From Bdellovibrionia bacterium (GTDB lineage: Bacteria > Bdellovibrionota > Bdellovibrionia > Bdellovibrionales > UBA1609): 36,848 bases of DNA. The stretch spans positions 1 through 36,848 of the forward strand of contig JAUILT010000022.1 of NCBI GenBank assembly GCA_030432925.1, read 5' to 3'. Positions 1 to 36,848 of this stretch are shown here, in pieces. How positions within the stretch are numbered: position 1 is the stretch's first letter; each line of letters begins with the position of its first letter. Position numbers and translations under genes: made by a program. The notes below the pieces were generated by a model, which searched no databases, was not told the origin of the DNA, and was given only the letters and a program-made list of their open reading frames with translations.

Positions 1-2
1 GT

Positions 3-338
3 ATTGGTATGGGTAAAGATGGGCAAGCTCAATTACCCATATACATTCAAAATGCCCGGGGACAGAGGATTAAACGTTATAGGCCTATTCACTCCAAAGT
101 GAATGAGCAGCTTTTAAGCCAAATGGCTGAGGAGACTGGTGGTAAGTTCTGGCGAACCACCACATCACAGGCACTTCAAGGTGTGTTTGACGAAATCAAT
201 AGCCTGGAAAGAACTAAAATCGAAGTCAATTCTTATACAAAATATGCAGAACTATTTCCGCGTTGGTTGGAGTGGGCGTTATTTTTGTATCTGGTTTCTT
301 TATTTTTGGCCCGAACTTTTTTACGAAGGGGGCCCTAA
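3..338 (+). CDS. batA: BatA-like von Willebrand factor A protein, C-terminal part (5' truncated by window)
   Basis: The reading frame is open from the window edge, so this is the end of a longer gene. The visible part (about 111 residues) begins GIGMGKDGQAQLPI, matching the late strand of a vWA domain, where BatA/BatB proteins read GxGxxxGxxxP. It ends in a hydrophobic helix (WALFLYLVSLFLARTF) and a short basic tail. The same layout, vWA domain followed by a C-terminal membrane helix, is seen in the complete paralogue that starts 3 bases downstream. The family (aerotolerance operon BatA) anchors a vWA domain facing the periplasm. The MIDAS residues lie outside the window. The assignment to BatA rather than another vWA paralogue rests on gene order batA-batB-batC-batD. 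Confidence 0.85.
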   Translation: MGMGKDGQAQLPIYIQNARGQRIKRYRPIHSKVNEQLLSQMAEETGGKFWRTTTSQALQGVFDEINSLERTKIEVNSYTKYAELFPRWLEWALFLYLVSLFLARTFLRRGP

Positions 339-341
339 GAG

Positions 342-1409
342 ATGAATTTTCGTTTTCAAAACCCGGCAGCTTTTCAATTTTTCTGGCTGATCCCTCTTTT
401 GGTTGGGTTGACTTGGTTTTTGATCCGGTCACAAAGGGCCAAGATTAAAAAGCAGATAGGTGAACGCCTTATTCCTTTTTTGACGGCTTCTGTCTCCGGT
501 TCTAGGCGCTGGTGGAAAGTCCTTCTTGAAGTTTTGGTTTTGGTGGCTTTTGTATTTGCTTTGGCTCGCCCCCAATCTGGTGAGTCCAAAAAGAAAGTAA
601 AAAGTGAAGGCGTGGAGATTATGCTGCTTGTAGATGTTTCTCGCAGTATGTTGGCGGAGGACACTCGTCCCAGCCGGTTGGAGTTGGCAAAAAAAGAATT
701 ATCACGCTTTTTGGATATGATGGAGGGGGATCGAGTAGGACTCATTGCGTTTGCCGGAAGTGCTGTTTTGCTATCACCACTTACCAATGATAAAGCCGCA
801 CTGAAAATGTTTATAGAGTCGTTATCCCCTGAAGCTGTAACTACTCAAGGGACAGAGTTTCGAAAAGCTTTGGACGAGGCGGGGTCTGCCTTGGGACGTG
901 GGGGAGTTGAAGAAACAGATCAGTCTGTTGTCACCCGAGTGATTGTTGTCGCCAGTGATGGTGAAGATAATGAACCGGGAGCCATGGATGCGGCCAAAGA
1001 TCTAGCTCATAGAGGAACACGAATTTTCACTTTGGGGTTTGGTACAGAAAAAGGCGCCCCCATTCCGTTACGAGATGAGCGGGGAGATTTAAGGGGTTAC
1101 AAAAAAGACGCGTCTGGTAAAGTCATTGTCTCGACCACTCAAGGAACTGTTTTAAAGTCTTTAGCCAGCGAGGGGCGGGGAGCTTTTCATCATGTAACCT
1201 TTGGCGGCAATGCGGTGTCCACACTTTATGATGAGATTAAGCAATTGGAACGTTCAGAGTTTGATAATGCAGAAATCACTGATTATGACGAAAACTACCA
1301 GTGGGTTTTACTTTTAGGTCTTCTGGTGGCAGGCATGGAGATTTTTTTGAGAGAACGGCGTAAAACTGGTCGCATCTGGCGTGGACGCTTCGAGGTTTCA
1401 AAGCAATGA
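342..1409 (+). CDS. batB: BatB-like membrane-anchored vWA protein
   Basis: 355 residues. Two N-terminal membrane helices (about 12-29 and 58-76) precede a vWA domain with a complete MIDAS start, DVSRS (Asp98, Ser100, Ser102), and later metal-site segments TTQGTEF and ASDGEDNEPG. A third helix, WVLLLGLLVAGMEIFL, sits near the C terminus and is followed by a basic tail. The length and topology match BatA/BatB proteins of the aerotolerance operon, which are thought to act with a MoxR AAA+ ATPase as an envelope stress or chaperone-like system. MoxR would be expected upstream of the window. The gene starts 3 bases after batA and its stop overlaps the batC start (ATGA at 1406-1409), indicating translational coupling. 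Confidence 0.92.
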   Translation: MNFRFQNPAAFQFFWLIPLLVGLTWFLIRSQRAKIKKQIGERLIPFLTASVSGSRRWWKVLLEVLVLVAFVFALARPQSGESKKKVKSEGVEIMLLVDVSRSMLAEDTRPSRLELAKKELSRFLDMMEGDRVGLIAFAGSAVLLSPLTNDKAALKMFIESLSPEAVTTQGTEFRKALDEAGSALGRGGVEETDQSVVTRVIVVASDGEDNEPGAMDAAKDLAHRGTRIFTLGFGTEKGAPIPLRDERGDLRGYKKDASGKVIVSTTQGTVLKSLASEGRGAFHHVTFGGNAVSTLYDEIKQLERSEFDNAEITDYDENYQWVLLLGLLVAGMEIFLRERRKTGRIWRGRFEVSKQ

Positions 1410-2149
1410 GAAGATTCATCAGGACTTTTCAGCATTGGCTTTTGCTTATTTCATTAAGTTATGGTTTTGGGGCCGATGCTGTATCACCAGAGGCAGTACG
1501 GTTAAATAACAAGGGTGTGGAGTTCTTTCATACAGAACAGTATCATGAGGCTTATAAAAAATTTACTGAGGGTATGGCCGATGAACCGTTAGACCCTTAC
1601 CTACAGTCAAATTTGGGGCATTCTTTTTTGAATAATGAGGAAAAAGAAGAGGCCTTCAAGGCCTTTAAAGCTGCCCATGAGTTGGCAAAGCAAAGTGGTG
1701 ACCACGGGGCTCTTTTTGCCACAACTTTTAACCTAGCTACAATGAAAGCCACCAATGGAGACATTGAAGGAGCGCTTAAAGGTTTTCAGTTCTGCTTGGA
1801 TATGGATCTTTCAGAAGATCATGTAAAACTGGTGCGTGAGAATATAGAAAAAATGTGGAAGACCCAGCAAGGGCAGGGGCAGGGCGGTCAAGATGATCAG
1901 CAGAAAAAAAATAAGGAGCAGCAGGATGGAGAAGGCGAGCAAGACCAACAGCAGCCACCACAAAACCCTTCTCAGGGGGACAAGCAGCAAGAGCAGAAAA
2001 AGAAGAAGCCTAAGCCATTTGACAGCAAGGAATTGAGCAAAGATGATGTTCGTAAAATCCTGGAGGAATTAAAAAACCAGGAGCAAAAAATCCGAGCAGA
2101 AGTTTATGAAGGACAGGGAAAGGAAAGGCCTCGTGATAAAGACTGGTAA
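1406..2149 (+). CDS. batC: BatC-like TPR protein with Gln/Lys-rich tail
   Basis: 247 residues. An N-terminal signal or anchor helix (about 8-24) is followed by tetratricopeptide-like repeats (about 30-150; for example NNKGVEFFHTEQYHEAYKKF and YLQSNLGHSFLNNEEKEEAF). A low-complexity Gln/Asp/Lys-rich linker covers roughly 153-205. The C-terminal segment contains SKDDVRKILEELKNQEQKIR, a conserved-looking helix typical of the end of BatC-type proteins. The TPR part probably mediates protein contacts with BatB and BatD at the inner membrane. The start overlaps batB by 4 bases and the end overlaps batD. The Gln-rich linker is unusually long and hydrophilic but is in frame with no sign of damage. 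Confidence 0.85.
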   Translation: MRRFIRTFQHWLLLISLSYGFGADAVSPEAVRLNNKGVEFFHTEQYHEAYKKFTEGMADEPLDPYLQSNLGHSFLNNEEKEEAFKAFKAAHELAKQSGDHGALFATTFNLATMKATNGDIEGALKGFQFCLDMDLSEDHVKLVRENIEKMWKTQQGQGQGGQDDQQKKNKEQQDGEGEQDQQQPPQNPSQGDKQQEQKKKKPKPFDSKELSKDDVRKILEELKNQEQKIRAEVYEGQGKERPRDKDW

Positions 2150-4013
2150 GTGGTTTTTGCTTTTGATGACATTGGTGATCTCTTCATTATCTCAGGCCGA
2201 GATTAAAGTATTTGCTACTGTGGATCGCAATACTATGAGCATGGGAGATACGTTCACTTATAAAATCACTGTGTCGGCAGAGCGCTCTGTGCCTGCCGGA
2301 GCCCCCCTTCTGCCAGAACTCAAAGACTTTGATCTCATTAACTCTTGGCAGGGAACTGAAAGTCGGAGTTCTTTTGCCAATGGTCAGCTGGAGGTGCAGC
2401 AGTCAAAGATCTATAATTACATGTTGGCTCCTAACAAGGCAGGAACCTTGCAGCTGGGTGGTGCTTCGATTCAAGTGGATGGCAAACATTTTACGACAAA
2501 ACCCATTCGTATAAAGGTAGCCAAAGACGGTGGTGGCTCGAGAAGGCAGGCACCCCGTCATCCCAATGAACCTCAGGACCCATTTCAGGCTATGGAAGAT
2601 GCCTTTTCTCAGTTATTGCAACGGCATCGTGGGGGAAGTAATGGGATTCAGACTCAACCAATCAACCCCAATGAAGCCTTTTTTATACAGGTAGATGTGG
2701 ACAAAACTAAGGTTTATGAAGGAGGGCAGCTCACGGCCTCTTGGTACCTTTATACCCGTGGGCAAATTCGGGACATTGATACTCTTAAGTACCCCAGTTT
2801 AAGTGGTTTTTGGAAAGAGGAAATTGAACTGGCGACTCGATTGAACTTCACTCAGGAAGTTGTCAATGGGATTGTTTATAAAAAAGCTTTATTGGCTTCT
2901 TTTGCCCTGTTTCCCATAAAGCCAGGCAAGGCCAAGGTGGACTCCTATAAGGCTAAGTGTACAGTGATTACGCCTTCTAATTTTGGTTTTGGCAGGCCCT
3001 ATCAATCCACTAAGGTGAGCCAACCTGTTACCATAGAAGTGATGCCTTTACCGGCAGAGGGGAGGCCAGCAGATTTTACTGGTGCTGTTGGCTCTTATGA
3101 AGTGACAACAAGTGTAGACCCTAAAACAGCTAAAGTGAATGAGCCCATTACTATGAAGGTGAAGTTTGAAGGTCGCGGTAATGCCAAACTGATTGATTTG
3201 CCGGCACTGAATTTACCCGCAGCATTGGAGGAGTATGATACCAAGGTGGATTCCAAATATTTCAAGGATGGTCGTAGCTTCAAAGAATTTGAAATACTTT
3301 TGATACCTAGAGAGCCTGGAAACTTTGAAATCCCTGGAGTCAGTGTATCATTGTTTGACCCAGCCACGTCCTCTTTTAATAAGAAGCAGACGGGAGCCAC
3401 TCAACTAAAAATTCTACCTGGAAATGGACAAAGTGTGATTCCTTCTGCACCCATGGCTTCAAACCTTCAGAAGGCTTCGAATGAACCTTATTTGCCAGGT
3501 GTGGTTATGGAGTGGAGGTCCAGTCAGAAATCTCCTTTTACAACTAAGGCATTGGTATGGTCGTCAGCTTACTTTTTAGCGTTTTTATTGTTGGGGTGGA
3601 GATTATGGGTAGAATTTGGTATTGGTCGCAATAAACGAGATTTAGAAAAAATCCTTCAGGTTCGTTTGCAGAAAATCAATAAGAGTTTGGATTCTGGTGA
3701 ATGGCGGGCTGTGGGGGTTCAGAGCACGAACAGCCTTTACTCAGTTTTGGGAGAGATTTCTGGCGAGGGGGGAGGGAGTCATGAGTTGGAAGTTTTGCTG
3801 CAAAAATCTCCTCCATCACTGAGGAGAGAGCTGGCAGAGCCAATGAAAAAGCTGCTGCAGTATTTTGAAACCATCAGTTTTGCTCCCGAAGGTGTTGTAG
3901 GCTCTTTAAAGGAAAAAGCAGAAATGAAAAAACAAGTCCAACTGCTGGAGAAAACTCTTTACCGGGCTATTCAGATCGCGCTAAAAGATCCAGAAGTCCC
4001 CCAGTCGGGCTGA
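2133..4013 (+). CDS. batD: BatD-like aerotolerance protein
   Basis: About 626 residues. I chose the GTG at 2133 because it gives a clean signal peptide (IKTGKWFLLLMTLVISSLSQA, cleavage before EIKV) and is preceded by an AGGAAAGG ribosome binding site. An in-frame ATG at 2106 would add a charged extension. The large periplasmic part is beta-rich, starting FATVDRNTMSMGDTFTYKI, the usual BatD opening, and has repeated immunoglobulin-like sections. A membrane helix (about 480-500, SSAYFLAFLLLGWRLWVEF) is followed by a helical cytoplasmic tail. This is the BatD family organisation, and the gene closes the bat operon with a 17-base overlap with batC. Its biochemical function is not established. Confidence 0.88.
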   Translation: MIKTGKWFLLLMTLVISSLSQAEIKVFATVDRNTMSMGDTFTYKITVSAERSVPAGAPLLPELKDFDLINSWQGTESRSSFANGQLEVQQSKIYNYMLAPNKAGTLQLGGASIQVDGKHFTTKPIRIKVAKDGGGSRRQAPRHPNEPQDPFQAMEDAFSQLLQRHRGGSNGIQTQPINPNEAFFIQVDVDKTKVYEGGQLTASWYLYTRGQIRDIDTLKYPSLSGFWKEEIELATRLNFTQEVVNGIVYKKALLASFALFPIKPGKAKVDSYKAKCTVITPSNFGFGRPYQSTKVSQPVTIEVMPLPAEGRPADFTGAVGSYEVTTSVDPKTAKVNEPITMKVKFEGRGNAKLIDLPALNLPAALEEYDTKVDSKYFKDGRSFKEFEILLIPREPGNFEIPGVSVSLFDPATSSFNKKQTGATQLKILPGNGQSVIPSAPMASNLQKASNEPYLPGVVMEWRSSQKSPFTTKALVWSSAYFLAFLLLGWRLWVEFGIGRNKRDLEKILQVRLQKINKSLDSGEWRAVGVQSTNSLYSVLGEISGEGGGSHELEVLLQKSPPSLRRELAEPMKKLLQYFETISFAPEGVVGSLKEKAEMKKQVQLLEKTLYRAIQIALKDPEVPQSG

Positions 4014-4030
4014 CAAGGAGATCCTGGGCC

Positions 4031-6370
4031 TTGAAAGGTTTAATTTTATTTTTGAGACCGCTTCTAGTTTTAGCTTTTCTCTCAGCGAGTTTGGCTCAGG
4101 CAAAGCTTCGCTCATTTGACCACAGCCTCAGTGAGAGTATTCCGTCTTCTCGTTGGATTTATACAGATGCTTCTAAGCCTCCAGGAAAGGGAGTCATTAA
4201 TAAATTATATCTAGTTAAGAAGGCCCAGGCTGAGGGCAAATGGAGTCGTTGTTATAAGCAAGGGGAAGCTGCTCAGTCTTTGGCTCCCGGGTTGAGGGCG
4301 TGGATTCGAAAAGTTCAACTGGAGTGTCTCAATGAATGGGGACGGGTGGCCCGACAGGCTAGAAAAGAGCTGCAAAAGCTTTTATTGGCTATTGAAAAGT
4401 CAGGTGCTCTCGATCAAGACCCCTCTCGAAAGGTGCTTCTGAAGACGTATTTTAAGAGCCAGTTTCTACTATTAGGTAAAGAGGTGGACTCAGGCTCTAG
4501 AGCCTCTGCCTGGAAGCGCATTGAAAAAATCCAGGTGTGGGAGTCTTATTTAGCTCGGGAGGAATTGGGGGATTTATATTTTCGAGCAGGTGAGTTAGCA
4601 TTTGTGGAGCAAAAATTGATGGGAGCTTATAACTTTTTTAGTCGTAGCCAAAACCACAGAAAACGTCCAGAAATTGAAGACAAACTAAGTATTATTCAAA
4701 AAGCCATGCCTCAACTAAAGGTCGACACGGAGACTCTTAAACCTAAAGACTCTGCCACTACAAATGTAAGCCTTAAATACAGCGAAGAAGAGAACAAACT
4801 TGTTGAGCGTATGCAGCGCTCTTTGGATGCCAAGGATCTTGTTTCAGCCGTTGAAGATGGTGTTCGTATTATTCATAAGTTTCCCGGGAGTGAAAATGCC
4901 GAGTGGGCTGAAGATCAAATATTGAGTGTCTATTTGGGGCTGGTGGGGCAATCAGACCATCGGTTTGAACTGTTTCGTCAGAAAATATTGCGATTTATGA
5001 AAGAAGCAGACCCCAAGCGATTGAAGCACTGGGCTGTTAATGCTTGGGCTCGAGGGGCTTTTGAGGATGCCATTTTGATATCAGAGATGGCACTCAACAA
5101 ACTGTCACCCCATCCTGATGAGAGAAAGCTTTTAATTTTGGCTGCGAACTCCGCAGTCAGCGCTGGCAAGTACTCTATGGCAGAAGAGTACTATAAAAGA
5201 CTCGTCCATGGGCATGGGGGGTCTTCTCAGGCACAGGAAGCCCTATTCCGTTTGGGTTTGTTGTTTTTCAGAAAGCAGAATTATTCACAGAGCGCATTTT
5301 ATATGGAAAAGCTACTGGCCACCGAAGAAGATTCTGATTTTCATTCAAAAGCTATGTACTGGCGTTGGCGAGCTTATCAAAAATTAAATCATAAAGAAGT
5401 CAGTGAGGCTGCAGAATTACTGATTCGTCGTTACCCACTCACCTATTACGGCCTTAGAGCTTGGGCTGAAATAAATGGTGGGCAATTGAACTGGAAAAGA
5501 GATAATGAGAACTCCAAGGGGAGTGTCGAAAAAGCAGAGTTCTTTTTAGCGTCGACAAAACTTCGTGCTTCATTGACTTTTACTCAATTTGAAAATCAGG
5601 CCTGGGAAAGGTTTCGACTGTTATTACGGGCAGGCTGGCTAGAGGAGGCTCAGGAGGAACTGCAAAATTTGCCAGAGCCGGTCAGTCCAGAGCAAAAGAT
5701 TATTTATGCTAAATGGAATGGCAGAGCTATGAACCATTATAGTTCCATTAAAATATTAAATGAAGTGTGGAATGAGAACCCGAGCTTGCGAACCGTTGAG
5801 ACTGTTCGTTTGGCATTCCCATTTGAGTTTGAAGATAAAATTCAAAAACAAGCTCAACGCTACAACCTATCTCCCCACTTGGTTCGTGGCTTGATTTTAC
5901 AAGAAAGCTCTTTTCGTCCCAGAGCAGTGAGCCCTTCCAATGCCTATGGACTTATGCAAATCGTTCCTATGACGGCTCAAGATATTGCTCGTTTTCTGAA
6001 GTGGAAAAAGCCTTTGAGACTTCCAGAGGATATGTTCAATGTGGACCAGAATATTCGTTTTGGCAGTAGCTACCTCAGTCGGATGGTCAATGCCTTTGAT
6101 GGTCATGTGCCCCTAGCTCTGGCAGCCTACAATGCTGGCATTGGACGGATGCGCCGATGGCTCCAGCAGCGACCAGATTTGGGTGTGGATGAAAAAAAAT
6201 TGGATTCTTCACCAGAGAGTGAGATCTGGATTGATGAACTTCCTTGGAAAGAGACTCGTCATTATGTCAAAGCTGTGGTTAGAAACTATTTGATTTATCA
6301 AATGATCTCAGAAGGTAATATCACGCTAAAAAATCCGGTATGGAAGGTTCTAAGTGCTCCTGAAAAGTAA
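4031..6370 (+). CDS. slt: Soluble lytic murein transglycosylase (Slt70-like)
   Basis: 779 residues from a TTG start, with AAGGAG (4015-4020) upstream and a signal peptide ending SASLAQA. The long middle part is alpha-helical with TPR-like repeats, resembling the superhelical ring of Slt70. The C-terminal catalytic domain (about 605-750) carries the lytic transglycosylase motifs: RGLILQESSFRP with catalytic Glu625, AYGLMQIVPMTA, and LALAAYNAGIGRMRRWL. Enzymes of this family cleave the MurNAc-GlcNAc bond of peptidoglycan to give 1,6-anhydro products in the periplasm. It follows batD by 17 bases and may be read through from the bat operon. In a predatory lineage it could act on self or prey peptidoglycan; the sequence alone does not say which. 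Confidence 0.93.
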   Translation: MKGLILFLRPLLVLAFLSASLAQAKLRSFDHSLSESIPSSRWIYTDASKPPGKGVINKLYLVKKAQAEGKWSRCYKQGEAAQSLAPGLRAWIRKVQLECLNEWGRVARQARKELQKLLLAIEKSGALDQDPSRKVLLKTYFKSQFLLLGKEVDSGSRASAWKRIEKIQVWESYLAREELGDLYFRAGELAFVEQKLMGAYNFFSRSQNHRKRPEIEDKLSIIQKAMPQLKVDTETLKPKDSATTNVSLKYSEEENKLVERMQRSLDAKDLVSAVEDGVRIIHKFPGSENAEWAEDQILSVYLGLVGQSDHRFELFRQKILRFMKEADPKRLKHWAVNAWARGAFEDAILISEMALNKLSPHPDERKLLILAANSAVSAGKYSMAEEYYKRLVHGHGGSSQAQEALFRLGLLFFRKQNYSQSAFYMEKLLATEEDSDFHSKAMYWRWRAYQKLNHKEVSEAAELLIRRYPLTYYGLRAWAEINGGQLNWKRDNENSKGSVEKAEFFLASTKLRASLTFTQFENQAWERFRLLLRAGWLEEAQEELQNLPEPVSPEQKIIYAKWNGRAMNHYSSIKILNEVWNENPSLRTVETVRLAFPFEFEDKIQKQAQRYNLSPHLVRGLILQESSFRPRAVSPSNAYGLMQIVPMTAQDIARFLKWKKPLRLPEDMFNVDQNIRFGSSYLSRMVNAFDGHVPLALAAYNAGIGRMRRWLQQRPDLGVDEKKLDSSPESEIWIDELPWKETRHYVKAVVRNYLIYQMISEGNITLKNPVWKVLSAPEK

Positions 6371-6525
6371 ACGACACTAGGCAGCGATGACGCGTTAGAT
6401 CTTTTCTGGCTTTAGGTCGAGGAGAAGACTAGACTTTCCCTTGAGTCTATGGCGCATCTTGTTGCAGGTGGTATTAAGATACTATAAATTAAAGGTTGGA
6501 TGCTATTACTCTTTCTGGGGGCTTT
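6371..6525 (+). promoter_or_regulatory. Intergenic region with promoter candidate for the LysM transglycosylase
   Basis: The 155 bases between the two transglycosylase genes contain TTGTTG (6459-6464), an 18-base spacer and TATAAA (6483-6488), a fair sigma-70-type pair. A short inverted repeat TAGACT/AGTCTA around 6429-6449 has no T-tract, so it is a weak terminator at best. I see no small gene here. Confidence 0.4.
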
Positions 6526-8364
6526 ATGGTTCTGAAGAGATTTCTCTTCGTATTGATAGGTGTGTCTCTCACCTTGGGCTGCAGTTCTATGCAGCGCAGT
6601 TCTTCTGGAAATGAAGAAGCAGCTCGTGAGACGGCCATCAGCAGTTCAGAGGTTTCTTCATCAGATGTGGAATCCCAACTGAGGCAACCTTATAAAAGCT
6701 CTTTAGGAGATGTGCCGCTCACAGATAATAAAATGTCACGTATGTGGGTGAAGTACTTTTTAGGACGAGGGCGTCGACATATGGATCGTTACCTGGCCAG
6801 GTCCTCCCGGTATATTCCAATGATGAAGAATGTCCTCCGTGAAGAGGGGCTCCCTGAGGACCTTGTCTATGTGGCATTGATTGAGTCTGGCTTTAGTCCC
6901 AAGGCCCATTCTCGAGCCAACGCTGTGGGGTATTGGCAATTCATTCGAAGTACTGGTAAGAGTTTTGGACTGCGTATTGACGGTTACATTGATGAAAGAA
7001 GAGATCCGGTTTTGTCGACCCGTGCGGCAGCGGCCTACTTTAAAGCTCTTTACAACCTTTTTGGATCTTGGCATTTGTCGTTGGCAGCTTATAATACTGG
7101 TGAAAACCGGGTTAAAAACCGGGTGATGCGTTACTACACCCGGGACTTTTGGGAGTTAGCTCGTCGAAGAGCTTTACCTCGGGAAACTAGAAATTACGTT
7201 CCTAAGTTTATTGCAGCAGCCATGATTGCCAAGTCGCCAGAATCTTATGGATTTAGCAGTGTTTCTTATGAACAACCACTGGCCTACGATGCTGTAGAGG
7301 CATCAAACCCCATTAGCTTAAAGGCTCTTTCCGCACGATTGGGTGTGGACCACAAAGAGATCCAGCGACTGAATCCCAAATTCCGAGGGGACTATGTGCC
7401 CAATTACAAGGGTGATAAAATGATGATCCGGGTACCAAGAGGATATCAGGCTCAGGCGGTGGCCGCTATTCCAGCAGTCAAAATAGATCGTCCGAAATAC
7501 GTTTACAGAGACCATTATTACTATCGAGTTCGTCGTGGCGATACTTTGGGGCATATTGCTCGTAGGCATAGAACTACGGTGGGGACACTTCGTCGCTTGA
7601 ATGGAATGGGTCGTCGCTCAATGATTCGAATCGGTCAGCGATTGAAAGTTCCTGAGCGTGGTGGGTTTGCTAAGCATCGTGTGGCCGCCTCTAGTTCTTC
7701 TTCAAAAGTTGTCAGTAGTAATGCCTCCTATCATACGGTTCGTCGGGGTGAGAACCTCACTTTGATTGCTCGGAAGTACGGGGTGTCGGTGCAAAGATTG
7801 AAAAGGCTAAATCACCTGAACAAAAGAGCCCTTTTGAGAGTGGGGCAAAGGTTAAAATTAAAAGAGGAGAGCCCTTCTAACTCTGATAGTCGACCCTATA
7901 GAAGTCAGCATGTCGTTCAGCGAGGTGAGAACCTCTCTTTGATTGCCAAAAAATATAGGGTATCTGTTCAGTCCTTAAAGCAAGTGAATCGCTTAGGTCG
8001 TAGATCTATTCTTCGAGTGGGTCAAAAACTGAAGATTCCAGAGGGTAGCAAAACCCCTCAGAAGATGGCTAAAAAAGTGTATCACCAAGTGAAATCAGGT
8101 GAAAATCTGACTCTGATCGCTAGAAAGTACGGAGTCCGTGTTGCGGAACTCCGCAGTGTCAATGACATAGGTAGGAGGTCTGTTTTGTATGTTGGCAAGA
8201 GGCTCAGAGTTCCCGTGGACAATATTCATGTGGTGCAACGGGGAGAGAACCTATCTCTTATTGCGGATAAATATAACATCTCTGTTCATAAAATTGTCAA
8301 AGCCAATAACCTCAGGCAAAAAAGTTTAATCGCCGCTGGTCAGGCATTGGTTATTCCGGATTAA
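6526..8364 (+). CDS. mltD: MltD-like membrane-bound lytic transglycosylase lipoprotein with five LysM repeats
   Basis: About 612 residues from ATG 6526. That start gives a lipoprotein signal, MVLKRFLFVLIGVSLTLGC, with the lipid-modified Cys at position 19; an upstream TTG at 6496 would spoil it. The catalytic domain (about 95-240) shows VALIESGFSPKAHS with catalytic Glu120, AVGYWQFIRSTGK and LSLAAYNTGENRV, the MltD pattern. A degenerate LysM-like stretch (about 255-305) precedes five clear LysM repeats beginning near residues 330, 402, 462, 519 and 567, each opening with a variant of HVVQRGENLSLIA. LysM binds glycan-linked GlcNAc. E. coli MltD has fewer repeats, so this is an expanded version. 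It is likely an outer-membrane lipoprotein acting on peptidoglycan. Confidence 0.93.
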   Translation: MVLKRFLFVLIGVSLTLGCSSMQRSSSGNEEAARETAISSSEVSSSDVESQLRQPYKSSLGDVPLTDNKMSRMWVKYFLGRGRRHMDRYLARSSRYIPMMKNVLREEGLPEDLVYVALIESGFSPKAHSRANAVGYWQFIRSTGKSFGLRIDGYIDERRDPVLSTRAAAAYFKALYNLFGSWHLSLAAYNTGENRVKNRVMRYYTRDFWELARRRALPRETRNYVPKFIAAAMIAKSPESYGFSSVSYEQPLAYDAVEASNPISLKALSARLGVDHKEIQRLNPKFRGDYVPNYKGDKMMIRVPRGYQAQAVAAIPAVKIDRPKYVYRDHYYYRVRRGDTLGHIARRHRTTVGTLRRLNGMGRRSMIRIGQRLKVPERGGFAKHRVAASSSSSKVVSSNASYHTVRRGENLTLIARKYGVSVQRLKRLNHLNKRALLRVGQRLKLKEESPSNSDSRPYRSQHVVQRGENLSLIAKKYRVSVQSLKQVNRLGRRSILRVGQKLKIPEGSKTPQKMAKKVYHQVKSGENLTLIARKYGVRVAELRSVNDIGRRSVLYVGKRLRVPVDNIHVVQRGENLSLIADKYNISVHKIVKANNLRQKSLIAAGQALVIPD

Positions 8365-8383
8365 CAGGTATTTTCGTTGCGCA

Positions 8384-8415
8384 TAAAAAAACCCGCCGTG
8401 TTCCTGACGGCGGGT
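8384..8415 (-). terminator. Strong intrinsic terminator of the c-di-GMP riboswitch RNA
   Basis: On the minus strand, a perfect 9-bp stem ACCCGCCGT/ACGGCGGGT with a 7-base loop is followed directly by seven T residues. The + strand reading lacks a T-tract, so the terminator serves the minus-strand RNA and not the LysM gene that ends at 8364. Confidence 0.95.
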
Positions 8416-8455
8416 AAGAGTTGTTTCCTCTCGTTGTTCATACCAATAGCTTTCT

Positions 8456-8540
8456 CTTTGGCAACCCGGCCAGCGTAGCCCTTAAGGACTTTAGCTCCGA
8501 AGGTTTTGCGTCCCGCCCTTTCGATGACGGTATGCCTTGA
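8456..8540 (-). promoter_or_regulatory. Cyclic di-GMP-I riboswitch aptamer (GEMM-I)
   Basis: Read on the minus strand, the segment matches the GEMM-I core piece by piece. It has AAGGCATACC, then a stem capped by a GAAA tetraloop (ATCGAAAGGGCGG), the highly conserved GGGACGCAAA, CCTTCGGAGCTAAAG, a second hairpin AGTCC-TTAA-GGGCT, and the closing strand GCCGGGTTGCC, which pairs GGCA with TGCC. These correspond in order to the Vibrio cholerae Vc2 aptamer, including the tetraloop and the CTAA receptor-side sequence. The family binds bis-(3'-5')-cyclic di-GMP. Here the aptamer is followed by a 40-base linker and a terminator but no coding sequence, so ordinary cis control of a downstream gene is not evident. 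Confidence 0.93.
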
Positions 8541-8756
8541 GCAAAGAAAGGAACCAGCTCGTGAGAGTGAATTCCGTTTCGAGAGTTCTCTCTCCACCTC
8601 CTTTGGTTGGGTTTAGGGAACTTTCCTTATTCCCGACAGTCGACGTGCTATTAAATAGAGTCTTTCAAGCCCTCATTACTCCGGTGGCGGATCAAGTCGC
8701 CAGTACCGTGGCAATCGCATCGCATCCCCCTTCTTCTAAGGTTTAACAAACTCGGT

Positions 8757-8785
8757 TTATTCAGTATAATGCAGTTTGTCATTTA
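8757..8785 (-). promoter_or_regulatory. Candidate promoter of the riboswitch RNA
   Basis: On the minus strand TATACT (8768-8763) is a good -10 hexamer, but its -35 region is weak. The same stretch also reads TAAA (8785-8782), 17 bases, then CTGAATAA (8764-8757), which resembles a flagellar sigma (FliA) promoter except that the spacing is about two bases longer than the classic TAAA-N15-GCCGATAA. The start would fall near 8755. Confidence 0.45.
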
Positions 8786-8859
8786 CGTGTTGGGAAATGG
8801 CTAAAAGCTTAATATTTTCATATATTTGTTTCGCATTGATACAGGTGTTGTTCAGACCT

Positions 8860-9636
8860 TTATAGAAGGTGATTAGCGAGTTGAGAAAAGCCTTGGGCTG
8901 TGGCTGATTGGGGATGGCTTTCTACAATGGGAATGCCGGCTTCACTTGAAAGCCCCACATTGGGTTCAAAGGGAAGCTCTGCTAACTTTGGAATTTTATG
9001 GGTTTCCAACCAGGTATTGAGTTCTCCTCGCGGGAATAAGCTTTGAGGTTCAGCCTCAGGTGTGGCCTTAAAATAGGCCATATTTTCCACAACTCCCAAG
9101 AGGGGAACATTGATTTGGTCGAACATATTGATGGCTTTTTTAGCATCTACCAGAGCCACATTTTGGGGGGTGCAAATCACGATGGCTCCATTGACAGGTA
9201 CTTTTTGGGCCACTGTGAGCGCAATATCCCCCGTTCCAGGAGGAAGATCAATAAGTAGGTAATCGAGCTCTCCCCAGTCCACATCGCGGAAAAACTGATC
9301 CATGGCCTTGAATAACATAGGGCCTCTCCAGACCATGGCTTGATTTTCATCGACAAGAAAGCCCATGCTCATTAGTTTTAAACCCTGCCTGGTGAGAGGT
9401 TGAATTTTATTGTCATCGTTATTGATAGCTGGTTTTTGCCCAAGGGCTCCCATCATGCGAGGTAAACTGGGGCCGTAAATATCAGCATCTAGTAAGCCTA
9501 CTTTTTGACCTTTATTTTTTAGTGCGCAAGCAAGGTTTACGGTGACCGTACTTTTTCCAACACCGCCTTTGCCTGAACCGATAACAATAATGTTTTTGAT
9601 ACCTTCAATGGGCTTTTGTTGATCAAATGGGTTCAT
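8860..9636 (-). CDS. mrp: Mrp/ApbC-family Fe-S cluster carrier ATPase lacking the CxxC motif
   Basis: 258 residues of the MinD/Mrp P-loop family. The deviant Walker A GSGKGGVGKST includes signature Lys23 and Lys28. DADIYGPSLPRMMG, VWRGPML, LIDLPPGTGD and STPQ-like CTPQNVALVDAKK follow, all Mrp hallmarks. The family scaffolds or transfers Fe-S clusters through a Cys-x-x-Cys shortly after the ENMSYF motif. Here the motif reads ENMAYFKATPEAEPQSLF with no Cys at all, and the only cysteines in the protein are two isolated ones upstream. Either this member carries no bridging cluster or it uses other ligands. It stands alone on the minus strand, divergent from the membrane J-like gene. Confidence 0.92.
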   Translation of the reverse strand: MNPFDQQKPIEGIKNIIVIGSGKGGVGKSTVTVNLACALKNKGQKVGLLDADIYGPSLPRMMGALGQKPAINNDDNKIQPLTRQGLKLMSMGFLVDENQAMVWRGPMLFKAMDQFFRDVDWGELDYLLIDLPPGTGDIALTVAQKVPVNGAIVICTPQNVALVDAKKAINMFDQINVPLLGVVENMAYFKATPEAEPQSLFPRGELNTWLETHKIPKLAELPFEPNVGLSSEAGIPIVESHPQSATAQGFSQLANHLL

Positions 9637-9686
9637 ATCCAGTACACTCCCGGTTGTCCACAGAGTTCTTGCTAAACTCCGTGGGG

Positions 9687-10094
9687 ATGATGATAATCAA
9701 GGCTGTGGAAGATATATCAACCAATTTCTATCTCCTCAATGCCCTTGTCGTTGTTGGACTGATTATTTACCTGCTTTGGAGAAAACCTCAGTCTCGCCTG
9801 GGGGCGTCCTCCAGAAGTTTATCCAAAAAGGGCCTAAAAGAGCTAGCCCGGGAATTGGAAGATATGGAAAAAACTCCAGATAGGGAACCTCCCCAGGAGG
9901 AGATTCAACTGAACGTCATGTTCAACTGGAACGGCCACTCGTGGGATGCTTATGAGGTCTTAGGTATTCCCGCGGGTAGTAACCTCAATCAGGTAACAAA
10001 GGCCTATGAGGAGGAAATGGTTAAAATGGATGAGGAGTCTCGGGCTTTTATTCAAAAGGCCTATCAGGCCATTATGACACAGAGGAATGGCTGA
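9687..10094 (+). CDS. Small membrane protein with degenerate J-like domain
   Basis: About 135 residues from ATG 9687. An in-frame ATG at 9627 would overlap the divergent mrp start and lacks support. An N-terminal membrane helix (YLLNALVVVGLIIYLLW) is followed by a charged linker. The C-terminal segment, WDAYEVLGIPAGSNLNQVTK, then AYEEEMVKMDEESRAFIQKA, follows the helix pattern of a DnaJ J-domain. The HPD tripeptide that stimulates Hsp70 is absent; KMDEESR occupies its place. It is therefore unlikely to be a standard Hsp70 cochaperone and may be an adaptor. It is encoded head to head with mrp, so the two may share a regulatory region. The precise role is unknown. Confidence 0.7.
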   Translation: MMIIKAVEDISTNFYLLNALVVVGLIIYLLWRKPQSRLGASSRSLSKKGLKELARELEDMEKTPDREPPQEEIQLNVMFNWNGHSWDAYEVLGIPAGSNLNQVTKAYEEEMVKMDEESRAFIQKAYQAIMTQRNG

Positions 10095-10253
10095 CCCTTT
10101 TGTGGTGAACAGTCAGAGTCCGACTCTCAGATTTTGCCCAAGCAGTCAGCATAAATTCCTACTGTTTGAAGCTCTAACTCCCCCAAATTCTTGACTGATT
10201 GAGCCCCCTCGGGTACCCCATGGAATGACTCAAAATCCACTCTGGGGCACTCT
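10095..10253 (+). other. Intergenic leader before glyS
   Basis: 159 bases without a gene. There is a tight 6-bp palindrome AGAGTC-C-GACTCT near 10116-10128. No T-box TGGNACC motif and no convincing promoter pair is visible, so I assign no regulatory class. Confidence 0.3.
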
Positions 10254-11594
10254 ATGGAAATTCAACGACTCAATGACTTACAGACCCTTGTTTCTCTGAG
10301 CAAGCGGCGCGGTTTTGTCTTTCAATCCAGCGAAATTTATGGTGGGCTCACCTCTTGCTGGGACTATGGGCCTTTGGGGGCCCAGTTCAAATGGAATGTC
10401 AAGCAGGCTTGGTGGAGGGCTATGACCCGAAGGCCTGATATTGTGGGGCTGGATGCTGCTATTCTTATGCATCCCAAAGTGTGGGAGGCCTCTGGTCATG
10501 TGGAGGGATTCACAGACCCTCTCGTGGATTGCAAAAATTGTAAGAATCGCTTTCGCGAGGACACAGCCCTAGTTAATGGCAAGGTGATATGCCCCAAGTG
10601 TGAAAGTAGTGATGTCACTGAAGCTCGTAACTTCAATCTGATGTTCAAAACCCATATGGGACCATTGGAAAGTGAAGGTTCTGTGGTGTATCTCAGGCCA
10701 GAAACCGCTCAGGGGATCTTTGTGAATTTTGAGAATGTGGCCACCAGTATGCGCCGGAAAGTGCCTTTTGGAATTGCTCAAATTGGAAAGTCCTTTCGCA
10801 ATGAAATCACTCCGGGCAATTTTACATTTCGTACCCGGGAGTTTGAGCAGATGGAGATGCAGTACTTTGTTAAACCCGGTACCGATGAGGAGTGGTTCAA
10901 TACTTGGAAACAGCTACGCTGGGATTTTTATAAAACTCTGGGCCTAAGTGAGGAAAAACTCCGTTATGAAGAGCACGGGCCCGATGAGCTGGCTCATTAT
11001 GCCAAGGCGGCTTTTGACGTTCAATATGAATTCCCTATGGGTTGGCAAGAGTTGGAGGGCGTTCATAACCGCAGTGACTTTGATCTCTCCCAGCATCAAA
11101 AGTTCTCTAGCAAAAAGCTTGAGTATTTTGACCCAGCCACCAATGAAAAATACATTCCCTATGTGATTGAAACTGCCGTAGGGTGTGACCGCCTGGCGCT
11201 AGCACTGCTCTGTGATGCCTATCGTGAAGAAATCACCCATAAAGACGGTAAAAAGGATGTGCGTGTGGTGATGGGCTTCAAGCCGGAACTGGCACCCATT
11301 AAGGCGGCTGTTTTACCGCTGTCAAAAAAGCCAGATCTTCAGGAACTCAGCCATAAAATCTACTCAGATCTCTCGGAAGGTATCGACGTGGAATATGATG
11401 AGGCTCAGAGCATTGGAAAGCGCTACCGTCGTCAAGATGAAATTGGAACCCCACTCTGCCTAACGGTGGACTTTGATTCTCTTGAAGACAAAAAGGTCAC
11501 CGTTCGTCACCGGGATGCCATGACTCAGGACCGGGTGAAGATGGAAAATATTAAATCCTATATTCAGGATAAATTGAAAAACTTCGACCAATAA
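10254..11594 (+). CDS. glyS: Glycyl-tRNA synthetase, homodimeric (eukaryote/archaeal-type)
   Basis: 446 residues, the compact alpha2 class II glycyl-tRNA synthetase rather than the alpha2beta2 form of E. coli. N-terminal [20 protein letters not shown] and [18 protein letters not shown] are hallmarks of this type. A zinc-finger-like insert has CxxC at Cys93/Cys96 and CxxC at Cys113/Cys116. Class II motif 2 is in [20 protein letters not shown], and the C-terminal anticodon-binding domain begins near residue 340. It charges tRNA-Gly with glycine in the cytoplasm. It leads a run with ppdK (16-base gap) and smc. The ribosome binding site before ATG 10254 is weak. Confidence 0.96.
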
Positions 11595-11610
11595 GGAAGC
11601 AGAGAACAAT

Positions 11611-14286
11611 ATGCAGCTACCTGATAAAAGAGTTTACTTTTTTGCCGCTGGTGAGGCCGAAGGCTCCGCCACCATGAAAGACATTCTTGGCGGAAAAGGC
11701 GCCAACCTAGCTGAGATGACAGCGTTGGGGTTGCCGGTGCCTCCTGGGTTCACGATCTCCACAGAAGTCTGCTCAGCGTTTTATGCCAATAATGAAGAGC
11801 TACCCGAACTGGTCACTCAAGATGTAAAAGCCATGATGTCTCGGGTGGAGAGCAAGCTGGGTAAAAAATTTGGTGATGCCACAGACCCTTTATTGTTTTC
11901 TGTGCGTTCTGGAGCCAAAGTCAGTATGCCTGGCATGATGGATACCATTTTGAACCTAGGGCTCAATGATGAAACTGTTGTAGGGTTGGCAGAAAAGTCC
12001 GGAAACTCTCGCTTTGCTTGGGACTCCTACAGGAGGTTCTTGCAAATGTACTCTAACGTTGTCATGGGTATGAATGGCTCACTGCTGGAAGTGGTGTTGG
12101 AGGACCTCAAAGACGAAAAGGGCTACAGTCAGGACACAGAACTGACACCGGAGGATTTAAGACTTCTTGTTGAGAAATTCAAAAAACAGATTCTTGAGAA
12201 CACAGGAAAAATATTTCCTACGGACCCTTGGGCCCAGTTGTGGGGAGCGATTGCTGCAGTTTTTAAGAGCTGGAACACACCACGAGCCAAAACCTACCGA
12301 GAGATTCACAATTTCTCTGATACCTGGGGAACCGCTGTGAACGTTCAGTCCATGGTCTTCGGAAATATGGGCAAGGACAGTGCAACAGGTGTGGCTTTTA
12401 CTCGAGATCCTTCTACAGGGGAGAAAATATTTTTTGGTGAGTTTCTGATGGATGCTCAAGGCGAAGATGTTGTTGCGGGCATCCGCACTCCCAACCCCAT
12501 CACCAAAGGGGCTGGAGACGACGAGGAACTGCCTTCTATGCAGGAGCTGATGCCAGAAAGCTATAATGAATTAGAAAATGTTTATAAAAAATTAGAGTTG
12601 CACTACAAAGACATGCAGGACATTGAGTTCACCATTGAAAACAAAAAACTCTGGATGCTCCAGACAAGAACGGGCAAGCGAACGGCCAAGGCCGCACTGA
12701 AAATTGCCTCAGACATGATTGCTGAAGGTTTGATCGACGAGAAAGAGGCTCTTTTAAGGTTAGACCCCAAAAGTTTGGATCAATTACTGCACCCTACGTT
12801 GGACCCGAAGACTGAGAAAAAACTTTTGGCCAAGGGGCTTCCGGCGAGTCCGGGGGGCGCCACAGGAAAAATTGTTTTTTCTAGCGAAGAGGCCGTTGAG
12901 GCCAAAGCCAATGGCATTAAATCTATTCTGGTTCGCATTGAAACCAGTCCTGAAGACATCGAAGGCATGGTCAGTGCCGAAGGCATTTTAACCAGCCGGG
13001 GAGGTATGACTTCTCATGCGGCGGTGGTGGCTCGAGGTATGGGGAAGTGCTGTGTGGCTGGATGTGGTGCTGCGGAGGTGGATTATGTCAAAAGTGAACT
13101 GCGGATCAGTGGCTATGTATTGAAAGCGGGAGAGATGATTACGCTTGATGGAGCGACAGGTGAGGTCTTCTTGGGTGAGGTGAAGACGTTGCCGCCACAA
13201 CTGGACAGTGACTTTGAAAATATGATGAAGATCGCCGATAAATATCGAACCTTGGGAGTGCGCACCAATGCCGACACCCCTGAGGACTCCAAAGTGGCTC
13301 GGGAGTTTGGAGCTGAGGGCATTGGTCTTTGCCGGACAGAGCACATGTTTTTTGGAGCAGACCGCATTGATCAGATGAGAAAAATGATTATGGCGGAGAG
13401 TCGTGAGGAGCGTATCGAGGCACTCAACGAACTTTTGCCCATGCAGCGTCAAGATTTTCAGGGTTTATTTGAGGCCATGAAGGGGTTTCCTGTTACGATT
13501 CGTCTTTTGGATCCTCCTCTCCATGAGTTCCTTCCTCATGGAGAAACAGAAGCCAAAGAGATGGCTGAGCGCTTTGGCTGGAAGCCAGAAAAACTGATGG
13601 CGAAAGTCAGGTCCCTGCAGGAGTTCAACCCCATGCTGGGTCATAGAGGTTGTCGTTTGGCGATCACTTACCCTGAGATCTATCAAATGCAGGCCCGAGC
13701 TATTGCAGAAGCGGCTGTTCAAGCCGTGAAGGGTGGAGATCTGTTAGTGCCTGAAATCATGATTCCGCTTGTGGGCACTCAAGGAGAATTACAGAGGTTG
13801 CGAACTCTGGTGGAAGAAGAAGTGCGAAAAGTTCAGGGAGAGACATCCACTCAGTTTGATTATCTCGTGGGCACAATGATCGAATTGCCGCGAGCCGCTA
13901 TTATTGCTGATGAGATTGCTAAGTATGCTGATTTTTTCAGCTTTGGTACCAACGACCTGACACAAACGACTTTAGGCATCTCTCGTGATGACGCTGGTCT
14001 GTTTTTAGGCACCTATGTCTCAGAAGGCCTTCTGACAGAGGATCCTTTTGCCAGTATTGACCAAAAAGGTGTTGGCAAAATGGTGCAAATGGGGGTTGAA
14101 TTAGGACGTCAGGTCAAGCCTGGACTTAAGTTGGGAGTGTGTGGTGAGCACGGGGGGGACCCAGCCAGTATTCAGTTTTTCCACAATGTGGGTCTGAACT
14201 ATGTGAGCTGTTCTCCTTTTCGTGTTCCCATTGCTCGCTTGAGTGCGGCCCAGGCTGCGATTACAACGAAAGGATCCTCACATTGA
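11611..14286 (+). CDS. ppdK: Pyruvate, phosphate dikinase
   Basis: 891 residues, full length for the family. The N-terminal ATP-grasp part opens with the GGKGANLAEMTALGLPVPPG signature and includes SVRSGAKVSMPGMMDTILN. The swivelling phosphohistidine domain has RGGMTSHAAVVARGMG with catalytic His469. The C-terminal PEP/pyruvate barrel carries GFGAEGIGLCRTEHMF-like REFGAEGIGLCRTEHMFF and ends with GVCGEHGGDP, whose Cys844 is the catalytic cysteine. The enzyme interconverts pyruvate + ATP + phosphate and PEP + AMP + pyrophosphate in the cytoplasm, so it can serve gluconeogenesis or pyrophosphate-linked glycolysis. It lies between glyS and smc, and its stop overlaps the smc start. Confidence 0.97.
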   Translation: MQLPDKRVYFFAAGEAEGSATMKDILGGKGANLAEMTALGLPVPPGFTISTEVCSAFYANNEELPELVTQDVKAMMSRVESKLGKKFGDATDPLLFSVRSGAKVSMPGMMDTILNLGLNDETVVGLAEKSGNSRFAWDSYRRFLQMYSNVVMGMNGSLLEVVLEDLKDEKGYSQDTELTPEDLRLLVEKFKKQILENTGKIFPTDPWAQLWGAIAAVFKSWNTPRAKTYREIHNFSDTWGTAVNVQSMVFGNMGKDSATGVAFTRDPSTGEKIFFGEFLMDAQGEDVVAGIRTPNPITKGAGDDEELPSMQELMPESYNELENVYKKLELHYKDMQDIEFTIENKKLWMLQTRTGKRTAKAALKIASDMIAEGLIDEKEALLRLDPKSLDQLLHPTLDPKTEKKLLAKGLPASPGGATGKIVFSSEEAVEAKANGIKSILVRIETSPEDIEGMVSAEGILTSRGGMTSHAAVVARGMGKCCVAGCGAAEVDYVKSELRISGYVLKAGEMITLDGATGEVFLGEVKTLPPQLDSDFENMMKIADKYRTLGVRTNADTPEDSKVAREFGAEGIGLCRTEHMFFGADRIDQMRKMIMAESREERIEALNELLPMQRQDFQGLFEAMKGFPVTIRLLDPPLHEFLPHGETEAKEMAERFGWKPEKLMAKVRSLQEFNPMLGHRGCRLAITYPEIYQMQARAIAEAAVQAVKGGDLLVPEIMIPLVGTQGELQRLRTLVEEEVRKVQGETSTQFDYLVGTMIELPRAAIIADEIAKYADFFSFGTNDLTQTTLGISRDDAGLFLGTYVSEGLLTEDPFASIDQKGVGKMVQMGVELGRQVKPGLKLGVCGEHGGDPASIQFFHNVGLNYVSCSPFRVPIARLSAAQAAITTKGSSH

Positions 14287-17200
14287 GAATCAAAAAGCTC
14301 GAACTTCTGGGGTTTAAATCATTTAAAGATCGCACCGTGATTCACTTCGATCAGGGAATTACAGGGATTGTCGGACCCAATGGCTGCGGAAAATCCAATA
14401 TCGTGGACGCCCTTCGTTGGGTGATGGGAGAGATGTCGGCCAAGAACCTCCGGGGTTCAGCCATGGACGATGTGATTTTTGCTGGAGCCGAAGGTTATGC
14501 TCCATTGGGATTGGCCGAAGTGAGCCTGACATTAGAAAATGACGGAGGACCTTTTCCTGCTAAGTACTCTCGTTATTCAGAAGTAATGGTGACCCGAAGG
14601 CTTCACCGTTCTGGAGAGACTGAGTATCTGATCAACAAGGAGCCGGCTCGATTGAGAGACATTCAGGAGATCTTTATGGATACCGGTGCCGGGTCTAAAG
14701 GCTTTTCTGTGATTGAACAGGGAGCTATCGGGCGGATTATCACTGCCAAACCAGAAGAGCGGAGAACACTGATTGAAGAGGCCGCTGGAATCACAAAGTT
14801 TAAAGTGCGAAAAAGAGAGTCTCAAAGAAAACTCATGGCGACGGATCAAAACCTGGTGCGTCTACAGGATATTATTGGTGAGCAGAAGCGGCAGCTGGAC
14901 AGTTTACAAAGACAGGCCCAGAGAGCTGAACGCTACCGTAACTTAAAAAACCAGGTGCAGGAAAAAGAGCTGTGGTTAACCTCTCAACAGTATTTGCATA
15001 TGAAGCAGGAGTCAGAAGAGGCAGAAAAGCTCTATAACGATGCCAAAGAAAATGAAATCACTGCCAGCTCGGATCTGAATCAGAAAGAATCACAGCTTCA
15101 AGAAATGAAGTTGGGTGTGACTGAAAAAGAAAAAATAGTGGAAGACCGCCAAGTCAAAGCTAGCCAGGCAGCGAGCACTGTTCAGAATCTAGAGAGCGAA
15201 ATTCGAGAATTGGGATTTGAAATCGAATCCGCTCGAAGAAATAATGAGACTACGGGCTCTGTGATGAACCAGTACCAGGCCCGACAAGAGGCTTTGTTAA
15301 AAGATCAGTCTGAGTTGTCCGAAAAGTCACAAGCCGCTGAAAAGCTGTCTGCAGAATTGACGGAACAGTACCAGACTCAGAAGACTGAATTTGACCGCAT
15401 CCAGTCTCGTATTGCTGAAGTAGATGATGAGTTGACCCAAAAGCGAAAAGAAATGCTGACAGTGTCCCAGGGACACACTCATCTTGAGGCCCGCATGGTG
15501 TCTGTAGATGAAAAGATCCAAACTCAGGAAAGCGAGCAGCACACGCAAAATAGAGTCTTGTCTGAACTGAGGGTACAAAGGGGTGAGTACGAAGAGCGGC
15601 GTAACCGACTCTTTAAAGAGTTAGAGGATGAGCGCCAAATGCAACTCTCCATCATGCAGGATGTGGAGAATTTTGAAGACAATGTTAAGAGTCTGAGGGC
15701 TTCAAAAGAGACCAAAGAAAAAGAGGTTTCTGAATTTAAGGATACACTGAACGAGATCACTTCAAGGCTTTATGGTCTTGAAAACATGCAAAATAACTTT
15801 GAGGGCTTTCAGGAAGGTGTAAAAAACATCATGCTTTGGCAACGTCAGCGTAGAGAAGTTCGTGCTGACGGGTCTATGGACGTGATGACTGAGTTTCAGC
15901 CCGTGTCTGATGTGGTGGAAGTACCTGAAAAGTTTGAACTGGCTATGGAAGCTGCTCTTGGCAATAAGCTTCAGATGCTGCTTTCCAAAGATGTGGACAC
16001 GGCTGTTGGTGCCGTGGACTATCTGAAAGAGCAAAACAGTGGACGCTCCAGTTTTGCCTCTGCAGAAATGGCGGGGACAGGTTTCGAAAATACCGCTTTG
16101 GAGTCTTTAAGAGGCACCGAGGGTGTTGAGGGTTTTTTACACGAAGTGATCTGTGTGCCTGAGGAGATGTCTTCTCGAGTGACTCCTTTTCTTAAGGGTG
16201 TGGCCATTGTGGACTCTATTAGAACTGCTTTGCGTTTGCGAGTGGATCATCGGGGAATGACGTTTGTGACTCTTGAAGGCGATACTCTGAGTGCTGATGG
16301 AGTCCTTACTGGTGGATCTTCAGAAAGTGCCGATTCCGGAGTCTTGAAAAGAAAGAGGGAAATCAAGGAGCTCTCTGAGCGTCGTGAAGAGGCGGCAGGA
16401 AAGTTATCATTGGCTCAGGCCTCTTTGAAAAAGCTGGAAGCTCAGTTGAAGACTGTGGAAGAGGAGCTGGAAAACGCCCGAGAACAGCGTTTGGAAAAAG
16501 AGATTCGTGTGGCTGAGCTGAAAAAAGACTTTGAGCGAGCTGAGATCGAGCTGGAAAATGCTCAAAAAGCAGTGGGCAAACAGGAGAGTTTGTTGTCAAT
16601 CATTGATCAGAAACTGACCTCTTTGAATGATGATAAAGCTCAGCTGATGGAGCAGATCACAGAAATGAAAGAGCGACAGCTCGAGCTAGAAACTTCCGTT
16701 GAAGCACTTTCCAAAGAGTACCGTGATTCCCGCTTGGGCATTGATGACATGCAGACTTGGGTGACTGATCTACAAGTACGATCTGCTTCCAAGACTCAGG
16801 AGTTTGAGGGACTTCGCAGTCAGCTGGAGATGGTGGAGAGGTCTTTGGCAGAGGTGAATGAACACCTAAGTCAAATGACTGAGGAGAGCGAAAAAACCTC
16901 AGAGTCCTTGAGTGCCAATCAAATTTTAGTCGAAGAAAAAAAGGTAGAGTTGGAACGTCGAATTCAGGAGAATGAACAGGTCTCTCAGAATTTAGCGAAA
17001 GAGCGTGATGAGTACGAGAGAATGCTGGCTGAGATGCGCGAAGTTGAGGAGTTTGTCTCCGCAGCCCTCCATGGTATTAACAAACACCAAACTTTAATTT
17101 CGGAAACCCAGATCAAATTGGAACAGCTTAAAATGAAAGAGCAGTACCTAATTGATCAGATTAATGAGCGCTATATGATTCTTTTGCCAGATGTGGCTGA

Positions 17201-17897
17201 GAACTACCGCGATCAAGAGGGCGATGAAAAAGCCGCCGAGGTAGAAGTTAAAGATCTTAAGGCCAAATTGGGCCGTATTGGTGAAGTGAACCTGTCGGCC
17301 ATTGAAGAGTATGATGAGCTGATTGATCGTTATGAATTTTTAAATCAGCAGTTCAAAGACCTCACGGAGGCCAAAGAGCAGCTGCGCAAGGTGATTGACC
17401 GAATTAACCGCATCTGTTCTAAGCGTTTTAAGGAAACCTTTGAGGCCGTCAATGAACGATTCATGAAGGTGTTCCCAGTGCTATTTGGCGGAGGAGAGGC
17501 GCGATTAATTTTAATTGAGGACCCAGAAAAAGGTGAAATGGGAATCGACATTGTGGCCAAGCCTCCGGGCAAGAAATCACAAAATGTCAGTCTACTCTCC
17601 GGTGGAGAAAAAGCTCTGACAGCAGTATCATTGATTTTTGCCATTTTCCTGGTAAAGCCATCACCTTTTTGTCTATTAGATGAGGTGGATGCACCATTGG
17701 ATGACGCCAATGTGTTTCGTTTCAATGATTTGGTCAAGGAGATGGCTAAACGGTCTCAGATCATTATTGTGACTCACAATAAGCACACCATGCGTGTCAA
17801 TGAAAAGCTCTATGGAGTCACTCAGGAAGAAAAGGGGGTCTCCAAAATGGTCTCGGTAAACCTAGAGGAAGCTGAACAGGCCGTCGCCGAAGGCTGA
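14283..17897 (+). CDS. smc: Chromosome segregation protein SMC
   Basis: 1204 residues, normal SMC length. The N-terminal ATPase half has Walker A GPNGCGKSN (Lys37). Two long heptad-rich coiled coils flank a hinge at roughly 510-680, with VLTGGSSESADSGVLKRKRE at its end. The C-terminal half has the ABC signature VSLLSGGEKALTAVSL followed by Walker B FCLLDEVDAPLDDAN. It forms the ATP-driven condensin ring with ScpA and ScpB, which are not in this window. The start is TTG at 14283, overlapping the ppdK stop by four bases (TTGA), so translation is probably coupled. Confidence 0.97.
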   Translation: MRIKKLELLGFKSFKDRTVIHFDQGITGIVGPNGCGKSNIVDALRWVMGEMSAKNLRGSAMDDVIFAGAEGYAPLGLAEVSLTLENDGGPFPAKYSRYSEVMVTRRLHRSGETEYLINKEPARLRDIQEIFMDTGAGSKGFSVIEQGAIGRIITAKPEERRTLIEEAAGITKFKVRKRESQRKLMATDQNLVRLQDIIGEQKRQLDSLQRQAQRAERYRNLKNQVQEKELWLTSQQYLHMKQESEEAEKLYNDAKENEITASSDLNQKESQLQEMKLGVTEKEKIVEDRQVKASQAASTVQNLESEIRELGFEIESARRNNETTGSVMNQYQARQEALLKDQSELSEKSQAAEKLSAELTEQYQTQKTEFDRIQSRIAEVDDELTQKRKEMLTVSQGHTHLEARMVSVDEKIQTQESEQHTQNRVLSELRVQRGEYEERRNRLFKELEDERQMQLSIMQDVENFEDNVKSLRASKETKEKEVSEFKDTLNEITSRLYGLENMQNNFEGFQEGVKNIMLWQRQRREVRADGSMDVMTEFQPVSDVVEVPEKFELAMEAALGNKLQMLLSKDVDTAVGAVDYLKEQNSGRSSFASAEMAGTGFENTALESLRGTEGVEGFLHEVICVPEEMSSRVTPFLKGVAIVDSIRTALRLRVDHRGMTFVTLEGDTLSADGVLTGGSSESADSGVLKRKREIKELSERREEAAGKLSLAQASLKKLEAQLKTVEEELENAREQRLEKEIRVAELKKDFERAEIELENAQKAVGKQESLLSIIDQKLTSLNDDKAQLMEQITEMKERQLELETSVEALSKEYRDSRLGIDDMQTWVTDLQVRSASKTQEFEGLRSQLEMVERSLAEVNEHLSQMTEESEKTSESLSANQILVEEKKVELERRIQENEQVSQNLAKERDEYERMLAEMREVEEFVSAALHGINKHQTLISETQIKLEQLKMKEQYLIDQINERYMILLPDVAENYRDQEGDEKAAEVEVKDLKAKLGRIGEVNLSAIEEYDELIDRYEFLNQQFKDLTEAKEQLRKVIDRINRICSKRFKETFEAVNERFMKVFPVLFGGGEARLILIEDPEKGEMGIDIVAKPPGKKSQNVSLLSGGEKALTAVSLIFAIFLVKPSPFCLLDEVDAPLDDANVFRFNDLVKEMAKRSQIIIVTHNKHTMRVNEKLYGVTQEEKGVSKMVSVNLEEAEQAVAEG

Positions 17898-17933
17898 TAG
17901 CGTTGGCTTTTCACTGACCCATCCTGTGGAGTC

Positions 17934-20933
17934 TTAAGCGGCAAAGGAGTCAGGTTTTTTGCTAAAGAGTTTTTTGAGGATTTCCTCGATGTCTTTCTTG
18001 TCGAAAGGTTTGTAGAAGTAGCCGTCCACAGTGAGGGAGGGGTCTAGCTTTGACAGGTCTTGATTCACTCCACCGGTGGTCAGGATCCAAATGGGGCGAT
18101 CACTTTTGGATGAATGACTACCAAAAAACCGTTTATTCAGTTCCAGTCCGTCCATTTCTGGCATTTTAATATCAGAAATAACCAGATCATAGCGAGCGGA
18201 GTTCTCTTTAAGGAGCTCAAGGGCCTCAGCTCCACTACCCACAGATTTGGCTTTAATGCCCATCAAAGATAAAAGTGTGGAAAGGATTTGGCGCAATTCG
18301 GCTTCATCATCTACAACCAAAGCCTTTTTACCAACGTAGGCCCCATGTTGTCGTCTTGATCTCAAGGGTGGAGAGGTGTCGGCGTCATTTTTAGTAGCTA
18401 GAAGGTGGTTTTGATGAATAGGCTGTGAGGGAATTTGAATAATAAATTCAGCCCCACCGGCAGAATGATTTCTGGCTTCAATGTGACCACCCATTTCTTC
18501 TAAAAGACTGTGAACCATGGAGAGTCCTATGCCAGTTCCTTCGTTGACATTTTTGGTAGTGAAAAAAGGATCAAAAACTCTATCAAGTAAATCTGTTTGA
18601 ATTCCAGAGCCATAGTCACGAATGGTAACTTCTTGTTGATCTTTTTTTTGAGCCATGAGCACTTCAATAGATTTATTGTGACTGCCCTTTAAGGCATGTC
18701 GAGCATTAGAGAGAAGGTTCATGAGTATTTGTTGAAACCCTCCTCGACTGCCAAAAATCCCTTGGGCTTTGAAGTTGGCATCATCAGTTCCCACCAAAGA
18801 AATTTGAATACCTTCTCGCGCGTAAATCTCATTGACCATGTCTACGGTTTCTTTAATAACCCGCTGGGTATTAAATACTTTTTTGACTTTGTCATCTGCG
18901 CGAGAAAAGGTCCTTAACCCTTTGACAATGGAAGCAATTCGATCTGCAGCTACAGCTATTTTTCTAAAATAAGTGTTCAGAACCTCCTCATTGATCTCTC
19001 CTTTTCTTTGCTTATCTTTTAGTGTGATCATGTAACCTTTAATAATGGATAAAGGGTTATTGATCTCATGGCCCACACCGGCGGCCAAAACACCAATGGA
19101 GGCGAGTCTTGCATTTCTTTGAGACAGGTTTTTTTGTTGTTCCAGTTCTTTTTGTGCCTGGTATTCGGCGGTAATATCCCAGTTAACACCGATGACTTGT
19201 TCGATATTTCCGTCAGAGTCTTTGAAAATCTGGGCTCGGGCACGGATGTATCTGATTTCTCCCTTATTGTCCATGACCCGAAAACTGGTATTGAACTTTG
19301 GTGTTTGGCCAGATAGAAAGTCCTCGAACTCTCGGACCGCCTGTTTGGTATCTTCTGGCACCAGAGTTTTTTTCCAGGCATCAAAATGTCCTTCAAAATC
19401 ATTAGGGTTGACTCCGTAGATCTTGTACATGCTGGCATCCCAAATTAAATGATTCTCTGCTGGAAAGAATCTCCATATACCAATATGAGCACCTTCCAGA
19501 ATCATTTGAGTTTGGCTCTCGCTCTCTTTATTTTTTAACTCCAGCTGTTGAATCCGCTCTTGCTGTCTGACAGTTTCCGTAATGTCTAGGTGAGTTCCAG
19601 TAAATCGAGTGGGTTTGCCATCGCTATTGAAGTCAGAGAATTTTCCTTGGTCTAGAATATACACCCAATACCCTTCAGAGTGTTTCATACGGTGGATATT
19701 CTGGTAGCGATCTGTTTTTCCCTCCATATAGGTTTGAATATCCTCATAGACTTTGGGAAGATCTTCGGGGTGCACTCGGGACTCCCAGGTACTGAGCTCC
19801 ATTTTTATGGTATTAAAATCAATCCCTAGCATTTCTGCCCAGCGCCGATCAAACTTAACGGAATTGTCGCTGAGGTACCAGTCCCAAATTCCTAAATAAG
19901 CCCCTTCCATGGCGAGTTCCAAGTATTTTTTGGACTCAACCAGTTTTTTTTCAAATAACTTTTGTTCGCTCACATCCTGAAACACTCCGGCCACCTCTAT
20001 AATATGGCCAGCATTGTCCAGAATAGGCTCTGCAATGACTCGAACCCATTTGACTCTGCCATCTTGAGCATGGAATTCAAAGTGACCATCAACCCGTATT
20101 TTCTGGGTCAGGACATCATCCAGTAGCTTTTGAACTCTTGGGCGCTCATGCTCGACATAGAACTCCATGCCTTTGGCTCTACTGATAGGGGTATTGGGCT
20201 GGACTCCGTGAATTTTGTAGACCTCCTGGCTCCAGTGGATTTCATCTGTATTGGGGTTCCAGGACCAACTGCCAATTTGAGCAGCACTCTCTAGCATGTC
20301 TGAGCGCTGTTTATCTTTTTGCAAGTTTTTATTTTTTTCTTTTTGTTTTTTGAACTGTGGATAGGCAATAACGAAAAAACTCAAAATCGTCATTCCACAA
20401 AAAGATAAAATCAAAAGAACTTGGAGTAAAGAGTTCCAGGTAGCTCTGGACTCTAAATACTTAGAGGTTTGGTTCACCAATTGATCCATTTTGGGAAGAA
20501 AGTCTTCAGACGTATCGAGTAAAGATTTTTTACTCTTTGTTTTAGAAGAGCAGTTTTTTTGAGCAAGACACTTTGTTTGTGCCTTCATTTCTTCAACATT
20601 GGAACTCAAATTGATATATTGTTTGCGAAGTTTAAGAGTATAAGCCGGGGGAAGCTTTTTTTCTCCACCTCCGTTCAAGAGGAGCTGGTGGTTTTTATCT
20701 ATTTTGAGAGAGACTTCATGGGCTTTTTCATACTTTTTTTGTTGAGCCAGATTCATGAGTCGTTGGCTGAACATTCTTTGTCGACCGGCGATATTGACGA
20801 CTTCGGCCCCCTTTTTTTCATGAATACTTCTGTAAATAAGCTGTGTTTCAACAGTTATAAAGGTTAATGTTAGGGACAGAAGCAAGAACCCATATTTTCT
20901 AAAATAAGTCCAAGGTCTTTGTTGAATGGTCAT
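17934..20933 (-). CDS. Hybrid sensor histidine kinase: PilJ/NarX-type sensor, three PAS domains, receiver
   Basis: 999 residues. A membrane helix (about 13-32), a periplasmic four-helix-type sensor opening with NIAGRQRMFSQRLMNL (the type IV pili/NarX-like motif), and a second helix (about 168-190) are followed by three PAS/PAC units (about 210-335, 337-460, 475-600). The HisKA box is GVGHEINNPLSII with His622, and the HATPase part has NARHAL, YGSGI and GTGIGLSMV. The C-terminal receiver contains DLVISDIKMPEMDG with phospho-acceptor Asp921 and the ALVVDDE acidic pocket. It lies convergent with smc and divergent from ftsY; no partner response regulator or phosphotransfer protein is adjacent. 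The signal sensed cannot be read from the sequence. Confidence 0.93.
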   Translation of the reverse strand: MTIQQRPWTYFRKYGFLLLSLTLTFITVETQLIYRSIHEKKGAEVVNIAGRQRMFSQRLMNLAQQKKYEKAHEVSLKIDKNHQLLLNGGGEKKLPPAYTLKLRKQYINLSSNVEEMKAQTKCLAQKNCSSKTKSKKSLLDTSEDFLPKMDQLVNQTSKYLESRATWNSLLQVLLILSFCGMTILSFFVIAYPQFKKQKEKNKNLQKDKQRSDMLESAAQIGSWSWNPNTDEIHWSQEVYKIHGVQPNTPISRAKGMEFYVEHERPRVQKLLDDVLTQKIRVDGHFEFHAQDGRVKWVRVIAEPILDNAGHIIEVAGVFQDVSEQKLFEKKLVESKKYLELAMEGAYLGIWDWYLSDNSVKFDRRWAEMLGIDFNTIKMELSTWESRVHPEDLPKVYEDIQTYMEGKTDRYQNIHRMKHSEGYWVYILDQGKFSDFNSDGKPTRFTGTHLDITETVRQQERIQQLELKNKESESQTQMILEGAHIGIWRFFPAENHLIWDASMYKIYGVNPNDFEGHFDAWKKTLVPEDTKQAVREFEDFLSGQTPKFNTSFRVMDNKGEIRYIRARAQIFKDSDGNIEQVIGVNWDITAEYQAQKELEQQKNLSQRNARLASIGVLAAGVGHEINNPLSIIKGYMITLKDKQRKGEINEEVLNTYFRKIAVAADRIASIVKGLRTFSRADDKVKKVFNTQRVIKETVDMVNEIYAREGIQISLVGTDDANFKAQGIFGSRGGFQQILMNLLSNARHALKGSHNKSIEVLMAQKKDQQEVTIRDYGSGIQTDLLDRVFDPFFTTKNVNEGTGIGLSMVHSLLEEMGGHIEARNHSAGGAEFIIQIPSQPIHQNHLLATKNDADTSPPLRSRRQHGAYVGKKALVVDDEAELRQILSTLLSLMGIKAKSVGSGAEALELLKENSARYDLVISDIKMPEMDGLELNKRFFGSHSSKSDRPIWILTTGGVNQDLSKLDPSLTVDGYFYKPFDKKDIEEILKKLFSKKPDSFAA

Positions 20934-21132
20934 TGCTTATCCCCCTGGTTTTTATCGGTGAAAAGCCCTTTGTTTCAAAGGGGCTAATATTGAAGTTTTT
21001 GTTAATTTACGAGAGCCGCTTATTTTTAGGGCCTGTCTTGACCATGGTCCATTGCCCGATTAGTGTGGCGTCAGACAAGTTTGAATCAGTCATTCTTTTC
21101 TCAATATTTGCTTTTTATAAGGATTTAAGCTC
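20934..21132. promoter_or_regulatory. Divergent intergenic region between the hybrid kinase and ftsY, with a stem-loop
   Basis: An inverted repeat AGCCCTTTG (20964-20972) / CAAAGGGGCT (20976-20985) can fold into a GC-capped stem with one bulge. Read on the minus strand it ends in GGGCTTTTC and sits 30 bases upstream of the kinase start, so it could be an attenuator-like leader hairpin. On the + strand an AAGGA box at 21119-21123 serves ftsY. No clear -35/-10 pair could be chosen. Confidence 0.35.
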
Positions 21133-22332
21133 GTGGATCATACCAGTCAGTCTTTTATGATTATCATGGCTGTGCTAGCTGTTGTTGGCATCGCTGGAAC
21201 TGTTGTTTATTACTTTTTTCGTTTTGGATTCCACACAGACTTTGATAAGGACATTGAGCGGAGTCAAAAAAGAGAAATTCCGCAGGATCTTGAGGAGCAG
21301 CGGCCAGACAGCAAAAAAATCACTGGCATGGATGAACCTGGTGTTGAGAAGTTGCTGGAGGTCGAGTCTATCTTGACCTCGTCTGCAGCCCCAGAAAAAA
21401 CTATTGATAGTGCCCTTTCTAAAACCCGTGAGTCTTTTTTTTCTAGGCTTAAATCTGTTTTTAATGAGAGTCAGCTCAGCAACGATGATCTGGAGAGCTT
21501 AGAAGAAGTTCTCTACACAAGTGACCTTGGACCTCAAACAGTTCAACGCCTTATGGAAGCTATCAATGATCAGCTTTCTGGAGAGGAAAAACGCAATCTA
21601 GAAAAGGTGATTCAAGCGATTAAGAGTGAAATGGCTCGCATTTTTTCTGAGCTGGAAGAGGGGGGTGGTCAGGATGTTCAATCTGTGGAGCAGACCTTGG
21701 GCCTGTCGGAAGCTGCAGGTCAGGGGCTGCAGGTATGGCTTATTGTAGGGGTTAATGGCGCTGGAAAAACCACGACTATTGGTAAGTTGGCCAATATTGT
21801 AGCTCAATCCGGAAAAAAGGTTATGGTGGCTGCTGGTGATACTTTTCGAGCAGCGGCTGGCGATCAACTCAAGGTGTGGAGTGAAAGGGCTCAGGTGGAG
21901 ATCTTTTCGCCTCCTGATGTGAAAGACCCGAGTGCTGTGGCCTTTGATGCTGTTGCCTCAGCAAAAGCCAAAAATTTTGATATTGTGATTGTGGATACAG
22001 CTGGTCGGCTTCATACTCAGTCTCACTTGATGCAGGAGCTGGAGAAAATGAACCGAGTCATTAAAAAAGTCATTCCAGAAGCTCCTCATGAAACTTTGCT
22101 CGTTTTGGATGCCAACTCTGGACAAAATGCTTTGATTCAGGCCAAGCAGTTTAATGAGGCTGTGAGTCTTACGGGGGCAGTACTGACCAAGTTGGATGGA
22201 TCTGCTAAAGGAGGCGTTGCCGTGGGGCTTGCCTATGAGCTGCAGTTGCCCGTACGATTGATTGGTGTTGGTGAAGGGATGGATGATTTAAAAAGTTTTA
22301 ATTCTCGAGAGTTTGTTGATTCTATTCTGTAG
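21133..22332 (+). CDS. ftsY: Signal recognition particle receptor FtsY with N-terminal membrane helix
   Basis: 399 residues from GTG 21133, with AAGGA upstream. A membrane helix (about 9-29, IIMAVLAVVGIAGTVVYYFF) and a charged linker precede the SRP-type NG domain. The N bundle starts near residue 95 (SKTRESFFSRLKSVF). GTPase motifs are GVNGAGKTTTIGKLA (from Gly206), DTFRAAAGDQL, DTAGRLHTQ and TKLDGSAKGGVAVG, followed by LIGVGEGMDDLKSF near the end. It docks ribosome-SRP complexes at the membrane through paired GTPases with Ffh. The N-terminal helix replaces the acidic A domain of E. coli FtsY. Its stop codon lies inside the 3' end of the opposing kinase gene (11-base overlap). Confidence 0.96.
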   Translation: MDHTSQSFMIIMAVLAVVGIAGTVVYYFFRFGFHTDFDKDIERSQKREIPQDLEEQRPDSKKITGMDEPGVEKLLEVESILTSSAAPEKTIDSALSKTRESFFSRLKSVFNESQLSNDDLESLEEVLYTSDLGPQTVQRLMEAINDQLSGEEKRNLEKVIQAIKSEMARIFSELEEGGGQDVQSVEQTLGLSEAAGQGLQVWLIVGVNGAGKTTTIGKLANIVAQSGKKVMVAAGDTFRAAAGDQLKVWSERAQVEIFSPPDVKDPSAVAFDAVASAKAKNFDIVIVDTAGRLHTQSHLMQELEKMNRVIKKVIPEAPHETLLVLDANSGQNALIQAKQFNEAVSLTGAVLTKLDGSAKGGVAVGLAYELQLPVRLIGVGEGMDDLKSFNSREFVDSIL

Positions 22333-23422
22333 TCGGCGACAGAGGGAACTCTACTTCAAAGCAGGTGTTGCCATTTTCATTTTTTTTATATTTGATATGG
22401 CCACCTATTCTATGAAAATACTTTTGCACCACCTGAAGTCCAACACCCTTACCACCTAGTTGTTGTTTGGTAGTATAATAGGGTTCAAAAATTCTATTGG
22501 CGTCTTTAATTCCATGGCCAGAATCTACAACCTGCAGTATCACTGAGTCATTTTTTACTCGGTTGGTGATTTTAATCCATGGCTTGGGCTGCTCTTTAAC
22601 GGCTTCATAAGCATTTTTGATCAAATTAATGAGTGCTCCCTCAAAGGCCTGTTTATTACAAGAAATTTCTATAGGCTCAATATTATCAATAATTTCCACA
22701 GGTATTTCAAATCCCATGGCGACTTCTTCCATGGAGGACCATACAAGCTCTGCGAGTTGTTGAGGCTTTGTCTCCAAAGAATCAAGGCTTGAAGTTTCCA
22801 ATTGAGTATTAGTAAAGACGGATTCCCCAATAGATTTGATTTTTTCACAGCTGGATAGAATTTTTTCACAATCTTGAATAACTTCTTGAATCCATGGATC
22901 ACTTTTTTGTGAGGGAGGAATACTTTTTAAAATGGACTGACACTTGCCTTTAATCACAGTCAAAGGGTTTCTCATCTCATGCACATAAATAGTTTGCTTC
23001 ATTTTTGAGTCTTCAAGGGTGCGCAGAGCTTCTCTGGCTTGAAACTCCTGCCCACTGATTCTTGTAAAGAGAGAGATAAAGGTGGGAGTCAATTCATTGA
23101 GGCCTATAAAAATGGGAGTCATATCTCCGGATTTTTCAGGAGTATTCAAAAAGAAATTTTCGGAATTCTTCACAAAAATTGTAAAGATAGGATAGCTGAG
23201 TATTTCACTAAGGACTTTACGGGTAATACCTTTGAGAGCACGTTCTTCAATGAGACAAAACCCTGCTTCACAGGCAGTTGCTTGTAAGCTCTGGATCAGT
23301 TGTTTGGGGTTTGTGTAATGAAGAATATGAATAGTGTCAGGATTTTTCAGCAGAGTATCCTCGATAACGTCTTTAACCCTTGGTGAATCTGTTAATAGGT
23401 GTGCTTGAATACTGACCTCCAT
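22322..23422 (-). CDS. Orphan histidine kinase with degenerate N-terminal domain
   Basis: 366 residues, no membrane helix. The first about 125 residues resemble an alpha/beta receiver-like fold (VSIQAHLLTDSPRVKDVIED; IHILHYTNP) but lack the acidic pocket and an obvious phospho-acceptor, so this is a pseudo-receiver guess. The dimerisation box is YVHEMRNPLTVIKG with His148. The ATPase part shows NLIKNAYEAV, VVDSGHGI and GGKGVGLQVVQKYF. It is cytosolic, and its partner regulator is not adjacent. The end overlaps ftsY on the opposite strand by 11 bases. Its upstream region carries a palindrome also found before the divergent acyltransferase-like gene, which suggests linked control. Confidence 0.85.
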   Translation of the reverse strand: MEVSIQAHLLTDSPRVKDVIEDTLLKNPDTIHILHYTNPKQLIQSLQATACEAGFCLIEERALKGITRKVLSEILSYPIFTIFVKNSENFFLNTPEKSGDMTPIFIGLNELTPTFISLFTRISGQEFQAREALRTLEDSKMKQTIYVHEMRNPLTVIKGKCQSILKSIPPSQKSDPWIQEVIQDCEKILSSCEKIKSIGESVFTNTQLETSSLDSLETKPQQLAELVWSSMEEVAMGFEIPVEIIDNIEPIEISCNKQAFEGALINLIKNAYEAVKEQPKPWIKITNRVKNDSVILQVVDSGHGIKDANRIFEPYYTTKQQLGGKGVGLQVVQKYFHRIGGHIKYKKNENGNTCFEVEFPLSPTTE

Positions 23423-23635
23423 AGTATTGGAGTGCGTAACCCCATTTTTTCAATAAAATCATCCTACAAAAAACAATACATGTTTTGTACAGATTTTTGT
23501 CTGGATTATGGCGTATGTCGCGCTGCCCTTAAAAAAATTAAAATTTGTTTATCAAGATATTGGAGAAATTCACCGAACCTTTGTTACTGTTATATTCTTG
23601 ACAAAACAAATATTGTTTTTATTGATGGAGGGGAT
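23423..23635. promoter_or_regulatory. Divergent promoter region with two AAAACA-N5-TGTTTT palindromes
   Basis: Two perfect 17-base palindromes of the same design occur at 23470-23486 (spacer ATACA) and 23603-23619 (spacer AATAT). An extended -10 element TG-T-TATATT (23588-23596) points rightward, and its start site would fall on or just before the second palindrome. A TTGACA (23598-23603) also overlaps it. The arrangement is that of operators controlling the + strand acyltransferase-like gene and perhaps the minus-strand kinase. Confidence 0.55.
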
Positions 23636-24313
23636 GTGATCAGCTCAGAACTGACCTATAAAGTTTTTATTAAATCAGAAAATAGTCCAGATGCCATTGT
23701 GAGCCTGTCAGAATTAGACGAGGTATACAACTTCTGGCATACCCGATGGGAAAGCAAATTTAGTGAAACAGGTTCCCCTCCAGAGTCTTGGGGTTTGGAC
23801 TTTCACAACCATGACATTGTTGTATGTTTGGAGAAGGGAGGGCGAGTTGTGGGCTGTCACTTATATTCATTTTACGACCTTACTAGGGACTATGGTGCAG
23901 AATATTTCGAGTTTCTTAAGCCAGGCAGTCTTCACCATATTATTAAAGGTTTCGGTCCGTGGACAATGACCATGGAGTATCTATGTGCAGCTAGAGATAT
24001 TGGTCGATTACCGCTCTCTCTAGGGGCTACACTTATTGCGCTGGGGGCTCGTCTAGCTTTTGAGCGAGGGTGTGGAAGTATTTTAGGTATGCCCATTGAT
24101 GGAACTTCGGTCTCCGGAAGAGTTAAAGATCTTGGGATGGAAGCTGAATGTATTGAAAAAGGTATTCAAAAATACGGTTATCAACTGCAACTTCTTGTTT
24201 CAGATCCTTTTGTGGCAAAGTCAAATGAGCCAGATTTTGCAAAGGGATTTTTGGATCTGCTTTGGGATCAAAGAAAGGTTCATTATATTGAGCCGTTACG
24301 AGTGGTAGCTTGA
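23636..24313 (+). CDS. Putative GNAT-fold acyltransferase (N-acyl amino acid / acyl-homoserine lactone synthase-like), function unknown
   Basis: About 225 residues from GTG 23636, preceded by GGAGG four bases upstream. The frame stays open to 23399, but that part has unusual composition and no ribosome binding site. The fold pattern is GNAT-like: a central strand IVVCLEKGGRVVGCHLYSFY, then MEYLCAARDIGRLPLSLG, a helix ATLIALGARLAFERGCGSIL corresponding to the acyl-CoA loop/helix, and VKDLGMEAECIEKG followed by YQLQLLVSD. I do not recognise a named family, and the acyl donor and acceptor are unknown. It is followed after 17 bases by a diiron oxidase candidate with a matching AGGAGGGG ribosome binding site, so the two probably form an operon and a pathway. 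Confidence 0.6.
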   Translation: MISSELTYKVFIKSENSPDAIVSLSELDEVYNFWHTRWESKFSETGSPPESWGLDFHNHDIVVCLEKGGRVVGCHLYSFYDLTRDYGAEYFEFLKPGSLHHIIKGFGPWTMTMEYLCAARDIGRLPLSLGATLIALGARLAFERGCGSILGMPIDGTSVSGRVKDLGMEAECIEKGIQKYGYQLQLLVSDPFVAKSNEPDFAKGFLDLLWDQRKVHYIEPLRVVA

Positions 24314-24330
24314 TTGGATAGGAGGGGATA

Positions 24331-24966
24331 ATGAATTTACAACTAATATTAAACGAGACAATGTTGTCTTTTGAGTCTAGGGTGACCGAAGTGAATTGGG
24401 AAAACCCACAAGTGTATGCTAGCTGGCTAGCTCAAACTTGGTTTTTTGTAAAAGAATCTACAAGGCTGTTGAACCTTTGCGGTGCTCACATGCCACAGAG
24501 TATGGAATCTCTTCATAATCGATTTATTGATCATGCGAAAGAAGAACAAGGACATGCAGATGCCCTATTGCGTGACCTTCACCATTTAGGGTTTTCTATT
24601 GAAGACTTCCAGGAGGGGGAGGAGACAGCTGCTTTTTATCAGACTCAGTATTTTTTGATTCAGCATAGGAGTCCTTTGGATTTTTTTGGATATATTTTGT
24701 TACTGGAAGGCGTGGCTGTAAAGTTTGGAGAAAATATTTATGGTAGAGTTAAAAACGCTCATGGCAGAAAATGTGCTAGTTTTTTGCAAATTCACGGAGC
24801 AGAAGATCCCGATCACTTAGAAAAAGCATTTAGACAGTTGGCCTCATTAGAAATGAAACAACAAGCAACCATTGTCAAAAACTTTTACTGTAGTGCTTAT
24901 TTTTATAAACGGATTCTTGAGAAAACTGACACAGCTCTGGCAGCTCCAATTCAGAGCGTGAGTTGA
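24331..24966 (+). CDS. Heme-oxygenase-like diiron oxidase (iron-containing redox enzyme family)
   Basis: 211 residues, nearly all alpha-helical. Putative metal ligands follow the HDO (UndA/SznF/CADD-type) pattern: Glu42 in helix 1 (FFVKESTRLL), His68, Glu72 and His75 in FIDHAKEEQGHADAL, Glu126 in LLEGVAVKFGE, and the terminal triad His155-x3-Asp159-x2-His162 in IHGAEDPDHLE. Members of the superfamily use O2 at a diiron site for decarboxylation, desaturation, N-oxygenation or C-C cleavage of amino acid or fatty acid derivatives. The substrate here is unknown; the upstream acyltransferase candidate suggests an acylated amino compound. Its 3' end overlaps the opposing PAS gene by 16 bases. Confidence 0.75.
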   Translation: MNLQLILNETMLSFESRVTEVNWENPQVYASWLAQTWFFVKESTRLLNLCGAHMPQSMESLHNRFIDHAKEEQGHADALLRDLHHLGFSIEDFQEGEETAAFYQTQYFLIQHRSPLDFFGYILLLEGVAVKFGENIYGRVKNAHGRKCASFLQIHGAEDPDHLEKAFRQLASLEMKQQATIVKNFYCSAYFYKRILEKTDTALAAPIQSVS

Positions 24967-25706
24967 CGGTTCTCCCAATCATTAAGGCGTTGGGATTTGG
25001 TTCGTTCCACCTCTTCATGGTTAAGAAAACGAGCTGACTCTAGTGCTACTAGGGCTTCTGGGAGTCGTGAACCTTTTTTATGGAGCGGAGTGAATGAACG
25101 GATTTTCATTTCATATTCATACTTCAGAGGAGAGTCTATTTCGCACACGATTTGAGTACCAATTGTGGACATGTCAGCGGCTTCGTTGATAGTCCCTTGA
25201 AATAGGCCTAATCCTACTTCAAGAATTCTTTTAGTGGCTTCAGGGTTATCTCTTCGAAATAGCTCTTGAAATGGGCGGCAGAAAAGATCTTCCAGTGTAT
25301 AGCTACAAAAATCATAAAACCTGAGGTTACAGAATATCTGGATCTGAGAGTTATCATAAATTTCAACAATGACATTTTTTGAGTCAAGTTTGTCTAAAAG
25401 GTCTGATGGACCACTTAGTTGAAACTCTTTGAGGGCTGACCAAAGCAATCGTTTGCAGTCTCTGAGAGAGTGTCCGGCAGCAAGGGTGGTCTTATAAATA
25501 TTCAATGTGGATTGGAGCTTCATTAAAACGAGGGACTTGTATTTGTCAGGTAATGAGGAAAACCAATGAACATTAGCCGAACTAAAAGGAATAAGCTCTA
25601 TATTTTCTCTTGTAAGTAAATCACAGACATGCGTTGCCAGCTCTTTAAAAACTTGATGATTATTGATTCCGGAACTCGAGTTGATCATCAAATTTGATGT
25701 CTTCAT
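24951..25706 (-). CDS. PAS-domain protein, putative sensor partner of the XRE regulator
   Basis: About 251 residues from ATG 25706, four bases after the stop of the HTH gene; an in-frame TTG at 25730 has no proper ribosome binding site. The N-terminal half (to about 110) is helical without a recognised motif. A PAS-like domain follows (about 108-235: SKNVIVEIYDNSQIQIFCNL, then FYDFCSYTLEDLFCRPFQEL, a typical PAS helix series). There is no kinase, cyclase, EAL or HTH output domain. It is probably translated with the HTH gene and may modulate it. It converges on the diiron oxidase gene with a 16-base overlap. Function unknown. Confidence 0.65.
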   Translation of the reverse strand: MKTSNLMINSSSGINNHQVFKELATHVCDLLTRENIELIPFSSANVHWFSSLPDKYKSLVLMKLQSTLNIYKTTLAAGHSLRDCKRLLWSALKEFQLSGPSDLLDKLDSKNVIVEIYDNSQIQIFCNLRFYDFCSYTLEDLFCRPFQELFRRDNPEATKRILEVGLGLFQGTINEAADMSTIGTQIVCEIDSPLKYEYEMKIRSFTPLHKKGSRLPEALVALESARFLNHEEVERTKSQRLNDWENRQLTL

Positions 25707-25710
25707 TTGC

Positions 25711-25968
25711 CTATCCCACGCTACTTTCAAACTCCCTTTGCATTTGCTCTACAATGGTTTTTCTCAGCTTTACAAATAGCTTTTCAGGATTCGTCTTATA
25801 AATCCCCGCCAGTTGCTTTAGTGTTTTGACAGGTGGGCTAGAAATCCCTCGTTCCCAGTTGGAGACAAACTGTGGTGAAGAATAACCTAAAAGTGAGGCG
25901 ACTTCTTTTTGTTTTAAACCGGTTTTGAGTCGTAATTTTTTCAATTCTTGACCCATTTTTGTATACAT
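25711..25968 (-). CDS. XRE-family helix-turn-helix regulator
   Basis: 85 residues. A single HTH_3 domain covers about 5-65: LKKLRLKTGLKQKEVASLLG is helices 1-2, and YSSPQFVSNWERGISSPPVK contains the recognition helix and the conserved WE-G turn. A charged helix follows. The start ATG at 25968 has AGGAG seven bases upstream. It is encoded with the PAS gene, and next to the acyltransferase/oxidase pair whose promoter region contains matched palindromes, so it is the obvious candidate to bind them. This link is an inference. It is divergent from the phosphate cotransporter gene. Confidence 0.85.
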   Translation of the reverse strand: MYTKMGQELKKLRLKTGLKQKEVASLLGYSSPQFVSNWERGISSPPVKTLKQLAGIYKTNPEKLFVKLRKTIVEQMQREFESSVG

Positions 25969-26102
25969 GAATCATCTCCTGATCAAAAAAGAGGTGAGTG
26001 CTTCATGCATAGCATTAAAAAGACTCATTGCGAAGAGAAAAATTGACTAAATCTAAACAAAACCAAAGGCTGATAAGTTCAGATCCATAAGGAAGGAAAA
26101 TC
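25969..26102 (+). promoter_or_regulatory. Divergent intergenic region before the phosphate cotransporter
   Basis: GCTGATAA (26069-26076), preceded 17 bases upstream by TAAA (26048-26051), resembles a FliA-type -10/-35 pair with over-long spacing, the same deviation as upstream of the riboswitch RNA. AGGAAGG (26090-26096) is the ribosome binding site of the cotransporter. The AAAACA-N5-TGTTTT palindrome is not present here. Confidence 0.35.
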
Positions 26103-27770
26103 ATGATCTTAAAGCATTCCTACGTGGTTTTGGCTTTTGCCGGGATTGCCATTTTTATGTTTGGCATGCAAATGGCTAGCGATAACCTGCAAAAGCTCAC
26201 TGCTAATCGTACACGAGACTTGATTGCACAACTTTCAGAGAAAAAATTTCTAGGTATTGTTCTGGGAATGATCCTCACCGTGATGATTCAAAGCAGTGGG
26301 GCAGTGACTTCTATGCTAGTGGGCTTGGGGTCGGCAGGGGTTATTAAGCTGCGGCAGGTGATGACGGTTATTCTTGGTACGGCCATAGGGACCACTCTTA
26401 CCGTTCAGTTGATCAGTCTGAAACTGACTGACTTTGGCTTGTCTGTGTTTACAGTTGCTTTTTTTATTTATTTTCTTACCAGTCGTCGAGTCTTAAAAAA
26501 AATCATGGGTGTGGTTATGGGCTTCGGATTAATTTTTTTTGGTTTGGAAGTGATTGGATATGGAACTGGTGTACTAAAAAATATTGATTACTTTTTGGAG
26601 TTTTTGCAAGTATTGGGGGCCAACCCGCTTTATGCTATTATCGTAACAGCTGTATTTACGGCTGTTGTTCACTCGAGCGCGGTGACTATAGGCTTTGCTA
26701 TGACTTTGGCTGCAGCGGGCATGATTCATCTTGAGGACTCTTTTTATTGGGTATTTGGTGCTAATATTGGAACAACAGCTACGGCTTTAATTGCCTCTCT
26801 TGGGGGGAATTATACAGGGCGCCGAGTGGCTTGGGCCCACTGCTTTTATAAGGTTATTGGGGTCTTGTTATTTGTACCACTGGTCCCTATGTTTGTCAGC
26901 TGGCTGGAGAGCAGTGATGTAGAAAGAGGGATTGCCAACTTTCACACAATTTATAACTTGCTGGCAGCCCTAGTTTTTTACCCTGGGATTGGTTGGGGAG
27001 CTTTGTTGGTGGAAAAACTCTTTCCCCCTTCCAAGGCTGAAAGAGAGTATGGCCCTAAATACCTCACTCGCTCTGATTGGATGTCCTCTGCTGTCGCTGT
27101 GGCTCACGCTGAACGAGAGGCATTGAGAATGGCCGATGTGGTGTCTAAAATGATCAGAGATGCCCTGTTGATATTCAAAAATGAGGACCCCATACTCGCT
27201 GGAAAAATTCGAAGCCGGGATGATAAAGTGGATTTGCTCACACGAGAAATTCGCATATACCTAACCAATGAGTTGGACTGGTCAGCTCCGGACTTGAGAG
27301 AAGGTCAAAACGACGTTATGAGAATTTTAAATTTTACTACAGACCTAGAGACCGTGGCCGATGTGATTGATAACTCACTCAGAGAAATGGCTGCCAAAAA
27401 ACACAATCTCAAGTTGGAATTTAGCGAAGAGGGATGGAGTGAATTAGAGGGGCTCCATACTCACCTCAAAGAGCTATTTTCTCTTTCTGTGAATTGCTTT
27501 ATGAAAAGAGATCATAATCTGGCGAGTAAAGTGGTCTATAAAAAAAGGGAGATCCGTAAACTAGAGGCTCAGTTGAGAGAGGCTCACATGCACCGATTGA
27601 TTGAGGGAAAACTTCAAGCCATTAACACCAGCTCCATTCATCTAGATATTTTAAGTGAATTTCGAAGAATTTCTGGCCTCCTCTCGAACCATGTGTATGA
27701 TGAGTTTTACCGAAGCGACAGCTACAATATTATGCCTCGAAGAATGGAACCTCATTCTGGAGATGAGTAG
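26103..27770 (+). CDS. Na+/phosphate cotransporter (NptA/PhoU-tail family)
   Basis: 555 residues. About eight to nine hydrophobic helices in the first 320 residues contain the two inverted-repeat signatures: MIQSSGAVTSMLVGLGSAGV (QSS at 63-65) and VVHSSAVTIGFAMTLAAAGM. These QSS/HSS motifs form the substrate and sodium site in NptA/SLC34 proteins. The C-terminal about 200 residues are a cytosolic PhoU-like helical bundle (from VAHAEREALRMADVVSKM; RDDKVDLLTREIRIYLTNEL). It likely imports phosphate with sodium; other anions are possible because family annotation is often loose. It is transcribed alone and followed by a structured intergenic region. Confidence 0.9.
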   Translation: MILKHSYVVLAFAGIAIFMFGMQMASDNLQKLTANRTRDLIAQLSEKKFLGIVLGMILTVMIQSSGAVTSMLVGLGSAGVIKLRQVMTVILGTAIGTTLTVQLISLKLTDFGLSVFTVAFFIYFLTSRRVLKKIMGVVMGFGLIFFGLEVIGYGTGVLKNIDYFLEFLQVLGANPLYAIIVTAVFTAVVHSSAVTIGFAMTLAAAGMIHLEDSFYWVFGANIGTTATALIASLGGNYTGRRVAWAHCFYKVIGVLLFVPLVPMFVSWLESSDVERGIANFHTIYNLLAALVFYPGIGWGALLVEKLFPPSKAEREYGPKYLTRSDWMSSAVAVAHAEREALRMADVVSKMIRDALLIFKNEDPILAGKIRSRDDKVDLLTREIRIYLTNELDWSAPDLREGQNDVMRILNFTTDLETVADVIDNSLREMAAKKHNLKLEFSEEGWSELEGLHTHLKELFSLSVNCFMKRDHNLASKVVYKKREIRKLEAQLREAHMHRLIEGKLQAINTSSIHLDILSEFRRISGLLSNHVYDEFYRSDSYNIMPRRMEPHSGDE

Positions 27771-27980
27771 GGCCAATAACCAGTTGCGTTATTTTGTGAT
27801 TTCTAAGAGAAATCAAGGGTGTGCCTCATTTCCATTTTGACCTGAGGCAGGCTTTCGCCTAATACTGAAGCCTAAATAGGAGATGATTGATCTCTAGTGG
27901 GCTGTTGAAAAAGCTATGAGGGGTTTTTGTACCAGATGACTCTTTCTACGACCTGCTGGACTTCTTTTTAAGGAGAGACA
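27771..27980 (+). other. Structured intergenic region upstream of zapA
   Basis: Three short perfect stems occur in a row: GATTTCT/AGAAATC at 27798-27814, AGGC-TTTC-GCCT at 27849-27860 (nested in a longer AGGC/GCCT pairing to 27873) and GAGAT/ATCTC at 27880-27894. None is followed by a T-tract. AAGGAG at 27971-27976 is the zapA ribosome binding site. The region could hold the zapA leader or a small RNA, but no family match can be made by eye. Confidence 0.35.
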
Positions 27981-28292
27981 TTGGAGCACCAAAATAAAAC
28001 ATTTGAGGTGCAATTGGCCGGAGTCCCCATGCGGTTGAAGTCAACTCATGATTCGGCCACCGTGGAGTATTTGGTCAACCTGGTGAATGAAAAAGTGGAA
28101 CAGATTTTAACAGACAGCCCCAACATTTCTTTTCAAAAGGCATTGCTCCTGGCAGCACTGCATATGGCAGAAGATATGGTGACTGGCAAACGCCAGGCTC
28201 AATCTGAGCTGGACAATCTTGAAACCAAAGCCAAGGCCATCCTTTCAGAGCTAGAATCATCTCCAATTTCTAAGATCCGTATGGACAGTTAA
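27981..28292 (+). CDS. zapA: Cell division protein ZapA
   Basis: 103 residues from a TTG start with AAGGAG upstream. The N-terminal beta-alpha part (FEVQLAGVPMRLKSTHDSAT, then VEYLVNLVNEKVEQIL) and a long C-terminal coiled-coil helix (KALLLAALHMAEDMVTGKRQ and onward) are the ZapA layout. It is a small cytosolic protein that crosslinks FtsZ filaments at midcell. The identification is strengthened by the following 5-formyltetrahydrofolate cyclo-ligase gene, the common zapA-fau order of proteobacteria. In many species 6S RNA sits between these two genes, but the 73-base gap here is too small for it. Confidence 0.88.
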   Translation: MEHQNKTFEVQLAGVPMRLKSTHDSATVEYLVNLVNEKVEQILTDSPNISFQKALLLAALHMAEDMVTGKRQAQSELDNLETKAKAILSELESSPISKIRMDS

Positions 28293-28319
28293 GGCTCTGT
28301 TTGGAGCCCTATTGTTTTT
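28293..28319 (+). terminator. Terminator-like hairpin after zapA
   Basis: GGCTC (28293-28297) and GAGCC (28304-28308) form a 5-bp stem with a 6-base loop directly after the zapA stop, followed by CTATTGTTTTT. The stem is short, so read-through into the cyclo-ligase gene is likely. Confidence 0.6.
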
Positions 28320-28365
28320 GATAACTGGGACCAGTTCTCCTGGAAGTCTTCGGATATAAAGAGTT

Positions 28366-28950
28366 TTGGAGTTGTGGACATTGAATACATTAGAGTTGAA
28401 AGCAAATTTACGTAAAAAATATCGAGAACTGAGAGCACGTCAACCTCTGGGGCAAAAGCGAGAGGCTGAGGAAAAAATCTCAGATCAGTTGTTGAATCTT
28501 GTTGAATCCTATTCACTGAAAACTGTTGCCAGTTATAGAGCCTTTGAGTCTGAGGTCTGTTTGGATTCATTTCATATGCGATGCCAGATAGAGTTGGTTT
28601 TTCCAAAAGTTTGTGGAGATCATCTTAAGTTTTATCGGCGAGACGGCGATGAAGAACTTGAAACTTCTCCCTGGGGCATTGAAGAGCCTCCTATGCGTCC
28701 ATCTCATCAGGTGGAGATGCAAGATATCGACGCTGTTATTATTCCTGGTCTAGTATTTGACCGTTACTGCCAGCGTTTGGGGTATGGTAAGGGATTTTAT
28801 GATCGAGCCTTACAGGCTTGGTCAGGGCTTCGTATAGGAGCCGCTTTTCAATTACAAGTGAGCGAAGATGTCTTGGTGACAGATTCACATGATTTACCAA
28901 TGAACTACCTTGTTACGGAAAATTATATTTTTCGGCCAGTGGTTCATTAG
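28366..28950 (+). CDS. fau: 5-formyltetrahydrofolate cyclo-ligase
   Basis: About 190 residues. N-terminal LKANLRKKYRELRARQP, middle VASYRAFESEVCLD and C-terminal DAVIIPGLVFDRYCQRLGYG with GKGFYDRAL are the family motifs; the GYGKGFYDR loop binds ATP and folate. The enzyme converts 5-formyl-THF to 5,10-methenyl-THF using ATP. The start is uncertain: in-frame TTG codons at 28366, 28372 and 28381 compete. AAAGAG sits close before the first, and GGAG lies nine bases before the third, which would give a protein five residues shorter. It lies downstream of zapA and 23 bases before rny. Confidence 0.92.
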   Translation: MELWTLNTLELKANLRKKYRELRARQPLGQKREAEEKISDQLLNLVESYSLKTVASYRAFESEVCLDSFHMRCQIELVFPKVCGDHLKFYRRDGDEELETSPWGIEEPPMRPSHQVEMQDIDAVIIPGLVFDRYCQRLGYGKGFYDRALQAWSGLRIGAAFQLQVSEDVLVTDSHDLPMNYLVTENYIFRPVVH

Positions 28951-28973
28951 CTTTTAAAAGAGGGTAGTTACAT

Positions 28974-30557
28974 ATGCAAATGACAGCATTGATCACTCAT
29001 ATGATGAGTCTATTCGTGGGCCTGGGGCTCGGAATCGGCGCTTTTTTCCTGTACAGAAATATGTTGGATGAGAAAAAGAGAAATGAGGCTAAAAAAGAGG
29101 CCAACAGAATTATTAACAAAGCCAAATCTCAGGCCACTAGGATTGAGAAAGAATCCAAATCTAAGGCCAAAGATTTTGAAAACCGAGCCCGGAGAAACGC
29201 CGAGGGCGACATTAAAAAGCAAAAACAGCGGCTACAGAGCCAGGAGCAGTCCTTTCGTGATAAAGAGGGGCGCCTGGAAAAGGATTATCGAGACAAAGAG
29301 GAGAAACTGCAGCAGCGTATGAGAGAGCTAGATGGACAAAGCGAAGAACTCAAGGTCTTGGAAGGTCGGATTAAAGATAATGAGGGAAGACTTCTGGGGC
29401 AGGTTGAGGAACTATCGCAAAAATTAGAGTCCGTAGCGGGGTACACTAAGGAGCAGGCCAAAGGTGAATTGATGGCAGCCCTGACAAAAGATGCCAAGGA
29501 AGAGGCTGCCACAATGATTCAAGAGATCGAAAGCTCTGCAAGAAAAGAAGCTCAGCAAAAGGCAAAGTACGCACTGGCTGTGGCTGTCAGTCGCTATGCC
29601 TCAGAGGTGGCAACAGAAAAAACCACCTCATCCATTCCGTTGTCAGGTGAGGAAATGAAGGGAAAAATCATTGGTCGGGAAGGGCGCAACATTCGGGCAT
29701 TAGAGGCCGCTTGTGGTGTGGATTTGATTATCGATGAAACTCCGGAATCTGTGATTATTTCTAGTTTTGACTCTGTTAGAAGAGAGGTTGCTCGTCTTTC
29801 TCTAAAAAAACTGATGGAAGATGGTCGAGTCCATCCAGGTCGTATTGAAGAGGTGGTTTCTAAAGTCAAATCAGAGCTTTTTGAGAGTATGAAAGAAGAT
29901 GGTGAGAAAGCCTGCTTTGACTTGGGAGTTCATGGATTGCACCCCAAATTGATTCATTTGATTGGAGAGCTAAAGTTTCGACATGCGGAAAGCCAGAATC
30001 TTTTGGCTCACTCTCAGGAAGTCGCTTATATTGCCGGCCTCATTGCCGCTGAAATTGGCGCAGATGTGAATAAAGCCAAGCGAGCAGGATTATTACATGC
30101 GGTGGGGAGAGCATTAGATCACTCCCACCTGGGGAGTTACGCTAAAGCCGGTGCAGATTTTATTAAAAAGCATGGTGAAAAAGGGGACGTCTGCCACGCA
30201 GTTTTAGCTCATAACGGGAACGAAGAGCCTCAATCGGCTCTAGCACATATTGTTCAGGCAGCTCACAATCTTGCCCGATCAAGGCCAGGAGCTAATCGTA
30301 GTATGATTGAAAACTTCATCAAAAGACTATCGGATTTGGAATCTGTTGCGAATAGCTTCGATGGTGTTTCCAGAACTTTTGCTATTCAATCGGGTAAGGA
30401 GATTCGTGTATTGGTGGACTCTGGTAAAGTGACTGATGAACAGTCACAGATGCTGTCTCGGGATATTGCTCGAAAAATTGAGAAAGAATTGAGTTACTCT
30501 GGTCAGGTCAAGGTGAATGTCTTGCGAGAAACCCGTATTGTGGAACATGCGAGGTGA
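28974..30557 (+). CDS. rny: RNase Y homologue with degenerate HD catalytic motif
   Basis: 527 residues in the order of RNase Y: an N-terminal membrane helix (about 7-27), a long basic coiled coil (30-215), a KH domain with [20 protein letters not shown], and an HD-type domain. Flanking motifs are intact: [33 protein letters not shown] and the C-terminal [10 protein letters not shown]. The metal-binding core is not. LLHDIGKA of the family reads LLHAVGRA (His375, Ala376 in place of Asp), the paired HH is His413-Asn414, and the later Asp of AAD is His431; the first His (346) remains. RNase Y cleaves mRNA at the membrane; this copy may be inactive or altered. It is followed by tyrS after seven bases. 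Confidence 0.92.
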
Positions 30558-30564
30558 TTTAAGA

Positions 30565-31779
30565 ATGACCCCTGAACAGCAGCTGACAGAGCTTAAAAAA
30601 GGGATTGTAGACCTGATTTCTGAAAAGGAGTTGCTGGTCAAGTTGAAAAAATCCCAAAAAGAGGGAAAGCCTCTTATCATCAAAGCCGGGTTTGACCCCA
30701 ATCGTCCAGACTTGCATTTAGGGCATACAGTTTTGATCAATAAAATGAAACAATTCCAAGATTTCGGACACCGGGTGTGTTTTTTGATTGGGGACTTTAC
30801 GGCTATGATTGGCGACCCCACAGGAAAAAATGAAACACGCCCTCCTATGACTGAAGACATGGTCGCTGAAAATGCCAAAACCTATGCTCGACAGGTCTAC
30901 AAAATTCTAGACAGCAACAGCACGGCGGTAACATACAACTCAGAATGGTTTAAAAAGTTTACTGCTTCTGATTTTATCCGACTGAGTAGTCAGTATACAG
31001 TGGCGCGAATGCTAGAAAGAGATGATTTTTCTAAGCGTTTTAAAAATCACGAGCCTATTGCTATCCATGAATTTCTTTACCCTTTGGTACAAGGTCATGA
31101 CAGTGTGGCTATGCAGGCAGATGTGGAGTTGGGGGGAACGGATCAGTTATTCAATATGCTTGTTGGTCGAGATTTGCAAAAAGACGCCTCCCAAGAACAG
31201 CAAGTGGTCATGACGGTACCCATCCTTGAAGGGTTGGATGGCATCCAAAAGATGTCAAAAAGTCTTGATAACTATATTGCTGTTGAAGACAGTCCCAGAG
31301 AAATGTTTGGCAAGACCATGAGAGTCTCCGATGAGTTGATGCTCAAATATTATGAGCTTTTGACAGATATCTCAGTGGCAGATCTTGAGGCACTGAGGGT
31401 GGAGGTTCAATCGGGTAAAAAACACCCTCGGCAAGTAAAAGTGGATTTAGCCAAGTTTTTAGTAGAGCGCTTTCACTCTAAAGAGGCTGCCGACAGCGCA
31501 GAAGTTGAGTTCGATCGGATTTTTGTCAATAAGGGCCTTCCCGATGATATGCCTGAAAAAGATGTGAGTCCTTCTGAAAAGGGAGTCTGTGTATTTTTAA
31601 AAGATCTGGACCTTGTAAGTTCTAATAGTGAGGCCCGCAGGTTGATTGAGGGTCATGCCGTGGAGATTCGAGGTGAAAAGGTAAAGGATCCCAAAATGAC
31701 ATTGGTTTTAAGTGCTGGTGATGAATTTATTATTAAGGTGGGAAAAAAGAAATTTGCAAAAGTGCGGGTGAGGGGATGA
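30565..31779 (+). CDS. tyrS: Tyrosyl-tRNA synthetase
   Basis: 404 residues from ATG 30565, with GAGG upstream; an earlier in-frame start at 30517 would run into rny. Class I signatures are PDLHLGHT (HLGH at 51-54, the HIGH motif) and KMSKS (229-233). [10 protein letters not shown]-like [14 protein letters not shown] and the tyrosine-site region [20 protein letters not shown] with [15 protein letters not shown] support tyrosine specificity of the TyrZ-like bacterial branch. A C-terminal S4 RNA-binding domain (about 335-400, [20 protein letters not shown]) is present. It attaches tyrosine to tRNA-Tyr. Its stop overlaps the ferredoxin start by four bases. Confidence 0.96.
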
Positions 31780-32390
31780 AAGTTAAATTTATGCCCATGA
31801 ATATAGAGTTGGAGATTCAGCCGGATCAATCAGTAATGAGCTTGGCACACGAAAATAATATTCCCATTCACTCTGTTTGTAACGGAATGCCCTCTTGTGC
31901 TGAATGCCGAGTACGTTTGATCGAGGGAGAGCATAACGTACTTCCTCCCTCGGCAAAGGAACTCAGTCTTATTGGTACAGGACACTTTATTGATCAACGT
32001 CGTTTGAGCTGTCAGTTGCTGTGCTTTGGTAATATCACTGTGGATTTGACAGAGCAGGTGGAAAAAGCCACAGAAGGTAAAGTGAATAAAAAGTTTTTGC
32101 AAAGAGCTCAGAAAGAAGCTGAGAATTCCCACGCCGCTGAAGGTATTTTAATTGAGCAAGACAGTGAATTTCAGGATATTTCTACCAGTAAGGATGAGCG
32201 AGGCTCAGCCACGGATAAAGTGGTGGGACAGCAGGATAAGGACTTCTACGGTAAGTTAAAAGTGGATGGTAAGAACTCAAAAGACGGTGGGAACCGTGAC
32301 AGTGACAAGAGTAAGCGAAGCCACCGGCGCCGCAGGAGTGGTAAGGGAAAAGGCAGCGGCGGGGTAAAAAACAAAAAAAGCAATTCTTAG
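31776..32390 (+). CDS. [2Fe-2S] ferredoxin with long basic C-terminal tail
   Basis: 204 residues. The first about 95 residues form a plant/adrenodoxin-like ferredoxin with ligands Cys35, Cys41, Cys44 ([14 protein letters not shown]) and Cys79 (RRLSCQLL). Residues from about 100 on are hydrophilic and low in complexity, ending in a Lys/Arg/Gly/Ser-rich stretch ([18 protein letters not shown]). Such a tail is not part of the ferredoxin fold and looks suited to binding nucleic acid or an acidic partner. The gene overlaps tyrS by four bases, so translation is probably coupled. The electron partner is unknown; the Fe-S assembly genes iscS and erpA-like are close by but on the other strand. Confidence 0.85.
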
Positions 32391-32411
32391 GAGGAGAGCC
32401 CCCCTCTAAGA
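32385..32411. terminator. Inverted repeat between convergent ferredoxin and MscS genes
   Basis: TCTTAG (32385-32390) and CTAAGA (32406-32411) plus an inner AGG/CCT pairing form a stem whose arms contain the stop codons of both converging genes. No T-tract is present, so it may act as a bidirectional but weak stop, or protect 3' ends. Confidence 0.45.
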
Positions 32412-33509
32412 GGCCGTCTTGCCATAAGTATTTTGAGATGTGTCGGCATTCGTGTGGTAAAGGGTTTGACTGGGAAAGGCCATTTCCAAACCGGCTTTAC
32501 TGAACTCCTTGAGTACCTTCAAATTCAACTCTGTTTTTACTTCAGGAATTGTAGAACTTTTTTCTATGTAGTAGATCAAATAAATATTAAGTGAAAAATC
32601 ACCAAAGCCATCGAAGGCCACAATGCAGTGATTTAATACTCCACTTTGTTGAGCGGCAATGTCTTTAAGAAGCTGTAGGGCCTGCTCGATTTGATGTGCT
32701 GACATATCGTATGTTAGGCCAATATCAAGCTTTATTTTTCTGGACTCTTCTGAAGATACATTTTCTACGGCCTGATCTGTAAACTTTGAGTTTGGAAGAG
32801 TAACAACCCTTCCTTCAAGAGTTTTTAATCGAGTACTTCTTGTCCCGATTTCAATAATTGTTCCATCAAAGCCTTCAACCTTGACTCGATCATTGATTTT
32901 AAAAGGTTGATCAATAAAAATAGTCAATCCACCAAATAGATTTTGAACGGTGTCTTGTGCTGCTAGAGCGAAAGCCAGACCTCCAATTCCAAGTCCAGCG
33001 AGTACAGCCCCGACGTCATAGCCGGCATTATTGACTCCAATAATAAATGCCATGGTCCAAATAATAAAACTGACACCACGGCGAACAATGGGCAGTAGTT
33101 GGTCATCCATTTGATTTTCAGTTTTATCCACAAAAGGAACGATGACTTCTTGAAACAACGATGAAACTGCTCGATTAAGGGTCCAGGCAATACAGAACAC
33201 ATAGGTAAAGTAAAATCCATTGGCAACAGTCGTTTGAATGGCTTCTGGCAGATGCAGTAGGCTAATAGCATAAGAAGCACCAAAGAATCCAATAAGTAAT
33301 CCTACAGGTTCTTCAATAGAGTCGAATATTGCATCGTCCAGGTTGGATTTTGTTCGTGACGTAATTTTTTGTCCAAAAAACTGAATCAATCGGTAGATAA
33401 GTTTGGATAACAGAATTGAGGCGAGTAGAAGTGATAAAGACAAAAGCCACGTTCCAATACTGTTACCGTAATACATTTTTGAAAACAAATCTGTGAAAGA
33501 ATGAGGCAT
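32406..33509 (-). CDS. mscS: MscS-family small-conductance mechanosensitive channel
   Basis: 367 residues, with four to five membrane helices in the first 190 residues, somewhat more than the three of E. coli MscS. The pore helix region GAVLAGLGIGGLAFALAAQD with TVQNLFGGLTIFIDQPFKIN is the strongest MscS signature, followed by the beta domain (RVKVEGFDGTIIEIGTRSTR, LPNSKF) and a C-terminal alpha/beta domain. It releases solutes under hypo-osmotic shock at the inner membrane. It lies about 100 bases downstream of the erpA-like gene on the same strand; a role linked to Fe-S assembly is not suggested by the sequence. Confidence 0.93.
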   Translation of the reverse strand: MPHSFTDLFSKMYYGNSIGTWLLSLSLLLASILLSKLIYRLIQFFGQKITSRTKSNLDDAIFDSIEEPVGLLIGFFGASYAISLLHLPEAIQTTVANGFYFTYVFCIAWTLNRAVSSLFQEVIVPFVDKTENQMDDQLLPIVRRGVSFIIWTMAFIIGVNNAGYDVGAVLAGLGIGGLAFALAAQDTVQNLFGGLTIFIDQPFKINDRVKVEGFDGTIIEIGTRSTRLKTLEGRVVTLPNSKFTDQAVENVSSEESRKIKLDIGLTYDMSAHQIEQALQLLKDIAAQQSGVLNHCIVAFDGFGDFSLNIYLIYYIEKSSTIPEVKTELNLKVLKEFSKAGLEMAFPSQTLYHTNADTSQNTYGKTAS

Positions 33510-33615
33510 TGGACTCTCCTTAGGCGATGCAGTGTTATCGACCTGTTTGGGAAAATCCTAAACCTGCTGAAGAGAGTCTATACAATAGGTTAGGTTGTAA
33601 CATAAAGTTTGAAAC

Positions 33616-33945
33616 TCAAACTCCGAAGGAAGCGCCACACCCACAGGTCTTTGTGGCATTTGGGTTCACAAAGACAAACCCCTGTCCGTTGAGCCCTCCT
33701 TCAAAATCCAAGGTCATGCCCAGGAGATAGAGAAGAGATTGGGAGTCCACAATCACTTTGGTCTGGTGACTTTCAAAAATTTTGTCACCTTCCTTGGCTT
33801 CTGTATCAAAGTCCATTTTATAGGACCAACCAGAGCAGCCCCCTTTTTTTACAAGAACACGTAGCATCGCCTTTGCTGGGTTCAACCCCTCTTCACCAAT
33901 CAGGTGGGCGATTTGCTGAGATGCTTTTTCCGTGACTTGAATCAT
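33616..33945 (-). CDS. erpA: A-type iron-sulfur carrier (ErpA/IscA family)
   Basis: 109 residues, normal for the family. The three ligand cysteines are in place: Cys37 in KKGGCSGWSYKMDF and Cys101/Cys103 in TKTCGCGASFGV. VTEKASQQI at the start and DFEGGLNGQGFVFVNPNA before the CGC motif are also typical. A-type carriers receive clusters from the scaffold and deliver them to apo-proteins. It lies 47 bases downstream of iscS in the same direction, probably co-transcribed. Assignment among ErpA, IscA and SufA cannot be settled by eye; no IscU or IscR gene is visible here. Confidence 0.93.
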   Translation of the reverse strand: MIQVTEKASQQIAHLIGEEGLNPAKAMLRVLVKKGGCSGWSYKMDFDTEAKEGDKIFESHQTKVIVDSQSLLYLLGMTLDFEGGLNGQGFVFVNPNATKTCGCGASFGV

Positions 33946-33992
33946 AACGCTCCTTTAAGAACTTCTACTATTATATCATATTTGGGGAAGTC

Positions 33993-35156
33993 TCAATAAA
34001 TAGCTGAAATTTTAGAGTTTTTCTGTACCATTGCAATGATTTTATCAGCAGCTGTTTGAATATTCTCTGCTGTGGTCATGCGCCCTAGCCCTATTCGAAT
34101 GGTGGCTCGAGCCAAAGACTCCGGTCGTCCTAGGGCCGTGATCACGTGAGAGGGCTTTCCACTGGCTGATGTACAGGCGGACCCACTGCTGAGGGCCAGT
34201 CCACTCAAACCCAGGGTAAAAACATCTGCAGACAGGCCTTCAAACGAAAAACTGGCATTATTGGGAAGTCGCTCCTTGGGATGGCCATTGAGTAAGGTGC
34301 CGGGACACTCTTCAAGCACCTTTTCAATCAATTGATCTCGCAATTGTACTAGTCTTTTGGATTCTTCGGGCATTTTTTCATGAGCAATCTGGCAGGCTTC
34401 AGCCAATCCCACAATTCCAGGAACATTCAGGGTTCCAGGACGGAGGCCAGCTTCTTGTTCTCCACCACAAATCAGGTTTTTTAACTGAATGCATGGATTT
34501 TTTTTTCGCAAAAATAAAGCGCCAATCCCTTTGGGGCCATAAATTTTATGACCTGATATGGATAGCAGGTCCACGGGCAGGTGTTTTAGATCCAGTGGAA
34601 TTTTTCCCACAGCCTGAGCGGCATCGGTATGAAAAAGTATATCTTTGCTTTTGAGTTGTTCGGCTATCTCTGCGATAGGATGAAGAGTTCCGATTTCATT
34701 ATTGGCCATCATTAGTGAGACCAAGCGGGTGTGTGGCCTGAGGGCTTTTTCAACCTGGTGGGGAGTGATCTGACCTTTTTCATTCACGGGAAGAACTGTT
34801 ACTTCTGCCCCCAGTTCTTCAGCCATTTCAAACACTTCTAGGACGGCTTTATGTTCTGTGTTGGCGGTGATAATGTGAGTTCTTTGAGGAAGGAACTGAC
34901 GAACAGTTCCAATGATGGCCATATTGTTGCTTTCTGTGGCTCCGCTGGTCCAGATAATCTCAGAAGGATGGCAGTTTAAGACTTTGGCCAGCTGTTCCCG
35001 GGCTCTTTTCACGGCCCTGTTCGCGGCCCATCCGTAGGGATGGGAGGAGCTAGAGGCATTTCCAAACTCTTCGACAAAGTAGGGTTTCATGGCCTCAAAA
35101 ACAAGAGGGTCCATAGGAGTCGTAGCGTTATAGTCTAGGTAGATGGGCTTTTCCAT
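33993..35156 (-). CDS. iscS: Cysteine desulfurase (IscS/NifS family)
   Basis: 387 residues. The N terminus is YLDYNATTPMDP. PLP-binding Lys204 sits in SGHKIYGPKGIGAL, the PLP phosphate site is in TSGATESNNMAI, and the active-site cysteine Cys328 lies in a long mobile loop, SSGSACTSASGKPSHV, the group I (IscS/NifS) form. It removes sulfur from cysteine, giving alanine and a persulfide for Fe-S clusters and tRNA thiolation. No clear ribosome binding site precedes ATG 35156. A TTGCCC-N17-TAGATT promoter candidate ends only eight bases upstream of the start, so the mRNA may be nearly leaderless. It is divergent from nrdJ. Confidence 0.95.
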   Translation of the reverse strand: MEKPIYLDYNATTPMDPLVFEAMKPYFVEEFGNASSSSHPYGWAANRAVKRAREQLAKVLNCHPSEIIWTSGATESNNMAIIGTVRQFLPQRTHIITANTEHKAVLEVFEMAEELGAEVTVLPVNEKGQITPHQVEKALRPHTRLVSLMMANNEIGTLHPIAEIAEQLKSKDILFHTDAAQAVGKIPLDLKHLPVDLLSISGHKIYGPKGIGALFLRKKNPCIQLKNLICGGEQEAGLRPGTLNVPGIVGLAEACQIAHEKMPEESKRLVQLRDQLIEKVLEECPGTLLNGHPKERLPNNASFSFEGLSADVFTLGLSGLALSSGSACTSASGKPSHVITALGRPESLARATIRIGLGRMTTAENIQTAADKIIAMVQKNSKISAIY

Positions 35157-35271
35157 GGGTTCTTAATCTAGTCGGCCATTGGGGTCAGGGCAAGGCGAAC
35201 CTGAAACCAACTCAAATTTACATCGACTTCAGGTTGAGATACTCTGAGGTTGAGCAGGGGAGGATTTATTT
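35157..35271. promoter_or_regulatory. Divergent iscS/nrdJ promoter region with repeats
   Basis: For nrdJ, TTTACA (35217-35222), 17 bases and TACTCT (35240-35245) form a plausible promoter, and AGGGGAGGA (35255-35263) is a good ribosome binding site. An inverted repeat AACCTGAA (35198-35205) / TTCAGGTT (35228-35235) and a direct repeat AGGTTGAG (35231-35238 and 35247-35254) surround the promoter. No cobalamin riboswitch B12 box and no NrdR-box palindrome is seen. Confidence 0.4.
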
Positions 35272-36848
35272 TTGAGCCTTATTCGATCATTTTTTGTGCA
35301 ATCTGACCGGTGTCCCTTAGAGTCTGTTGCCTGGGTGCAAAAAACCTCAAAAATTGTGGGTGACAATGGAGAGGTGACCTTTAGTCAGGAGCAGGTGGAA
35401 GCTCCAGAGTTCTGGAGCCAAACGGCCGTCGATGTAGCAGTAAGTAAATACTTGAGAAAAGCCGGTGTTCCCCAAATGGATGGTAGCAAAGGGGCAGAAA
35501 CCTCCGTGAAGGCATTGATACAGCGAGTGGTTGGTCGAATCGTTGAAGTCGGCATTCACGAAGAGTATTTTGAAAGCCTAGAGGAAGCTGAAGTATTTTC
35601 CCGGGAGCTAAAGTATATTTTGGTGCATCAATTGGGGGCGTTTAACTCTCCGGTTTGGTTTAACTGTGGTCTATTTCAAAGTTACGGTATCAGGGGCTCA
35701 GGAGCTGCGTATCGTTGGAGTTCTTTAGAAAACAAAGCCATCAAAACAGAGAGTGCCTATGAGTATCCGCAGACTTCTGCGTGTTTTATTCAAAGTGTGG
35801 ATGACCAATTAGAGAGTATTTTTGAATTGGTAAAAAAAGAAGCTCGGATTTTTAAATATGGATCAGGAACCGGAACCAACTTTTCAAAGATTCGCGGATA
35901 CCAGGAGCCATTGGACGGAGGGGGATACTCTTCGGGTTTGATGGCTTTTCTGGAGGTCTTTGATCGAGGTGCCGGTGCTACCAAATCTGGTGGTGTCACT
36001 CGTCGAGCCGCTAAAATGGTGTGTCTGGACGCAGATCATCCTGAGATCAAAGACTTTGTACAGTGGAAAGTGCGTGAAGAAAAAAAAGCTCGCACTTTGA
36101 TGGCTTCAGGGATGGGGTCTCATTTTGAAGAGGAGTCCTATAGGTCTGTTTCTGGGCAAAACTCCAATAATTCGGTTCGCCTGACGGATGAGTTTTTTCA
36201 ACGTTTACAAAATAATGAAAATTGGAAAACCAAAGCCCGCACAGATGGATCAGTGATTGACGAGTTTCCTGCCAGTGAACTTTGGGATCTGATTGTGAAA
36301 TGTGCCTGGGAGTGTGCAGATCCGGGTGTGCAGTTTGATACCACCATTCAAAACTGGAATACTTGTAAAAGCAGTGGGCGGATCAATGCTAGTAACCCCT
36401 GTTCGGAGTATATGTTCCTGGATGAAACGGCCTGTAACCTGGCATCGATCAACCTTGTGAAATTCTTAGAGGCCTCAGGGACAATGAATTGGGAGTCCTT
36501 TCATCATACGACTCGTATGTTGTTTATTGCCCAAGATATTCTTGTGTCAGCATCAAGTTATCCCACTTCAGATATTTGTGAAAAGGTCCACCGATATCGA
36601 CCCCTGGGTTTGGGCTACACGAATCTTGGATCATTTTTGATGCGTAAGGGCCTGGTTTATGGAAGCCTTCCAGCCTGTGAATGGACGGCATTGATCACTG
36701 CAGAAATGCAATTGACTGCACAAAACACCAGCCGTCAATTGGCTTCTCGATTGGCTCCATTTCCGGAGTTTGAACGGAATAAAAAAAGTATCCAAGGAGT
36801 TTTTGTTCAACATGTTTTGGCGTTAAAACCTTTCTTAAAATCAGACTC
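35272..36848 (+). CDS. nrdJ: Adenosylcobalamin-dependent ribonucleotide reductase, class II (3' end outside window)
   Basis: About 525 residues visible, from TTG 35272 with AGGGGAGGA eight bases upstream; no ATG or GTG fits better. NrdJ-type segments include ALIQRVVGRIVEVGIHEEYF, QLGAFNSPVWFNCGL, FKYGSGTGTNFSKIRG and GGVTRRAAKMV. The active-site cysteine pair partner is Cys171 (TSACFIQSVDDQ), and the radical-site motif Asn375-x-Cys377-x-Glu379 is in NPCSEYMFLDETACNLASIN. Full-length relatives are often near 1,000 residues or longer, so much of the C-terminal part is missing here. The enzyme makes deoxyribonucleotides without oxygen, using B12 to generate the thiyl radical. It is divergent from iscS. 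Confidence 0.95.
   Translation, partial: MSLIRSFFVQSDRCPLESVAWVQKTSKIVGDNGEVTFSQEQVEAPEFWSQTAVDVAVSKYLRKAGVPQMDGSKGAETSVKALIQRVVGRIVEVGIHEEYFESLEEAEVFSRELKYILVHQLGAFNSPVWFNCGLFQSYGIRGSGAAYRWSSLENKAIKTESAYEYPQTSACFIQSVDDQLESIFELVKKEARIFKYGSGTGTNFSKIRGYQEPLDGGGYSSGLMAFLEVFDRGAGATKSGGVTRRAAKMVCLDADHPEIKDFVQWKVREEKKARTLMASGMGSHFEEESYRSVSGQNSNNSVRLTDEFFQRLQNNENWKTKARTDGSVIDEFPASELWDLIVKCAWECADPGVQFDTTIQNWNTCKSSGRINASNPCSEYMFLDETACNLASINLVKFLEASGTMNWESFHHTTRMLFIAQDILVSASSYPTSDICEKVHRYRPLGLGYTNLGSFLMRKGLVYGSLPACEWTALITAEMQLTAQNTSRQLASRLAPFPEFERNKKSIQGVFVQHVLALKPFLKSD

Follow-up and report, generated by a model that had tools for sequence, protein, structure and literature searches.

The merRNA locus of a Bdellovibrionia bacterium: a free-standing c-di-GMP-I aptamer probably sharing its transcript with a conserved micropeptide message

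Introduction

The closest described system is merRNA of Bdellovibrio bacteriovorus HD100, a 445-nt RNA mapped to positions 1,073,741-1,074,185 of the minus strand (Karunker et al. 2013, PMC3627812), which reaches about 2 million RPKM in the attack phase and is 5000-fold lower in the growth phase, its attack-phase RNA-seq reads being about as numerous as those of all the Bdellovibrio protein-coding genes together. It was described there as non-coding, without a conserved open reading frame (ORF) downstream of its riboswitch, and conservation outside the Bdellovibrio lineage was not found (PMC3627812). What merRNA does has been an open issue ever since its description in 2013; the present analysis gives it a phylogeny and a second conserved function, that of a predicted micropeptide.

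The window, i.e. the whole stretch of DNA analysed here, comprises 36,848 nucleotides from a Bdellovibrionia bacterium. The features of the merRNA locus within it are collected in Table 1.

Results

The aptamer and its transcript

The initial annotation had placed a c-di-GMP-I (GEMM-I) aptamer at 8456-8540 of the minus strand; Infernal with the Rfam model (cmscan) returned it at 8546-8457, the earlier bounds thus being right within a few bases. The match to RF01051 scores 67.1 bits (gathering threshold 35; E 3.3e-11) and covers the full-length model, i.e. all 87 positions from 1 to 87, with no broken pairs. The alignment preserves the core intact, namely the GG of GGCA, GACGCAAA, the CC of UGCC and the GNRA loop, a core that includes the ligand-contacting bases. 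The aptamer is single-copy, being the sole above-threshold match in the 3.04-Mb, 96%-complete genome.

The 40-base linker and strong terminator claimed to follow were also recovered, the linker measuring 41 nt and the intrinsic terminator having a stem at 8415-8391 (minus strand) of 9 pairs, 7 of them G-C, followed by TTTTTTT. The next feature is indeed the 3' end of an opposite-strand gene, the convergent gene for a protein with an SLT domain and five LysM domains, which ends at 8364. There is no sense ORF between the aptamer and the terminator in the window, and the aptamer is not placed for cis control of a downstream gene, the terminator coming first and the convergent gene after it. The statement that there is no ORF for the switch to control holds for the downstream side only, since the RNA also contains, 5' of the aptamer, a conserved small ORF under selection.

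Concerning the 5' end, a block TGC(G/A)NTATNCT is common to the relatives at the place of the promoter -10 region; the -35 region of the window is weak and the start site is placed from the sequence at about 8756. The extended -10 element ending at 8763 thus predicts an RNA of ~370 nt that runs on the minus strand from about 8756 to 8384. A FliA-type attack-phase promoter was considered as well; visual inspection of the window showed none, and its promoter looks sigma70-like.

Table 1 Features of the merRNA locus in the window
Feature	Position	Strand	Basis
Promoter -10 region, extended -10 type, TGCATTATACT	8763..8773	-	sequence; hexamer TATACT 8768-8763
Shine-Dalgarno (SD) site AAGGGGG	8726..8732	-	sequence; the listed relatives also have a G-rich SD ahead of their small ORF
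Small ORF MRLPRYWRLDPPPE-stop, 14 aa	8676..8720	-	sequence, relatives, codon-position test
Hairpin GGGAA[UAAGGAAAG]UUCCC, GGA in loop	8616..8634	-	sequence; GGA-in-loop enrichment
GGAGG block without start codon	8597..8601	-	recurs in the class ~45-60 nt 5' of the aptamer
c-di-GMP-I (GEMM-I) aptamer	8457..8546	-	RF01051, 67.1 bits
Intrinsic terminator ACCCGCCGT-CAGGAAC-ACGGCGGGT plus T7	8384..8415	-	sequence
Mrp/ApbC-type P-loop ATPase (mrp), complete, syntenic upstream neighbour	8860..9636	-	PF10609, E 2e-94
Lytic transglycosylase with LysM repeats (MltD-like), convergent neighbour	6496..8364	+	PF01464, PF01476

Several pairings that could make the RNA switch between two states were considered. 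An alternative pairing of aptamer and terminator in the window (P2 GGCGGG with CCCGCC) was rejected on inspection, as the relatives do not keep it. RNAalifold suggests helices that join the GGAGG block or extend P1; a switch made of the long-range helix of this block and the extended P1 was dismissed on the swaps of pairing partners between genera (P 0.93 and 0.90 in the window's group). Such swaps support P1 in family f2 alone (P 0.003) and lend no support to a ligand-dependent rearrangement.

Two further genes of the window may be mentioned. The divergent neighbour of mrp (9627-10094, plus strand) has a conserved NVxFNxNGHxWDAYEVLG motif without a Pfam match, and its product is seemingly restricted to Bdellovibrionales. 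The gene at 28974-30557 (plus strand) encodes RNase Y (RNase_Y_N plus an HD domain), which could be involved in the turnover of merRNA.

Orthology to merRNA and spread across the phylum

The likeness to merRNA noted in the initial annotation was upheld by comparison of synteny with HD100. Genome G073 agrees with the HD100 coordinates, and its sole aptamer, at 1,073,951-1,073,868, falls within the published merRNA; mrp is located upstream on the same strand in both, 314 nt upstream in the window and at -1233 to -466 in HD100. The window likewise has, at the same locus, a terminated RNA that lies between genes and contains one c-di-GMP-I aptamer. Given the position of the HD100 aptamer and the mrp/LysM synteny within the class, the window RNA is, on sequence grounds, an orthologue of B. 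bacteriovorus merRNA and not a look-alike. As for a downstream conserved ORF, the window has none and carries a conserved ORF upstream instead, whereas the small ORFs of HD100 flank the aptamer on both sides.

It should be pointed out that merRNA is not confined to Bdellovibrio and occurs across the order and the phylum, with a c-di-GMP-I aptamer in 116 of the 291 genomes of the phylum and exactly one per carrier. All the 75 loci of the window's class exhibit a strong terminator-like hairpin downstream of the aptamer, and at 69 of them mrp, the LysM transglycosylase or both are found nearby—mrp upstream and co-directional in 47, the transglycosylase downstream and convergent in 43. In the remaining families the RNA is positioned upstream of queE (35 of 46 loci); an ordinary cis riboswitch of queE was rejected for these, an intrinsic terminator lying between aptamer and queE in most, and the RNA therefore appears to be stand-alone at the queE loci, too. 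At the queE-type loci L103-L143, TTTCAAAGGGGGG could compete with the aptamer P1 strand CCCCCTTTGAAAA, and TGAAGAGG/CCTCTTCA flank the aptamer, as in a possible two-state RNA. Many contigs of this type (e.g. L109, L120, L126, L137 and L141) start 350-540 bases 5' of the aptamer, as if at a repeat or an assembly obstacle.

Small ORFs on both sides of the aptamer

The small ORF of the window is opened by AAGGGGG-N5-ATG ~35 nt past the predicted RNA start, upstream of the aptamer; in relatives it reads MHLTPRDWCLDPPPK-stop, MSKLPKEWLLDPPPK-stop, MPKDLRLDPPPE-stop and MIGSPRDFNLDPPPK-stop. An SD site with a small ORF, as captured by one expression, is present at 49 of the 75 class loci, a recognisable version being missing from about a third. 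Across the D-P-P-P codons of 23 LDPPP-type sequences, departures from the column majority number 1, 1 and 43 at codon positions 1, 2 and 3, respectively; the test gives P of about 1e-18 under independence, the sequences sharing descent. Even allowing for that descent, the 1/1/43 pattern is, at the level of codon positions, the mark of a translated frame. The strict codon pattern LDPPP[KE]-stop, which recovers the ORF of the window, matches 16 of the 141 genomes of the order at 17 places (control, 4 matches), and the matches examined sit in such an RNA.

The motif varies between families. In family f7 it occurs in tandem copies, and several LDPPP-type ORFs precede one aptamer at G188:C25:77393-77502 (L072, L213, L214), two of them strict copies and a diverged third reading MKLHSKQWNLFPPPI-stop. 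The version of family f2 (Bdellovibrionaceae) is [KR]xR[IV][FHY][DN]H[HNR]D[EK]xPK-stop, with LVDPAPE-stop and LADPKPK-stop as intermediates. The HD100 upstream ORF MRTHEHHDDELK, at about 1,074,121-1,074,083 inside the mapped merRNA, has lost the prolines, so that homology across the families rests on position, SD site, length and the intermediate forms.

The f2 genomes possess an additional element between aptamer and terminator, ATGGAAGG...GATTGGTTTCATTCCCCTTA, read as ME(G)...DWFHSP-stop, which is represented in HD100 by MEGTNTYKDWFHSP (about 1,073,832-1,073,788, inside the mapped merRNA) and is lacking in the window's family. Its spacing ranges from 27 to 51 nt and the frame is kept in 14 of 16 distinct genus/distance cases. 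Within the last 16 nt, synonymous variation occurs once only and the core GGTTTCATTCC is fixed at the nucleotide level; a role at the RNA level is therefore at least as likely as a coding one.

Separate loss of the modules

Five genomes (G216, G182, G283, G136 and G057) have kept the promoter, the SD site, the small ORF and the terminator, with no aptamer detectable in them even at E 0.1. In four of the five, mrp precedes the small ORF by 0.2-1.3 kb in the same orientation, which places the ORF at the merRNA locus. One such locus (L197, minus strand, G136:C76:23949-23969) shows, in this order, promoter, SD site, MYLPKDLNLDPPPK-stop, terminator and the convergent LysM gene. The opposite situation, an aptamer without the LDPPP-type ORF, is seen in genus g6 of the window's family and in family f5. 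As each module occurs without the other, the ORF is more than a by-product of the aptamer, and the separation of the two in evolution argues against either being a mere scaffold for its partner.

The lineages without the RNA that were read have no related small ORF downstream of mrp, and in several of them mrp directly adjoins the convergent LysM gene. Loss of the aptamer through lost c-di-GMP synthesis was rejected, the aptamer-less genomes retaining 4-6 GGDEF proteins. A Guanidine-III riboswitch match (47.6 bits) was encountered near the query gene at L194:4723-4785 (minus strand).

GGA loops and CsrA

In the flanks of the class merRNAs, with one sequence per genus that are still not independent, GGA is found in predicted hairpin loops 30 times against 10.7 in shuffles, ranking first of the 64 trinucleotides (z about 3 to 6). 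The excess concerns both the 5' flank (11 against 4.5) and the 3' flank (19 against 5.0), and no enrichment was seen in other intergenic DNA (0 against 1.6) or coding DNA (7 against 7.8) of the same loci. Judging by its sequence, the window RNA has three such loops, GGGAA[UAAGGAAAG]UUCCC, ACC[AAAGGA]GGU and GAG[AGGAAACAA]CUC, and one also occurs in an aptamer-less relative. CsrA is encoded in 272 of the 291 genomes, including the present one (G000; PF02599, E 4e-25). The loop enrichment together with the near-universal CsrA makes a CsrA-titrating role testable; the loops would fit an RNA predicted to titrate CsrA and are no proof of it.

Discussion

Proposed function and its alternatives

The aptamer, the terminator, the missing sense gene, the merRNA orthology and the coding selection on the small ORF are established at the level of sequence, and it appears reasonably probable that the merRNA of the window is a dual-function RNA, at once the mRNA of a micropeptide and a free-standing c-di-GMP-binding RNA acting in trans. 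A discrete RNA of the predicted length would be made from its own promoter and end at its own terminator, its 5' part serving as message for a conserved 14-residue micropeptide ending in LDPPP[K/E] and its 3' part forming an isolated c-di-GMP-I aptamer without a gene to switch. Free-swimming cells would presumably produce it in large amounts, as HD100 does, ribosomes would translate the small ORF, and the aptamer part would bind c-di-GMP and act in trans, either as a buffer of this ligand or as a ligand-gated RNA titrating an RNA-binding protein, for which CsrA is the best candidate. Reading the RNA as a gene-less riboswitch would tell half the story, because it is also the putative message of a conserved micropeptide. 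Against the dual function speak the predicted peptide length of only 14 residues, the roughly one third of class loci without a recognisable ORF and the HD100 version without prolines; the leader ORF might also be kept to protect the RNA rather than for a useful peptide. The broader proposal of a dual-function RNA throughout the phylum, its aptamer gating CsrA titration (or peptide production), is held here as a tentative and rather unlikely one.

Of the alternatives, the pure c-di-GMP reservoir proposed in 2013—a non-coding RNA that holds the ligand by mass action and releases it when attack gives way to growth—agrees with the HD100 expression (about 2 million RPKM in the attack phase, then the 5000-fold fall), with the stand-alone, single-copy aptamer throughout the phylum and with the fact that no sense gene follows it in the window. 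The reservoir has, however, no need of a small ORF that is under coding selection and outlives the aptamer, and a store alone leaves the conserved flanks and GGA loops unexplained, so that it seems doubtful as the full account; since the conserved micropeptide survives in lineages without the sensor, the window RNA is probably not merely a passive store. The same loops are the main argument for a c-di-GMP-gated CsrA sponge, in which they would bind CsrA and the ligand would alter either their display or the life-time of the RNA: they are enriched in the flanks and not in the intergenic and coding controls, CsrA is nearly ubiquitous (272/291), and three loops are present in the window and one in an aptamer-less relative. 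Considering that the per-genus sequences are not independent, that the GGA count per RNA is modest in comparison with CsrB and that partner swaps do not support a ligand-dependent rearrangement, such a sponge may be regarded as a possible but not very likely explanation.

The aptamer could also govern how the small ORFs of its own RNA are translated or how long they last, the upstream one in the window and those on both sides in Bdellovibrionaceae. The second ORF of f2 (in HD100 MEGTNTYKDWFHSP), located between aptamer and terminator and in frame in 14 of 16 cases, would suit this idea, and a part of the f2 start element, GGAAG, can pair beside the aptamer; yet the core GGTTTCATTCC of that ORF is fixed also at the nucleotide level, the ORF is missing in the window's family, a downstream aptamer controlling an ORF 130 nt upstream would be unusual, and versions without aptamer as well as versions without ORF exist. 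A riboswitch for micropeptides is thus considered unlikely. Many c-di-GMP-I switches act via terminators, a mode that would suit an ordinary cis riboswitch with the terminator as its off state and read-through into an unseen gene. Downstream, however, a transcript would run antisense into a conserved convergent gene, both in the window and at 43 class loci, and the aptamer P1 and the terminator arm share no strand, which makes this explanation extremely improbable.

In the searchable literature, which lacks most subscription journals, there appears to be no earlier account of the coding module, of variants without the aptamer or of a spread across the phylum. With natural variants lacking one module or the other now known for merRNA, the reservoir model becomes testable against the coding and CsrA models in a tractable predator. 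If the broader proposal with a gating aptamer is true, a riboswitch without a gene would serve as sensor for an RNA that acts in trans and also gives rise to a peptide.

Comparison with known systems

With the sRNAs of the CsrB/RsmZ type, the window RNA shares predicted GGA hairpin loops, a strong terminator and CsrA in the genome; those RNAs, however, are non-coding, have no ligand aptamer and usually carry more GGA repeats, and CsrA binding by the present RNA is a prediction. The B12 riboswitches with uORFs from Mycobacterium tuberculosis (PMC11260477) likewise combine an aptamer and a small ORF in one transcript, although a large regulated gene follows there, whereas the window RNA ends. 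The riboswitches of RF01051 (variant RF03167) have the same aptamer sequence and fold as that of the window; members of RF01051 are annotated as cis-regulatory, while the window aptamer has no gene in cis. The closest counterpart remains the merRNA of HD100 (PMC3627812), which differs from the window RNA with regard to the LDPPPE-type small ORF present in the window, the DWFHSP ORF absent downstream there and the different terminator, and resembles it in the c-di-GMP-I aptamer, the discrete terminated RNA, the upstream mrp on the same strand and the absence of a downstream protein gene.
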